DNA of 64,000 nt from Croceivirga sp. (GTDB taxonomy: Bacteria; Bacteroidota; Bacteroidia; Flavobacteriales; Flavobacteriaceae). Under the pieces are notes generated by a model. The model worked only from the letters and a program-made list of their open reading frames with translations, made no database searches and had not been told where the DNA came from. The stretch's first letter is position 1; each line of letters opens with the position of its first letter. A program made the translations under genes and the position numbers. The stretch spans positions 55,911 through 119,910 of the forward strand of contig JANQKR010000014.1 of the NCBI GenBank assembly GCA_028281025.1, given 5' to 3'. Shown here piece by piece: positions 1-64,000 of the stretch.

Positions 1-1
1 C

Positions 2-1219
2 ATGTTCTTTTCAGGAGCTATAGGCTACAAACCCTATAAAAGCATCCTGGTAGGAATCGACCCAAACAAAGCTGGCTATTTCAATTACCCCATGCCCTTT
101 TGGAAATCCGCAAAAATCGTATTGCTCAACAATAGCGGCCAGGCTTTTGATTTGGACTACGGCTTTCACATTTCCGAAAAAACCTATGCAGACCATGCAG
201 GATATTTCCACTCGTGGTACCATGAAGAAAAACCAACCACCGCTTACCAAGATTATACCCTTTTACGAACCGGCGGCTGGGGGCATTGGGTGGCCACACA
301 CCACCACTTGGGTGGTAGCGGAAAACTGGGGTTTCTCGAAGGGGATGAACGCATCTATTACGATGGCATGCAGACACCTGCCCTGCAAGGCAGTGGATAT
401 GAAGACTTCTACAACGGCTCCTATTATTTCCAGTATGGTGAATACAACCTGCCCGTAAGCGGCGTGCAGATGATGCGCCATATATATGAGACCCGGGATG
501 GCTGGGGGGATCGAGTGATTTCAGAACGCCTCGAAGAAGGAAAATCGAACCTGATGCTGTACCGCCATCTCGTGACAGACTGGATACCGTTCAATGATGG
601 CATCAAAGCGGGTGCAGAAGTAGGCCCTGAAGGAAATCAGGAACGCATGTATGAAAGCGTCTCTTTTTACTACGGAAAGCCCGAAAGCAAACTGGCACTC
701 ACCGATGAAATCAATGTGGGCGATGCTGCATCGGAAAAAACGCATGGCTATCAAACAAAACAAGCAACGGGCATTGCACTGACCTCCACCTACGAAGGCG
801 ACCATGACGATATAGAACTGTCCGACGAAGGAAATAGCATTGGGCCTGGCGGCAGCTCAACGTTTACGGTGAAAATCGATGAAAATAACATCGGCGTAAA
901 ATTGAGAAGGCGTTTGAATTATGCGAATCTCAACCAAAAAGCCAAGGTAATGGTGGACGGTGAAGAAGCAGGCGTTTGGTTCACTGTTGGAAACAACGAA
1001 CACCACAGCATGCGGGAAGATGAGTTTTTGATCCCCACTGCCCTGACCAAAGGAAAGAGTGAAATTGCTGTGACGATAGCGCCCATGCCCTTTAGTAGTG
1101 ATGAAATGAAAGACGGCCAACAACCCAACCCGAAGAACAACACCTATATGGAACGAAAGATTATTCCCGAAGGCCCCTGGACAGAACTCCACTATTGGGT
1201 GAACTGCGTGCTGGAATAA
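2..1219 (+). CDS. DUF2961-containing protein (GH172-like), 5' end probably outside window
   Basis: Long ORF touching the left edge; GSGYEDFYNGSYYFQYG...YRHLVTDWIPFNDGI resembles the DUF2961 core, followed by a beta-sandwich-like C-terminal region. Confidence 0.65.
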   Translation: MFFSGAIGYKPYKSILVGIDPNKAGYFNYPMPFWKSAKIVLLNNSGQAFDLDYGFHISEKTYADHAGYFHSWYHEEKPTTAYQDYTLLRTGGWGHWVATHHHLGGSGKLGFLEGDERIYYDGMQTPALQGSGYEDFYNGSYYFQYGEYNLPVSGVQMMRHIYETRDGWGDRVISERLEEGKSNLMLYRHLVTDWIPFNDGIKAGAEVGPEGNQERMYESVSFYYGKPESKLALTDEINVGDAASEKTHGYQTKQATGIALTSTYEGDHDDIELSDEGNSIGPGGSSTFTVKIDENNIGVKLRRRLNYANLNQKAKVMVDGEEAGVWFTVGNNEHHSMREDEFLIPTALTKGKSEIAVTIAPMPFSSDEMKDGQQPNPKNNTYMERKIIPEGPWTELHYWVNCVLE

Positions 1220-1256
1220 ACCGCGTGCAATAGATGTTTCCAACAAAAGGTTAAGA

Positions 1257-1846
1257 TTGATTTCCAACAAGATGGTGAGACGTATTGAAAAAGTACAGGT
1301 ACGGGTTGTGTTGCTATTCATTGCAATATCCCTTTTTAGCTGTAGCTCGGATTCGGAAAAAGGCCAAAACACAGACAAGCAATTTACCTTGCTTGAACCT
1401 GAAGCTACCGGAATACGTTTGCCAATAGGATTCGGGAGGATGCAGGGAACTTTATATATCTCTTTAACTACGCGTATAATGGAGGGGGAGTAGCTATTGG
1501 AGATATAAATAATGACGGGCTTCCTGATATCTATTTTACAGGCAATCAAGTCGCTGACAAACTCTACCTAAATAAAGGAAACCTGGAATTTGAGGACATA
1601 AGCAAAACATCTGGAATCGATCAACTGAGAGGATGGAGAAATAGAGTGACAATGGTGGATGTAAATCAAGATGGCTTTCTTGATATTTATATCTGCAGGG
1701 GAGGTTGGAATGACACGTCAGAAAACAGAAAGAACCTTTTGTACATCAATAACGGTAAACAGGGTTTTACCGAACAAGCAGCCACGTATGGTTTAGATGA
1801 CGATGGATATTCCGTACAGGCTGCCTTTTTTGATTTGGACAATGAC
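1257..1846 (+). pseudogene. FG-GAP/VCBS-repeat (CRTAC1/ASPIC-UnbV-like) lipoprotein, frameshifted and truncated
   Basis: Lipoprotein-like start (LLFIAISLFSCSS) in frame 3; a 1-nt shift near 1418-1420 restores ...GIRFANRIREDAGNFIYLFNYAYNGGGVAIGDINNDGLPDIYFTGNQ..., continuing as ORF 1646 with DVNQDGFLDIYICRGG and DLDNDY; ends at the IS left end. Confidence 0.8.
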
Positions 1847-1977
1847 TATAATTCCCCCATCCTTAGGACAGGTTTTCTTTAGAAATAAGTTTGATGATGA
1901 TGTTGAAATGAGGGGGTCCGGGGGAGACTGATAACTCCCCGTTTTTGTTGAAAACCCTATTTTCCCCTTTGGCACCA

Positions 1978-2845
1978 TCATGCCGCTTTTCTTTTGCTAT
2001 GTTGATAAATTGTTGAGGGCGTTTCGTCCTCCAGGCTTTGGTGCCTCCTCTCGAGGTTATAGTACCTGAAATATTGCTCCAGTCCCCGATAGCATTGCAG
2101 CCCGTCGTCTGCCGGGAACAGGTATACGTGCTCGTTTTTTACGCTGCGCCAGAGCCGTTCCACGAATACATTGTCCAGGGCCCTTCCCTTACCGTCCATG
2201 CTCAGGCGTATGCCCTGTTCGGGAGCGGTCGCCCAGTTACAGAACTCGTATGCCGTGAACTGGCTTCCCTGGTCGGTATTGAGGACTTCCGGTGCGCCGT
2301 GCTCTTCTATGGCCGCCTCCAATGTCCTTTTGCACCACTCCGATGTCATGGTGTTCGATAGCGACCAGCCGACAACATAGCGGCTATAAAGGTCGATGAT
2401 GGCGCACAGGTACAGATAGCCGCCCTGAACGGGGATATAGGTGATGTCCATGGCCCATACCTGTCCGGAACGTTCTATCTCAAGGCCCTTCAACAGATAT
2501 TTGTATACCCTGTGCAGTTCGCCCTTGCCCTTCTTCGAGGTATTGGGCTGTCGGCCCCCTGGCCGACAGCCCCATCAGGCGGAAGAGCCGCTCGATCCGC
2601 TTTTTGTTGATTGCGTACCCCTTGTCCTTTTGGAGCCATGTGGTAATCCGCGGCACCCCCAGCCAGGGATGCAACATGTTCTCCTGGTCGATAAGGCGCA
2701 TCAGCTCCAGGTTCAGGGCGGACTCGCCCTTGGGCGTGTAATAGACCCCGCTGCGGTGGATATCCAGCAGCTCGCACTGGCGCACCACGCTCAGACCCGA
2801 TGCCTTGTCAACGTGCCGCCTCCTTTCCTTGGCACCCTCTTTCAT
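1978..2845 (-). pseudogene. IS3-family transposase OrfB (rve integrase core), split by an internal frameshift
   Basis: N-terminal part 2845..2480 (HTH_21-like, LGVPRITTWLQKDKGYAINKKRIERLFRLMGL) and C-terminal part ending 1978 (VWAMDITYIPVQGGYLYLCAIIDLYSRYVVGWSLS) are in different frames; the shift maps to a hairpin at 2545-2572. Confidence 0.85.
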
Positions 2846-3117
2846 GACAAGGCTTTCTTTAAAAAATCGATCTCCATCTTCTGCTGGCCGATCGTCTTGA
2901 GCATCCGTTCCTCCTTCTTCTGGGGCTCGGTCTTGGCGTCCTTGGGCTTCTTGGAGAAGACCTCCTCGCCGTTCTTGAGGAACTGCGACTTCCAGTTGGT
3001 AATCTGGGCCGGGTGGATATCGTACTTTCTCCCCAGTTCCTGGATGGTATGGCGTTCCGATAACGCCTCCAGGACCACTTTGAACTTGAACTTCGGTGTG
3101 TGTTTTCTTCTGCTCAT
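2842..3117 (-). CDS. IS3-family transposase OrfA (HTH_Tnp_1)
   Basis: MSRRKHTPKFKFKVVLEALSERHTIQELGRKYDIHPAQITNWKSQFLKNG...; typical OrfA. Confidence 0.9.
   Translation of the reverse strand: MSRRKHTPKFKFKVVLEALSERHTIQELGRKYDIHPAQITNWKSQFLKNGEEVFSKKPKDAKTEPQKKEERMLKTIGQQKMEIDFLKKALS
2857..2863 (-). promoter_or_regulatory. Candidate -1 ribosomal frameshift site T TTA AAG between orfA and orfB
   Basis: On the minus strand ...GAT TTT TTA AAG AAA GCC TTG TCA TGA; the -1 frame reads TTT AAA GAA AGC CTT GTC ATG AAA GAG into orfB. Confidence 0.55.
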
Positions 3118-3182
3118 TTGACAGTGAATTTAAGGTTTAAAATTAAACTTAACTTACTGTACTAATATTGGGGGGAATTATA

Positions 3183-3538
3183 ATACCTTCATCCCACTTG
3201 ATTGAATACGTGCCTCTGCGACCTCAAAGAATGACGTGTGGCCATCATTTTTGACTCTATTTTTAATTTGCTTTGTGGTTAAGTTTCCTCTGAAATTTCT
3301 GTTTCCAACAAGGCCACATGAGCTTCACTAAGCTTTTTCAGCAACAGATTATTTAGACGATTATAGTTTGAATAGAATTTTTTTGCTTTTTTACCAATAT
3401 CATCCCAATCCCTCTCATATATGGTCTCACCAGTGAAGATATAGCTTGGTTTTCTATTCTTTATAAACGTATTGCAATAGGGATTTTGCCATTTTTACGT
3501 TTCTTATGTTTTACTAGAACCAATTGGACTGAAGACAT
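3183..3538 (-). pseudogene. Degenerate tyrosine recombinase/integrase, N-terminal (Arm DNA-binding/SAM-like) remnant
   Basis: Manual translation with two frameshifts (~3461-3466 and ~3277-3284): MSSVQLVLVKHKKRKNGKIPIAIRL/IKNRKPSYIFTGETIYERDWDDIGKKAKKFYSNYNRLNNLLLKKLSEAHVALLETEISEET/TKQIKNRVKNDGHTSFFEVAEARIQSSGMKV; resembles Bacteroidota phage-integrase N-termini; not in ORF track. Confidence 0.75.
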
Positions 3539-3580
3539 ATTATTTTTTTCAGTAAATATAGGCTTTCACATCCAAAAAGG

Positions 3581-3601
3581 GGTAAAACATAGGTAAAACA
3601 T
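3581..3601. repeat. Direct repeat pair GGTAAAACAT, period 11
   Basis: GGTAAAACAT a GGTAAAACAT at 3581-3590 and 3592-3601. Confidence 0.85.
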
Positions 3602-3693
3602 TTGGTGGTTTTTTATGGTTTAAAATGAATTTCAAAAAAACTTATTTTATTGATTATAAGATATTTAAATATTTTTAAATATAATACTGGTAA

Positions 3694-3709
3694 GGCTCAT
3701 AACCCGAAG
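3694..3709 (+). other. tRNA-fMet anticodon-arm-like 16-mer (candidate attachment core)
   Basis: GGCTCATAACCCGAAG is identical to the anticodon arm of bacterial initiator tRNA, with no tRNA D-arm, T-arm or acceptor around it. Confidence 0.5.
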
Positions 3710-3756
3710 ATCTTCTCAAATATTAAGCCTAATAGTGTTGGTTTTGATTCAAAAAA

Positions 3757-3776
3757 AGAACTAATACAGAACTAAT
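3757..3776. repeat. Direct repeat pair AGAACTAAT, period 11
   Basis: AGAACTAAT ac AGAACTAAT at 3757-3765 and 3768-3776. Confidence 0.8.
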
Positions 3777-4017
3777 CAAGTATTATCTTTTTATATATAC
3801 CTGTCTTACAGATAATTTAATCTGTATATATGACGTTCAGAACGTATACCACACCATGAAGGAATGATTTTTGAGACCAAAATGTTGTGTATTTCTCCTT
3901 TGAATAGTGTTGAACAGGTGGTTTCCTTCCCTTGTTGAATAGCTATGTTGAAAAATAATTCCCCAATTCCCTGTAATCAATGGCACCTGCCTCCCGACTA
4001 AGCACAAAAGGACATCC

Positions 4018-4515
4018 ATGTATCGCATAATGCTGGTAATTCTGCTGCTATGTTCACTTTTTGAGGTATCTGCCCAAGGGATGACCTCGGAAAAACTGTT
4101 GCACATTATCCAAGCGGAAGCGGATACGGTCAGTGTTCAAGGAAATTCCATTCGATTCTTATTTAATGATACCATGCTTGTTTGTATTTATGATGAGGGC
4201 GCCAATCGTATGCGTATCATTTCACCTATTGTGGAACGGGAGAAACTTGGGGAGGAAGAACTATTAAATGCCCTGGTTGCCAATTTTCATTCCGTATTGG
4301 ATGTGAAATATGCGTTGAGTGATGAAGTAATTTGGTCCGTTTATGCCCATCCCCTCAAAGAATTGAGCGAAGCCCAGGTCATAGATGCCATTCAACAAGT
4401 CTATGCGGCCGCAATTACATTTGGTAAAAGTTATTCCAGTACCAACTTGGTTTTCCCGGGAAATACGGAAAAAAAGGAAAAGCCGAAAGCACCCAAGATT
4501 TTAAAAAAGACGTAG
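4018..4515 (+). CDS. Hypothetical secreted protein (possible YbjN/T3SS-chaperone-like fold)
   Basis: Signal peptide-like N-terminus MYRIMLVILLLCSLFEVSAQG; soluble alpha/beta protein with KT-rich tail. Confidence 0.7.
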   Translation: MYRIMLVILLLCSLFEVSAQGMTSEKLLHIIQAEADTVSVQGNSIRFLFNDTMLVCIYDEGANRMRIISPIVEREKLGEEELLNALVANFHSVLDVKYALSDEVIWSVYAHPLKELSEAQVIDAIQQVYAAAITFGKSYSSTNLVFPGNTEKKEKPKAPKILKKT

Positions 4516-4521
4516 CGTTAA

Positions 4522-4570
4522 GGTTGATGGTTGATGGTTGATGGTTGATGGTTGATGGTTGATGGTTGAT
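4522..4570. repeat. Heptanucleotide tandem repeat (GGTTGAT)x7
   Basis: Seven perfect 7-bp units, 49 bp, between convergent genes. Confidence 0.97.
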
Positions 4571-4583
4571 GGAAGCTAAAAGA

Positions 4584-5129
4584 TTATCCAAAACTGTATT
4601 CCGGAATTTTTCCTTTTACCCCTTTGAAAAATTCCCCCACCTTCCCAAAGTCTTTGTTGATATCATCACTTGTCCATAGCGGCTCTGATATTTTCACCTG
4701 TTTTTTTCCAAAATCGAAAGCGACCATAACAATGGGGACATTGCTTTTTCTAGCGATATAGTAAAACCCCGTTTTTAGTGCACTTACTTTTTTTCGGGTA
4801 CCTTCTGGCGCCAACGCAAATCGGAAAACCTCCCTTTCTGCAAAAACCTGGGCCACGGCATCCACCATATTTTGATTCTTGGAGCGATCTACCGGGGTCC
4901 CTCCCAACCATCTAAAAAACCACCCGTAAGGGGCTTTGAACAACCCTTTTTTTCCAACATAGTGAATTTCCTTGTTCACCACCTTACGGACAATTACCCC
5001 CAATGGGAAGTCCAACCAATGAGTGTGGGGAATGACAATGACAACGCACTTGTCCAGGTTGGGAAAAGTTCCTTCCAACTTCCATTTCATCACCTTAAAA
5101 AAGATGAACTTAGCAATAAGGTGCAGCAT
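4584..5129 (-). CDS. 1-acyl-sn-glycerol-3-phosphate acyltransferase-like (PlsC family)
   Basis: PHTHWLDFPLGV and APEGTRKK motifs. Confidence 0.85.
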   Translation of the reverse strand: MLHLIAKFIFFKVMKWKLEGTFPNLDKCVVIVIPHTHWLDFPLGVIVRKVVNKEIHYVGKKGLFKAPYGWFFRWLGGTPVDRSKNQNMVDAVAQVFAEREVFRFALAPEGTRKKVSALKTGFYYIARKSNVPIVMVAFDFGKKQVKISEPLWTSDDINKDFGKVGEFFKGVKGKIPEYSFG

Positions 5130-6260
5130 CTAAATCCTTTGGTAAATGGAAAGTAAACCATCCATATCAATATGTTTTTTCCAATCCCTCCCCAAGGCAT
5201 TTTCCCAAAGGGGCTCCATGGACAGTGAAATTTGTGCCATGAGCTCCAGATCGGAAGAGGTAAGGTCGGCGCATACATTTTTTGGAAGCTGAATCCCATG
5301 TTTTTCCTTCATCTTATTGAACAGCTCCACTCCTCTGGGATAATACCTATCCAAATGTTGAAATACCAGACAATTGCCTATACCGTGTTTGGTTCCCAGA
5401 AGGTAGGAAAGTCCATAACTCATGGCATGGGCTATCCCCACTTGGGAATACGCAATACTCATACCTCCATGCCAAGAAGCCATCATTAATTTGTCTTCGG
5501 ATTCTTTTTGGGGCAAGTCCCCTAAAAACACTTCTTTGCATAAACTCAACGCCTTTTCCCCATAACTCTGGCTAAAGGCATTTAAATAGGTCCCATTGAG
5601 TGATTCCACACAATGGATAAAGCAATCCATTCCGGTGTAAAACCATTGTTCTTTTGGCACCGTGGATAATAAATCCGAATCCAGCACCACTTGATCGTAG
5701 GTCGTATAATCCGAATTGATTCCCAATTTTTTTTCCGGCCCCAACAAAACTGCCGTTCTGGAAACCTCTGCCCCCGTTCCACTTATGGTAGGAATCCCAA
5801 CATGGTACAATGCAGGCTTTTTGACCAAGTCCCATCCCTGGTAATTGGACGATGGGCCAGGGTTGTTCATCATAATCGCCACTGCTTTGGCCAAATCCAA
5901 AAGTGTACCACCTCCAATTCCAACAATTCCCGAAGGCATTTCCTCAAAATCATTTTTTATTTTTTTGACCAGGGCGTCAACCTGTTGGGTTTTTGGCTCC
6001 TCATCTGCGGAAATGAAGATGATTTGATCATTAAAAAGCCAGGGTATGCGCTGTTCCAATGCTGAACCTTCAAAAAAATCATCCACCAAAAAAATAAAGG
6101 GAGCCTCAGCGTTTCTTCGTTTCGGCAATAAAATATCAGTGAGCTGTCCAAAACTTCCCCTACCATAAACCACCCTTGGAACCATAGGGAAGTTCTTGTA
6201 AGACGTTTTTGGTCTTTGCATAGGGGCTTTGGTTTGCATTTGTTTTTGTTCCTTCATCAC
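5130..6260 (-). CDS. kdnB: Iron-containing alcohol dehydrogenase-like, KdnB-like (Kdo 8-oxidase)
   Basis: PRVVYGRGSFGQL, GGGTLLDLAKAV, GIPTISGTGAEVSRTAVLLGPEKKLGINSDYT, FYTGMDCFIHCVESLNGTY; adjacent to kdsB. Confidence 0.75.
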   Translation of the reverse strand: MMKEQKQMQTKAPMQRPKTSYKNFPMVPRVVYGRGSFGQLTDILLPKRRNAEAPFIFLVDDFFEGSALEQRIPWLFNDQIIFISADEEPKTQQVDALVKKIKNDFEEMPSGIVGIGGGTLLDLAKAVAIMMNNPGPSSNYQGWDLVKKPALYHVGIPTISGTGAEVSRTAVLLGPEKKLGINSDYTTYDQVVLDSDLLSTVPKEQWFYTGMDCFIHCVESLNGTYLNAFSQSYGEKALSLCKEVFLGDLPQKESEDKLMMASWHGGMSIAYSQVGIAHAMSYGLSYLLGTKHGIGNCLVFQHLDRYYPRGVELFNKMKEKHGIQLPKNVCADLTSSDLELMAQISLSMEPLWENALGRDWKKHIDMDGLLSIYQRI

Positions 6261-6964
6261 TACTCTAAATACTTCAAAACATCCCTAATGGAATTTAGCT
6301 TTAAATGATTGTTGGTTCGCTCTTCTTCCTCCGATACCAATTCATGGGCCCAAGTGGTATGAAATGGAACATGAACTGCATTTCCTCCCAAATTCAAGAT
6401 AGGGATAACATCGGACTTCAAGGAGTTTCCAATCATTAAAAAGGACTCAATGGGAATTTCCAAATGTTCCAAAAGGTTTTTATAATTCGCTTCCTTCTTA
6501 TCGCTCAGCACTTCCACATGATGGAAATAACGGGAAAGTCCGGACTTGTCCAATTTACGCTCCTGGTCCAATAAATCCCCTTTGGTCAGGACAATTAAAC
6601 GGTATTTTTTTTCCAGGGCCTGCAGTACCTCCTCCACACCATCCAAAAGCTCCACGGGATGGGCAATCATGTTTTTACCTAAACCAATGATATCCGATAT
6701 GGTTTGCTGGGCTATGGAACCATTGGATAAATCCAAAGCGGACTCTATCATGGACAGCATAAATCCTTTTATGCCATACCCATAAAGATCCAGATTCCTC
6801 ATTTCCATCTTAAAAAGCTCCTGGTCTATTTTATTCTTGGTTTCATATCCCTCCAAAAGTTCAGCAAACCGTTCTTCCGTTTCCCTGAAATAGGTCTCGT
6901 TGACCCAGAGCGTATCATCGGCATCAAAACCGATTACCTTAATGTTTTCAAAACCTACTTCCAT
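6260..6964 (-). CDS. HAD-family hydrolase
   Basis: [25 protein letters not shown] motifs. Confidence 0.88.
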
Positions 6965-7683
6965 TCCTTGCGTGCTCGTTCCAAATCCTCCGGGGTATCT
7001 ATCTCAACACCCGTTACATTGGTTTCAACCATTTTTATTTTTTTCCCATACTCCAAAAACCGAATGGCCTCAATTTTTTCCGTGGCTTCCAACGTCAACA
7101 TGGGCAACTTCTTAAAATCCATTAGGGCGCGCTTTCTGAAAGCATAAATTCCCTTGTGTTTAAAATATGGGGTATTCAACTCCTTATTCCGAGGGTACGG
7201 TATGGGTGACCTTGAAAAATAAAGGGCAAAATTATTGTTGTCCACAATTACTTTTACCGTATTGGGATTGGAAATTTCATCCCAATCCGTGATCGGGGTC
7301 ATCAAGGAGGCCAAATCTATTTCCTGGTTTACATCCTCATGAAAAACCTGAATTACCTTAGTTAAACTTTCCCTATCTATAAAAGGTTCATCCCCCTGAA
7401 CATTTACCACCACATCAACCTCCAAATCGGTTACTGCCTCCGCAATTCGGTCACTTCCACTTTGGTGTTCCTCTTTGCTCATTATCACCTGGCCTCCATT
7501 GGCCTTGATCAAATCATGGATTGCGCGGCTGTCCGTCACTACATATACCTTATTGAACAGCTTGGTCCCAACGGCCGCCTCATAGGTCCTTAAGATTACC
7601 GGTTTGCCACCCAAATCCTGCATTAATTTTGCAGGAAATCGGGATGCTTGGTAACGTGCAGGTATCATGGAAATGATGTTCAT
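6955..7683 (-). CDS. kdsB: 3-deoxy-manno-octulosonate cytidylyltransferase
   Basis: [43 protein letters not shown]; start trimmed from ORF at 7770. Confidence 0.93.
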
Positions 7684-7690
7684 ACGGAAA

Positions 7691-8260
7691 TCAGTTTTTG
7701 ATTTTTGGACGCAACTTTCTGTATATCCTAAAAATAATGACCAAAATGATGATGACCAATATGGCCGCACCTACGGGAAAGAATATGGAAGCCGTGGACA
7801 CAACCGCCGCCGTACCGGTTTCCAAAGTGGAAACAATTGGATTGGCCACACCCCCCGTAGTGGCCGTGGAGGTCAATCTTCCCGTTGCATTGGCACCTTT
7901 AATGGCCGAAGCCGTACCACCACCGGCGATTATTGCCAGGGACCAGGTCACAACGGGATCCAAATTTGCCACGGTTGAAACCATGACCGCCGTTCCCGCT
8001 ATGGCCGCCAAGGGCAGTGCTATGGTATCCAAAGCGTTGTCCACCCACGGGATGAAGTACGCAAATATTTCCACCACTGTGGCAATTCCAAGGGTAAGGA
8101 CTGCAGCAAAGCTGCCTATCCATTCCCAATTGTCATTCAAATCCCAAACCCCAAAATAAGCTGCCAAACTTAAGGCAAACAGCGGTAAAAAGACCCGAAA
8201 ACCAGCAGAGGCCGCAAGTCCCACTCCTAAAAAAATACTAATTACGGTCTCTGGTGTCAT
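7691..8260 (-). CDS. DUF4126 domain-containing membrane protein
   Basis: Gly/Ala-rich TM protein, [61 protein letters not shown]. Confidence 0.85.
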
Positions 8261-8284
8261 AGCACGCGTTTATGGCAATATAGC

Positions 8285-9724
8285 TCATTCCGTATCAACA
8301 AAAAAATCATCTTTGAAACCTATGAGATAAAGGTTTTCCTTTGCCCGGGTCACCGCAGTGTACAGCCAACGCAGATATTCCTTATTCATGCCATTTGGAA
8401 GGTAAGGTTGTTCAACAAAAACAGTATTCCACTGCCCTCCCTGGGATTTATGACAAGTAATGGCATACGAAAATTTAACCTGTAGGGCATTAAAAAATGA
8501 ATTGTTCTTGACCCCCATAAACTGTCTGTATTTTGACTTTTCATGGGCATAGTCCTTTAGTACTTCTTGATATAACCGGTTTCCTTCCTCGTACGGAAGT
8601 GAAGGGGTTTCAGCGGTAATGGTATCCAAGAGGAGTACGGTTTCAAAGGGTCTTTGATTGGGGTAATCCACCATTTGGACCTTGACTTCGGCAAAACGGA
8701 AGCCGTACAGTTCCTTAATGGCAAATAGTTCCAGGATTTCGATAATATCCCCGTTGGCAATAAACCCGGCTTCCGAGCTGGGCTTTAACCAGAAATAATT
8801 GTTTTTCACCACCATCATAAAATCTCCGACCGCAATGTCATTTTCCAGGAATAGAATTCGTTCCCTAATATTTTTGTTGTATAGATTGGCCCTTTTATTT
8901 GAGCGAACGATAAAAGCGGTTTCCTCCTTACCATATTGCGCATAGGCGTTGTCTATGGCCTCTTGCACTTCATGCCCATCCCTTAATCTGTGAATATCCT
9001 CAAAACCTTGTAATGAAAATTGAAACCCTTCATAATAACTTGACTGCAGTTGTTGCCTCAGGTTGGTGGCATTGAATAAAATCCCGGAGCTTTCACTTTG
9101 GCGCATCACCTCGTCCAATTCCACATTTATGACGGACTTATTATAGTTCAGTTCCATTCGTTGCTCCTCCAGGGCCGGGCTTAAATCCAATTTTACGGGA
9201 GGTAATTGGGCAGTATCCCCAATCAACACCAACTTACAATTGTGTCCTGAATAGACATAATAAATCAAATCATCCAAGAGGGAGCCATTATCAAAAAGTT
9301 TGGAATCTGCCGGAGTGTCCGGAATCATTGAGGCTTCATCCACAATAAACAAGGTGTTCCTATGTTTGTTCGGGGCCAATACAAATTGGACTCCTCCCCC
9401 GGATTGTTTTTTGGGAAAATAAATCTTTTTATGAATGGTAAACGCCTGTGTGCCGGCATAATTGGAAATTACCTTGGCGGCCCGCCCCGTAGGTGCGAGT
9501 AAAACGGCCTTCATTTTGGTGTGCCACAGATACTTTACCAAACTACCCACAATGGTCGTTTTGCCGGTCCCCGCATATCCCTTTAACAAAAAGAGTTCTT
9601 CACTTTCCTTTGAAAAAATAAAGTCGGAAATACGGTTTAACGTAAGTTCCTGCAACAAGGTGGGTCGATGCGGGAATTTTTCCGTTAGAATTTTTTGAAA
9701 AGCCTTGGAAGTTAGGGTGCTCAT
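8285..9724 (-). CDS. RecD-like ATP-dependent DNA helicase (UvrD/RecD C-terminal)
   Basis: LKGYAGTGKTTIVGSL Walker A, LAPTGRAAKV, FIVDEASMIPD, YAITCHKSQGGQWNTVFVE, YTAVTRAKENLYLI. Confidence 0.92.
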   Translation of the reverse strand: MSTLTSKAFQKILTEKFPHRPTLLQELTLNRISDFIFSKESEELFLLKGYAGTGKTTIVGSLVKYLWHTKMKAVLLAPTGRAAKVISNYAGTQAFTIHKKIYFPKKQSGGGVQFVLAPNKHRNTLFIVDEASMIPDTPADSKLFDNGSLLDDLIYYVYSGHNCKLVLIGDTAQLPPVKLDLSPALEEQRMELNYNKSVINVELDEVMRQSESSGILFNATNLRQQLQSSYYEGFQFSLQGFEDIHRLRDGHEVQEAIDNAYAQYGKEETAFIVRSNKRANLYNKNIRERILFLENDIAVGDFMMVVKNNYFWLKPSSEAGFIANGDIIEILELFAIKELYGFRFAEVKVQMVDYPNQRPFETVLLLDTITAETPSLPYEEGNRLYQEVLKDYAHEKSKYRQFMGVKNNSFFNALQVKFSYAITCHKSQGGQWNTVFVEQPYLPNGMNKEYLRWLYTAVTRAKENLYLIGFKDDFFVDTE

Positions 9725-9784
9725 GGACTTTCAAAGATAGGTATCATTTTTACTGGGAAAACTTTCGGGATTCAAAAAAAATTG

Positions 9785-9792
9785 TAGATTTG
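9785..9792 (+). promoter_or_regulatory. Bacteroidota -7 element TAGATTTG upstream of gene 9827
   Basis: Match to TAnnTTTG consensus; weak TTTC at ~9763 in the -33 position. Confidence 0.4.
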
Positions 9793-9826
9793 CTTGTAAC
9801 CACTAAATCTAATTAACTCAGAAAAA

Positions 9827-10474
9827 ATGAAAACCATCTTACAAATAGTTTTATGGATTGCTTGCTGCGGTCTGGCCTATATGATTTATCAATCGGTAAA
9901 TGGTCCCATAGAGTTTAAACAAGTACGTAAAGAACGTTTTCAGTCTGTAATTGACAAACTAAAGGATATTCGTGATTCCCAAGAAGCCTACAAATCCGTT
10001 AATGGTACGTATGCAGGGAATTTTGAAAGTTTGGTCAAATTTGTGGATACCGGAAGTTATACCATCACCCAACAACGGGATTCGTCCTTTATGCGATATG
10101 ATAAGGTTTACCAAATTGAACTTCAAGTGGATACCGTTGTCATAGACACGCTTGGCTTTGTTAAGGTAAAGGATTCCCTCTTCAAAAACAGTGACAGCTA
10201 CAAAACCATGATGGAAGTACCCTATGCGCAAAATGGGGAAAAATTTGAACTGAAAGCCGATATTATTGAGAAGAGTGGCTACAAGGCCCCTGTATTTGAG
10301 GCTAAGGTGAAGAAGGATATCATATTGTATGATCAACCCAAGGATTTGTTGGCCCAGGAAAATGCAAGAAACAGTGTGGAAGAAGTAAATGGGGACCATC
10401 TTAAGGTAGGTTCCCTTGTAGATGTCAGTACCAATGGAAATTGGCCGCCCATCTACGACAGAAAAAACGAATAA
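9827..10474 (+). CDS. Hypothetical protein with N-terminal TM helix
   Basis: MKTILQIVLWIACCGLAYMIYQSV then charged soluble domain. Confidence 0.75.
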   Translation: MKTILQIVLWIACCGLAYMIYQSVNGPIEFKQVRKERFQSVIDKLKDIRDSQEAYKSVNGTYAGNFESLVKFVDTGSYTITQQRDSSFMRYDKVYQIELQVDTVVIDTLGFVKVKDSLFKNSDSYKTMMEVPYAQNGEKFELKADIIEKSGYKAPVFEAKVKKDIILYDQPKDLLAQENARNSVEEVNGDHLKVGSLVDVSTNGNWPPIYDRKNE

Positions 10475-10513
10475 ACTATCGAGGCGAAGAAACATACGCA
10501 CCCTTTTAAAAAA

Positions 10514-11284
10514 TTGTCCATTCAGGTTAGCCTGGATGGACTTTCTTTTTGTACGATAGATACCATTGCCAATAAGGTATTGCTATCGGACCATGTGGCC
10601 TTCAAGACAAAATCGACCCCCTACTTACTTCTTAAGGAGCTCAAAACCCTTGTTACGAAGTATAAACTGATCGATGAGACCTATGAAGAGGTCATGGCCA
10701 TCCATAAAAACAATATGTTCTGTTTGGTGCCCGAAGCCTTATTTGATAAAGAAGAGCTTCCCAATTATCTCAAGTTCAACACCAAGATTCTGGCCAACGA
10801 CCAAATTGTCCATGACAAAATTCCCAACCAAGACATGGTATGTGTCTATGTGCCCTTTACCAATGTAAACAACTATCTGTTCGACTGTTTTGGGGAATTT
10901 GAATTTAAGCACAACAGTTTGGCCATTCTGCAAACACTTTTTCATCAAAAAAGCAATAAAACGGTGTGTTATGTACATGTGGGTACACGTACCATGGAGC
11001 TTGCAGTGATGGAACAGCGTAAACTGCTACTTTACAACCAATTTGAATACAGGACCAAAGAGGACTTTCTCTATTATGTCCTGTTTACTTACGAACAGCT
11101 TGGATTGTCTGCGGAAGAGGTAAAGTTAAAACTTTTTGGGACTATAGAAGAGGATGACCAATACTTCAAAATTTGCTACGATTATTTAAAAAAAGTCTCG
11201 GTTTTTGTTCCAAAACAAAGCAATCAAAGTCTGGAAGAAATAGGTGACAACACCATTGATTTGACCTTGCTGGGCAATCTATAG
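10514..11284 (+). CDS. DUF3822 family protein
   Basis: SIQVSLDGLSFCTID..., VYVPFTNVNNYLFDCFGEFEFKHNS; located directly upstream of rsmD. Confidence 0.85.
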   Translation: MSIQVSLDGLSFCTIDTIANKVLLSDHVAFKTKSTPYLLLKELKTLVTKYKLIDETYEEVMAIHKNNMFCLVPEALFDKEELPNYLKFNTKILANDQIVHDKIPNQDMVCVYVPFTNVNNYLFDCFGEFEFKHNSLAILQTLFHQKSNKTVCYVHVGTRTMELAVMEQRKLLLYNQFEYRTKEDFLYYVLFTYEQLGLSAEEVKLKLFGTIEEDDQYFKICYDYLKKVSVFVPKQSNQSLEEIGDNTIDLTLLGNL

Positions 11285-11288
11285 GGTT

Positions 11289-11825
11289 ATGCGCATAATT
11301 TCGGGAAAATACAAAGGAAAACGTATCACGGCCCCAAAGAAATTACCGGTGCGCCCAACTACCGATATGGCTAAAGAAGGGCTCTTTAACATTCTCAACA
11401 ACCGCTATGTTTTGGAAGAGGTTTCCGTTTTGGATCTTTTTTCCGGTACTGGAAATATCAGTTATGAATTTGCTTCAAGGGGGTGTGAAACCATTGTTGC
11501 AGTGGATGCGCACCCAAGCTGTGTCCAGTTTATAGGGAAGACGGTCAAAGCACTGGCGTTTCCCATTACCGTTTTTAAATCCGACGTGTTTACATTTTTG
11601 AAACGGCACAAAGTCCCTTACGATATCGTTTTTGCGGACCCTCCCTATGACACTATGGAAAATGAGTTTTTGAAATTGCCGCATTTGGTCCTGGAAAATG
11701 GATTGTTGAAAGAGGATGGGCTTTTAATCGTGGAACATTCACCCCAGACCCATTTTGAAGACCATCCCAATTTTCAGGAAAAAAGAAAATACGGAAGTTC
11801 CATATTCAGTTTTTTTGCAGCTTAA
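11289..11825 (+). CDS. rsmD: 16S rRNA (guanine(966)-N(2))-methyltransferase RsmD
   Basis: MRIISGKYKGKRITAPKKLPVRPTTDMAKEGLFNIL, LDLFSGTGNISYEFASRG, FADPPYD. Confidence 0.93.
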   Translation: MRIISGKYKGKRITAPKKLPVRPTTDMAKEGLFNILNNRYVLEEVSVLDLFSGTGNISYEFASRGCETIVAVDAHPSCVQFIGKTVKALAFPITVFKSDVFTFLKRHKVPYDIVFADPPYDTMENEFLKLPHLVLENGLLKEDGLLIVEHSPQTHFEDHPNFQEKRKYGSSIFSFFAA

Positions 11826-11830
11826 AAGAA

Positions 11831-11868
11831 AACAAAGGGCCCAATTTAATGAATTGGACCCTTTGTTA
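11831..11868. terminator. Bidirectional hairpin between rsmD and rnpB
   Basis: AACAAAGGGCCCAATT...AATTGGACCCTTTGTT near-perfect inverted repeat. Confidence 0.8.
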
Positions 11869-11875
11869 TTAAAAA

Positions 11876-12179
11876 GTAGGCTATAAGCCGGATTCTGTAA
11901 CCGCTAAAACGGCCCTTACCATTTATCTAGGTTTATGATTGCCCATAAACTCCATCCGCCTACCCTCCAACTAGGGCGTGCAACCCTAAACGTTGGTATA
12001 CATGGCGTTTCACCACATAGAGTTTACCTGATTTCACTACAGCCTAACTGTACTTGCTTTCTGTTGCACTGGTCCTCACCTTTCGGTGGACGGGCGTTAC
12101 CCGCTATGTTGCACTATGGTGTCCGGACTTTCCTCCTCGTGCCGAAACAAGTTCGCCACGCGGCGGCAAGGTTGCCTAC
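11876..12179 (-). ncRNA. rnpB: RNase P RNA (bacterial type A)
   Basis: Reverse complement begins GTAGGCAACC... contains GCACGAGGAGGAAAGTCCGGACACCA and ends ACAGAATCCGGCTTATAGCCTAC; terminal P1 arms GTAGGC/GCCTAC pair. Confidence 0.95.
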
Positions 12180-12185
12180 ACCAAG

Positions 12186-12193
12186 CAAAATTA
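12186..12193 (-). promoter_or_regulatory. Candidate -7 element TAATTTTG for rnpB
   Basis: Minus strand TAATTTTGCTTGGTGTAGGC, directly upstream of predicted rnpB 5' end. Confidence 0.45.
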
Positions 12194-12293
12194 CACCAAT
12201 TGTTAATAAAAAACGGAACATGACCAATTCCTCCAAATCGTATGCCTTGAGCTATTTTTTATATTTGTTATTGGTCTTGGTCATACGCATCAT

Positions 12294-14009
12294 ATGGAGC
12301 CTTTTATTGTATCTGCGCGAAAATATCGGCCCCAAACGTTTAAGGACGTTGTTGGGCAGAAAGCCATTACGGATACCTTGGAAAACGCCATAGCCCATAA
12401 CCATTTGGCTCAAGCATTGCTGTTTTGTGGTCCAAGGGGAGTCGGTAAAACCACTTGTGCCAGGATTTTGGCAAAAAAGATAAATCAAGATGGGACCGAA
12501 CGGGAAGAAGAAGACTTTGCCTTCAATATTTTTGAGTTGGATGCTGCCTCCAACAATTCCGTTGATGACATCCGCAGCCTAATAGACCAAGTACGTATAC
12601 CTCCTCAAGTAGGTAAATACAAAGTCTATATCATCGATGAGGTGCACATGTTGTCCCAATCCGCATTCAATGCCTTTTTAAAAACGTTGGAAGAGCCTCC
12701 GAAACATGCCATTTTTATACTGGCCACCACGGAAAAGCATAAAATTATCCCTACCATACTCTCCCGATGTCAGATATTTGATTTTAAGCGAATCACGGTA
12801 AAGGACGCTGCGGAATATTTAAAGGTCATTGCCAAGGAACAAAATATCGATGCCGAAGATGATGCGTTGCACATCATTGCGCAAAAGGCCGATGGAGCCA
12901 TGCGTGATGCCCTTTCCATTTTCGATAGGGTGGTCAGTTTTTCGGGTAAGGAATTAACACGAAAAGCAGTTACCGAAAACTTGAATGTCCTCGACTATGA
13001 CACTTTTTTGACGGCAACCGACCTCATACTGGAAAACAACATTCCCGAATTGTTGTTGCTTTTCAACAGGACACTTTCCCTTGGTTTTGATGGACACCAT
13101 TTTATCACCGGACTCGCATCACATTTTAGGGATCTTATGGTCTGCCAGCAACCCGAAACCCATATTTTATTGGAAGTTGGGGAAGGTGCCAAGGCAAAGT
13201 ATTCGGAACAGTCCAAAAAAACACCAAAAGAGTTCCTGCTAAGGGCAATTGAGATTTCCAATCAAAGCGATTTAAACTATAAAGCCAGTAAAAATCAACG
13301 ACTACTGATTGAGTTGACCTTAATGAAATTGGCGTCACTTTCGTTTTCCCACGAAAAAAAAAAGGATGATTTTCTAATTCCTGCCACGTATTTCAGGAAT
13401 AGGGATTTTGAGAAGACCAATGACTATTCCATCGTGGAGGAAACCAGTAATGATGAAGTCGTTCCCCCAATAGAGACCACCACGGAACCAAAGGAGCGTA
13501 CCGAACAACCCAAGGTGGTTCCCAAATCCATTGAACTAAAGAATCTCCCCAAAAGGGTCTCCGGTTTATCGCTTTCCAGTCTTAAGGCCAAAAAGGAACA
13601 TGAGGCTATTAAAAATCCTCAAGTTTCCGAAGAGGATTTACCCATTAAGCCATTTACCGAAGAGGATATGCAAAAACACTGGAACGCGTATATCCAAAAA
13701 ATAGAGAAACAGGGAAAAAAGATTTTGGCGAGCAGTCTGCATAGTGATGTACCCCGACTTAAAAATAGCACCACCATCTGGCTGGAGTTTCCAAATTCCA
13801 CCATGAAAAAAGAGGTGGAACGCGAACAAGGGCCCTTATTGGATTATCTCAAGGAAAAACTACAGAATTATTCCATAGAAATCCAGATATCCGTAAATGA
13901 GGAGAGTGCCAAAAAATATGCTTTTACCCCTGAGGAGAAATACCAAAAACTAAAGGAAAAGAACCCTGCCATTGAATTCCTCAGAAAGGAATTTGATCTG
14001 GATTTTTGA
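12294..14009 (+). CDS. dnaX: DNA polymerase III subunit gamma/tau
   Basis: SARKYRPQTFKDVVGQKAITDTLENAI, FCGPRGVGKTTCARI, YIIDEVHMLSQSAFNAFLKTLEEPP. Confidence 0.95.
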   Translation: MEPFIVSARKYRPQTFKDVVGQKAITDTLENAIAHNHLAQALLFCGPRGVGKTTCARILAKKINQDGTEREEEDFAFNIFELDAASNNSVDDIRSLIDQVRIPPQVGKYKVYIIDEVHMLSQSAFNAFLKTLEEPPKHAIFILATTEKHKIIPTILSRCQIFDFKRITVKDAAEYLKVIAKEQNIDAEDDALHIIAQKADGAMRDALSIFDRVVSFSGKELTRKAVTENLNVLDYDTFLTATDLILENNIPELLLLFNRTLSLGFDGHHFITGLASHFRDLMVCQQPETHILLEVGEGAKAKYSEQSKKTPKEFLLRAIEISNQSDLNYKASKNQRLLIELTLMKLASLSFSHEKKKDDFLIPATYFRNRDFEKTNDYSIVEETSNDEVVPPIETTTEPKERTEQPKVVPKSIELKNLPKRVSGLSLSSLKAKKEHEAIKNPQVSEEDLPIKPFTEEDMQKHWNAYIQKIEKQGKKILASSLHSDVPRLKNSTTIWLEFPNSTMKKEVEREQGPLLDYLKEKLQNYSIEIQISVNEESAKKYAFTPEEKYQKLKEKNPAIEFLRKEFDLDF

Positions 14010-14010
14010 T

Positions 14011-14364
14011 CTACTTTTTTTTCCTCTTTCCGATCAACAAAGCATAAAGACCCATTATTCCCGCAGAAATCAATAAACCCAAGGCTTCCCTGCCCTTCTC
14101 AATGGCATCGATATTCCCCTCTCCTATGACTACGCCTTCAAACTTTTCCGGCCAATTCATGATGGAAAAAACGATATAGAAACCAGAAAGCAACACTGCC
14201 CATCGAAATTTTAACCTGCCCAAACCAAACAATAGGGAAGCAAAGGCTCCAATACCATAAGCCAAATACCATGTTACGGCATCCGGATCATTGTATTGCA
14301 AAAATACCGCACATAAAAAAAGTCCCGTGAACAGGAAACCCAGGAATCTAAAGCTATTTGGCAT
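14011..14364 (-). CDS. TMEM220-family transmembrane protein
   Basis: MPNSFRFLGFLFTGLFLCAVFLQYNDPDAVTWYLAYGIGA; start trimmed from ORF 14418. Confidence 0.75.
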   Translation of the reverse strand: MPNSFRFLGFLFTGLFLCAVFLQYNDPDAVTWYLAYGIGAFASLLFGLGRLKFRWAVLLSGFYIVFSIMNWPEKFEGVVIGEGNIDAIEKGREALGLLISAGIMGLYALLIGKRKKK

Positions 14365-14476
14365 TGCGTTTTTCTTTTTGATTTGTCCTTCTAAAATAGG
14401 AATTACTTCAATAGGCAATAATCAATGGTTGTAATCCAAATGAGGAAGACCTACCTTTATCAAAATTTATTTTTTT

Positions 14477-15058
14477 ATGCTCGGATTAAAACTGCCCACC
14501 GACCCTAGATGGGTAAACATTGTTGAAAAAAACATTGAGGAAATTCTAACGGACCACGCCTATTGCGAGCAAAAAGCGGCAAGTACGGCAATATCGCTCA
14601 TCATTGGTTTTCCGGAAAAATCCGAATTGGTCAAAGAAATGATTGCCCTTTCCCGTGAAGAAATGGGACATTTTAATATGGTGCATGAAAAAATTTTAGC
14701 GCGAGGATGGACCTTGGGTAGGGAACGTAAGGACGAATACGTCATAGAACTGATGAAGTTTTTCCCCAAGGGCGGAAGCAGGGAGACTCATTTGGTACAT
14801 AAACTGTTATATGCGGCCCTTATTGAAGCACGGAGCTGTGAACGTTTTAGATTGTTGTCGGAACATATTGCAGATAGCGATTTGGCGGAATTTTACAAAA
14901 AACTCATGGTAAGCGAGGCCAATCACTATACCATGTTCTTAAAGTTTGCCCGCAAATATGGGGACCGTAAAGTGGTTGATGAAAAATGGCAGTCCCTGTT
15001 GGACCATGAAGCCGAGATCATGAAAAATCTTGGTAAAAAAGAAACCATGCACGGGTAA
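14477..15058 (+). CDS. miaE: tRNA-(ms[2]io[6]A)-hydroxylase-like (MiaE)
   Basis: DHAYCEQKAASTAISLI, SREEMGHFNMVHEKI, LLYAALIEARSCERFRLLSEH, diiron ligands conserved. Confidence 0.9.
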   Translation: MLGLKLPTDPRWVNIVEKNIEEILTDHAYCEQKAASTAISLIIGFPEKSELVKEMIALSREEMGHFNMVHEKILARGWTLGRERKDEYVIELMKFFPKGGSRETHLVHKLLYAALIEARSCERFRLLSEHIADSDLAEFYKKLMVSEANHYTMFLKFARKYGDRKVVDEKWQSLLDHEAEIMKNLGKKETMHG

Positions 15059-15062
15059 TATC

Positions 15063-17144
15063 CTATTCTTCCAATTTTTTTAAATAATAGTCATAGGTGG
15101 CGAATTGGGAACGTACAAGGGGTTTGTCATCATCTTTATAGGCATTGTCCTGAACCTTTGAAAAAACCCTGGCCTTTACATTATCCTTCCAGGAAATCTC
15201 AAAAGTATCGATTAATTCCTGCTTTACCCCTTCATCATAAATTGGACATCCCACCTCAACACGGTAATCCAAATTTCGGGTCATCCAGTCCGCAGAGGAA
15301 ATATAGACCTTTGGATTACCGGCATTGCCAAAAATGAACAACCTTGGATGCTCCAGGAATTTATCGACCACGCTAATGACCTCGATATTCTCACTCATCC
15401 CCTCCACTCCCGGCACCAAACAACAAATACCCCTGATGATAAGTTGGACTTTCACACCTGCCCTACTCGCTTCGTATAGCTTATCGACCATTTTATAGGA
15501 GGTAAAGCTGTTCATCTTGATCTGGATCAAAGCGTCCTTTCCGTTAACGGCATTGGCTATCTCATCATCAATCAGTTTGCTAAATTTATTTTTGGTGTAA
15601 TGTGGGGATACCACCAAATGTTTGTATTTATTGATCTTGTAGGTGGTTTCAAAAAAGCCAAATACTTTGTCAAGTTCTTTTAAAATGCCATCATGGGCGG
15701 TAAAAAGTGTATAATCGGTATAAATTTTTGCAGTGGACTCATTAAAATTTCCGGTGCTGATAAAACCGTACCGTTTTACGGTATTTCCTTCTTCCCGTTC
15801 CACCAAACAAATCTTACTGTGGACCTTTAACCCAGGGACCCCAAAAATCAGTTTTATCCCTTCTTTTTGGAGATTATTGGCATATTTAATGTTCGCCTGT
15901 TCATCAAAACGCGCCTGTAACTCAATTTGAACAATGACTTCCTTTCCGTTTTTTACGGCATTTACCAAGGCCGCCGCTACCTGGGAATTTTTTGCCAATC
16001 GGTAGACCGTGATTTTTATCGATTTAACAAATGGATCTAGGGCCGCCTCCTTCAAAAACTTGATGACGTAGGCAAACGTATGGTAAGGCGCATATTGCAA
16101 ATAGTCCTTTTGGCCTATTTTCTCAAAGATACTACCCTCAAGGGACAGGCCCTTGATAGGAAGGGGATCGATCTTATCATATAACAGATCTGTTCTGCCC
16201 AGGCTTGGGAATCCCATATAATCCCTTCTATTATGATACCGCCCTCCAGGAATTACGCTATCCGTTTCCTCTATGTCCATTTTTTCCTTGAGAAAACGAA
16301 GCGTATCTATCTTAATTCGTTTGTCATAGACAAATCGTACAGGGTTACTTACCTTTCGTCCTTCAACACTGGAAGATATTTTCTGGATAAAACTTTTACT
16401 TAGGTCATTGTCAATATCCAATTCGGCGTCGCGGGTAATCTTAATCATATGTGCCGAAATATCCTGGTATTCAAACATGGTAAAGATGCTGTCCAAACAA
16501 TAGCGTATGACATCATCAAGGATGATGATATAATTTTTACCATCTTCCTCTGGCAATACCACAAACCGGTCTATTCCCTTAGGAATTTCAATAAGTGCAT
16601 ATTGCACTTCGTTACGTTTTCTAAGGAAGGTGCCTATTTCCCTGTTGAGTACCATTCGCACTGCCAAATAAGCCGCGGTATCCTTCAACAATGGAAATTC
16701 CCTAAGGTTGTTCAAAATAATGGTGGTGAGCTGCGGATTGACCTTTCGCAGAAAGTAATCCTTAATAAAGGGCGCTTGTTTTTCCGAAACTTTGGTTTCA
16801 TCAATGATAAAAATGTTTTCCGTGGCAAGCTCACGTTCAATTTTGGTCAGTATGGCCAAGCTCTTGGCTTGCTGCTTAATTACTATTCTGGTGATTTCCT
16901 CCAGTAAATCCTTTGCTACCTGACCCCCAAGAACACTCTTCCCGGATTTACCCGCATCCACAATACGTTTTACCGTGGCATAACGAACCTTAAAAAATTC
17001 ATCGAGATTATTACTGAAGATTCCCAAAAAACGAAGTCTCTCTATGAGGGGGACATTTTTATCCGCACTTTCTTGAAGTACCCGATCATTAAAGTGCAAC
17101 CAACTTATTTCCCTATTTACATATTCATTTTTGGGTTTTGCCAT
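15063..17144 (-). CDS. ppk1: Polyphosphate kinase 1
   Basis: NREISWLHFNDRVLQES, RFLGIFSNNLDEFFKVRYATVKR, STGNFNESTAKIYTDYTLFT, RGICCLVPG. Confidence 0.95.
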   Translation of the reverse strand: MAKPKNEYVNREISWLHFNDRVLQESADKNVPLIERLRFLGIFSNNLDEFFKVRYATVKRIVDAGKSGKSVLGGQVAKDLLEEITRIVIKQQAKSLAILTKIERELATENIFIIDETKVSEKQAPFIKDYFLRKVNPQLTTIILNNLREFPLLKDTAAYLAVRMVLNREIGTFLRKRNEVQYALIEIPKGIDRFVVLPEEDGKNYIIILDDVIRYCLDSIFTMFEYQDISAHMIKITRDAELDIDNDLSKSFIQKISSSVEGRKVSNPVRFVYDKRIKIDTLRFLKEKMDIEETDSVIPGGRYHNRRDYMGFPSLGRTDLLYDKIDPLPIKGLSLEGSIFEKIGQKDYLQYAPYHTFAYVIKFLKEAALDPFVKSIKITVYRLAKNSQVAAALVNAVKNGKEVIVQIELQARFDEQANIKYANNLQKEGIKLIFGVPGLKVHSKICLVEREEGNTVKRYGFISTGNFNESTAKIYTDYTLFTAHDGILKELDKVFGFFETTYKINKYKHLVVSPHYTKNKFSKLIDDEIANAVNGKDALIQIKMNSFTSYKMVDKLYEASRAGVKVQLIIRGICCLVPGVEGMSENIEVISVVDKFLEHPRLFIFGNAGNPKVYISSADWMTRNLDYRVEVGCPIYDEGVKQELIDTFEISWKDNVKARVFSKVQDNAYKDDDKPLVRSQFATYDYYLKKLEE

Positions 17145-17150
17145 TTCTTC

Positions 17151-17636
17151 TTATCTCAATTCTTTTGGGAATACCAATTCTTTTATTTTTCCTTTCTTTA
17201 CATCCTTCCAATGCTCCACATCCACCTGTAAAATTGCCATACCGGCAGTGGGTAGATTGTCAATATAGGCATCCCCAAGCAAATTAACAAGATTGGTAAA
17301 AGCATAATTATGACCAAAGATCATCACCGTTGAATCTTCGTCCGCCAGACCTTTTAAAAAGTCCGATACGGACTCGCCCGAAAAGTCATAAAGTGCTTCG
17401 GTCACCTGGAACTTTTCAAAATCAAACCGGAGATTCCTCAAAAAAATGAGACAGGTATGCAGTGCCCTATTTGCAGGACTGGAAAAGCACTTATCAATGT
17501 GTAAATTGCGTTTCTTGAGCTCCCCAACAACTAAATGTGCGTCACTAATACCGCGTTCCTTTAAGGGTCTGTCCTTGTCATCTACCTGGTAGTCCCAAGA
17601 TGACTTTCCATGTCTAACAAAGATGATGTTTTTCAT
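17151..17636 (-). CDS. SixA-like histidine phosphatase
   Basis: IIFVRHGKSSWDY, GHNYAFTNLVN. Confidence 0.88.
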   Translation of the reverse strand: MKNIIFVRHGKSSWDYQVDDKDRPLKERGISDAHLVVGELKKRNLHIDKCFSSPANRALHTCLIFLRNLRFDFEKFQVTEALYDFSGESVSDFLKGLADEDSTVMIFGHNYAFTNLVNLLGDAYIDNLPTAGMAILQVDVEHWKDVKKGKIKELVFPKELR

Positions 17637-17639
17637 TGT

Positions 17640-18287
17640 TTAGGGTTGTAATCGTTCAATCTTCCAATCGTAATCCTTTTGAAGGGAATAGCGGATCCTA
17701 TCATGGAGCCTATTGGGCCTTCCTTGCCAGAACTCCATGGAAATGGGCCTAACCAAATAACCGCCCCAAGTATCCGGTCGTTCCAATTCTTTGCCCTCCA
17801 TTTCGGATTCCAACAACTTTAACCGATGTTCCAAAAGTGACCTGGAAGCAATGGGCTTGCTCTGTTCGGAAACAATGGCCCCCAATTGGCTTCCCCTCGG
17901 TCGGGATTCAAAATAACCGTCCGACAAGTTTTCGGCAAGCTTCTCCGCCCTCCCCTTAATAATGATCTGTCTTTCCAAGTTGGGCCAAAAAAAGGAAAGA
18001 CATACACTGGGGTCGTTTGCAATGGCCCTACCTTTCTCACTTAAATAATTGGTATAAAAAATAAAACCTTCATAGGTGTATTTTTTTAGCAGTACTACAC
18101 GATTTTTGGGAAATCCGTCATCACCTATTGTGGAGATTGTCATGGCATTGGGCTCATCCGTACCATTGGATGCCTCTACTTCATAAAACCATTTTTGAAA
18201 AAGTTCCAGGGGATTATCCGAGATGGCATCTTCTGACAGCTCACTTTTTTCATATGTTTTTCGGTAATTGCTCAAATCCTTTTGCAT
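17640..18287 (-). CDS. pdxH: Pyridoxamine 5'-phosphate oxidase
   Basis: LRKTY-like start, NAMTISTIGDDGFPKNRVVLLKKY, FFWPNLERQIIIKG, MEFWQGRPNRLHDRIRY. Confidence 0.95.
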   Translation of the reverse strand: MQKDLSNYRKTYEKSELSEDAISDNPLELFQKWFYEVEASNGTDEPNAMTISTIGDDGFPKNRVVLLKKYTYEGFIFYTNYLSEKGRAIANDPSVCLSFFWPNLERQIIIKGRAEKLAENLSDGYFESRPRGSQLGAIVSEQSKPIASRSLLEHRLKLLESEMEGKELERPDTWGGYLVRPISMEFWQGRPNRLHDRIRYSLQKDYDWKIERLQP

Positions 18288-18326
18288 ACTCCAAAGTTCC
18301 GTAAAACTGGGGAGAAGTAAAAGTAT

Positions 18327-19244
18327 TCAGAACTCAAATACCTTTCCGTCATCTGCCAATAGCACCTTGTCAAAAACTTGCGTTGCTTCCTGTTTGAACA
18401 GTTCCAATGATTTATATCTTGTGGAATAATGTCCAAGTATCAAGGTGCCTGCATTTGCCTTTTTTGCAATTCCAGCAGCCTGTTTGGCCGTACTATGTTT
18501 GGTTTTCGCGCATAAATGCAGTTCGGATTCCAAAAAAGTGGATTCATGGTACAATACGTCCACGTTTTCAATTTGGGGAACAATATTCTCCTTATAGGCC
18601 GTATCACTACAAAATGCATAGCTTTTTGGCTGGGGTGGATCAAAAGTCAACTTTTTGTTTTCAACAAGTTTTCCATCGTCCAAGAGCATATCCCTTCCAT
18701 TTTTAATATTGTTGAATTGGCTTTTATCAATGCCATATTGTGAAACAGCTTTTATGTTCAATGTTCTGGACGCTTTTTTTTCCTTGAACAAAAAACCGTT
18801 GGTATAGACCCGATGTTCCAATGGGATTGTGGTTACGGTTACTTTTTCATCTTCATAGATCAATTCCCGCTCTTTAGAAACCAACTCGTGGAAGATCAGC
18901 GGATAGTTGGTCCAGGAATCCCCTAATTTCAAGAACAGGGTTACGGCTTCTTTTATACCTTTTGGCCCATAAACATGCAGTTCCCTTTCCCTGCCCAACA
19001 ATCTAAAGGTAGAGATAAGGCCTGGCAATCCAAAAAAATGGTCGCCGTGTAAATGGGAAATAAAAATATGATTGATTCGTGAAAACTTTATTTTGGCCTT
19101 GCGAAGTTGAACTTGTGTCCCTTCTCCACAATCAATCAAAAACATATGGTTTTTTATCTCCAGGATCTGGGATGTAGGATTTGTCATTGTTCTCGGAGTA
19201 GCCGAATAACAGCCTAGTATCGTAAGTTTCACTTTGTTCCACAA
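18327..19244 (-). CDS. rnz: Ribonuclease Z
   Basis: LIDCGEGTQVQLRKAKIKFSRINHIFISHLHGDHFFGLPGL, LGHYSTRY. Confidence 0.93.
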   Translation of the reverse strand: MWNKVKLTILGCYSATPRTMTNPTSQILEIKNHMFLIDCGEGTQVQLRKAKIKFSRINHIFISHLHGDHFFGLPGLISTFRLLGRERELHVYGPKGIKEAVTLFLKLGDSWTNYPLIFHELVSKERELIYEDEKVTVTTIPLEHRVYTNGFLFKEKKASRTLNIKAVSQYGIDKSQFNNIKNGRDMLLDDGKLVENKKLTFDPPQPKSYAFCSDTAYKENIVPQIENVDVLYHESTFLESELHLCAKTKHSTAKQAAGIAKKANAGTLILGHYSTRYKSLELFKQEATQVFDKVLLADDGKVFEF

Positions 19245-19283
19245 TTAATAGTTACTAATTGAAAGTGGAGAATAACGAATTGT

Positions 19284-19649
19284 TCACACATTATTTTTAC
19301 TCGATTTTACAATTGAAACTAAAATCTTAATTACTTCTATACTATCTTTTTGGAGCTGAGTCAACCCTTCCTGGGCAACCAATCCGGATTCTGCTAAAAG
19401 GTCCAGCCAATACTTGGTTTCATTGGCTTCTTTAAGCGATATGGACATTTTATGGATGAAGTCTTTTTTACTTTCTGCGTGTTCGGCCTCTCTGACCAAA
19501 GCACCAACGGCAGTGCCTGAGCGCATCAACTGTTTGGAAAGAACGTATTCCCTTTCTTCCTTTTCAAGGTATTTAACCAATTGAATCACTTTTAGGGCAA
19601 GGGCAAATGTTTTTTGTTGAATTATATTTTTCGATCTGTTCGAATCCAA
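19284..19649 (-). CDS. Four-helix bundle protein (IVP / S23 ribosomal family)
   Basis: ALKVIQLVKYL...YVLSKQLMRSGTAVGALVREAEHAESKKDFIHKMSISLKEANETKYWLDLL. Confidence 0.92.
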   Translation of the reverse strand: MDSNRSKNIIQQKTFALALKVIQLVKYLEKEEREYVLSKQLMRSGTAVGALVREAEHAESKKDFIHKMSISLKEANETKYWLDLLAESGLVAQEGLTQLQKDSIEVIKILVSIVKSSKNNV

Positions 19650-19670
19650 TTTTCAATTTTCCCTTTTTCA

Positions 19671-20003
19671 TTACAAACCTAAATCCCGTTCTATTTCCTC
19701 CATCTCAATAATGTCTTTTGCTTCTTGTAAGGTGGGGACCAGGCAGATTTCTTCGGGAATCTCATCATAGGGGACCTTATCGGTAACGAGGACAAAAGAT
19801 TTGCCGGAACCTCTATGGGTATTGGAAAGTTCTAAAAATTCAAGGACATCATTTGAGGAAAGGCCATCGAACGAAAATAAATTGATAATGATATTATCGT
19901 GTTTTAATTTGGGATAGGAGGCATTTAAGTTCTGAAGAAATGTTGCCAAAGCTATATTTTCCTGGAACACAGTGGTTGTGGTCCCTTTTTTGTCGAAAAT
20001 CAT
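19671..20003 (-). CDS. Small STAS-like/hypothetical protein (rnz-associated)
   Basis: Short conserved-looking ORF between IVP gene and pyrB. Confidence 0.65.
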   Translation of the reverse strand: MIFDKKGTTTTVFQENIALATFLQNLNASYPKLKHDNIIINLFSFDGLSSNDVLEFLELSNTHRGSGKSFVLVTDKVPYDEIPEEICLVPTLQEAKDIIEMEEIERDLGL

Positions 20004-20004
20004 A

Positions 20005-20931
20005 TTATTTAATTTTTGATGCCAAAAGATAAATGACCGCCATTCTTATGGCAACTCCATTTTCCACTTGTTCCAGAATAATGGACTGACCGGAATCTGC
20101 CACATCACTTGTAATTTCAACCCCTCTGTTTATAGGTCCTGGGTGCATTACCACAATTTCCCTATCCAACTCTTGAAGAAGTTTTTTATTTAATCCATAC
20201 TGCTGTGTATATTCCCTTGTGGTGGGAAAATAGCTTACGTCCAAGCGTTCATTTTGGACCCGCAGCATATTGGCCACATCACACCATTGCAAGGCGCTTT
20301 TGAGATTGGTCTCCACGCCCACCCCCAAAGACTCAATATATTTGGGCAATAAGGTCTTTGGTCCACAAACCTTAACATTTGCCCCTTGCAGCTGAAGTGC
20401 AAAAATATTGGATAGGGCAACCCTCGAATGCAATATATCCCCTACTATAACCACATTTTTACCGGCCACATTGCCCAGTCTTTCACGGATGGAATAGGAA
20501 TCCAACAATGCTTGTGTTGGATGTTCGTGCGCCCCGTCCCCAGCATTCACTATGGAAGCGTCCACATGCTTGGACAAAAAAATACCTGCCCCGGGATTTG
20601 GATGTCGCATTACTACCATATCCACCTTCATGGATAGGATATTATTGACGGTATCTATGAGCGTTTCCCCTTTTTTGACCGAGGATTGTGATGCCGAAAA
20701 ATTGATTACATCGGCCGACAGCCGTTTCTCTGCCAATTCGAAAGATAGTTTTGTTCGGGTCGAATTTTCAAAGAAAATATTGGCAATGGTAATATCCCTA
20801 AGCGTGGGGACCTTTTTTATGGATCGATTGATGACTTCCTTAAAATGATCTGCGGTTTCAAAAATAAGATCGATATCCTCTTTGGTAAGGTACTTTATTC
20901 CCAATAAATGATCCACGCTCAGTGTACTCAT
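20005..20931 (-). CDS. pyrB: Aspartate carbamoyltransferase catalytic subunit
   Basis: FFENSTRTKLSFELAEKRL, VMRHPNPGA, GDGAHEHPTQALLD, VVMHPGPINRGVEI. Confidence 0.95.
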   Translation of the reverse strand: MSTLSVDHLLGIKYLTKEDIDLIFETADHFKEVINRSIKKVPTLRDITIANIFFENSTRTKLSFELAEKRLSADVINFSASQSSVKKGETLIDTVNNILSMKVDMVVMRHPNPGAGIFLSKHVDASIVNAGDGAHEHPTQALLDSYSIRERLGNVAGKNVVIVGDILHSRVALSNIFALQLQGANVKVCGPKTLLPKYIESLGVGVETNLKSALQWCDVANMLRVQNERLDVSYFPTTREYTQQYGLNKKLLQELDREIVVMHPGPINRGVEITSDVADSGQSIILEQVENGVAIRMAVIYLLASKIK

Positions 20932-21470
20932 ACCTTTTCAACTATATAGACTGCATCTTCGCCATCATTTTCCTTCCACATCACATTGACACGCTCGTTG
21001 TTTATGGCATCAACCTGCCTTCCCTTGTAATTGGGTTGAATGGGCAAATGTCGGCTAAATCTTCTATCGATCAGTGTCAACAATTCTATTTCCTGGGGTC
21101 TTCCAAAAGACTGGATGGCCGTTAGTGCGGCGCGAATACTTCGCCCAGTGTACAGTACATCGTCCACAAAGACCACTTTTTTATCTTCGACCAAAAAGTC
21201 AATTTTAGTCTTGTTGGCCTGGAGTGTTTTTTCCCCGCGCCTAAAATCATCCCTATAAAACGTGATGTCCAAAGAGCCAAGCTTGACATTTTTTATGCGA
21301 TAATCCTCCCTCAACATTTTGGCCAGTCTCTCCGCCAGAAAAATGCCCCTGGGCTGTATTCCTATGAGAACGGTATCCGTAAAATCCAAGTGGTTTTCCT
21401 GCAATTGACAAGCCAAACGATGAAGAATGATATCGATTTCTTTGGCCGAAAGCAGGATTCTTTGACTCAT
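20928..21470 (-). CDS. pyrR: Bifunctional pyr operon regulator/uracil phosphoribosyltransferase
   Basis: GIQPRGIFLAERLA, DITFYRDDF, VVFVDDVLYTGRSIRAALTA; start trimmed to MSQRILL. Confidence 0.93.
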   Translation of the reverse strand: MSQRILLSAKEIDIILHRLACQLQENHLDFTDTVLIGIQPRGIFLAERLAKMLREDYRIKNVKLGSLDITFYRDDFRRGEKTLQANKTKIDFLVEDKKVVFVDDVLYTGRSIRAALTAIQSFGRPQEIELLTLIDRRFSRHLPIQPNYKGRQVDAINNERVNVMWKENDGEDAVYIVEKV

Positions 21471-21606
21471 GTATGCGCAAACATCTCGTTTGGTATACAA
21501 AAGTAAGCAATTAGGTGGAAAAAAAACGTAAACAACCTTGGCCCAAAAGACGCAGTATTCACGAACCCCTCTTAAGTTCCAGGTATAGAGTGAAGTGTAT
21601 GGCAAG

Positions 21607-21636
21607 AAAAAAGCCCTTGACAAGTCAAGGGCTTTT
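21607..21636 (-). terminator. rpsA intrinsic terminator
   Basis: GAAAAGCCCTTGA CTTG TCAAGGGCTTTTTTC (minus-strand orientation) with U-tract. Confidence 0.85.
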
Positions 21637-21657
21637 CATTACATCTTAGGAAAGAGA

Positions 21658-23541
21658 TCATTTCTTTTTGGCATCTGCTTCCATTTTATCCTTAAGGGCC
21701 TGTAACTGCGCATTGGCATCACCTAGCGTAGGTGCGGCCTCATCTGCTGCAGCTGCCATTTTCTTTTTGGCAGACCTTACATTACGTTCTTCCTGCTCCC
21801 TGAAAATAGCAGTATGGCTGGCAACCACTCGTTTGAAGTCTTTGTTGAACTCAATAATCTTGAATTCTACTTCTTCTCCTTTTTTGATCCGGTTACCATC
21901 CTCTTTCTCCATATGTCTTGAAGGTACAAAAGCCGTGATATCCTCATTCAATACAACAGTGGCACCTTTGTCCACAATATCAGTTACATTGGCTTTATGC
22001 ACTGTTCCTTCTCCAAATTCGGTAGCGTATTTGTCCCATGGATTTTCAGTGGTTTGCTTGTGTCCCAAACTCAACTTCCTACCTTCCACATCCAACTCAA
22101 GGACTTCAACCTCCAAAGTGTCACTAACATTTACAAACTCGGATGGGTGCTTGATCTTTTTGGTCCATGAGAGATCGGATATATAGATCAAACCGTCAAT
22201 ACCTTCCTCCATTTCAACAAATACACCAAAATTGGTGAAGTTCCTCACAATACCTTTGTGTCTGGAACCAACAGGATATTTTGAGGTAATGTCCGTCCAT
22301 GGATCCGGAGTCAATTGCTTAATACCCAATGACATCTTGCGCTCTTCCCTATCCAACGTGAGGACAACGGCCTCTACTTCATCTCCAACACTAACAAAAT
22401 CCTGAGCGGATCTTAGATGCGTTGACCAGGACATTTCCGATACATGGATCAATCCTTCCACACCTTCGGCAACTTCAATAAAGGCTCCGTAATCAGCAAT
22501 AACCACAACCTTACCCTTTACTTTGTCACCAATATTGATGTTGTCTCCAAGGGCATCCCATGGATGTTTCTCCAACTGTTTAAGACCCAATTGGATTCTT
22601 GACTTGTTATCATCAAAATCAAGGATTACAACATTCAATTTTTGATCTAGTTCCACAACCTCGTTGGGATGGTTGATACGACTCCAGGAAAGGTCCGTGA
22701 TATGGATAAGTCCGTCAACCCCTCCAAGATCGATGAACACCCCATAAGAGGTAACGTTTTTCACAACACCTTCCAGAACTTGTCCTTTCTCCAATTGACC
22801 GATGATTTCCTTCTTCTGCTCTTCAATATCGGCCTCGATCAGTGCTTTGTGGGAAACCACCACATTTTTGAATTCATGGTTTATTTTCACCACCTTGAAC
22901 TCCATGGTCTTACCTACATATTGATCATAGTCTCGGATTGGTTTTACATCTATCTGGGAACCGGGAAGGAATGCTTCAATACCAAAGACATCCACAATCA
23001 TACCTCCTTTGGTCCTACATTTTACAAAACCGGTAACAATTTCTTCTTTGTCATGGGCCGCATTCACACGGTCCCAAGCCATAATGGTCCTGGCTTTTCT
23101 GTGCGAAAGCACCAATTGGCCCGTTTTATCTTCCCTGATGTCAATAAGGACTTCAACCTTATCGCCTACCTTTAAATCTGGGTTGTAACGGAATTCATTT
23201 AGCGAAATGACCCCCTCGGATTTTGCATTGATATCGATGATGGCCTCGCGGTCCGTCATGTGCACAACGGTTCCTTCCACTACTTCCTCATCTGCGGTAT
23301 CCACAAAGTTTTCAGCAACAAGTTTCTCGAACTCACTTAGTTTGCTGTCATCCACTTTTTCAATACCCTCTTCATACTTGTCCCAGTCAAAATTTTCTAA
23401 AAACTCTTTGGGGTCCTGTTTTGGGGTCTCCTCTTTTACTGTCTCTGCAGTTTCGCTAACTTCCGTAGTAGTTTCGTTAGCTTCTTGGGTTGCCGTTGTA
23501 GTTTCCTCAACTACCTCGGCTGCTTTTTTTTCTTCAGCCAT
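21658..23541 (-). CDS. rpsA: 30S ribosomal protein S1
   Basis: Multiple S1 repeats (GVFIDLGGVDGLIHITDLSW, GAFIEVAEGVEGLIHVSEMSW, GVFVEMEEGIDGLIYISDLSW); start trimmed to MAEEKKA. Confidence 0.96.
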   Translation of the reverse strand: MAEEKKAAEVVEETTTATQEANETTTEVSETAETVKEETPKQDPKEFLENFDWDKYEEGIEKVDDSKLSEFEKLVAENFVDTADEEVVEGTVVHMTDREAIIDINAKSEGVISLNEFRYNPDLKVGDKVEVLIDIREDKTGQLVLSHRKARTIMAWDRVNAAHDKEEIVTGFVKCRTKGGMIVDVFGIEAFLPGSQIDVKPIRDYDQYVGKTMEFKVVKINHEFKNVVVSHKALIEADIEEQKKEIIGQLEKGQVLEGVVKNVTSYGVFIDLGGVDGLIHITDLSWSRINHPNEVVELDQKLNVVILDFDDNKSRIQLGLKQLEKHPWDALGDNINIGDKVKGKVVVIADYGAFIEVAEGVEGLIHVSEMSWSTHLRSAQDFVSVGDEVEAVVLTLDREERKMSLGIKQLTPDPWTDITSKYPVGSRHKGIVRNFTNFGVFVEMEEGIDGLIYISDLSWTKKIKHPSEFVNVSDTLEVEVLELDVEGRKLSLGHKQTTENPWDKYATEFGEGTVHKANVTDIVDKGATVVLNEDITAFVPSRHMEKEDGNRIKKGEEVEFKIIEFNKDFKRVVASHTAIFREQEERNVRSAKKKMAAAADEAAPTLGDANAQLQALKDKMEADAKKK

Positions 23542-23652
23542 GTGCTGATTTGAATTTGTATCCCACACGGTTACAAGAGTTAGGCACTGGTGTGGAAGTG
23601 ATTGTTATGTTTTTAATTCCTTTTTTCTCCTGCATGTACCAAAAAAGGAGTG

Positions 23653-23684
23653 CAAAAATACAATGAATTCCCTTGTTAAACAAA
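23653..23684 (-). promoter_or_regulatory. Bacteroidota-type promoter of rpsA
   Basis: Minus strand TTTG-N20-TATTTTTG, matching -33/-7 consensus, ~110 nt upstream of rpsA start. Confidence 0.65.
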
Positions 23685-23799
23685 CCTTTACTTTGAAGCA
23701 TGGTTATTTAAACAAGTCTTAAAGAATATTTAGGCCGAAATGTGACTTTTATACCTATCTTGTTTCTTAATAGTAACCATTAAAGTAAAAGAGTACATT

Positions 23800-24180
23800 A
23801 TGAGTGTAAAAGCAAAATATCAAGCCGTATTGGATCTAGGCCAGGAATTGGGGATCCAAGGAGGCGATGTTTCTGAAGAGGCCGGCATTTTAAAAGTCAA
23901 AGGCCAAGCAGCTACCCCATACGAAAAGAATGTGATTTGGGATAAGATCAAGGAATTGGGTGGCGAAAGCCCTGCTGACATTAAGGCAAATATTACCGTT
24001 GCCGATGATTCCGTTTACCACAGGCATACCGTAAAAAGTGGTGAATCCTTGAGCAAGATCGCAAAACACTATTATGGCGATGCCATGAAGTATAACAAAA
24101 TCTTTGAGGCCAATACCGATCAATTAAAGAATCCGGATGTAATCCATCCCGATCAGGTTTTGGTGATCCCCAACCTGTAA
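23800..24180 (+). CDS. LysM (BON-LysM, YgaU/Kbp-like) protein
   Basis: HTVKSGESLSKIAKHYYGDAMKYNKIFEANTDQLKNPDVIHPDQVLVIP preceded by a BON-like segment. Confidence 0.9.
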   Translation: MSVKAKYQAVLDLGQELGIQGGDVSEEAGILKVKGQAATPYEKNVIWDKIKELGGESPADIKANITVADDSVYHRHTVKSGESLSKIAKHYYGDAMKYNKIFEANTDQLKNPDVIHPDQVLVIPNL

Positions 24181-24198
24181 GAAACTCGGAACTACGGT

Positions 24199-24222
24199 AA
24201 AAGGCGCCAATTGGCGCCTTTT
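24199..24222. terminator. Bidirectional terminator, perfect palindrome
   Basis: AAAAGGCGCCAATTGGCGCCTTTT between convergent LysM gene and cmk. Confidence 0.88.
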
Positions 24223-24917
24223 TACAATCCCTTTTCCATGACTTGTTGTGCCAAGCATAGCACACGTTCAAACTGCTCGTCCAGGCCCATATCACTGTTG
24301 TCGAACACTATGGCATCCCCGGCCTTCCGTAATGGTGATGTTTCCCTGGTGGAATCGAGATAATCCCTTTCCTGTACATTTTTCAGCACCTCATCGTAGG
24401 TTACCTCTTCTCCCCTTTCCACTAATTCCTTATAACGACGCTGCGCCCTTTTTTCCGCCGATGCGGTCATAAACAATTTAAGCTCTGCCTTGGGAAAAAC
24501 CACGGTACCAATATCCCTACCGTCCATGACCATACCTTTCCCTTCGCCCATCCTCTGTTGTTGCTCCACCAGCTTTTCGCGCACTTCTGGAATTGCAGCG
24601 ATTTTGCTCACGTGTTGGGAAACATCGAGCGTTCGTATCCTGTTTTCAACATTCTCGTTGTTCAAATGAATTTGAAATTGGCCCGTTTCTGGATTCCTTT
24701 GGAACGAAACATCAAGGTGGTCCAAATGTGATTTTAAGCCTTCAAAATTTTGTTGGGAATCATCTATGAGCCCATTTTCCAGGGCAAATAGGGTTACCGC
24801 CCTGTACATGGCTCCCGTATCCACATAAAGATAGTCCAAAGCTTCTGCCAAACGCTTGGCAACAGTACTCTTCCCCGTGGAGGAATGACCGTCTATCGCA
24901 ATGATAATTTTACCCAT
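24222..24917 (-). CDS. cmk: Cytidylate kinase
   Basis: IIIAIDGHSSTGKSTVAKRLA, YVDTGAMYRAVTLFAL, VMDGRDIGTVVFPKAELKLFMTAS. Confidence 0.95.
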   Translation of the reverse strand: MGKIIIAIDGHSSTGKSTVAKRLAEALDYLYVDTGAMYRAVTLFALENGLIDDSQQNFEGLKSHLDHLDVSFQRNPETGQFQIHLNNENVENRIRTLDVSQHVSKIAAIPEVREKLVEQQQRMGEGKGMVMDGRDIGTVVFPKAELKLFMTASAEKRAQRRYKELVERGEEVTYDEVLKNVQERDYLDSTRETSPLRKAGDAIVFDNSDMGLDEQFERVLCLAQQVMEKGL

Positions 24918-24951
24918 AAATCGAAAAAAGACAGCAATTAACCAGCTAAAA

Positions 24952-27402
24952 TTATAATTTTTTGGCGTTTTTCACCTGCTGTTTGGTTATGGCAATTTCT
25001 ATGACCTCACTCATATCGGATACGTAGTGAAAGGTCAATCCTTTTAGGTATTCTTCCTTAATTTCCTGGATGTCCTTTCTATTCTCCTCACATAAGATGA
25101 TTTCCTTTATCTTGGCCCGTTTTGCCGCAAGGATTTTTTCTTTGATTCCACCAACGGGAAGTACTTTTCCCCTAAGGGTAATCTCTCCGGTCATGGCCAA
25201 ACTCTTCTTTACCTTACGTTGTGTAAACAGGGAAACCAGGGAGGTCAACATGGTAATCCCCGCACTGGGCCCATCTTTTGGAGTAGCACCTTCGGGAACA
25301 TGGATGTGTACATTGTATTGCTCAAAAACGTCCGGGTCTATCCCAAAGCTTTCCGCATTGGATTTGATGTATTCCATCGCAATCGTTGCGGATTCCTTCA
25401 TCACCTTGCCCAGATTACCGGTGATATTGAGCAAACCCTTTCCTTTTGATAGAATGGATTCTATAAACAGGATATCCCCGCCAACACTGGTCCATGCCAA
25501 TCCGGTAACTACACCGGCCACTTGATTGTTCTCATATTTGTCACGCTCCAAACGTGGTGGTCCCAGAACATCTTCAATTACCTGATTGGTGACCTTTACC
25601 TCATATTCCTCATCCGTTGCAATGTTTTTGGCGGCGTAACGTACCATCTTTGCCAATTGTTTCTCCAGGGTCCTAACACCGGATTCCCGGGTGTAGCCCT
25701 CTACAATTTTTTCCAATTGTGGTTTGCCTATTTTCAGGTGTGCGGAAGACAGACCGTGTTCCTTCAACTGCTTGGGCAACAAGTGTTTTTTAGCGATTTC
25801 AACCTTCTCCTCGATCGTATACCCGGTCACATTAATGATTTCCATCCTATCGCGAAGTGCAGGTTGAATGGTACCCAGATTATTGGCGGTTGCTATGAAC
25901 ATTACCTTGGACAGATCATAACCCATTTCCAAAAAGTTGTCATAGAACTCATTGTTCTGTTCAGGGTCCAATACCTCCAGCATGGCCGAAGATGGATCCC
26001 CTTGATGACTATTGCTCAACTTATCTATCTCATCCAAAATAAATACCGGATTGGAAGTGCCCGCTTTTTTTATGCTTTGTACAATACGACCTGGCATCGC
26101 ACCAATATAGGTCTTTCGATGTCCACGGATTTCGGCCTCATCCCTAAGTCCTCCCAGGGACATCCGCACATACTCCCTTCCGAGCGCCTCCGCAACCGAT
26201 TTTCCCAAAGAGGTCTTCCCTACTCCGGGAGGGCCATAAAGACAGAGGATGGGGGATTTCATATCGTTTCTAAGCTTCAATACGGCCAGGTATTCCACAA
26301 TCCTCCGTTTTACGTCCTCCAATCCATAATGATCCCTATCCAATATCTTTTGCGCACGTTTAAGGTCAAACTTGTCCTTGGAGTATTCATTCCATGGAAG
26401 ATCCAGGAACAGGTCCAAATAATTCCGTTGAATGGAATATTCCGCAACCTGTGGGTTCATGCGCTGCATTTTGGCCAGTTCCTTGGTGAAATGTTCTTTG
26501 ACCTTCTTGTCCCATTTCTTCTTTTTGGCCCTTTTGTGCATTTCCTCGAACTCCTCTTCATAGGACATCACCCCCAGCTCTTCCTGAATGGTCTTCATCT
26601 GCTGGTGAAGGAAGTACTCCCGCTGTTGTTGGTCCATATCACTTCTCACCTTGGATTGAATGTCGTTCTTCAATTCCAATTTTTGAAGTTCCAGGTTCAT
26701 GTACTTTAAAGTGGCCAGTGCCCGTTCCTGGAGGTCCGGAATTTCCAAAAGCTTTTGTTTTTCCTCCACATCAAGGTTGAGGTTGGAAGAAACAAAGTTA
26801 ATCAGGAAAGAATTGCTTTGGATATTCTTTATGGCAAAAGTAGCCTCGCTGGGTATATTGGGATTATCCTTTATAATTTGATAGGCCAGTTCCTTTATGG
26901 AATCGATTATGGCCAAAAACTCCTCGTCATTTTGGTCCGGTCGGGTCTCATGGGCCTCGCGGATGGTTGCGGTCATATAGGGTTTCTCCGTGATGACCTC
27001 AGAAATTTCAAATCGTTTCTTTCCTTGAATGATAACCGTAGTATTGCCATCGGGCATTTGAAGTACCCGTAATATCCTTGCTACGGTGCCCAGGGAATTA
27101 ATGTCCTTTACCGTAGGGTTCTCAACACTTTCGTCTTTTTGGGACACCACACCGATTACCTTGGATCCGTTGTTGGCATCCTTGATCAGGTTAATGGATT
27201 TATCCCTTCCAGCAGTTATGGGAATCACCACCCCTGGAAAAAGTACCGTGTTGCGCAGCGGTAAAATGGGCAATGTTTCGGGAAGGTTTTCCCTATTCAT
27301 TTCTTCTTCGTCCTCGGGGGTCAATAATGGGATCAATTCCGCATCCTCTTCCAATCCCTGAAGCGACATATTGTCCAGACTTTTAAATTTTATAGTACTC
27401 AT
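24952..27402 (-). CDS. lon: Endopeptidase La (Lon)
   Basis: [68 protein letters not shown]. Confidence 0.97.
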
Positions 27403-27573
27403 AATTTCTTTTCGGTCATTCTGTCATTAATACGAAATCCATAAACCTCAAAAGCAACCAACATCAAACTAAAAATGTACTGATTTACAGATTTTTACAA
27501 TAATTACTGGGGAAACTACCCCTACGTAGTGAGCAATTCCTATGCCATAGGCTCAAAAAAAATTCCAGAAAAG

Positions 27574-27604
27574 TGTAACAGTTGTTAAATTTTACCATCT
27601 ATAA
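27574..27604 (+). promoter_or_regulatory. Candidate ECF-type promoter TGTAACA-N17-TCTATAA
   Basis: Directly upstream of ECF gene 27622; TGTAACA also occurs upstream of the second ECF gene (48477). Confidence 0.4.
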
Positions 27605-27621
27605 GACAAACCATTCACCTT

Positions 27622-28179
27622 TTGAGCCACCAAAATGAAAATATTGATGCATTGTTGCAGCAATGTCTTGAAGGCAAGCAACGTGCACAGATGGAGATTT
27701 ATAACCGTTACTATAAAGCTATGTACAACACGGCACTAAGAATAGTAAAACACACAGCGGAGGCCGAGGACGTAATGCAAGAGTCGTTTTTAAATGCTTT
27801 TACCAAACTTAAAACATTTAAAGGGGATGTAACCTTTGGAGCCTGGTTAAAAAGAATCGTCATCAACAACAGTATTTATCATTATCGAAAGCAGCAAAAA
27901 AATAAGACTGCGGATTTGGACGAAATAATGTACAAGGTCGAAGATAATGATGCAGTTGCTTTGGACGAAAGTGGTTACACAGAACTGAAGGCTCAAAAAG
28001 TGATGGAAACCATGAACAGTTTAAAAGATAATTACAGAGTTTCTTTGACCTTAAACTTAATTGAGGGGTATGATTACGAAGAAATCAGTCAAATTATGGA
28101 CATAAGCTATGCCAACTGTAGGACAACGATCTCAAGGGCAAAAGAAAGCCTACGGAAAAAGCTGGCTGTAAACGTTTAG
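27622..28179 (+). CDS. RNA polymerase sigma-70 factor, ECF subfamily (TTG start)
   Basis: YNRYYKAMYNTALRIVKHTAEAEDVMQESFLNAFTKL..FGAWLKRIVINNSI, MDISYANCRTTISRAKESLRKKL. Confidence 0.92.
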   Translation: MSHQNENIDALLQQCLEGKQRAQMEIYNRYYKAMYNTALRIVKHTAEAEDVMQESFLNAFTKLKTFKGDVTFGAWLKRIVINNSIYHYRKQQKNKTADLDEIMYKVEDNDAVALDESGYTELKAQKVMETMNSLKDNYRVSLTLNLIEGYDYEEISQIMDISYANCRTTISRAKESLRKKLAVNV

Positions 28180-28181
28180 TT

Positions 28182-28739
28182 ATGAAAAAAGACAATTTAG
28201 AAAACCTTTTTGAAAGACTCCAGGGAGATTTTGATTTTGAGGAACCCGGAGTTGGACATCAGGAACGCTTTTTGGAAAAAATGAACCAGGCGCATGGGGT
28301 TGTTTCCATTCCCAGGAAAAGAAATTGGTGGAAGCCTTTGTCCATTGCGGCGTCCATTGCTTTGATCTGTGTTTTGGGACTGCAATTGTCCACCACCGAG
28401 CCCTCTATAAAGGAACAGGTAGTGGAGATTGCACCGGAAGTATCCGAAACTGAGTTCTATTTTGCCAATTTAATTGAGGAGCAAGTTCAATTGTTAAGGC
28501 AGGAAAAGTCTCCCGAAACCGCAAAATTGGTAGATGATGCCCTTTTAAAGTTGAGCGAATTGGAATCGGATTATGAGGCTTTGGAACAAGAATTGGTAAA
28601 TGGAGGTAACAGCAAAATGATCTTGAATGCCATGATCAACAATTTCCAAATACGCATTGAACTATTAAAAGAAGTTTTAGCCAACGTAGAAACCATAAAA
28701 AATTTAAAACCACAAGATGATGCGAACTTTACTATTTAA
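28182..28739 (+). CDS. Single-TM protein, probable anti-sigma factor
   Basis: Directly follows ECF gene; N-terminal cytoplasmic segment, one TM (WWKPLSIAASIALICVLGLQL), periplasmic coiled region. Confidence 0.7.
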   Translation: MKKDNLENLFERLQGDFDFEEPGVGHQERFLEKMNQAHGVVSIPRKRNWWKPLSIAASIALICVLGLQLSTTEPSIKEQVVEIAPEVSETEFYFANLIEEQVQLLRQEKSPETAKLVDDALLKLSELESDYEALEQELVNGGNSKMILNAMINNFQIRIELLKEVLANVETIKNLKPQDDANFTI

Positions 28740-29817
28740 ATATATAGGTCTAACCTTTACCCTTCTCCCATTTGTCGCTACCGCGATGTCCGGTGGAGGT
28801 GGAATGAAAGGAAAATATACCAAGGAAAAAACCATAAAAAAGGAGTTTGCGGTCAATTCCGATGCACTTTTAAAAGTTAAAAACAGCTATGGCAACCTTA
28901 ACCTCACCTCTTGGGACCAAGACAAGGTGATGATAGAGGTGCACATTAAAACCAATGGCAATAACGAAGAAAAGGTACAGGACCGTCTGGACGAAATCGA
29001 TGTTGATTTTGAAAATACCCCCAGTATGGTGTCCGCCATGACCCGATTTGGCGACCGTGGCAGAAATTGGGGATGGAAATGGGGAAAACGGAACAATGTA
29101 AGCATACAGGTAAACTATACGATTAAGTTGCCGGTAAAAAATAGTATAAGCCTTTCCAATGATTATGGCAATATCTATCTGGACAGGGTAGATGGTCATG
29201 CCAAAATAAACTGTGACTATGGAAAAATGAAGATTGGACAGCTTCGTGGGAGGAATAACGAGTTGCGTTTTGATTATACTTCACGTTCCACTTTTGAGTA
29301 CATCAATAGTGGTGAAATTATAGCGGATTATTCCGGATTTACCGTTGAAAAAGCAGGTAATCTAAAAGTAAATGCGGATTATACCAATGCGGTTGTGCAA
29401 GAGATGAAAGACCTTAACTACACCTCGGATTACGGTTCTATGGAGGTGGGCAGTGTGGGAAGTGTATCCGGTAATGGGGATTACATTGGTATTAAGCTGG
29501 GCAAGGTCAATGGGGATGTTAGCATAACGGCAGATTATGGTTCCATAAAAATTGATCAAATGACTGCAAATGCGGGGGACCTAAACATACGTTCGGATTA
29601 TACGGGCATCAAAATTGGCTACGCAGATGGCTATTACTTTGACTTTGAAATTTCAACGGAATACGCCGGGGTAAGTGGCAAGGATGATTTTGAAATGAAC
29701 ATCAGTAAGGAAAAATCCAGTGAACGCTATTACAAAGGGTACTATGGTAAACCCAATTCCGGAAATACCGTGAACATCAATAGTGAATACGGTGGGGTCA
29801 CTTTTTATAGAAACTAA
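28717..29817 (+). CDS. Secreted beta-solenoid-like protein (DUF4097-type) with repeated D/E-Y motif
   Basis: Signal peptide; repeats SNDYG, NCDYG, RFDYT, IADYS, NADYT, TSDYG, NGDYI, TADYG, RSDYT, STEYA, NSEYG. Confidence 0.8.
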   Translation: MMRTLLFKYIGLTFTLLPFVATAMSGGGGMKGKYTKEKTIKKEFAVNSDALLKVKNSYGNLNLTSWDQDKVMIEVHIKTNGNNEEKVQDRLDEIDVDFENTPSMVSAMTRFGDRGRNWGWKWGKRNNVSIQVNYTIKLPVKNSISLSNDYGNIYLDRVDGHAKINCDYGKMKIGQLRGRNNELRFDYTSRSTFEYINSGEIIADYSGFTVEKAGNLKVNADYTNAVVQEMKDLNYTSDYGSMEVGSVGSVSGNGDYIGIKLGKVNGDVSITADYGSIKIDQMTANAGDLNIRSDYTGIKIGYADGYYFDFEISTEYAGVSGKDDFEMNISKEKSSERYYKGYYGKPNSGNTVNINSEYGGVTFYRN

Positions 29818-29842
29818 AAATCAAAGCTAAATAACAACTAAA

Positions 29843-30568
29843 ATGAAAAGGATTTTAACGTTGAGCCTCGTATTGTTCTCCATACTGGCAACAGCACAAT
29901 GGAACAAAAAGAAAATAAGGGGAAATGGAAATGTGGTCACCATAGAACGTAATGTTGGTGAATATGATGCCATAGCGTCCGCGGGTTGGTTTGATGTAAT
30001 CCTGGTATCCGGCAAGGAAGGAAAGATTACACTAAAAGGAGAGGAAAACCTTTTGGAATACATTGAAACCGAGGTGAAAAACGGAAAACTGACCATCAAA
30101 AAAGAAAAAGGGGTGAATTTATCATCCTCCAAATGGAGGAATGGCATTGAAGTGACCATCCCCATTGAGGACATCAGCGCTGTGAGCTCAGCTGGATCGG
30201 GTGATGTTATTTCCAAAACGACCATTAAGGCAGATACGTTCAAAGCCTCTGTTGCCGGATCGGGTGATATTACACTTGCGGTGGAAGCCTCAGACTTAAA
30301 AGCCTCGCTCTCGGGCTCAGGCGATATGGATCTATCCGGTTCTGCAAATACCTTTACGGTTTCAGTTGCCGGTTCTGCCGATATTGATGCTTTTGACCTA
30401 ACGGCGGATTACGTTACGGCCAATGTTGCGGGATCGGGCAAGTTGAACGTTACCGCCAAAGAAGAAATAAAAGCACGGGTTTCCGGTTCCGGGGACATTA
30501 CCTACAAAGGAAATCCCACTAAAATAGACAGTAAATCCGCTGGTTCCGGAAATATTTCGAGCTACTAA
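29843..30568 (+). CDS. Head GIN domain-containing (DUF2807) protein
   Basis: GNGNVVTIERNVGEYDAIASAGWFDVILVSGKEGKITLKGEENLLEYIETEVKNGKLTIK; SGSGD repeats. Confidence 0.9.
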   Translation: MKRILTLSLVLFSILATAQWNKKKIRGNGNVVTIERNVGEYDAIASAGWFDVILVSGKEGKITLKGEENLLEYIETEVKNGKLTIKKEKGVNLSSSKWRNGIEVTIPIEDISAVSSAGSGDVISKTTIKADTFKASVAGSGDITLAVEASDLKASLSGSGDMDLSGSANTFTVSVAGSADIDAFDLTADYVTANVAGSGKLNVTAKEEIKARVSGSGDITYKGNPTKIDSKSAGSGNISSY

Positions 30569-30592
30569 TTAAACAATCAAAAAATAGAAATC

Positions 30593-31315
30593 ATGAAAAA
30601 AGCACTAACAATTGTTTTGGCCATACTAACAGTTACCTTATCCAGCGCCCAATGGAAACGCGTTAAGGGAAATGGGAAAACCGTGACCATTGAACGTTCC
30701 GTGGGGGAATATGACCATGTAGCACTTGCGGGTTGGTTCGATGTGGAACTTGTGGATGGTACCGAGGGACAACTGACCCTTAAGGGGGAGGAAAACCTAT
30801 TGGAATATATCAAGACCGAGGTTAAGGATGGTAAATTGACCATCAAACAAAAAAGGGGCATCAATTTGAAGCCTTCCAATTGGAATGATGGAATATTAAT
30901 TACCGTTCCCGTTGAAAATGTGGATGGTGTGTCCTTGTCGGGATCTGGTGATATCGTTGGGAAAACAGTATTGAAATCCAATCGTTTCAGGACTTCAATC
31001 TCAGGTTCCGGTGATATCTCCTTGGAAATTGAAGCCGCAAGTGTGGATGCTTCAATGTCCGGTTCTGGCGATATGAACCTATCCGGAAGGGCCACGGATT
31101 TTGAAGTATCCGTTTCAGGTTCCGGAGATATTAGGGCATATGACCTGGAAGCTGATTTTGTGGATGCCCAGGTATCCGGTTCAGCGGACATTAAGGTCAC
31201 GGCAAACGAAATGCTTAAAGCACGTGTTTCCGGTTCGGGGGATATCAGTTATAAAGGAAATCCAAAAAAGATTGATACCAAAAGCTCCGGTTCAGGGGAC
31301 ATTTCAAGTTATTAA
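30593..31315 (+). CDS. Head GIN domain-containing (DUF2807) protein, paralog
   Basis: Collinear with preceding protein: VGEYDHVALAGWFDVELVDGTEGQLTLKGEENLLEYIKTEVKDGKLTIKQKRGINL. Confidence 0.9.
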   Translation: MKKALTIVLAILTVTLSSAQWKRVKGNGKTVTIERSVGEYDHVALAGWFDVELVDGTEGQLTLKGEENLLEYIKTEVKDGKLTIKQKRGINLKPSNWNDGILITVPVENVDGVSLSGSGDIVGKTVLKSNRFRTSISGSGDISLEIEAASVDASMSGSGDMNLSGRATDFEVSVSGSGDIRAYDLEADFVDAQVSGSADIKVTANEMLKARVSGSGDISYKGNPKKIDTKSSGSGDISSY

Positions 31316-31346
31316 AAATCAAAAAACGACCCATCCAGTTAAGATA

Positions 31347-31374
31347 AAAGCCCTGATTTACATCAGGGTTTTTT
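31347..31374. terminator. Bidirectional terminator
   Basis: AAAGCCCTGAT ttac ATCAGGGTTTTTT between convergent genes. Confidence 0.82.
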
Positions 31375-32685
31375 ATTTACCCTGGTCAAAAGAAAAGCAC
31401 CGATCAAAAAGAAAACTCCAAGAAAAATGGCCGCATTTCGCATACTTCCAGTAACCTGTGCCACAAAACCGTAAAGAAAGGTCCCAATAATGATCCCTAT
31501 TTTTTCCGAAACGTCATAAAAACTAAAAAACGAAGTGGTATCCGTTGTCTCCGGAAGAAATTTGGAATATGTGGATCGCGACAGCGCCTGGATACCGCCC
31601 ATGACAATCCCCACCAAACCAGCTGCAATATAAAAATCCATTGGGGTCTTCAGAAAATAGGCATAAACACATAGTGCCAGCCAAAAAATATTAATGGTAA
31701 TAAGGGTTTGGATGTTCCCGAACTTTTTGGAGGCCTTGGCAGTGAAGGTAGCACCAAAAATTGCTACAAGCTGTATCACCAAAATGCTGATAATAAGTCC
31801 CGTGGTCCGCTCATTGTCCGTTCCCCAATCAATTTCCTCCTCACCAAAATATGTGGCAATCAGCATAATGGTCTGTACGGCCATGCTGTAAACAAAAAAG
31901 GCACCCAAATAACGTTTCAATTTGGTCTCAGCACCCAATTGTTGCCATACGGATTTTAATTCAAGAAAACCATTCAACACAATATTGGTACGCTCCCCTT
32001 CCCTTTTATATCCCTTTGGAAGGTGTTTAAAAGTATATTGACTAAATAATATCCACCATATGCCCACGGTCACAAATGAATACTTCATGGCCGTAATTTC
32101 GGCAACTTCACCAGCGCTGTCCAAAATGCCAAAAAGGGATGGTTTCATGACCATGGCCAGATTGATCAACAGCAGCAATACACTGCCTATATAACCTAAG
32201 GAAAAACCTTTGGCACTTATCCTATCTTGCTGCTCTGGGAAGGCAATGTCCGGCAAATAGGAATTATTGATGGCAAAACTCACCCAAAACCCAACCAGTC
32301 CAAAAAAATAGCAAACCAGCCCCAGATAAATGTTTTCCAATGAAAACCAATACAGGCCAATGCAGGAAGCCGCCCCCAAATAGCAAAAGAACTTAAGGAA
32401 TACTTTCTTGTTTCCCAGATAATCCGCAATTCCCGACACCAATGGTGTTATGATGGCGATAAATACAAAAGCGGCGGAGGTCACATAACTTATGAGCGGT
32501 GCACGCGCTATCTCACCGCCAAATACCAGAACCTTTTCTACGCCTGCAGATCTAAATAACGCCCCATAAAAAATTGGGAAAATGGCAGAGGAAATAACAA
32601 GGCTATATACGGAATTGGCCCAATCATAAAAAGCCCATGCATTCAAAAGCTTTTTATTACCCTTTATCGCCAACACTTTTGCCAT
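31363..32685 (-). CDS. MFS transporter, UMF1-like
   Basis: AWAFYDWANSVYSLVISSAIFPIFY; about 12 TM segments; SRSTYSKFLPE. Confidence 0.88.
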   Translation of the reverse strand: MAKVLAIKGNKKLLNAWAFYDWANSVYSLVISSAIFPIFYGALFRSAGVEKVLVFGGEIARAPLISYVTSAAFVFIAIITPLVSGIADYLGNKKVFLKFFCYLGAASCIGLYWFSLENIYLGLVCYFFGLVGFWVSFAINNSYLPDIAFPEQQDRISAKGFSLGYIGSVLLLLINLAMVMKPSLFGILDSAGEVAEITAMKYSFVTVGIWWILFSQYTFKHLPKGYKREGERTNIVLNGFLELKSVWQQLGAETKLKRYLGAFFVYSMAVQTIMLIATYFGEEEIDWGTDNERTTGLIISILVIQLVAIFGATFTAKASKKFGNIQTLITINIFWLALCVYAYFLKTPMDFYIAAGLVGIVMGGIQALSRSTYSKFLPETTDTTSFFSFYDVSEKIGIIIGTFLYGFVAQVTGSMRNAAIFLGVFFLIGAFLLTRVNKKP

Positions 32686-32698
32686 TCCCTAAAAATAG

Positions 32699-32725
32699 AA
32701 AAGCTGTCGGAATTGGACAGCTTTT
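32699..32725 (-). terminator. Terminator of M48 protease gene
   Basis: AAAAGCTGTC..GGACAGCTTTT hairpin. Confidence 0.78.
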
Positions 32726-32751
32726 GTATTTAAAACTTTGTCAATTTAAAT

Positions 32752-33567
32752 TTATTCGAACGATGTGACCCCAAATTTAGCGGCTTCCTGTTTGGCCTGA
32801 GGGGCCCATGCCGTTAAATTACTTATCCTGGTATCATTGGATGGATGCGTGCTCAAGAACTCGGGCGGGGCCTGTCCTCCGGATTTTGCTTTCATCCTTT
32901 GCCACAGTTTGGCCGCCTCATCAGGATTATAGCCAGCTATGGCCATAATCTGAAGCCCAATCAGATCTGCTTCTGTTTCATGGCTTCGGCTAAACGGCAG
33001 CATACCCAGGACGTTGGATCCTATTCCATAGGCCTGCATAAAGGCATTTTGCGTTTCCGGGGATTCTCCGCTGGTCGCAATTGCCGCTCCTACGGCACCT
33101 ATTTGTTGCAAGGTACCGGCACTCATCCGTTGGGCACCATGATCGGCCAGGGCATGGGCCACTTCGTGCCCCATTACAACGGCAACCCCGGTTTCTGTTT
33201 GGGTAATGGGCAGAATACCGGTATAAAAAACGATTTTACCACCGGGCATGCACCATGCATTTACCGTTTCATCCTTTACCAAATTATATTCCCATTGATA
33301 ATCCTTAAGGTAGCCGGGATAGCCATTGGCATCCAACCAACGTTCGGCAGCAGAGGAAATGCGCTGTCCAACTTCCGCTATCATTCGGGCTTCATCCGTT
33401 CCCGTAATGACATTATTCTCGGAAAGAAATTGATCGTATTGGGCAAAAGCCATTGGAAATATTTGTCTGTTTCCGTAAAAATTGAGCATCTTCTTTCCCG
33501 TAAACGGGTTGGTTTTACAGGCCATTGCAACCATGAAAACCAATAGTGTCAATACTAATTTTTTCAT
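32752..33567 (-). CDS. M48 family metallopeptidase, lipoprotein
   Basis: LVFMVAMACKTNP lipobox-like; VVMGHEVAHALADHGAQRMS; SRSHETEADLIGL; STHPSNDTRI. Confidence 0.93.
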   Translation of the reverse strand: MKKLVLTLLVFMVAMACKTNPFTGKKMLNFYGNRQIFPMAFAQYDQFLSENNVITGTDEARMIAEVGQRISSAAERWLDANGYPGYLKDYQWEYNLVKDETVNAWCMPGGKIVFYTGILPITQTETGVAVVMGHEVAHALADHGAQRMSAGTLQQIGAVGAAIATSGESPETQNAFMQAYGIGSNVLGMLPFSRSHETEADLIGLQIMAIAGYNPDEAAKLWQRMKAKSGGQAPPEFLSTHPSNDTRISNLTAWAPQAKQEAAKFGVTSFE

Positions 33568-33608
33568 AATGGTAATTTATCGTGTTTCTATTTTCAAGTT
33601 ACGAAAAA

Positions 33609-36008
33609 TTAAGGTCCAAAAACATGAAGTTCCGTAGTCTCTTTGCTTACTTCTATACTGGCCTTTCCATCAAATTTCACTGATTTCAGGTCCACCTCCT
33701 CATTATCCACCTCTATCCTTGAAATTTTAAAGGGAAGGCCATGAAACTGGATTTTAAGGGTATCGTAGGAAGTGGTAAAACTACCATCCTTAAATTGCTG
33801 TATGATCAATTCATTGGCTTTTCCCCTTAGTCTAAAATTACGCAGGCTGTAACGGCCCTTTTTATGGTCAAATCCCTCAAGTTGATCTTCGTAAATGGTG
33901 GATTTTTCCGTGCCTTCCTTATAATACACATCAATCTTCAATTCCGTTATATCTTTTTCGCCAACATACTGTTGAACTGGGTATTTAGGAATTATGGCCC
34001 CCTCTTTAATAAATAGCGGGATTTTGTCCAATGGGGCCGCAACCCACTTTTCAACTTTGCCATTTACAATTTCCTCAGTCCAATAATTGTACCACTTCCC
34101 TTTGGGGATATACATTCTCCGGCCCTGGGCATTGGGTTCTTGAACAGGACAGACCAAAATATGTTCCCCAAAAAGGAACTCATCGGTCCTGAAATGGGTT
34201 TGTGTATCCTCTTGGTCATAATACACCAAGGATTGAAGCATAGGCACCCCATTGGTCACATAATTGTAAAAGGTAGTGTACAGATAGGGGAGCAATTGGT
34301 AGCGCAGCTCAATGAATTTCCTCACAATTTCGGTAATCTCATCCCCAAATGACCATGGCTCTTGATCTCCATGATCACCACTGGAGTGTACCCTGCAAAA
34401 AGGATGGAATACACCAAGTTGTATCCATCTTGCGAACAGTTCCCCATTAGGTTGCTCGGCAAACCCACCTATATCCGAACCTACAAATGAATATCCGCTC
34501 ATGCACATACGCTGCATCTGTACATTAGCTATCCAAAGATGTTCCCAAGTGGCAACATTGTCCCCTGTCCATGTAGCGGAATAACGCTGTGTACCGGCAT
34601 AAGCGGCCCTGGTCAACACAAAAGGTCTTTTGGGAAAAGTATATTTCTTTAAACCATTGTAGGTGGCCCGTACCATTTGCATACCGTAGACGTTATGGGC
34701 TTTTCTATGGCTACAGGGATGGCCATCATAATCATGCCTTACATCCAAGTTTGCCGTTTTGGTGGGGACCTCCATAACGGCAGGTTCGTTCATATCGTTC
34801 CAAACGCCGTGCACCCCCATTTCCGCTATCATTTCCTTGTATAGACCGGCCCACCATTCCCTAACTTCGGGATTGGTAAAATCTGGGAATTTACATTCCC
34901 CTGGCCAGACCTTTCCTTTAAAATGGGGGCCATCTGCCCGTTTGCAAAAATAGTCCTGTTCCATTGCCTGTTGGTAGACCCAATAGTCCCGATCTATCTT
35001 TAATCCGGGATCGATCATGGTTACGGTCTTGAACCCATCCTCCTCCAATTCCTCGATCATTTTTTTTGGATCTGGAAAACGTCTGTGGTTCCAGGTAAAA
35101 CAGCGAAAGCCATCCATATAGTCAATATCCAAGTAAATGGCATCGCACGGGATTCTATATTTCCTAAAGTTTGATGCCAGTTGCTTTACCCTTTTTTCCG
35201 GGTAATAGCTCCATTTGGATTGATGGTAGCCCAAGGCCCACATAGGCGGTAATTCAGGCACTCCCGTTAAATCGGTATACGCCTCCACAACCTGTGAAAT
35301 TTTGGGGCCATAGAAAAAGTAGTAGTTCATTTCGCCACCATCCGCCCAGAAACTGGTCAGGTTTCTGCGTTCATGGGCAAAATCGAAATAGGTCCCAAAA
35401 GAGTTGTCAAAAAAGATTCCATAGGCCAGATCATTGTGCAGTCCCACATAAAATGGAATGGCCTTGTACAGTGGTTCCTGGTCTTTTCCATAGGCATAGG
35501 AGTCCGTTACCCAATTGGAAATCCTTTTTCCCTTTAAATTGGTATGTGAGGCTTTATCCCCCATACCGTAAAAGCTTTCCCCGGTTTGGGTAACCTTGGT
35601 CATTTTCACCACGTTGCCACCATAATCATAATTCTCCTCCCAGTGAAAACCACTGTCATCCTCATTGATCGGATTCCCTTCTAAATCCATGAGTTGGACT
35701 TTAAGGGTGGTTTTATCAATGTGAATTCGAATTTTTGCGGTCTCTATGGTATATTCTGAAATTTCGTCCTCAACTTCAAGCCTATTATATCCCGTGATAA
35801 CGTTCTCACTTACCGCATAGGAGAAGTCCGGTTCAAAAACATGTTCGGTCGCATACCTAAAACGGACCATACTATCCCTCAAAATGGTGAGCTCCAGGAT
35901 CACTCCATTTTGGGTCGTAAAGTACAGTTTATCATTATCCTGCTTAAAATCAACAATGTGGTTGGGGTAAAGATTGCCCCTTTTTTCAATCTCGGTATTG
36001 ACAATCAT
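33609..36008 (-). CDS. GH31 alpha-glucosidase
   Basis: ALGYHQSKWSYYPEKRVKQLASNFRKYRIPCDAIYLDIDYMDG, GVWNDMNEPAVMEVP, GDNVATWEHLWIANVQMQRMCMSGYSFVGSDIGGF. Confidence 0.95.
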   Translation of the reverse strand: MIVNTEIEKRGNLYPNHIVDFKQDNDKLYFTTQNGVILELTILRDSMVRFRYATEHVFEPDFSYAVSENVITGYNRLEVEDEISEYTIETAKIRIHIDKTTLKVQLMDLEGNPINEDDSGFHWEENYDYGGNVVKMTKVTQTGESFYGMGDKASHTNLKGKRISNWVTDSYAYGKDQEPLYKAIPFYVGLHNDLAYGIFFDNSFGTYFDFAHERRNLTSFWADGGEMNYYFFYGPKISQVVEAYTDLTGVPELPPMWALGYHQSKWSYYPEKRVKQLASNFRKYRIPCDAIYLDIDYMDGFRCFTWNHRRFPDPKKMIEELEEDGFKTVTMIDPGLKIDRDYWVYQQAMEQDYFCKRADGPHFKGKVWPGECKFPDFTNPEVREWWAGLYKEMIAEMGVHGVWNDMNEPAVMEVPTKTANLDVRHDYDGHPCSHRKAHNVYGMQMVRATYNGLKKYTFPKRPFVLTRAAYAGTQRYSATWTGDNVATWEHLWIANVQMQRMCMSGYSFVGSDIGGFAEQPNGELFARWIQLGVFHPFCRVHSSGDHGDQEPWSFGDEITEIVRKFIELRYQLLPYLYTTFYNYVTNGVPMLQSLVYYDQEDTQTHFRTDEFLFGEHILVCPVQEPNAQGRRMYIPKGKWYNYWTEEIVNGKVEKWVAAPLDKIPLFIKEGAIIPKYPVQQYVGEKDITELKIDVYYKEGTEKSTIYEDQLEGFDHKKGRYSLRNFRLRGKANELIIQQFKDGSFTTSYDTLKIQFHGLPFKISRIEVDNEEVDLKSVKFDGKASIEVSKETTELHVFGP

Positions 36009-36121
36009 ATTGAAAATGATTTAAAAGACTAACAAAAAAAGCACTTTAACCCGACATTAGGGGCCATTGGGAAAAGTACTTTTGAACAAATGCCCTACTA
36101 CAAGGTTATAGTTGTGGTCTT

Positions 36122-38017
36122 TTACTTATAAATCAGCAATCCTAGGGGGGGTAGGTTTACTTCAATTGAATTTTCCCTTCCGTTCCAAGGCGTATTTGAT
36201 GGCTTAACTGTCTTTTTGCCAGTGCCGCTTCCGCCGTATTTGCTGTCATCACTGTTAAAAAGTAGTTTGAGTTGTTTCCCCTTTGGCACCCCAACCCGGT
36301 ATTTTTCCCTTGGAACCGGGGTAAAATTACCGATGATGACCAAATCGTTTGCCGTATCATATCCTTTTCTAATGTAGGTCATCACAGAGTTTTCGGCATC
36401 GTTCCACTCGATCCACTCAAATCCCTCCGGACTGAACTGTTTCTCATACAAAGCGGGTTGTCCCCTGTAGATTTTATTCAAGTCCTGGATCACTTTTTTG
36501 ATGCCCTGGTGAAAATCATAGTCCAACAAGTGCCAATCCAAGCTTTCCAGAAAATTCCATTCAGAGGTCTGCCCAAACTCACCTCCCATAAAAATCAGAT
36601 TGGCACCTGGATGGGTGAACATATAGCCGAAAAGTAACCTTAGGTTTGCAAATCGCTGCCATTCATCCCCTGGCATCCGATAAATAAGGGAGTTTTTACC
36701 GTACACCACTTCATCATGGGAAAAAGGAAGCATAAAATTTTCGGTGAATGCATAGGTCATGCTAAACGTAAGATCGTTTTGATGGTGCTTTCTGTAAATA
36801 GGTTCCTTTTTAAAATATTCCAGGGTATCATGCATCCATCCCATCATCCATTTCATACCAAATCCGAGACCTCCAAAATGGACGGGTTTGGAAACACCAT
36901 TAAATGCCGTGGATTCTTCGGCAATGGTCTGGACCCCTCTAAAACTGGCATATACTTCTTGGTTCATCTCCCGAATAAAGGACATGGCCTCCAGATTTTC
37001 GTTATTGCCGTACATGTTGGGTTCCCATTCCCCTTCCTCACGGGAATAGTCCAAATACAACATGGAAGCCACCGCATCCACGCGTAAACCATCCGCATGG
37101 TACTCCTCCAACCAAAAAATGGCATTACTTATCAAAAATGCCCGGACCTCGTTACGACCATAATTGAAGATCAAACTTTTCCAGTCAGGATGATAGCCCT
37201 TACGTCTGTCCGGATGTTCATAGAGGTGGGAACCGTCAAAATAGCCCAAACCGTGTGCATCTTCGGGAAAGTGGGAAGGTACCCAGTCCAGGATTACCCC
37301 TATTCCCGCTTGATGGAATTTGTCCACCAGCAGTTTAAAATCCTCCGGCCTACCAAAACGTGACGTTGGCGCAAAATATCCTGTCAATTGATAACCCCAG
37401 GATGGGTCAAACGGATATTCCATAATGGGCATGAACTCCACATGGGTAAAACCCATTTCCTTCACGTAATTCACCAATTCCTCCGAAGCTTCAATATAGG
37501 AAAGGGACTCCCAACCATTTTTCTTTTTCCAGGAGCCCAAATGAACCTCATAAACGGAATAGGGCCTATCCAAACTATTGTGTTTTTCCCTGTTCTCCAT
37601 CCAATGGGCGTCCTTCCAACCGTAGGGAGCATCCCAAACTATTGAGGCCGTCTTGGGAGGTTGCTCGCAATACCTGGCAAACGGATCCGCCTTTTCAGTC
37701 TTAAGATCATGGTTATGGGAGGTGATTTTGTACTTGTAGTGTTCCCCTTTTTGAATTCCGGGAATAAAGCCTTCCCAAATCCCACTGGAGTCCCATCTTA
37801 CGTTCAATTCATGCGTTCCCTCCTTCCAATGGTTAAAATCGCCAATTACGGAAACGGATTTGGCCGATGGTGCCCACACCGCAAAATACACCCCTTTTTC
37901 CCCATCGACTTCCGTTAGGTGGGAGCCCAATTTTTGGTAAAGCCTAAAATGTTTTCCCGCCTTAAAAAGGTTAATGTCAAACTCGGTAAAAAGACTATGT
38001 GCGATAACGTTGGCCAT
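36122..38017 (-). CDS. glgB: 1,4-alpha-glucan branching enzyme
   Basis: FAVWAPSAKSVSVIGDFNHW, VHLGSWKK, MPIMEYPFDPSWGYQLTGYFAPTSRFG, DGLRVDAVASMLYLDYSRE, PFSHDEVVYGK. Confidence 0.95.
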   Translation of the reverse strand: MANVIAHSLFTEFDINLFKAGKHFRLYQKLGSHLTEVDGEKGVYFAVWAPSAKSVSVIGDFNHWKEGTHELNVRWDSSGIWEGFIPGIQKGEHYKYKITSHNHDLKTEKADPFARYCEQPPKTASIVWDAPYGWKDAHWMENREKHNSLDRPYSVYEVHLGSWKKKNGWESLSYIEASEELVNYVKEMGFTHVEFMPIMEYPFDPSWGYQLTGYFAPTSRFGRPEDFKLLVDKFHQAGIGVILDWVPSHFPEDAHGLGYFDGSHLYEHPDRRKGYHPDWKSLIFNYGRNEVRAFLISNAIFWLEEYHADGLRVDAVASMLYLDYSREEGEWEPNMYGNNENLEAMSFIREMNQEVYASFRGVQTIAEESTAFNGVSKPVHFGGLGFGMKWMMGWMHDTLEYFKKEPIYRKHHQNDLTFSMTYAFTENFMLPFSHDEVVYGKNSLIYRMPGDEWQRFANLRLLFGYMFTHPGANLIFMGGEFGQTSEWNFLESLDWHLLDYDFHQGIKKVIQDLNKIYRGQPALYEKQFSPEGFEWIEWNDAENSVMTYIRKGYDTANDLVIIGNFTPVPREKYRVGVPKGKQLKLLFNSDDSKYGGSGTGKKTVKPSNTPWNGRENSIEVNLPPLGLLIYK

Positions 38018-38171
38018 GACTTAGTTGTATTGTGAGTTGCAATATTACTCATCTTTTTTGTAGGAATATAATCCTGGGTTGAAACCTTGGCCTAAATTTT
38101 TGGAACGCTTTTTGATTTAAGTAAAAACGTTAAATTACAAGCAAGAAATCAAATCGGAAAAATCAATTTTT

Positions 38172-38702
38172 ATGAAAAAAGTCAAGATACTTTTGGGAAT
38201 AGTGGTAGTGGCCATCGCTTTGGGCTGCGAAGGACCCCAGGGACCTCCTGGGCGTGACGGCGTTAACGGTGCCAATGGTGCGGATGGTGAGGATGCACAA
38301 CGTGCCAGCGTTTTTGAGCAGGCCGTAACTTTTGCCTATGATATTGATAACAACTTATGGTCCAGTGAAGTCCTTTCCTTTGGAAATACCTTTAATGGTG
38401 ATGTCTTTTTGGCCTATGTCTCCTTGGACGAAAATCTTTTTACTTCCCTGCCAGCCAGTTTCTTTGATGAGTTTGGGGAATTCCAATATGTCTTTGACCA
38501 TGATGTGGACAGTGTCCAATTTCAGATTATAGGTGACAATGACCTAAGTGACTTGGGTGTGGATTTTACCGATAATGTTGTGACCAGGGTTGCCATTATC
38601 CCAGGGGATTTGGTTGCCGAATTTAATGTCAATGGGGAAATGGACATTATCAGTTTAATGAAGCAAATGAATATCAGCGAAACCGATATCATTTTCCAAT
38701 AA
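38172..38702 (+). CDS. Lipoprotein with short collagen-like (G-X-Y)7 segment
   Basis: VVAIALGCEGPQGPPGRDGVNGANGADGEDAQ. Confidence 0.85.
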   Translation: MKKVKILLGIVVVAIALGCEGPQGPPGRDGVNGANGADGEDAQRASVFEQAVTFAYDIDNNLWSSEVLSFGNTFNGDVFLAYVSLDENLFTSLPASFFDEFGEFQYVFDHDVDSVQFQIIGDNDLSDLGVDFTDNVVTRVAIIPGDLVAEFNVNGEMDIISLMKQMNISETDIIFQ

Positions 38703-38721
38703 GAAATATGCACAATGTTGG

Positions 38722-38752
38722 CCCACTGCAGCTGCGGTGGGCTTTCTTTTTG
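38722..38752 (+). terminator. Intrinsic terminator
   Basis: GCCCACtGCAGCTGCgGTGGGC followed by TTTCTTTTT. Confidence 0.75.
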
Positions 38753-38814
38753 GTATAAACTTAAGTAAATTTGAAAGGCTTGGGCGGAACTTCCGTCCAA
38801 GACAAAAAAGAAGG

Positions 38815-39318
38815 ATGGGAAAAAATGTTGCGCTGCTTTTGCTAGTGGTATTGGCATTCAGTTCCTGTATGGGTATTTCCCAGAAGGACAAGAAAGAAAT
38901 GGCAAAAGCCGAAAAAGAAATTGAATATCCGATTACAAAATCGGATGCGGAATGGAAAGCCGAATTAACGGACATGGAATATTATGTCCTAAGAAAGGCC
39001 GCCACCGAACATGCCTTTACCAGTGACTTATTGACCAATAAGGAAAAAGGGACCTATGTCTGTGCGGGCTGTGGGACACCCGTCTTTAAAAGCGAGCATA
39101 AATTTAACTCCGGAACGGGATGGCCCAGTTTTTATCAGGAAATTGAAGGCAACGTTGCTTATGATGTAGACTACAAAATAGGGTACCCAAGAACTGAGGA
39201 ACATTGTGCTGCCTGTGGAGGCCATTTGGGACACGTTTTTAATGATGGGCCGGAGCCCACTGGAAAACGGCACTGCATTAACGGTGTAGCCCTTAATTTT
39301 GTCCCCGAGGAAAAATAA
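38815..39318 (+). CDS. msrB: Peptide-methionine (R)-S-oxide reductase, lipoprotein form
   Basis: LAFSSCMG lipobox; [63 protein letters not shown] 38737 trimmed. Confidence 0.93.
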
Positions 39319-39326
39319 AACAAAGA

Positions 39327-39731
39327 ATGGGAAAATACGGTACAGAAAAGACGGAGGAGGAGTGGAAACAAGAGCTTTCACCCGAGGAATACTATGTTTT
39401 GCGCCAAAAGGGTACCGAACGCCCCTTTACCGGTGCATATAACCTCCACTTTAAAAATGGGGTCTACCATTGTAAGGCGTGCAATGCCAAACTCTTTGAA
39501 AGTGAAAACAAATTTGAAAGTGGATGTGGTTGGCCATCTTTTGACCGGGCAGTGGAAGGTGCCATTGAATATGTACGGGATACTTCCCACGGTATGATCC
39601 GCACCGAAACCCTTTGTGCCAATTGTGGCAGTCATCTAGGGCATGTCTTTAATGACGGACCAAGGGAAACTACAGGACAGCGATATTGCATCAATTCGGT
39701 CAGTATTGGTTTTGAACCAAAAGAGGAATAA
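39327..39731 (+). CDS. msrB: Peptide-methionine (R)-S-oxide reductase, second copy
   Basis: [61 protein letters not shown]. Confidence 0.94.
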
Positions 39732-40264
39732 TGGGTTTCCCCACCACGTATTTGGAAAGTGCAAAATTTGAGTTTCACCGCTATAAACGATATGGGGACA
39801 AAACATTTGAACAGCTTTCCGAAGAAGAATTGTTTTGGAGCGCCAGTGAAAATGATAACAGCATTGCGGTCATTGTAAACCACCTTGCTGGAAATATGCT
39901 CAGCCGATGGACCAACTTTTTAATGGAAGATGGGGAAAAGGTATGGCGAGACCGGGATAGCGAATTTGAACATCCCCCACAATCAAAAAAAGAACTGCTG
40001 GATTTGTGGGAAGAAGGTTGGCAATGTTTATTTGATGCCCTCAATAGCATTACCCCCGAAAACTTTGATGCTTCAATACAAATAAGAAATCAAAAGCATT
40101 CCATCCCCCAGGCCATAAATCGGCAATTGGCCCACTACGCCTCGCATGTGGGACAACTTCTGTTTATAGGAAAGATGATAAAAAAAGACGATTGGGTCTC
40201 CCTATCCATACCAAAAGGGCAATCCAAAATCTTCAATAAAAAAATGTTTGGGGAAAACTCCTGA
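39731..40264 (+). CDS. DUF1572 (DinB-like) family protein
   Basis: [36 protein letters not shown]...SIAVIVNHLAGNMLSRWTNFL. Confidence 0.88.
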   Translation: MGFPTTYLESAKFEFHRYKRYGDKTFEQLSEEELFWSASENDNSIAVIVNHLAGNMLSRWTNFLMEDGEKVWRDRDSEFEHPPQSKKELLDLWEEGWQCLFDALNSITPENFDASIQIRNQKHSIPQAINRQLAHYASHVGQLLFIGKMIKKDDWVSLSIPKGQSKIFNKKMFGENS

Positions 40265-40272
40265 CACTTCAC

Positions 40273-40280
40273 TAAATTTG
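40273..40280 (+). promoter_or_regulatory. Candidate -7 element TAAATTTG of lpd gene
   Basis: TAnnTTTG match with TTTG at 40247-40250 (22-nt spacing). Confidence 0.45.
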
Positions 40281-40309
40281 CACTCCATTTTAACCAAAAA
40301 ATCATTCGC

Positions 40310-41701
40310 ATGAGCCATTTTGATGTCATCGTTTTGGGTAGCGGCCCTGGAGGTTATGTTACCGCTATTAGAGCTTCGCAGTTAGGTCTTAAAACTGCGA
40401 TAGTTGAAAAAGAAAGCTTAGGTGGTGTATGCCTAAACTGGGGATGTATTCCCACCAAGGCCCTGCTAAAATCGGCCCAGGTATTTGAATACCTAAAACA
40501 TGCGGAAGATTATGGGCTAAGCGCAAAAAAAGTGGAACATGACTTTGACAAAGTGGTGCAACGTAGCCGAAATGTGGCCGATGGTATGAGCAAAGGCGTA
40601 CAGTTTTTGATGAAAAAGAACAAGATCGAGGTCCTTAATGGTTATGGCAAGGTGCTACCCGGTAAAAAAGTCATTGTTAAAGGAGAGCATGGGGACCCTG
40701 CGGAATATAGTGCCGATCATATTATTATTGCCACGGGTGCAAGGAGCAGGGAATTGCCTTCCCTACCCCAGGATGGCAAAAAAGTAATTGGCTATCGTGA
40801 GGCCATGACCTTGGAAAAACAACCCAAGAAAATGATTGTAGTGGGCAGTGGTGCCATTGGTATTGAGTTTGCGTATTTCTACAATTCCATGGGTACGGAA
40901 GTTACCGTTGTGGAATATATGCCAACCATTGTCCCGATTGAAGATGAGGACGTTTCCAAACAACTGGAACGGAGCTTTAAAAAAGCAGGCGTAAAAATCA
41001 AGACCTCAGCAGAAGTTACCAAGGTGGACACTTCCGGGGAAGGGGTAAAAGCAACGGTCAAGACATCCAAAGGGGAAGAAGTTTTGGAAGCGGATATTGT
41101 ACTCTCCGCTGTTGGAATTAAAACCAATATTGAAAACATTGGCTTGGAAGACGTAGGAATAGCCACCGACCGTGACAAAATTTTGGTCAATGATTACTAT
41201 CAGACCAATATTCCCGGATATTATGCCATTGGTGATGTTACCCAGGGACCGGCCTTGGCACATGTTGCTTCTGCGGAAGGTATTCTTTGTGTTGAAAAAA
41301 TAGCCGGAATGCATGTGGAACCCTTGGATTACGGAAACATCCCGGGTTGTACCTATTGTATGCCGGAAGTGGCTTCCGTTGGACTTACGGAGAAAAAGGC
41401 CAAGGAAGCCGGATATGACATAAAAGTTGGAAAATTCCCTTTTTCCGCAAGTGGTAAAGCCAAAGCAAGTGGTAACGCAGATGGTTTTGTCAAGGTTATT
41501 TTTGATGCTAAATATGGGGAATGGCTGGGATGCCATATGATCGGTGCCGGTGTTACCGATATGATTGCGGAAGCGGTGGTAGGCCGAAAATTGGAGACCA
41601 CGGGTCACGAAATACTGAAGGCGGTCCACCCCCATCCAACCATGAGTGAGGCGGTTATGGAGGCTGTCGCCGATGCGTATGACGAGGTAATCCATTTATA
41701 A
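40310..41701 (+). CDS. lpdA: Dihydrolipoyl dehydrogenase
   Basis: VLGSGPGGYVTAIRASQLGLKTAIVEKESLGGVCLNWGCIPTKALLKSA; HPHPTMSEAVMEA. Confidence 0.95.
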   Translation: MSHFDVIVLGSGPGGYVTAIRASQLGLKTAIVEKESLGGVCLNWGCIPTKALLKSAQVFEYLKHAEDYGLSAKKVEHDFDKVVQRSRNVADGMSKGVQFLMKKNKIEVLNGYGKVLPGKKVIVKGEHGDPAEYSADHIIIATGARSRELPSLPQDGKKVIGYREAMTLEKQPKKMIVVGSGAIGIEFAYFYNSMGTEVTVVEYMPTIVPIEDEDVSKQLERSFKKAGVKIKTSAEVTKVDTSGEGVKATVKTSKGEEVLEADIVLSAVGIKTNIENIGLEDVGIATDRDKILVNDYYQTNIPGYYAIGDVTQGPALAHVASAEGILCVEKIAGMHVEPLDYGNIPGCTYCMPEVASVGLTEKKAKEAGYDIKVGKFPFSASGKAKASGNADGFVKVIFDAKYGEWLGCHMIGAGVTDMIAEAVVGRKLETTGHEILKAVHPHPTMSEAVMEAVADAYDEVIHL

Positions 41702-41982
41702 TGCTAAAAGCCTTTCGTCTGACAGCCATTCTGGAAGGGATTTCCTATTTGCTGATATTTGGCCTCACCATGCCCTTAAAGTACTGGGCAGAAATTGGCG
41801 AACCCAATAAAATAGTAGGGATGGCCCATGGTATCCTTTTCATCCTTTTTATAGTTATGGCAGGTGTTTTTTGCTGGGAGCGAAAATGGGGACTTAGAAG
41901 ATTTCTAATACTCTTCCTGGCTTCCCTTCTCCCCTTTGGGACTTTTTATGCCGATAAGAAATATCTCAGAAACGCTAATTAG
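41701..41982 (+). CDS. DUF3817 domain-containing membrane protein
   Basis: FRLTAILEGISYLLIFGLTMPLKYW...GMAHGILFILFI. Confidence 0.85.
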   Translation: MLKAFRLTAILEGISYLLIFGLTMPLKYWAEIGEPNKIVGMAHGILFILFIVMAGVFCWERKWGLRRFLILFLASLLPFGTFYADKKYLRNAN

Positions 41983-42060
41983 TGGTTTTAATCAACCTGT
42001 AAATAGGGCTTATTTCTATATGTAGGCAACCAAGCCAAAAAATGGTTGATGTGGGGCACG

Positions 42061-42477
42061 TCAATCCATAAAGCTTTGAATGGCCAAATCGTAGCTTTGT
42101 AATCCAAAGCCCAAAATAACCCCCTTTGCTACCGGGGATATAAAGGATGTATGTCGAAATTCCTCCCTTGAATAGGTATTGGAAATGTGAACTTCTATCA
42201 CGGGAGTTATGATGGCTTTTATGGCATCCCCAATACCGACCGAGGTATGGGTGTAAGCGGCGGCGTTTAAAATGATACCATCATAGGAGAATCCCACTTC
42301 TTGGATCTTGTCTATCAATTCCCCTTCAATATTGGATTGAAAGTAATCCATTTCAACAGACGGGTATTTGGACTTTAGGGACAAAAAATAGTCTTCAAAA
42401 TTCTGATTTCCATAGACTTCCGGTTCCCGCTTCCCTAAAAGGTTTAAATTGGGCCCATTGATGATCATTAATTTCAT
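42061..42477 (-). CDS. aroQ: Type II 3-dehydroquinate dehydratase
   Basis: MKLMIINGPNLNLLGKREPEVYG, ILNAAAYTHTSVGIGDAI, EVHISNTYSREEFRHTS. Confidence 0.95.
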   Translation of the reverse strand: MKLMIINGPNLNLLGKREPEVYGNQNFEDYFLSLKSKYPSVEMDYFQSNIEGELIDKIQEVGFSYDGIILNAAAYTHTSVGIGDAIKAIITPVIEVHISNTYSREEFRHTSFISPVAKGVILGFGLQSYDLAIQSFMD

Positions 42478-42511
42478 ACGTTAAAAATAAGCATATTTTT
42501 AGGGCATAAAA

Positions 42512-42536
42512 AAAGGGGCAAAAGCCCCCGTATTTT
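42512..42536. terminator. Hairpin terminator
   Basis: AAAAAGGGGC aaaa GCCCCCGTATTTTT. Confidence 0.65.
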
Positions 42537-42551
42537 TGCAGAAGTCCATAG

Positions 42552-43055
42552 CTAATTAAAACGGTACCCCGCTCCAAGCGTTAAGGTGTTGATACTAACG
42601 GCATCTCCAAAATCCCCTCCCCTACTTATTTCAATACCATACCTTGCTTCAACAAACCAATTATCATCTATTTGGTAACCTGAACCAAAAGCCAAGTCTA
42701 TTCCTAATTCCCCATCAGGAAGATCTTCCAACAAATAATTGATTTGGGGGCCCGCCTGAACATTAAACGCCTCGGAAATTTTATATTTGGCCATTATAGG
42801 GATATAGAGCGAAGTAAGGTCATCGACAAAACTGAGCAACAGCGAAGGTTCTACATCAAAAGTTTCACTGGCAACAAAATTATATCCTCCACCTATAAAA
42901 AAACCAAGCTCACTATCACTGGCATCAAAAAAACCTCCGGTATCAATATCAAGTGTGACATTGTTTAGACCGGCCTTAACTGCAAGGCCTTCTTGAGCAC
43001 TTACCGAGGTAGTGATGGCAATAGCGAATACAAATGCAATAAATAATTTTTTCAT
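42552..43055 (-). CDS. Outer membrane beta-barrel protein
   Basis: Signal peptide, alternating strands, C-terminal GAGYRFN. Confidence 0.85.
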   Translation of the reverse strand: MKKLFIAFVFAIAITTSVSAQEGLAVKAGLNNVTLDIDTGGFFDASDSELGFFIGGGYNFVASETFDVEPSLLLSFVDDLTSLYIPIMAKYKISEAFNVQAGPQINYLLEDLPDGELGIDLAFGSGYQIDDNWFVEARYGIEISRGGDFGDAVSINTLTLGAGYRFN

Positions 43056-43210
43056 GTTATTGTCTTTTAGTTGTTACTGGCAAAGATAAAAAGGCGCTCA
43101 TTCCAAGTTTGGGAAAAACCGTAAAATGTTAACATTTGTCCTTCCTTCCACAAAAAATCCACATAAACTATTGTAAATCAATCCATTTTGATATAAAGCC
43201 TTTTTAGTAA

Positions 43211-43729
43211 TCAAAACTGAAACAGAACACCCGCGGTTAAGGCGGTCCAATTAAGGTTGTCGCCCTCAACTCCAAAATAGGAGAAATTTAAGGCCGAAGT
43301 ATTGGATAGGTTGATGGCAAGTGTTGGCCTGAAATAAAGGCCTGAATCCGAAAAAGAGTTTAAACCCACGGCATAACCCACATCGGCACCCAAATTGAAG
43401 CCCCTGGTGGGATAAAAACGGATCAATGCCCCCGCAGGGAGATAAATGGTGTCTTCCCCCCTAATGGTAACCGCTTCCGGTCCAATATCGATGGTGGAAT
43501 CCAATCCAAAGTAATACATAAGACCGGACGCCAGCCCCAAATCGAACTTCTTGGAAACACCCCAATGCTGGTATAGATCCAAACCGGCACCGATGTTGGC
43601 AAAATCCGATGCATCCCCAACGGCAACCCCAGCGTGAAAGCCTGCCTTAAAAAACGAACGATCTACATATTGTGAGGTCATATGGTAAACAATACCGAGG
43701 AACAGCACTAAAAAAATGTACTTTTTCAT
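43211..43729 (-). CDS. Outer membrane beta-barrel-like protein
   Basis: Signal peptide-like N-terminus, glycine/aromatic strands, terminal GVLFQF. Confidence 0.75.
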   Translation of the reverse strand: MKKYIFLVLFLGIVYHMTSQYVDRSFFKAGFHAGVAVGDASDFANIGAGLDLYQHWGVSKKFDLGLASGLMYYFGLDSTIDIGPEAVTIRGEDTIYLPAGALIRFYPTRGFNLGADVGYAVGLNSFSDSGLYFRPTLAINLSNTSALNFSYFGVEGDNLNWTALTAGVLFQF

Positions 43730-43831
43730 AAGTTGTTTGGTTGAAGTATATACGTCTTAACGCAAAAACTTAACGTTTAGTTTTGGTTTTTAGTGGAATT
43801 CCGTATTGAAAAGTTGCGTTATTTTTAGCCC

Positions 43832-44737
43832 ATGACTTGGAAACAGGCCTTACAGGATTACCAACACTATTTAAAGATAGAAAGGGGATTGTCCAGCAAT
43901 TCCATAACCAATTATGCCCTGGATATCAAAAAGTTGATGGCCTTTTTAGAGGAACATCAAATAAACTCAGGGCCCCTTAACATTGGGAATGAAGAAGTAC
44001 AACGGTTCATTTATGAGGCGGCCAAAACCATAAATCCACGTTCCCAGGCAAGATTGATATCCGGACTAAAAGGACTTTTTAACTATTTGGTCTTTGAAGA
44101 CTATAGAAAGGATAATCCCATGGATTTAATGGAGACCCCTAAAATTGGCAGAAAACTTCCAGAAACCCTTTCTTTGGAGGAAATCAATACACTTATTACG
44201 GGAATTGATCTAAGCAAACCCCAAGGGGAACGCAATAGGGCCATTTTGGAAACTTTATACGGATGTGGGCTTAGGGTTTCTGAACTGGTCGACCTAAAAT
44301 TGTCCGATCTTTATTTTGATGAAGATATTATTCTGGTAACCGGAAAGGGCAACAAACAACGTTTTGTGCCCATTAGTCCTATCAATAAAAAATATATTGA
44401 ACTGTATCAAAAACACGTTCGTATCCATCAAAAGATTGAACCGGGTTATGAAGATATCCTTTTTTTAAACCGTCGGGGCAAAAAACTGACCAGGGCCATG
44501 ATTTTCGCCATTATCAAGGATTTGGCAAGGGCAACAGGTTTGAAGAAAAATGTGGGGCCCCATACTTTTCGACATTCCTTTGCCACACATTTATTGGAAA
44601 ACGGAGCAGATTTGCGCGCCATTCAACAAATGCTTGGACATGAAAGCATTACCACCACGGAAATTTATGTCCATGTGAACAGAACACATTTGGCGGATGC
44701 ATTAAAAGCGTTTCATCCCCGTTCAAGACATCATTAG
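43832..44737 (+). CDS. xerD: Tyrosine recombinase XerD
   Basis: LYGCGLRVSELVDLKLSDL, HTFRHSFATHLLENGADLRAIQQMLGHESITTTEIYVHV. Confidence 0.92.
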   Translation: MTWKQALQDYQHYLKIERGLSSNSITNYALDIKKLMAFLEEHQINSGPLNIGNEEVQRFIYEAAKTINPRSQARLISGLKGLFNYLVFEDYRKDNPMDLMETPKIGRKLPETLSLEEINTLITGIDLSKPQGERNRAILETLYGCGLRVSELVDLKLSDLYFDEDIILVTGKGNKQRFVPISPINKKYIELYQKHVRIHQKIEPGYEDILFLNRRGKKLTRAMIFAIIKDLARATGLKKNVGPHTFRHSFATHLLENGADLRAIQQMLGHESITTTEIYVHVNRTHLADALKAFHPRSRHH

Positions 44738-44841
44738 TTGGCCATGGTCTACTTTTACGTTGAAGTGGCCCTACCTAACTTTTGTTTTTTGTGATTACCC
44801 CCAGCTTGTTATCTTTAAAACGTTGAAAACAAAATACGTTT

Positions 44842-45408
44842 GTGGCGAAAAAATCCAAAAATAAGCGGGCCTCCATATGGTCAACGGACCGTGTCCTTAG
44901 CATTTCGGCCTTTTTTATCAGTGTAATATCCTTAATTGCATTGCTCTATCAATCCTATCTGGCCCGGGAAGAAAACAAGCTTATGCAAAAACAGCATAGT
45001 GCTACGGTTATGCCCTATTTAAGTCAATGGTTTGACGATTCCCCGGGAAAACATAATATGGTCATCGGCAATGATGGTATTGGACCAGCTTTATTAAAAA
45101 AAGTGACCATCTCCACAAAAAACGGCCAACATTTCAATAGGACCGACGACTTTTTTAGGCACCTGTCCAAATCCAACACCTTTTTGGATACCACCCACTA
45201 TTTATACAGTACCGTGGCCGAAGGAATATTGATTCCGGCAAACTCAACCACAGAATTCGCCTCATTTGACAATTCCACTGACTTCAAAAGGTTCTTAAAC
45301 CTTCTCCACGAAATTGGGTTTCATTTTGAAATCGAATACGAAGATGTGTATGGCTCTCGATGGTCGTTGAAATATGATGAGGACATTCCCACAAAAATAA
45401 AGGACTAG
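44842..45408 (+). CDS. Hypothetical membrane-anchored protein (GTG start)
   Basis: One TM helix (LSISAFFISVISLIALLYQSYL) plus extracytoplasmic domain. Confidence 0.65.
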   Translation: MAKKSKNKRASIWSTDRVLSISAFFISVISLIALLYQSYLAREENKLMQKQHSATVMPYLSQWFDDSPGKHNMVIGNDGIGPALLKKVTISTKNGQHFNRTDDFFRHLSKSNTFLDTTHYLYSTVAEGILIPANSTTEFASFDNSTDFKRFLNLLHEIGFHFEIEYEDVYGSRWSLKYDEDIPTKIKD

Positions 45409-45432
45409 GGTTCCATTTGGTCAAAAGAGGCC

Positions 45433-46722
45433 TTACCGTACCGTTTCATTATTGTCTTTGAACGGTCGTATAATGAGTCGTGCCTCACGATCAAACTTCA
45501 CATAATTATATACCCAATTAATGAAAACCACCAATCGATTTCGAAAACCGATCAAAAAGTAAAGGTGGACAAACATCCAGACAAACCAGGCAAAAACGCC
45601 TTGAAATTTGAATTTTGGCAAATCGGCCACAGCCTTGTTCCTTCCTATGGTGGCCATGCTACCCTTATCCCGGTAGGTAAAGGGTTGTAATGGTTTCCCT
45701 TGTTGAAGCCGTACCAAATTTTCCCCTAAAAGCCTACCTTGTTGTATGGCGGGTTGGGCCATCATGGGATGTCCATTGGGATATTTTTCGGAAACCATTT
45801 CCGCAACATCACCAATAGCGAAGATATGTTCAAACCCCTTTACTTGATTGTATTCGTTGACCAACAATCGTTTTGCCCTGGACAAAAACTTTTCAGCGTC
45901 CAAACCCTTAATGGTTACCGCTTGTACGCCTGCCGCCCAAATTAAGGTTGCCGTTTCAAAGCTGGTATCTTGATCGGTCGTGGCCACTTTACCGTCATAC
46001 CCCGTCACTCGAATATCTTTCCAAACATTTACCCCCAAATTTTCCAAAAAGTCCTCCGCTTTCTTGGAGGCAATTTTACTCATGGCCGGCAACAGTCGAT
46101 CGGCCCCTTGCACTAAATTAATTTGGGCCCTTCGTGTATCCAGGTCGGGATAGTCCTTTGGTAGGATTCCCTTTTTAATTTCGGCCAATGCCCCTGCAAG
46201 TTCAACTCCGGTTGGTCCTCCACCCACAATGACAAAGTTCATCAGGGCCTCACGTTCATGAAGATCGTCCGTCAACAAAGCCTGTTCAAAATTCTCAAGG
46301 ATAAGACTTCTTAGATTCAGTGATTGGGGAATAGTTTTCATGGCCATACTATTTTTGGCAATGGATTTATTACCAAAATAATTGGTCCGTGTTCCCGTGG
46401 CCACGATCAAATAATCAAACCTCAAGTCGCCTATGGTGGTGTGGACCGTATTGCTCTCGGAGTCTATACCCGTGACCTCGGTCAGACGAAAATAAAAGTG
46501 GGGATATCCCTGAAGTACCTTCCGAATGGGATACGCAATGGAATCTGGCTCCAAGCCCCCAGTTGATACTTGATACAACAACGGTTGGAAGGTATGATAG
46601 TTGTTTTTGTCCATCAACACCACCTGAAACTCTCGTTGACTTAATTTTTTGGCCAAAGCAATTCCCGCAAAACCACCACCAATAATAACCACCCTTTTGA
46701 AACTGGACTGAGGAATGTTCAT
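45433..46722 (-). CDS. Type II NADH dehydrogenase (NAD(P)/FAD-dependent oxidoreductase)
   Basis: VVIIGGGFAGIALAKKLSQREFQVVLMDKNNYHTFQPLLYQVSTGGLEPDSIAYPIR, GGGPTGVELAGALAE. Confidence 0.93.
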   Translation of the reverse strand: MNIPQSSFKRVVIIGGGFAGIALAKKLSQREFQVVLMDKNNYHTFQPLLYQVSTGGLEPDSIAYPIRKVLQGYPHFYFRLTEVTGIDSESNTVHTTIGDLRFDYLIVATGTRTNYFGNKSIAKNSMAMKTIPQSLNLRSLILENFEQALLTDDLHEREALMNFVIVGGGPTGVELAGALAEIKKGILPKDYPDLDTRRAQINLVQGADRLLPAMSKIASKKAEDFLENLGVNVWKDIRVTGYDGKVATTDQDTSFETATLIWAAGVQAVTIKGLDAEKFLSRAKRLLVNEYNQVKGFEHIFAIGDVAEMVSEKYPNGHPMMAQPAIQQGRLLGENLVRLQQGKPLQPFTYRDKGSMATIGRNKAVADLPKFKFQGVFAWFVWMFVHLYFLIGFRNRLVVFINWVYNYVKFDREARLIIRPFKDNNETVR

Positions 46723-46822
46723 TCTTAAATTTTAAAGTGCAAAAGTACACAATTGGGGGTGGTGATACGGCCACTGGAAATTCATTTTAGTATATTTAAA
46801 AACATTAAAAAGAGAACACGAA

Positions 46823-48250
46823 ATGAGAAGGATAGTTTCTTTACACCTCCTACTACTGCTATCGGTTTTTTCAATAAGCGCGCAAAAAACCAAGGTCGAT
46901 GCCCTAAAAGGTTTGGATGATAAAGCACAAGCATATGGCGAAATTGCCCTACAAATTTGGAATTGGGCAGAAATGGGATATCAAGAAGAAAAAAGTGCTG
47001 CGCTACTACAGGAAACCCTTTCCGATGCAGGTTTTACCGTTACGGAAGGGATCGCCGAAATTCCCACGGCCTTTGTAGCGGAATATGGAAAAGGAAGCCC
47101 TGTTATTGCCATTTTGGGAGAGTATGACGCCCTGCCAGGGCTGTCACAACAGGCCGTACCGGAAAAGAAATCCGCTGGAGGGGTTGCCGGACATGCCTGC
47201 GGCCATCACTTGTTTGGGACTGCTTCCGCCGGGGCTGCCATTGCCGTAAAGGATTGGTTGAAGGCTTCAGGCGCAAAGGGAACCATCCGTTTCTATGGCT
47301 GTCCCGCAGAAGAAGGTGGAGGTGCCAAAGTATATATGTCCAGGGAAGGGGTTTTTAATGATGTGGATGTTGCCCTACATTGGCATCCCAGTTCCCAGAA
47401 TGCTGCCAGTGCCGCTGCCGCATTGGCAAACATTTCTGCAAAATTCCGCTTTAAGGGAATCTCGGCACATGCCGCAGGGGCACCGCAAATGGGAAGGAGT
47501 GCCCTGGATGGTGTGGAGGCCATGAATATAATGGTCAATATGATGCGTGAGCATATTCCCCAGGAAGCGCGTATCCATTATGTGATTACGGATGGTGGTA
47601 AAGCACCCAATGTTGTTCCGGATTTTGCCGAAGTATACTATTATGCAAGGCACAACAGCAGGGATGTGGTTCGGGATATTTTTAATCGAATTGTAAAAGC
47701 AGGGGAAGGTGCTGCTTTAGGAACGGGCACAACAATGACGTATGAAATTGTAAATGGGGTCCATGAATTACTTCCCAACCTGGTACTCCAAAAATTGGTC
47801 CATAGCAATTTGTCGTCAATAGGTGGCATTACCTATACTCCTGAGGAAAGGGCCTTTGCAGAGAAAATTGCCTTGAGCTTAGGACAAAAAGATCTCAATG
47901 AAATGGGTGCAATGGAGGTACAACCTTTTAAGGAAACGGCCAGGGCCTATGGTTCCACGGATGTAGGTGATGTCAGTTTTGTGGTCCCAACGGTAGGCTT
48001 CGGTGCTGCAACGTGGGTGCCCGGAACACCGGCACATAGTTGGCAGGCAGTGGCTTCGGGAGGCATGAGTATAGGAAAAAAAGGGATGATGGTGGCCTCA
48101 AAAACGCTGACAGCCACGGCAATAGACCTGTTTTCCGATACCTCGTTGATTGAAAAGGCCAAAGCCGAGTTTGAAGAAAGAAGGGGTAGTGATTTTGTGT
48201 ACGAACCCCTTGTTGGTAATCGAGCACCGGCGCTTGATTATAGAAAATGA
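46823..48250 (+). CDS. M20-family amidohydrolase (AbgB-like), secreted
   Basis: Signal peptide; GEYDALPGLSQ, GGVAGHACGHHLFGTASAGAAIAVK, GCPAEEGGGAKVYMSREGVFNDVD. Confidence 0.92.
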   Translation: MRRIVSLHLLLLLSVFSISAQKTKVDALKGLDDKAQAYGEIALQIWNWAEMGYQEEKSAALLQETLSDAGFTVTEGIAEIPTAFVAEYGKGSPVIAILGEYDALPGLSQQAVPEKKSAGGVAGHACGHHLFGTASAGAAIAVKDWLKASGAKGTIRFYGCPAEEGGGAKVYMSREGVFNDVDVALHWHPSSQNAASAAAALANISAKFRFKGISAHAAGAPQMGRSALDGVEAMNIMVNMMREHIPQEARIHYVITDGGKAPNVVPDFAEVYYYARHNSRDVVRDIFNRIVKAGEGAALGTGTTMTYEIVNGVHELLPNLVLQKLVHSNLSSIGGITYTPEERAFAEKIALSLGQKDLNEMGAMEVQPFKETARAYGSTDVGDVSFVVPTVGFGAATWVPGTPAHSWQAVASGGMSIGKKGMMVASKTLTATAIDLFSDTSLIEKAKAEFEERRGSDFVYEPLVGNRAPALDYRK

Positions 48251-48528
48251 AATATCAACATACAAATTGGGCTTGTCCATTCTAAAAAATTCCCTTGGAT
48301 CAGGTCACGATGCCAAGGATATGAAATTGATTGCACCCACAGGAATGCCATTTGTACTCGGTAAAAGGGAATCCGCCATTCCCAAAAGGAATGTTCCATG
48401 GAAGACTTGGCCAATGTATTTCTCCAAACTATTTTGAAGTTGGACATCGGCCAGTATTGAACTTGTCGTCCCCAACTGTAACAAAATTGGAATAAGGACT
48501 ACTAATCTATAAATTCTACCAACCACTA

Positions 48529-49023
48529 GTGAACAAGGAACTGGAACATCAATTTGTGACGGAACTGGAGAACAACCAAAACATTGTTCACAAGGTATGC
48601 AGTCTTTATACCCATGACAGGGACTCCCATAATGACCTGTTCCAAGAAATCACCATCCAGCTTTGGAAAGCATACCCAAAATTTAGGGGAGATTCCAAAT
48701 TTAGTACATGGATGTACCGTGTGGCATTGAATACGGCCATTACCTTATATCGCAAATCGAAAAGACGGGTCGCTACCCAAGATTACGATTCCATAATTTT
48801 CAAGATAAGGGCAGACGAATATGATGATACACAAGAACGGCAACTAAAGTTGATGTACAATGCGGTAAAACAATTGGGAGATATTGAAAAAGCATTGGTT
48901 TTCCTGTATCTGGAAGATAAGAACTATACCGAAATTTCAGAAACCTTGGGTATTACGGAAGTAAACGCCAGGGTTAAAATGAATCGGGTAAAAAACAAAC
49001 TAAGAACCATACTAAATCCTTAG
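48529..49023 (+). CDS. RNA polymerase ECF-type sigma factor (GTG start)
   Basis: DLFQEITIQLWKAYPKFRGDSKFSTWMYRVALNTAITLYRK, TEISETLGITEVNARVKMNRVKNKL. Confidence 0.92.
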   Translation: MNKELEHQFVTELENNQNIVHKVCSLYTHDRDSHNDLFQEITIQLWKAYPKFRGDSKFSTWMYRVALNTAITLYRKSKRRVATQDYDSIIFKIRADEYDDTQERQLKLMYNAVKQLGDIEKALVFLYLEDKNYTEISETLGITEVNARVKMNRVKNKLRTILNP

Positions 49024-49027
49024 TATC

Positions 49028-49669
49028 ATGATGGATGAATTGGAACTCTTAAAAAAAGACTGGCAAAAACAAGGAGAACAGCTTCCTAAGTTGAGCTACG
49101 AAGAAATCTATAAAATGATCTGGAAAAAATCCAGTTCCTTGGTCAAATGGATATTCTACATCAGTATTGCGGAATTTGTCTTTTGGATTTCACTTTTCTT
49201 TTTGCCCATACAGGGCGAAAAATTGGACTCCGATGGCGCCAGGCTCTTTCAAAACCTGGAATTAAGTCTTGAAATCCTAAGATATATAGCATTGGTGTAC
49301 TTCATTGTAAAGTTCTATAAAAACTTTAAAAGGATACATGTTACGGCCTCTGCACGGGAACTCATGAAAAGTATCATTTCTACCCGAAAAACGGTAATGC
49401 AATATGTTTGGTTCAACCTTGGGGTTTTCGCCCTTATGATGGTTGTGGTCTTTATTGAGTTTGCAAAATATGATACCACCCTCAATATGACCGAGAAGAT
49501 CGCGGAAGCGGACAACAGTCTTCTCATTTGGTTTTTGGTAGGCTTGAGCTTGCTATTGTTTATTGCATTTTGTGGCTTTCTTCTTTGGTTGTTTTATCGA
49601 TTGTTGTACGGAATTCTTCTAAAACGATTGAACAACAATTATCGGGAGTTAAAGAAACTGGAAGTTTAG
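49028..49669 (+). CDS. Multi-TM protein, putative ECF partner
   Basis: About 4 TM segments, encoded 5 nt after ECF gene. Confidence 0.7.
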   Translation: MMDELELLKKDWQKQGEQLPKLSYEEIYKMIWKKSSSLVKWIFYISIAEFVFWISLFFLPIQGEKLDSDGARLFQNLELSLEILRYIALVYFIVKFYKNFKRIHVTASARELMKSIISTRKTVMQYVWFNLGVFALMMVVVFIEFAKYDTTLNMTEKIAEADNSLLIWFLVGLSLLLFIAFCGFLLWLFYRLLYGILLKRLNNNYRELKKLEV

Positions 49670-50478
49670 TTTCCCTTATAGCTGTAGCGCCTTTTTTGGT
49701 GGTCCGCTTCATAGGCCGCAAGTTCCTCTTGCGGTATTACATGAAGGAATGAAGGGTGTTGTTCAATGGCATATTCCAACTTTTCAATGATCTGATCAAT
49801 GGACTCATTGTCATAATCGATTTCCAGGGGTTGCTTTATAAGCATGGATTGTAGAATTCCCTTCTTTTTAATGTATAATCCTTTTTTATCAAAAGACCTT
49901 CTAAAACCATCGATTACAACAGGAACCACAATAGGTTTGTATTTTTTAATGATATGGGCAGTACCTTTTCGTAAAGGTTTCCATGGTCTGGTGGTTCCCT
50001 GGGGAAAGGTAATCACCCAACCATCATCCAGTGCAGTTCCAATATTTGAAATATCACTGAACTTTACAGGTCTGTTTACTTCCTTTCCATCTGCCCTCCA
50101 TGTACGTTCAATGCTTATGGAACCGGCATAGGCCAATATCTTGGCCAACATGCTCTTCTTCATGGTCTCCTTTGCCGCCACATAATAGATATTCAATTTG
50201 GGATTCCAGAGATAGAGAATGTTTTTAATGTTATCCTCCCTACCGCTCAAAGCGGCATTAAAAACATGGAACATGGCCACTACATCGGCAAAATAAGTCT
50301 GATGGTTACTAACAAAAAGTACGTTCTTTTCAGGAAGGCTCCTAATGATATCCGAGCCTTCAATTTCCAGCTTGTTGAACCCTTTGTACCTGGAATGGGT
50401 TATTAGGCCCATAATACGTATTAACCACTTTTTTAAAAAAAGGTTGTGTCCGAAAGGGGTTTTCTTAAAAAGATCCAT
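49666..50478 (-). CDS. 1-acyl-sn-glycerol-3-phosphate acyltransferase family
   Basis: FVSNHQTYFADVVAMFH; TFPQGTTRPWKPLRKGT. Confidence 0.87.
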   Translation of the reverse strand: MDLFKKTPFGHNLFLKKWLIRIMGLITHSRYKGFNKLEIEGSDIIRSLPEKNVLFVSNHQTYFADVVAMFHVFNAALSGREDNIKNILYLWNPKLNIYYVAAKETMKKSMLAKILAYAGSISIERTWRADGKEVNRPVKFSDISNIGTALDDGWVITFPQGTTRPWKPLRKGTAHIIKKYKPIVVPVVIDGFRRSFDKKGLYIKKKGILQSMLIKQPLEIDYDNESIDQIIEKLEYAIEQHPSFLHVIPQEELAAYEADHQKRRYSYKGN

Positions 50479-50516
50479 ACTGCTCCTATGCCAAGGGCTA
50501 ATTTACAAAATAGGCA

Positions 50517-51158
50517 CTAAACCACTTTTTGCACTAAATCCTTTATTTCGCTTAACATCATGGCCGTGGCGCCCCAAACAGTGTAACCGTTTAGTTTAAA
50601 GGCCGGTACCAAAATTTTGTGGGCGTAGGAAGTTGTTAAATACTGCTGCATTAGGTTGTCGTTATCCAAAAAATCCACCAATTTCACCTCAACCAATGCC
50701 TCTACTTCCATAGGATCCAATTTAAAAGGTTTTACTTTGGAATACAGTCCCAGGAATGGTTTGACCAAAAAATTACTTGGCGGAATATACACTTCGGTCA
50801 AAGGTTTCACCATTTCTATATCTTCCGGGAGAATTCCCACCTCTTCAAAGGTCTCTCGTTTGGCCGTTACCAATAGGTCGGAATCGGTATCCTCAACCTT
50901 ACCTCCCGGAAATCCAATTTGATTGGAATGTACTCCTGGATAGGTATTCCGTAACATAAGCAGTAGGTGTGTCTCATTATTCTCCTTGGGATAAAACAGG
51001 GCCATAACCGCTGCACGTTTTGCTTTTTTTACATCAATCGTGCTTTCTTCCCTAAATTGTTTTCTTACGGCTGGTTCCATCTTAAAATGGGAAGCTGCCC
51101 CGGGCAAGGGTAGATTTTTTATTTTTACAATCGTTTTACTAAAACGGGAAAATTCCAT
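50517..51158 (-). CDS. NUDIX hydrolase, CoA pyrophosphatase-like
   Basis: GVHSNQIGFPGGKVEDTDSDLLVTAKRETFEEVGI; ORF 51371 trimmed to MEFSRFSK. Confidence 0.9.
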   Translation of the reverse strand: MEFSRFSKTIVKIKNLPLPGAASHFKMEPAVRKQFREESTIDVKKAKRAAVMALFYPKENNETHLLLMLRNTYPGVHSNQIGFPGGKVEDTDSDLLVTAKRETFEEVGILPEDIEMVKPLTEVYIPPSNFLVKPFLGLYSKVKPFKLDPMEVEALVEVKLVDFLDNDNLMQQYLTTSYAHKILVPAFKLNGYTVWGATAMMLSEIKDLVQKVV

Positions 51159-51894
51159 GGAGAAGAAAATAATACTGTTGGCAAGTTTACTATTATTTTT
51201 TTTAGGAGGATGTGGAGAGAAAGAAAAAAAGGAGTCGGGTAAACCAAATGGGGAAACCCTTAAAGAGGTCAATGATGAAACTGGCAATGAAAAGGTAGTT
51301 GAAGCGGAAAAACCCCAGCCAGTGACCGAAGAGGAAAATGAACCTTTTTTACTCACCGAAGAAAATGCCATTGACTTTTTTTTCGATTATGCCAAAGACT
51401 TAAAAGAGGATAAAGTAAGACTAACGACCAGTTTGGGAACGTTTACCATACAACTATACAACAACGTTCCTTACCACAAGGCCAATTTTATCTATCTGGC
51501 CAAAAAGGGTTATTTTGACAATACCCAGTTTCATAGGGTGGTTCCTGATTTCATTATTCAGGGCGGAAACTCGGACGACCGTGAAACGAGCAAAAAGAGA
51601 AAGGCCATAGGCCGTTATCTTTTACCTCCGGATACCCGAAAGGGCCATAAACACCACCGAGGGACCATTTCCATGCCCAGTAGCGAACGTGACAATCCAC
51701 ATAAACTGGCCTCTCCGTATGAGTTTTTTATTGTAGTGACCAAACCGGGTTCCTATCATTTGGATGGCAGTTATACCCCGTTTGGAAGGGTCATTGAAGG
51801 AATGGACATTGTGGATAGCATAAATCAGGTTCCCATTGACCAAGGGGAATGGCCCATGCAAAATGTTTACATCCTTAAAGCAGAGGTTCTTTAA
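51157..51894 (+). CDS. Peptidyl-prolyl cis-trans isomerase (cyclophilin), lipoprotein
   Basis: LLLFFLGGCGEKE lipobox; YHKANFIYLAKKGYFDNTQFHRVVPDFIIQGG; ORF 51040 trimmed. Confidence 0.93.
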   Translation: MEKKIILLASLLLFFLGGCGEKEKKESGKPNGETLKEVNDETGNEKVVEAEKPQPVTEEENEPFLLTEENAIDFFFDYAKDLKEDKVRLTTSLGTFTIQLYNNVPYHKANFIYLAKKGYFDNTQFHRVVPDFIIQGGNSDDRETSKKRKAIGRYLLPPDTRKGHKHHRGTISMPSSERDNPHKLASPYEFFIVVTKPGSYHLDGSYTPFGRVIEGMDIVDSINQVPIDQGEWPMQNVYILKAEVL

Positions 51895-52505
51895 CCCCTT
51901 TCCTTCCGATAAATATTGGGCAATGCTATCCCAAATTTTACGGCCAGTAAGCGCAATATAATTACAACAAGGATTGCCAAGGTATAGCTATACTTCTCGG
52001 GAACCTTAAGAAGGTTGAACAAAAAATAACTTGCCCCTCCCAAAATACAGGCCGTAGCATAGATTTCCTTTCGGAAGATCACGGGAATCTCATTACATAA
52101 AATATCTCGGATCACACCACCAAAACTTGCGGTCATGGTGCCCAGTGCAATACACATTACAGGTAGCAATCCCGCTTCCAGGCCTTTTTCGAGACCAATT
52201 AGGGTAAACAAACCTATACCTAGGGTATCGAACAGGAACAGGGACTTTCGCAAATATTTCAATCGACTTGCAAACAGCACGGCAAAAACAACGGTAATCC
52301 CAATGGTAATCATATAAATGGCGTCGCGCATCCAGACCACCGGGGTATTTCCAATCATCAAATCCCGAAGTGTTCCTCCACCAATGGCCGTTACAAAAGC
52401 GATGATAAAGACCCCGAACAGATCCAGTTTTTTCTCCATGGCAACCAACACACCCGAAACGGCAAAGGCAATGGTACCCAATATATCCAACGTTTGGTAA
52501 AACAC
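51891..52505 (-). CDS. Trimeric intracellular cation channel (TRIC/UPF0126) family
   Basis: LDILGTIAFAVSGVLVAMEKKLDLFGVFIIAFVTAIGGGTLRDLMIGNTPVVWMRD. Confidence 0.93.
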   Translation of the reverse strand: MFYQTLDILGTIAFAVSGVLVAMEKKLDLFGVFIIAFVTAIGGGTLRDLMIGNTPVVWMRDAIYMITIGITVVFAVLFASRLKYLRKSLFLFDTLGIGLFTLIGLEKGLEAGLLPVMCIALGTMTASFGGVIRDILCNEIPVIFRKEIYATACILGGASYFLFNLLKVPEKYSYTLAILVVIILRLLAVKFGIALPNIYRKERG

Positions 52506-52508
52506 AAT

Positions 52509-53225
52509 TTAAAGCTTTTGGGTATAGTAGTTGTAATCCTTGATGACCACATCCACAAATTCGATGGGTTTTATAGTGGTAGTAACATCCATCACCTCCT
52601 TTAATCGCTTATCCAGGGAAACAATAACATTATGGTCGCCATTTTTCTTCGCCTTTTCATAGAGCTCCTTTACGGTCTGTATCTCGCTATCGCTAAAAAC
52701 AGTGACTTGGGGAAATTGGGGCCTGTAATCATTTGGGATTTCCTTCAATAGGGTATCCTTTAGTTGGATCCGCTGTCGTTCACTAATTACCGTGGTCCCC
52801 GCTGCAATATCACCAATCCGCTGACCATTGCCCCGTATCAAAATAGTAACAACGGCCGCTGCCCCAGAAGTTAGGCTTACATCAATGATCCTTAAAATCC
52901 ATCGGACAAAATAGTTCCCAAAATTGGGTTTGGAGCCGTCCAGTTTTACAACCCTAAGGTTCATTAACCCTTTTCCAATGGTCTTGCCATCGGTCAAGGT
53001 CTCAAATAAGAGATAGTACAAAAACGAGGGAAGTGTGACGACTAGATAGAGTGCCCAAAGGGCATCAAAATCCACATTTAAATACACTAAAAATAAAACC
53101 GCCAATACCGTATAGACCACAATCACAAAACTATCAATAATATAGGCCAACATACGTTCCCCTAGATTGGAACTGTTTTGGTCTATAGTTACGTTTTGGG
53201 CAGTCTCTATTTGAAATTGGTTCAT
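52509..53225 (-). CDS. RDD family protein
   Basis: NLGERMLAYIIDSFVIVV...TLTDGKTIGKGLMNLRVV. Confidence 0.9.
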   Translation of the reverse strand: MNQFQIETAQNVTIDQNSSNLGERMLAYIIDSFVIVVYTVLAVLFLVYLNVDFDALWALYLVVTLPSFLYYLLFETLTDGKTIGKGLMNLRVVKLDGSKPNFGNYFVRWILRIIDVSLTSGAAAVVTILIRGNGQRIGDIAAGTTVISERQRIQLKDTLLKEIPNDYRPQFPQVTVFSDSEIQTVKELYEKAKKNGDHNVIVSLDKRLKEVMDVTTTIKPIEFVDVVIKDYNYYTQKL

Positions 53226-53261
53226 TTTTTTGGTTTCTTTACAAACAAAGGCGCAAATTTA

Positions 53262-54239
53262 ATGCGAGAGGCGGCATTCGTAAAGCAAAATAAAAATAAA
53301 TGGGTTGCGTTCGAAGAGGCCCTAAACAGCAAAAGGGAATTGTCACCAGACCAACTTTCCGACCTCTATATTGAATTAACCGATCATCTAAGCTACGCCA
53401 AAACCTTTTACCCCGGTAGCAATACCCAACTTTATCTCAATTCAATTGCTTCACGAGCCCACCAAAAAATCTATAAGACAAAACGCGAATCCAAGAACCG
53501 TATTGTTACTTTTTGGAAAATAGAGTTCCCCAAAATGTTTTATGCACACCAACGGGAGTTGCTGATTTCCTTTTTGGTATTTACATTTTTCTGTTTTGTA
53601 GGCGCTTTTTCTGCGGCCAATGATGGGGATTTTGTACGTTCCATACTCGGAGATGGTTATGTGAACATGACTTTGGACAATATTGAAAAAGGGGACCCTA
53701 TGGCGGTATACAAACAAATGGGGGAATTCAATATGTTTTTGGGAATAACCATTAATAACATCAAAGTGGCATTATTTGCCTTTGCGTTGGGTATCTTTCT
53801 TGGAGTGGGTACCATTTGGGTCTTGCTCAGAAATGGTTTGATGCTGGGCAGTTTTCAATACTTCTTTCATGACAAAGGATTGCTCTGGGAATCTGCCAGA
53901 ACCATTTGGATCCATGGGACCATTGAAATATCCGTCATTATCCTAGCCGGCTGTGCGGGTTTGGTCATGGCAAATGGAATGCTGTTCCCCGGGACCTATA
54001 CCCGGTTGGAATCCTTTAAACGTGGCGTAAAGAATGGACTGAAAATAGTTGTGAGTACAATTCCGTTTTTCATCATTGCGGGATTTTTGGAAGGTTTTGT
54101 TACCCGACATACGGAAATGCCGGATTGGCTTGCGATAACCATAATTTTGGGGTCTTTGGGCTTAATAGTGTTTTATTATGTTATTTATCCCTATCAACTA
54201 AATAAAAAAAACAACCATGGACAGCACTCCTTACATTGA
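53262..54239 (+). CDS. Stage II sporulation protein M (SpoIIM)-like membrane protein
   Basis: MREAAFVKQNKNKWVAFEEAL...FNMFLGITINNIKVALFAFALGIFLGVGTIWVLLRNGLMLG; ORF 53178 trimmed. Confidence 0.9.
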   Translation: MREAAFVKQNKNKWVAFEEALNSKRELSPDQLSDLYIELTDHLSYAKTFYPGSNTQLYLNSIASRAHQKIYKTKRESKNRIVTFWKIEFPKMFYAHQRELLISFLVFTFFCFVGAFSAANDGDFVRSILGDGYVNMTLDNIEKGDPMAVYKQMGEFNMFLGITINNIKVALFAFALGIFLGVGTIWVLLRNGLMLGSFQYFFHDKGLLWESARTIWIHGTIEISVIILAGCAGLVMANGMLFPGTYTRLESFKRGVKNGLKIVVSTIPFFIIAGFLEGFVTRHTEMPDWLAITIILGSLGLIVFYYVIYPYQLNKKNNHGQHSLH

Positions 54240-55095
54240 GTTTAAAAAACAACGGGAGCTTGGGGAAATCCTTACCGATTCCTTCAATTTTATAAAGTTT
54301 GAGTTTAAATCATTTTTTGGAACCCTTTTAAAAATTGTGGGACCTTACCTGTTTGCAACCATGGTTTTTTTAGGATTCTATTTTTATTCCTTTAATGGGC
54401 TTTTCAATTTTGATATACAATCCCAAGGACCAGAGATCAATCCCATACTTCTGATTACTGCATTGTTGGGACTAATGGTTTCTGCCATTGCCACCTATGG
54501 ACTTACACAGGCAACGGTACTGTTTTATATTAAATCCTATACCGATAACAAAGGGAAAATTGATTATGACCAAATAAAAAAAGAAGCTTACCAAAACTTC
54601 TGGAGTTTTATTGGACTTTCATTCCTTGTGGGATTGGCCATTACGGTCGGTTTGTTCCTTTGTATTATTCCCGGTATTTATCTCTACCCCCCTCTAATGT
54701 TGTCCTTTAGCATCCTGGTCTTTATGGGCAAAGGGGTGGGTGATTCCTTCCAATACGGATTTACCCTGATCAAGGATAACTGGTGGATAACCTTTGCAAC
54801 CCTTTTGGTCCTGGGAATTCTTATAGGCATAATAGGTTATATATTTCAAATTCCGGCAGTAATCTACCTATGGATCAAAATGGGGGTCTTTTCCGGTGAA
54901 ATGGATGCCGAGAGCATGGGAGGCGTTATCGACCCTATATATATTCTACTGAACATACTGGCCTATGCGGTCCAATTTATTCTACAGACCGTGTCCTTAG
55001 TGGCGGCGGCACTCATCTTTTTTGACCTCAATGAGAAGAAAAACTTTACGGGAACTTTTGAACGCATTCAAAATTTGGGAAAAAAAGAAGAATAG
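54217..55095 (+). CDS. Multi-TM membrane protein
   Basis: ELGEILTDSFNFIKFEFKSFFGTLLKIVGPYLFATMVFLGFY; several TM segments. Confidence 0.8.
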   Translation: MDSTPYIEFKKQRELGEILTDSFNFIKFEFKSFFGTLLKIVGPYLFATMVFLGFYFYSFNGLFNFDIQSQGPEINPILLITALLGLMVSAIATYGLTQATVLFYIKSYTDNKGKIDYDQIKKEAYQNFWSFIGLSFLVGLAITVGLFLCIIPGIYLYPPLMLSFSILVFMGKGVGDSFQYGFTLIKDNWWITFATLLVLGILIGIIGYIFQIPAVIYLWIKMGVFSGEMDAESMGGVIDPIYILLNILAYAVQFILQTVSLVAAALIFFDLNEKKNFTGTFERIQNLGKKEE

Positions 55096-55098
55096 TCC

Positions 55099-55836
55099 AT
55101 GTTTAAAAATCTTCTTGTTGCCGTCCTACTTTCACTTCCGGTTTTAAGCCTGGGCCAAAAAGATACCACCCAAGTTAGGTATGATAATCAAAATTTGACG
55201 ATCATAGAGATTTCGAAAGCAGATTTGGAGCCGTTCAAAAAGGATGAAAAGTACAATTATGAAATGGAAAAAAAGGATAATTCCTGGTGGGAAGCCATTA
55301 AAAACTGGTTTTATAACATTTTAAGGCGGTTTTTTGAATGGTTGTTTGGTGTAGAATCCGCCCCAAACTATATTACCGCATTTCTTAAATACCTCCCCTA
55401 TCTACTTCTTGGATTTTTGTTGTTTCTCATTATCCGATTTTTCATAAAGGCCAATACCAAAAACATCCTGTTTTCCAAAGCCAATGAAAATACGGTTATC
55501 CTTTCGGAGGAAGAACAAATCATAAAAACCGCAAATATTCAGGCCATGATACAAAAAGCACTTGAAGAACACAACTATCGTTTGGCCATTAGATACTACT
55601 ATCTGTTCCTACTAAAAATGTTGACGGAACGGGAATTGATCCATTGGGAATTACAAAAGACCAACAATGATTACATGGGGGAACTTTCCAATTCTAAATT
55701 GGCACCGCTTTTCAAAAGGGTCACTTTACTCTACGATCATATTTGGTATGGGGAATTTCAAATAGACGCACAGGGGTATCATAGGGCCAAGGACCGTTTT
55801 GACCAACTAAAACAATCCATAACCGCCAATGCTTAA
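55099..55836 (+). CDS. DUF4129 domain-containing protein
   Basis: C-terminal NYRLAIRYYYLFLLKMLTERELIHWELQKTNNDYM. Confidence 0.85.
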   Translation: MFKNLLVAVLLSLPVLSLGQKDTTQVRYDNQNLTIIEISKADLEPFKKDEKYNYEMEKKDNSWWEAIKNWFYNILRRFFEWLFGVESAPNYITAFLKYLPYLLLGFLLFLIIRFFIKANTKNILFSKANENTVILSEEEQIIKTANIQAMIQKALEEHNYRLAIRYYYLFLLKMLTERELIHWELQKTNNDYMGELSNSKLAPLFKRVTLLYDHIWYGEFQIDAQGYHRAKDRFDQLKQSITANA

Positions 55837-57043
55837 AAAGGGAAGGTCATATATTGGTATTGGTGTCCTGGCACTTGTCCTGCTTCTGGTGTTTGAATAT
55901 AACAAACCCAAACAGATCAATTGGTTTCCTTCCTATGTAAGTACCCATACCATCCCCTATGGGACCAAGGTGTACAATGATCTTTTACCCTTGGTCTTTC
56001 CACAGGCGCAACAGGTCTATAGAACACCTTTTGAATTTCTTTCCCGAGCCGATACCTTGACCGGCACGTATATTTTCATAAATGAACGTATTGAATTTGG
56101 CAAAACCGATCTATCGGAATTATTGTCCTGGACCAGGGAAGGCAACCATCTCTTTATGGCATCGGAATCCTTTGAAAAGGAATTGCTCGACACCTTAAAC
56201 TTGCATACGTCAAGTATCTATGATATGAATGCGGTTACCCCGGTGTTTAAACACCATCTTGTAAATAAGAGGGCAAGGGCAAACGATATCCCCTTTGATA
56301 GGGATTATTACACTTCCATTTTCAGTGAGCTGGATACGATAAATAGTGTGGTCCTGGCCGAAGTGCTGGTAAAAAATGACAGCACCAAAACCGAAAACAA
56401 AGGGATAAGCGTGGTACAGCAAGCATTTGGCAAAGGAAAGATAACATTATCCACTTTTCCAGAGGCGTTCACCAATTATTTTATGCTCAAAGATGAAAAC
56501 CGCAGCTATACTACCGGTTTAATGGCCTACATAGATTCTTCCAAGCCGGTTTATGTGGACAATCACCATAAGGCAGGAAAGACTTTTTATACATCTCCCA
56601 TGTACCTCTTTTTGAACACCAAAGAGCTAAGGTGGGCCTATTATTTAGTCCTAATTGGTGCGTTGCTGTACATTGTGTTTGAAGGAAAGCGAAAACAAAG
56701 GGCCATTAAAGTAGTGAAACCCCTGAAAAACCAGACCTTGGCCTTTACCAGGACCATTGCAAATATGTATTTTGAAAACAATAGGCAGAATGAAATCGCC
56801 AACCACAAAATTCAGTACTTCCTGGATTATGTCCGGACCCGTTTTCACCTGGTCACGGAAAAAATAGATTTCCAATTCCATCATAGCCTGGCCCTGCGAA
56901 GCAATCATTCCAAAGAAGAGGTAAAAGCTCTGTTCAGTCAATTCCAAGATATCCAAAGGACAAGTAAGGTAACCAATCAACAATTAGAAAAGTTAGAACG
57001 TAACATACAAGATTTTAAAGCCAAAGCAGATGGAAAACAATGA
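55829..57043 (+). CDS. DUF4350 domain-containing protein
   Basis: Position between DUF4129 and MoxR; N-terminal TM, SYVSTHTIPYGTKVYNDLLPLVFP, FEGKRKQRAIKVVKPLKNQTLAFTRTIANMYFENN. Confidence 0.82.
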   Translation: MLKKGRSYIGIGVLALVLLLVFEYNKPKQINWFPSYVSTHTIPYGTKVYNDLLPLVFPQAQQVYRTPFEFLSRADTLTGTYIFINERIEFGKTDLSELLSWTREGNHLFMASESFEKELLDTLNLHTSSIYDMNAVTPVFKHHLVNKRARANDIPFDRDYYTSIFSELDTINSVVLAEVLVKNDSTKTENKGISVVQQAFGKGKITLSTFPEAFTNYFMLKDENRSYTTGLMAYIDSSKPVYVDNHHKAGKTFYTSPMYLFLNTKELRWAYYLVLIGALLYIVFEGKRKQRAIKVVKPLKNQTLAFTRTIANMYFENNRQNEIANHKIQYFLDYVRTRFHLVTEKIDFQFHHSLALRSNHSKEEVKALFSQFQDIQRTSKVTNQQLEKLERNIQDFKAKADGKQ

Positions 57044-58013
57044 TTTGAATTTTGATAGCCGTATTCCACTTACGGAACTCAACGAATCGGTGAATCTAAT
57101 AAAAGGGGAACTGGGAAAAGTAATTATTGGGCAACAGAATTTTATGGAATTGCTCATTGTTTCCCTGTTGGTAGATGGCCACGTTTTGATAGAGGGTGTT
57201 CCCGGTATCGCCAAGACCATTACTGCAAAGCTTTTTGCCAAAACCCTGAAGACCGGTTTCAATCGTATTCAGTTCACTCCGGATTTAATGCCAAGTGATA
57301 TTCTGGGTACTTCGGTGTTCAATGTAAAGGAATCGGATTTTGAGTTCAAAAAAGGACCTATATTTTCCAATATCATTTTGATTGATGAGATCAACCGGGC
57401 TCCTGCCAAAACACAGGCCGCACTTTTTGAAACGATGGAGGAAAGGCAAGCTACCGTTGATGGGACCACCTACAAAATGGCCAATCCGTTCATGGTCCTG
57501 GCAACACAAAATCCCATTGAACAGGAAGGCACCTATTCCTTACCTGAAGCGCAACTGGACCGTTTTCTTTTTAAGATAAAAGTAGATTATCCCTCTGTGG
57601 AGGAAGAAGTGGAAATAATTCAAACCCATCATGAGCGAAAATCGATAGCACCAACTGAATTGGTAAAACCCATACTCTTACCTAAAAAATTGGAGGACTA
57701 TAAAAACAATGTACACCATGTCCTGGTAGAGGAAAAAATAATACGATACATAGCGGAAATCATCTCAAGAACACGCAATCATCCCCATTTGTACCTTGGG
57801 GCATCACCAAGGGCGTCCATTGCGGCAATGCATGTTGCCAAGGCATTTGCGGCCATTAATGGGCGGGATTTTGTAATACCCGAAGATGTTAAAAAGGCCT
57901 TGCCACCAATTCTAAACCATAGAATTATTCTGACCCCGGAACGTGAAATGGAAGGGATGACCACGGAGAACGTTATCGGAATGATCGTAGAATCGGTGGA
58001 AATACCCCGCTAA
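57030..58013 (+). CDS. MoxR-family AAA ATPase
   Basis: VLIEGVPGIAKTITAKLFAKTLKTGFNRIQFTPDLMPSDILGTSVFN, IILIDEINRAPAKTQAALFETMEERQ. Confidence 0.95.
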   Translation: MENNDLNFDSRIPLTELNESVNLIKGELGKVIIGQQNFMELLIVSLLVDGHVLIEGVPGIAKTITAKLFAKTLKTGFNRIQFTPDLMPSDILGTSVFNVKESDFEFKKGPIFSNIILIDEINRAPAKTQAALFETMEERQATVDGTTYKMANPFMVLATQNPIEQEGTYSLPEAQLDRFLFKIKVDYPSVEEEVEIIQTHHERKSIAPTELVKPILLPKKLEDYKNNVHHVLVEEKIIRYIAEIISRTRNHPHLYLGASPRASIAAMHVAKAFAAINGRDFVIPEDVKKALPPILNHRIILTPEREMEGMTTENVIGMIVESVEIPR

Positions 58014-59344
58014 TGCAATTCCTTAAATCATTTTACATACACAATCGCCTTTTTTGGTATATCGCTTTACTGGTCGCCGGTTTTGTGCTTTCCTATTGGT
58101 TTCATTTTTTATACCCGATTTGCTGGATAGGCACTTTTGTCCTCCTTGCGCTTTTTTTTGTGGACAGCTACCTCCTGTATCGCACAAAGGATGCTGTAAC
58201 GGCCAGGCGTGAAGTTCCCAAAAAGCTTTCCAATAGCGATTATAATACCATAGAAATCCATTTCTCCGTCAAGTATCCCTTTACGGTCGAAGTGGAACTC
58301 ATAGACGAGCTACCCGAACAATTCCAGAAACGTGATTTCCTACATCGAACTTTTACGAAAAAGGAGGTTAAAAATCAGTATCAATATACCGTCCGTCCCG
58401 TGGAACGTGGTGCATATGTCTTTGGCCATCTAAATGTTTATGCCTCTTCCCCACTAGGTATTGCCAAAAGGAGGTTTACTTTTGAAAAGGACAGGATGGC
58501 CCCGGTGTATCCCAGTATCATCCAGATGCAACAATATGATTTTTTGGCCATTGGCAACCGCCTTACCGAGCTGGGATTGAAAAAAATCCGTAGGATAGGC
58601 CATACCCAGGAATTTGAACAGATAAAGGAATACGTTGTGGGCGATGATTTTAGAACCATCAATTGGAAAGCGTCCGCCAAAAAGAGCCAGTTGATGGTCA
58701 ATCAATACCAAGACGAAAAATCGCAGCCCATTTATTCCATTATCGACTCGGGAAGGGTTATGAAAATGCCATTCAACGGACTTAAATTACTGGATTACGC
58801 CATTAATTCCACTTTGGCATTTTCCAATGTAGCCCTTAAAAGAAATGACAAAACCGGGATGTTGACCTTCTCCAAAAAGGTAGAAAACTTTGTACCCGCT
58901 GCACAGAAAATCACCCATTTAAATTTTATACTGGAAACCTTGTACAATATCGGAACAGACTTTAGCGATTCCGATTTTGGCCATCTATATGCCCATGTCA
59001 AAAGAAAACTCAACCATAGGAGCCTATTGTTGCTCTACACCAATTTTGAGCATATTTCTGCCCTAAAAAGACAATTGCCCAATCTCCTGGCATTGGCAAA
59101 ACAACATGTTTTGGTGGTCATATTTTTTGAGAACACCGAATTGGAAAAACTGGTCACGGTCAATGCAGAGGATATACAAAGCATTTACCATAAGACCATT
59201 GCGGAAAAATTCATTTTGGAAAAGCGATTAATGCAAAAAGAACTCCATAAGTATGGTATTCAAACCATTTTGACAAGGCCTGGGAATTTGACCATCAATA
59301 CCATTAACAAGTACTTGGAAATCAAGGCGAGGGGATTACTGTAA
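58013..59344 (+). CDS. DUF58 domain-containing protein
   Basis: RIGHTQEFEQIKEYVVGDDFRTINWKASAKKSQLMVNQYQDEKSQPIYSIIDSGR. Confidence 0.93.
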   Translation: MQFLKSFYIHNRLFWYIALLVAGFVLSYWFHFLYPICWIGTFVLLALFFVDSYLLYRTKDAVTARREVPKKLSNSDYNTIEIHFSVKYPFTVEVELIDELPEQFQKRDFLHRTFTKKEVKNQYQYTVRPVERGAYVFGHLNVYASSPLGIAKRRFTFEKDRMAPVYPSIIQMQQYDFLAIGNRLTELGLKKIRRIGHTQEFEQIKEYVVGDDFRTINWKASAKKSQLMVNQYQDEKSQPIYSIIDSGRVMKMPFNGLKLLDYAINSTLAFSNVALKRNDKTGMLTFSKKVENFVPAAQKITHLNFILETLYNIGTDFSDSDFGHLYAHVKRKLNHRSLLLLYTNFEHISALKRQLPNLLALAKQHVLVVIFFENTELEKLVTVNAEDIQSIYHKTIAEKFILEKRLMQKELHKYGIQTILTRPGNLTINTINKYLEIKARGLL

Positions 59345-59818
59345 TCGCTCCAAACCCAAAACCTCTGCAGGAAGCGATAAGGCCAGAAGCGTAGGTTCCC
59401 TTTCTTCCTGTAGGAGTTGCTCCAAACGGAGCATTTGGTCAAAAGTCCTGGTATCCTTAAAAAGAGTGACCGCCGTATTCTTTTTTCGCCTGCCCTTTTT
59501 ATGGTCCGTAAAAATATCTATGGTAACACCAACAGTGACCCCTCCCAAAATGGTTGCCAACAGATCATCATTGTCCCAACCATTTTCGCGTTGGCCTGCA
59601 TCAACCGCCTCTTTTCCCAGTCCAATAAGTGAACTCCCACCAATGGCACCTGCAAAAGTCCACCAACGGTTCCCATCAGAGATTTGTTTGGCTATTCCTG
59701 CCCCGGCAAGACCAAACAGGTTGCCTCCGACAAAATGTAATACCTTGTCCCTTTCCACCTGCGCATTCACACCATGTAGAACGGCTACAAACAGTAGACT
59801 TACAAACACTTTCTTCAT
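59336..59818 (-). CDS. Hypothetical secreted protein (YfiM/DUF2279-like)
   Basis: Signal peptide; DKVLHFVGGNLFGLAGAGIA...GKEAVDAGQRENGWDNDDLLATILGGV. Confidence 0.75.
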   Translation of the reverse strand: MKKVFVSLLFVAVLHGVNAQVERDKVLHFVGGNLFGLAGAGIAKQISDGNRWWTFAGAIGGSSLIGLGKEAVDAGQRENGWDNDDLLATILGGVTVGVTIDIFTDHKKGRRKKNTAVTLFKDTRTFDQMLRLEQLLQEEREPTLLALSLPAEVLGLERLQ

Positions 59819-59886
59819 TGCCCGGTAAAGATAACCAAGGATCGTCAGGACGGGTATTTATTCGATGAAATGCAGGTTTAGCAGAT

Positions 59887-60834
59887 TTACAATCCAATAT
59901 GGCTTATGGTCCTTTTGGCTGCTTCAAAGTCCGCTACCAGATCCTTAATTATTGCAGCAGCCGGCTTTATATCATGGATTAAGGCGGAAACTTGTCCTAT
60001 CTCTAGTTCTCCATTTTCCAAATCGCCCTCAAACATACCCTTTTTGGCGCGCCCCCTCCCCAATAATTGCTTGAGCTCTTCTATTGATGCCCCCTCTTCA
60101 TATGCTTGTTGTACCTGAAGATAAAATTGGTTCTTTATAAGACGTACGGGAGCCAATTCCTTTAAGGTGAGTTGGGTATCCCCTTCTTTGGCACCAACGA
60201 CAACTTCCTTGAATGCCTGATGTGAAGAAGCTTCCAAAGTGGCCACAAATCGACTTCCCACCTGTACTCCATCAGCACCCAAGACCATTGCCGCCAACAT
60301 TTGCTTTCCATTGGCGATACCTCCCGCAGCAATCAATGGAATATGGATTTGCTCCTTTACGGCTGGAATCAACACAAAAGAGGTTGTCTCGTCCCGTCCA
60401 TTATGTCCTCCGGCCTCAAAACCTTCTGCCACAACGGCATCCACACCAGCTTCTTGTGCCTTTAGGGCAAACTTTACACTGCTGACCACATGCACAACCG
60501 TTATTCCATGTGCTTTTAAAACAGGAGTCCAAGTCTTTGGATTGCCAGCCGAGGTAAAAACAATTTTTACTCCACCCTCAATAATAATATCCATGATTTC
60601 CTGCAAATCCGGATACAGCATGGGGACATTTACCCCAAAGGGTTTGTCAGTGGCCTTTTTACACTTTTGGATATGTTCACGGAGAACACTTGGGTACATA
60701 CTGCCTGCACCTAACAGTCCCAATCCCCCTGCATTGGAAACTGCCGAAGCCAAACGCCAGCCACTGGCCCAAACCATCCCGGCTTGGACAATGGGATATT
60801 GGATTCCAAGAAGCTTTGTGATCCTATTCTCCAA
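59887..60834 (-). CDS. Nitronate monooxygenase family protein
   Basis: ITKLLGIQYPIVQAGMVWASGWRLASAVSNAGGLGLLGAG, DAVVAEGFEAGGHNGRDETTSFVLIPAV. Confidence 0.92.
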   Translation of the reverse strand: MENRITKLLGIQYPIVQAGMVWASGWRLASAVSNAGGLGLLGAGSMYPSVLREHIQKCKKATDKPFGVNVPMLYPDLQEIMDIIIEGGVKIVFTSAGNPKTWTPVLKAHGITVVHVVSSVKFALKAQEAGVDAVVAEGFEAGGHNGRDETTSFVLIPAVKEQIHIPLIAAGGIANGKQMLAAMVLGADGVQVGSRFVATLEASSHQAFKEVVVGAKEGDTQLTLKELAPVRLIKNQFYLQVQQAYEEGASIEELKQLLGRGRAKKGMFEGDLENGELEIGQVSALIHDIKPAAAIIKDLVADFEAAKRTISHIGL

Positions 60835-60838
60835 AATT

Positions 60839-62029
60839 TTATGATATTACCCCTGAACCCAACAATTCCTCACCTTGGTACCAAGCTACAAATTGTCCTT
60901 CGGTTATGGCTGATTGCTTTTCCATAAAATCTACATAAAGACCACCTTCTACCCTATATAACGTGGCTTTTTGTAATGGCTGTCTATATCTGATTCTGGC
61001 ATTGACCTCCATGGTTTCATCAGGGGACAAGGTCAAATCTTGCCGTACCCAATGCAATTCTGCATCCTTAACAAACAGGGTCCTTCTATAAAGCCCTGGA
61101 TGGTTCTTTCCCTGACCGGTGTATATGGTATTCGTCTCTACATCCGTATCCAAAACAAAAAGGGGTTCCTTGGTACCACCTACGTCCAAACCTTTACGTT
61201 GGCCTATGGTAAAATAATGCGCCCCTGGATGTTGTCCCACCACTTCCCCGTCTTCGAGGGTATACTTGGGCTTTTCTGAAAAATGGGCCAACTCTTCCGC
61301 CTTATTGGCAAAGTGACCAAGGCCATTTTTAAAATGATCGGAATCCTTGGGCACTTCAATGATCATCCCTTCCTTGGGTTTGAGCTTTTGTTGAAGAAAT
61401 TCCGGAAGTCTTACTTTTCCTATAAAACAGAGACCTTGCGAATCTTTTTTATCTGCAGTTATCAAGTTGTGTTCAGCAGCTATCCTTCTTACCTCCGGTT
61501 TGGTCAACTCACCAATTGGGAACAAGGTTTTGGACAGTTGTTCCTGGGAAAGCTGACACAAAAAGTAGGATTGGTCCTTATTTTGATCAACTCCCGATAA
61601 AAGCCGAAATACCTCTTTTCCATCTTCTTGAAAAAAGGATTTCCTACGGCAATAATGGCCCGTTGCCACATAATCGGCTCCAAGATCCAGGGCAATCTTT
61701 AGAAATACATCAAACTTGATTTCGCGATTACAGAGCACATCCGGATTAGGGGTCCTCCCCCTTTCATACTCGTTGAACATATAATCAACAATCCGCTCTT
61801 TGTATACCTTGCTTAAATCCACCGTTTGGAATGGAATGCCCAATTTTTCAGCTACAATAAGGGCATCATTACTATCCTCCAACCATGGGCACTCATCCGA
61901 TATGGTTACCGAATCGTCATGCCAATTTTTCATAAAAAGACCGATGACGTCATACCCCTGTTCCTTCAACAAATAAGCGGCAACGCTGGAATCCACACCT
62001 CCGGAAAGGCCAATAACTACTTTTTTCAT
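60839..62029 (-). CDS. mnmA: tRNA 2-thiouridine(34) synthase MnmA
   Basis: [60 protein letters not shown]; start taken at MKKVVIG. Confidence 0.95.
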
Positions 62030-62249
62030 CATTCTTTTTATCTGCATTGCAAAAATACAAATTAAGACTGTCCTTCAGGAATTCCCACTACGGTAGACGC
62101 GGGACAAAACGGTGCATTTGTGGGAGATCTCCCCTCAAAACATGACAGGGAAAATCCATTTGTGGATAAAACAATAATGCAGTTTTGTTAAACTTTTCCA
62201 AAAAAATATAAAACAAAAGCAACCTTTTTATTTTTGTTCAATCTTTTCT

Positions 62250-62265
62250 ATGTTTTATAAAACAT
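62250..62265. promoter_or_regulatory. Perfect 16-bp palindrome ATGTTTTATAAAACAT upstream of FAS1 gene
   Basis: Self-complementary; ATAAAACA also at 62166, 62208, 62370. Confidence 0.5.
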
Positions 62266-62410
62266 TCACGTTTTCCTTAATTTTTTATAAAAAATTTTAG
62301 GAATTACAGTTTTATCGAAGAAAATTCAATAAAAGCCGAATAGTAGCATTCAGCTATTTTGTGTATGAAATAAAACAAATGATTAAACATAACAACTAAA
62401 ACGATTACCT

Positions 62411-64000
62411 ATGAGACACCCCACGAAAATGAAAAATTATTTTTTGCTGTTCCTGATTACACTACTCACGTTTTCCTGTGATGAAGAGGACGATGGAGCA
62501 AAAACAATGGAAAATGATGCTCCCAAAAGCAATATTGTGGAAACTGCCGCTGATACCGAGGTATTAGGGAGTTTGGTTGCCGCCCTGACCAAAGCAGATG
62601 AAAATGAAGCTTCCAATTTAGTGAACGCCTTAGGTGGAGAAGGTCCTTTCACCGTTTTCGCCCCCACCAATGATGCTTTTAGCAATTTGTTTGCGGATTT
62701 GGATGGTTTTGATTCCTTGGACGATTTTGATACCGAAGAAGAACGGGACTTATTGGCCTTGATACTTCAATATCATGTAATAGCCGGTCAAGAATTGGCT
62801 TCTGAAAATTTATCCAATGAGCAGGAACTCCCCACGCTATTGGGAGAAAATCTTACGGTTTCCCTGGATGGAGGAGTATTTATACAGGATGCTACCGATG
62901 TGGATGCAGAAGTTGTTAGCTCGGATAATTTTACCAGCAATGGTGTGGTCCATATAATTGATAAGGTTTTGTTGCCCCTAACGGTCATAGAGATGTTAAA
63001 TGGGGACACGCTCGTGGACATTGTGGTGGGTGCCGAATCACTATCCCTTTTGGAGGAAGCCGTTATTAAAGCCGATTTGGTCGAGACATTGAGCGGTGAA
63101 GGACCATTTACCGTTTTCGCGCCAGATGATAATGCCTTCGTTGCTCTTTTGGATGCGCTTGGGGATGACTATAACAGCTTGGACGATTTCGATACCATAG
63201 AGGAAATTGCCCTACTTACCAATATTTTATTGTACCATGTTATTCCCAATGAAACTATTTCAAAGGCGAATTTGAAGGAAGGTGGAGTCCCCACTGCACT
63301 AGCGGACAACAGTCTGGATATAATTGCTTCAAACGACACCTTCGTTATTGGGGATGATACCGATGTGGATGCCAACATCACCGATACGGATTTCACTGCT
63401 TCCAACGGGGTAGCGCACATCATTGATAAAGTGCTTTTGCCACAGTCCGTTTTGGATGCCATAAATGGAGGAATGTCCATGAACCTTGTGGAAATTGTGG
63501 TGGGCACAGAATCCCTATCCCTTTTGGAGGAAGCTGTGATAGCGGCAGGACTGGCCGGGACACTTGGTGGTGACGGGCCGTTTACCGTTTTCGCCCCGAC
63601 CGACGATGCCTTTGTGGCACTTTTGGACATCCTTGGGGACGATTACAACAGTTTGGCCGATTTTGACACCCAGGAGGAACTTGACCTCCTTACCGATATC
63701 CTTCTCTACCACGTGCTGCCACAGCAGGTACTGGAGGCCGACCTGAATCCCGGTACCGTGCCCACTGCACTTATGGACAATTCCCTGGAGGTCATTGCCT
63801 CCGGAAACACCTTTGTCATCGGTGATGCCTCGGACACCGATGCCAATATCAAGGATACCGACATCTTGGCTTCCAATGGGGTGGCGCACACCATTGATAA
63901 GGTGCTTTTGCCACAGGCGGCCATTGATTTTGTCATGCAAATGCAGATGAGGAACCTCGTGGAGATCGTGGTCGAGACCGATGACCTTTCCCTCTTGGAG
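62411..64000 (+). CDS. Fasciclin (FAS1) multi-domain lipoprotein, 3' end outside window
   Basis: Open frame to window end, missing from the ORF track; MRHPTKMKNYFFLLFLITLLTFSCDEEDD then repeated SLLEEAVxxADLxxTLxGxGPFTVFAPxxxAFxxLL...ASNGVAHxIDKVLLP (three repeats and start of a fourth). Confidence 0.93.
   Translation, partial: MRHPTKMKNYFLLFLITLLTFSCDEEDDGAKTMENDAPKSNIVETAADTEVLGSLVAALTKADENEASNLVNALGGEGPFTVFAPTNDAFSNLFADLDGFDSLDDFDTEEERDLLALILQYHVIAGQELASENLSNEQELPTLLGENLTVSLDGGVFIQDATDVDAEVVSSDNFTSNGVVHIIDKVLLPLTVIEMLNGDTLVDIVVGAESLSLLEEAVIKADLVETLSGEGPFTVFAPDDNAFVALLDALGDDYNSLDDFDTIEEIALLTNILLYHVIPNETISKANLKEGGVPTALADNSLDIIASNDTFVIGDDTDVDANITDTDFTASNGVAHIIDKVLLPQSVLDAINGGMSMNLVEIVVGTESLSLLEEAVIAAGLAGTLGGDGPFTVFAPTDDAFVALLDILGDDYNSLADFDTQEELDLLTDILLYHVLPQQVLEADLNPGTVPTALMDNSLEVIASGNTFVIGDASDTDANIKDTDILASNGVAHTIDKVLLPQAAIDFVMQMQMRNLVEIVVETDDLSLLE

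Follow-up and report, generated by a model that had tools for sequence, protein, structure and literature searches.

An island inserted in yebC and a putative fossil tRNA-fMet element end as two adjoining attachment systems in Croceivirga sp.

Islands that split a target gene and restore it on integration are of a well-known kind, represented by the Islander/TIGER class (PMC4383910, PMC12884075), and tRNA islands whose attachment site is centred on the anticodon correspond to subsite A in Islander (PMC4383910). In Bacteroidota, mobilizable and conjugative elements that carry polysaccharide-utilization genes have also been described, for example from the gut (PMC6907783). The locus reported here lies near the start of a 64-kb stretch of Croceivirga sp. 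DNA located on contig C2 of the assembly (the whole stretch is termed “the window”). The original prediction, made from this DNA alone, had seen a single attP/attL-like array, in which two repeat pairs with an 11-bp period flank a 16-mer from the anticodon arm of tRNA-fMet beside an integrase remnant and might mark the right boundary of an island. The features of the locus as we now read them are summarized in Table 1.

Table 1. Features at the right end of the yebC island (window coordinates).
Feature	Position	Strand	Basis or remark
yebC island right end as seen in the window	1-3867		Synteny with the empty site in G002
GH172-type (DUF2961) gene, 3' part, island cargo	2-1219	+	PF11175, E 8.7e-38; ORF C2_55066_57129
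FG-GAP gene fragment cut by the IS3-family element	1646-1860	+	PF13517, E 5e-8
IS3-family insertion sequence	1847-3182	-	NF033516 above cut-off, PF01527, PF00665
tRNA-fMet-type tyrosine integrase remnant	3205-3538	-	~107 N-terminal residues, arm-binding domain, frameshifted
GGTAAAACATAGGTAAAACAT (GGTAAAACAT x2, 11-bp period)	3581-3601	+	Putative arm site for integrases of the tRNA-fMet family; 113 bp to core
GGCTCATAACCCGAAG (16-mer)	3694-3709	+	tRNA-fMet anticodon arm as putative fossil core; lies within the yebC island
AGAACTAATACAGAACTAAT (AGAACTAAT x2, 11-bp period)	3757-3776	+	Predicted arm-type site of Int_yebC at the right end
attR core and displaced yebC 3' end (CAGAACGTATACCA identity block, then ...CCATGAAGGAATGA)	3838-3867	+	attB/attL/attR comparison
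Chromosomal right flank (ORF 4018-4515, then further genes)	3868-5129		Contiguous with intact yebC in G002/G004

Both repeat pairs and the 16-mer were found where the original prediction had placed them. The two pairs are the only non-simple ones in the entire window (criterion: 11-bp period with a run of at least 9 matches, simple sequence left out), and simulated 656-bp regions held a mean of 0.0095 pairs under a dinucleotide model, with none of 2,000 sequences containing two. As had been noted, the 16-mer is GC-rich (56%) in AT-rich DNA, the repeat region having 29% GC vs 42% for window positions 4018-64000. Allowing one mismatch, it occurs at three sites in the 5.1-Mb genome, namely in the window, in a tRNA-fMet gene on contig C26 and in a tRNA-fMet attR on the same contig, while its reversed-pattern control occurs nowhere; the suspected origin from tRNA-fMet is borne out by these two other copies, and the concern that the 16-mer might simply be frequent by chance is dispelled by the count. 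It stands without a surrounding tRNA, no tRNA gene being found within the 64-kb window. That the 16-mer and the repeats meet here by coincidence has a vanishingly small probability: the simulation and the genome-wide count rule out a chance origin, elsewhere in the genome the 16-mer is found only at two tRNA-fMet att sites, and the geometry described below is conserved across genera.

The boundary of the island was located by comparison with 60 relatives, among which long matches to window positions 3540-4600 came from two congeners, G002 (96%) and G004 (88%). These matches start not at the 16-mer but at about window position 3832, in sequence encoding the last residues of YebC, and in both congeners the site is uninterrupted, with intact yebC leading directly into the window's right flank, so that the empty-site comparison suggested earlier is at hand. 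The single yebC of the window's genome is on contig C7. From 27052 upward C7 aligns to G002 at 97%, from 59748 (window position 3838) C2 aligns to it at 95% over the available 2.2 kb, and the two alignments abut on G002 with a 28-bp overlap; therefore, the island lies between ~27.05 kb of C7 and 59.75 kb of C2, in the 3' end of yebC. To the left of the window it runs on to C2:1 and includes C7 from 1 to ~27.08 kb, amounting to at least 86.8 kb, which the assembly breaks. Because attL and attR are on different contigs in this genome (C7 and C2, respectively), it is from synteny that we infer a single continuous island running from one to the other. Both ends of a yebC island do lie on one contig in G169, G292, G114, G380, G249, G322, G206 and G345. 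attL and attR share the identity block given in Table 1, the intact target being on C7 and the displaced 3' fragment in the window; the restored YebC C-terminus, EEDDDVQNVYHTMKE, is unchanged, and the regenerated yebC adjoins an intact integrase and an identical arm repeat. Synteny with G002 thus upholds the predicted island, which ends on the right here, extends leftward and has the GH172/FG-GAP genes inside. The 16-mer as its boundary was rejected, since synteny breaks at 3838 and not at 3694-3709; attR lies 129 bp to the right of the 16-mer and consists of the displaced 3' end of yebC, and the matching attL is on C7.

The intact tyrosine integrase, which we call Int_yebC, is encoded at C7:25745-26965 and has Arm-DNA-bind_5, Phage_int_SAM_5 and Phage_integrase domains; together with AGAACTAATATAGAACTAAT and relaxase and MobC-type genes it is found beside attL. 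The genome holds exactly two copies of the AGAACTAAT pair, one at either end of the island (the second at C7:26934-26953). A homologue of Int_yebC is present in 12 of 400 family genomes; in 11 of the 12 it comes immediately after yebC and has a repeat of this kind, as it also does at 12 of 13 named loci from Flagellimonas, Allomuricauda, Maribacter, Euzebyella, Gelidibacter, Sediminicola and Tenacibaculum, a set that partly overlaps with the family genomes. Left ends mostly have 132-134 bp between arm and core, two having 122. Seventeen distinct right ends were found, and all of them have a displaced yebC end and 81 bp from the arm to the core CAG, or 82 in a single case. This architecture was seen in about 20 genomes, and islands recurrently insert at yebC in Flavobacteriaceae, spanning 10 to 170 kb when a single contig holds both ends; the fixed arm-core geometry supplies integrase/attB pairs ready to test. 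In four further genomes (G006, G003, G008 and G036), 7-20 kb separate yebC from its neighbour gene and no AGAACTAAT-type integrase was found there, possibly reflecting other elements at the same spot. The yebC right end of Sediminicola luteus (L092, ~994-1347, oriented strand) has within 500 bp a degenerate C-terminal half of a tyrosine integrase, with 34% identity to the fMet family and without an fMet core.

The tRNA-fMet gene on C26 heads a tandem array (G000:C26:77461-138400) with tRNA 3' halves at 77499, 106926, 135836 and 138356. All four copies are identical from CTCATAA, in the anticodon loop, through the tRNA 3' half and differ before it; CTCATAA is the predicted overlap of the fMet core. 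The array is composed of two ~29 kb elements (77.5-106.9 and 106.9-135.8), the first with a broken integrase, and a 2.5-kb piece without integrase. In either element the two ends share an arm sequence, namely TGTACAACAT x2 in one case and CTGAAACATAT-CTGAAACA in the other. Nineteen family loci of the C26 type carry the tRNA-fMet 3' half next to the integrase gene and one further locus is a near match; in these 20 an arm pair of 11-bp period lies ~121-135 bp before the fMet core (imperfect in two), and the distance in the window is 113 bp. The search for the two window repeats beside intact related integrases, as had been proposed, found both conserved there as arm-type sites.

The integrase remnant in the window is real, consisting of N-terminal residues in shifted frames that match Pfam Arm-DNA-bind_5 (E 1.7e-6) and the intact C26 integrase (53% over 62 residues, E 2e-9, tblastn); the SAM-like and catalytic domains are missing. 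The suggestion to trace the tRNA beyond the 16-mer gave a negative answer, identity ending after 16 nt (18/19 with one mismatch). The tRNA-fMet 3' half found at family attR sites is absent from the window core, and we therefore speak of a “fossil end” and not of a functional attR; no tRNA-fMet half was found anywhere on C2 or C7. Nor was a second copy of the GGTAAAACAT arm pair found on C2, on C7 or elsewhere in the genome, and since the two ends of each C26 element share one arm sequence, this pair would represent one end of an element whose other end has been lost. Positions 3205-3709, with their integrase arm-binding domain, P-arm repeat and anticodon-loop core, are accordingly best described as the decayed right end of an fMet element. 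The 16-mer is 47 bp from the yebC arm site, and the DNA between them has no homology to Allomuricauda profundi, G415 or F. hadalis and resembles no other right end.

We are thus highly confident that 3757-3867 is the attR of the yebC island, and that 3205-3709 is the fossil right end of an fMet-type element just inside it. As this fossil end lies so close to the island edge, the earlier reading took two attachment sites as one. Its assignment of the att features to the tyrosine-integrase type with arm-type repeats stands, and what falls is the single attP/attL, the two pairs belonging to two integrases. A single site, its left arm being GGTAAAACAT, its right arm AGAACTAAT and its tRNA-fMet core the island boundary, would account for the order of repeat, core and repeat next to an integrase remnant, but is highly improbable given the synteny break at 3838 and the AGAACTAAT pair, which is found again next to another integrase at the opposite end of the island and also in yebC islands without any fMet core; moreover, fMet elements carry the same arm at both ends, whereas the pairs here differ. 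With two sites recognized, a vague att-like array becomes two precisely mapped systems, in each of which integrase, arm sites, core and target are matched.

Both island boundaries, the empty site, the conserved arm/core geometry, the regenerated yebC and the two integrase families are observed features, from which the following mechanism can be proposed. Int_yebC would integrate a mobilizable island into the 3' end of yebC and split the gene, the element bringing replacement last codons at attL (on C7) while the original last codons are pushed to attR; with the replacement supplied by the element, the YebC protein would remain unchanged. Judging from sequence, Int_yebC would bind and recombine through the CAGAACG core and, close to either end, the arm repeats with their 11-bp spacing. 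The fMet element end would have become fused to the yebC right end and lost its own movement.

How the two ends came together can be approached from the other yebC right ends, two of 16 having an fMet core shortly inside the yebC arm: in G415 it lies 82 bp inside, with a decayed integrase and an arm-like pair, and in A. profundi 86-87 bp inside, with a tRNA-fMet 5' half. One explanation would be integrase switching, where an fMet-specific element acquired a yebC module beside its attP and the old integrase and attP became vestigial; the fMet integrase remnant, arm and core do stand back to back with the yebC module like a compound attP, and the arrangement in G415 is similar. We consider such switching rather unlikely, however, as 14 of the 17 yebC right ends have no fMet core, and the yebC island and the C26 elements share no gene content, only the integrase and a two-component pair matching weakly. 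The case of A. profundi also speaks against it: two species without an fMet junction have an identical Int_yebC, and the similarity between the A. profundi right end and F. hadalis stops at the junction (85% identity right of the core, with the DNA on the left replaced). The fMet end of A. profundi is thus a recent gain, made where a yebC end already existed. The three fMet/yebC junctions are on separate branches of the Int_yebC tree. Because of this recent gain and these separate branches, we favour capture, either by secondary-site insertion or by deletion-fusion with subsequent loss of the rest, over an ancestral switch; for the window we do so only tentatively, given that its DNA between core and arm is unlike that of the other junctions. 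That fMet ends have repeatedly and independently joined yebC right ends, making the spot a preferred landing or fusion site, is a tentative idea that we would rather doubt; if true, the preferred site would offer islands a route to nest or to exchange integrase specificity. The junctions themselves may be read as a record of islands nesting or changing integrases.

The GH172-type ORF starts left of the window, at C2:55066. On that side (C2:1-55910) the cargo includes a ribulokinase-like sugar kinase, an L-fucose isomerase-like protein, an L-fucose permease, sulfatases, GH3 and GH2 enzymes and a hybrid two-component regulator in addition to the GH172-type gene, suggesting a cluster for a sulfated, fucose-containing polysaccharide. 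The relaxase (PF03432, E 1.6e-33) and a NikA/MobC-like protein are encoded beside Int_yebC, and no conjugation genes beyond these two were seen in the island parts examined; from this anatomy the island is probably mobile. The IS3-family element has inverted ends TATAATTCCCCC / GGGGGAATTATA and stands between the FG-GAP fragment and the integrase remnant, with no second copy in the stretches examined. In the right flank, window positions 4518-4572 hold a short tandem repeat of GGTTGAT, of which near-identical copies occur at many sites in the genome and in congeners.

Our literature search, covering a single collection, turned up no paper in which yebC serves as an integration target and returned nothing on CTnDOT arm-type sites; within that collection, the kind of system is known and its target appears unreported. 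In common with Islander/TIGER islands, the yebC island has a tyrosine integrase beside one end, an empty site in relatives, an intact target at one end and a displaced fragment at the other; it differs in that the target is the protein-coding gene yebC and that the right end holds a fossil second att module. Like subsite A islands, the C26 elements and the window fossil have a core starting at the anticodon loop CTCATAA, and attR of the fMet family carries a 3' tRNA fragment; unlike them, the copy in the window lacks the tRNA 3' half, has no tRNA in its vicinity and is probably inactive. With the gut elements of PMC6907783 the yebC island shares a tyrosine integrase with a SAM-like domain, relaxase and MobC-like genes and carbohydrate cargo, whereas here the cargo is of the fucose/sulfatase kind and the host is a marine-type flavobacterium.
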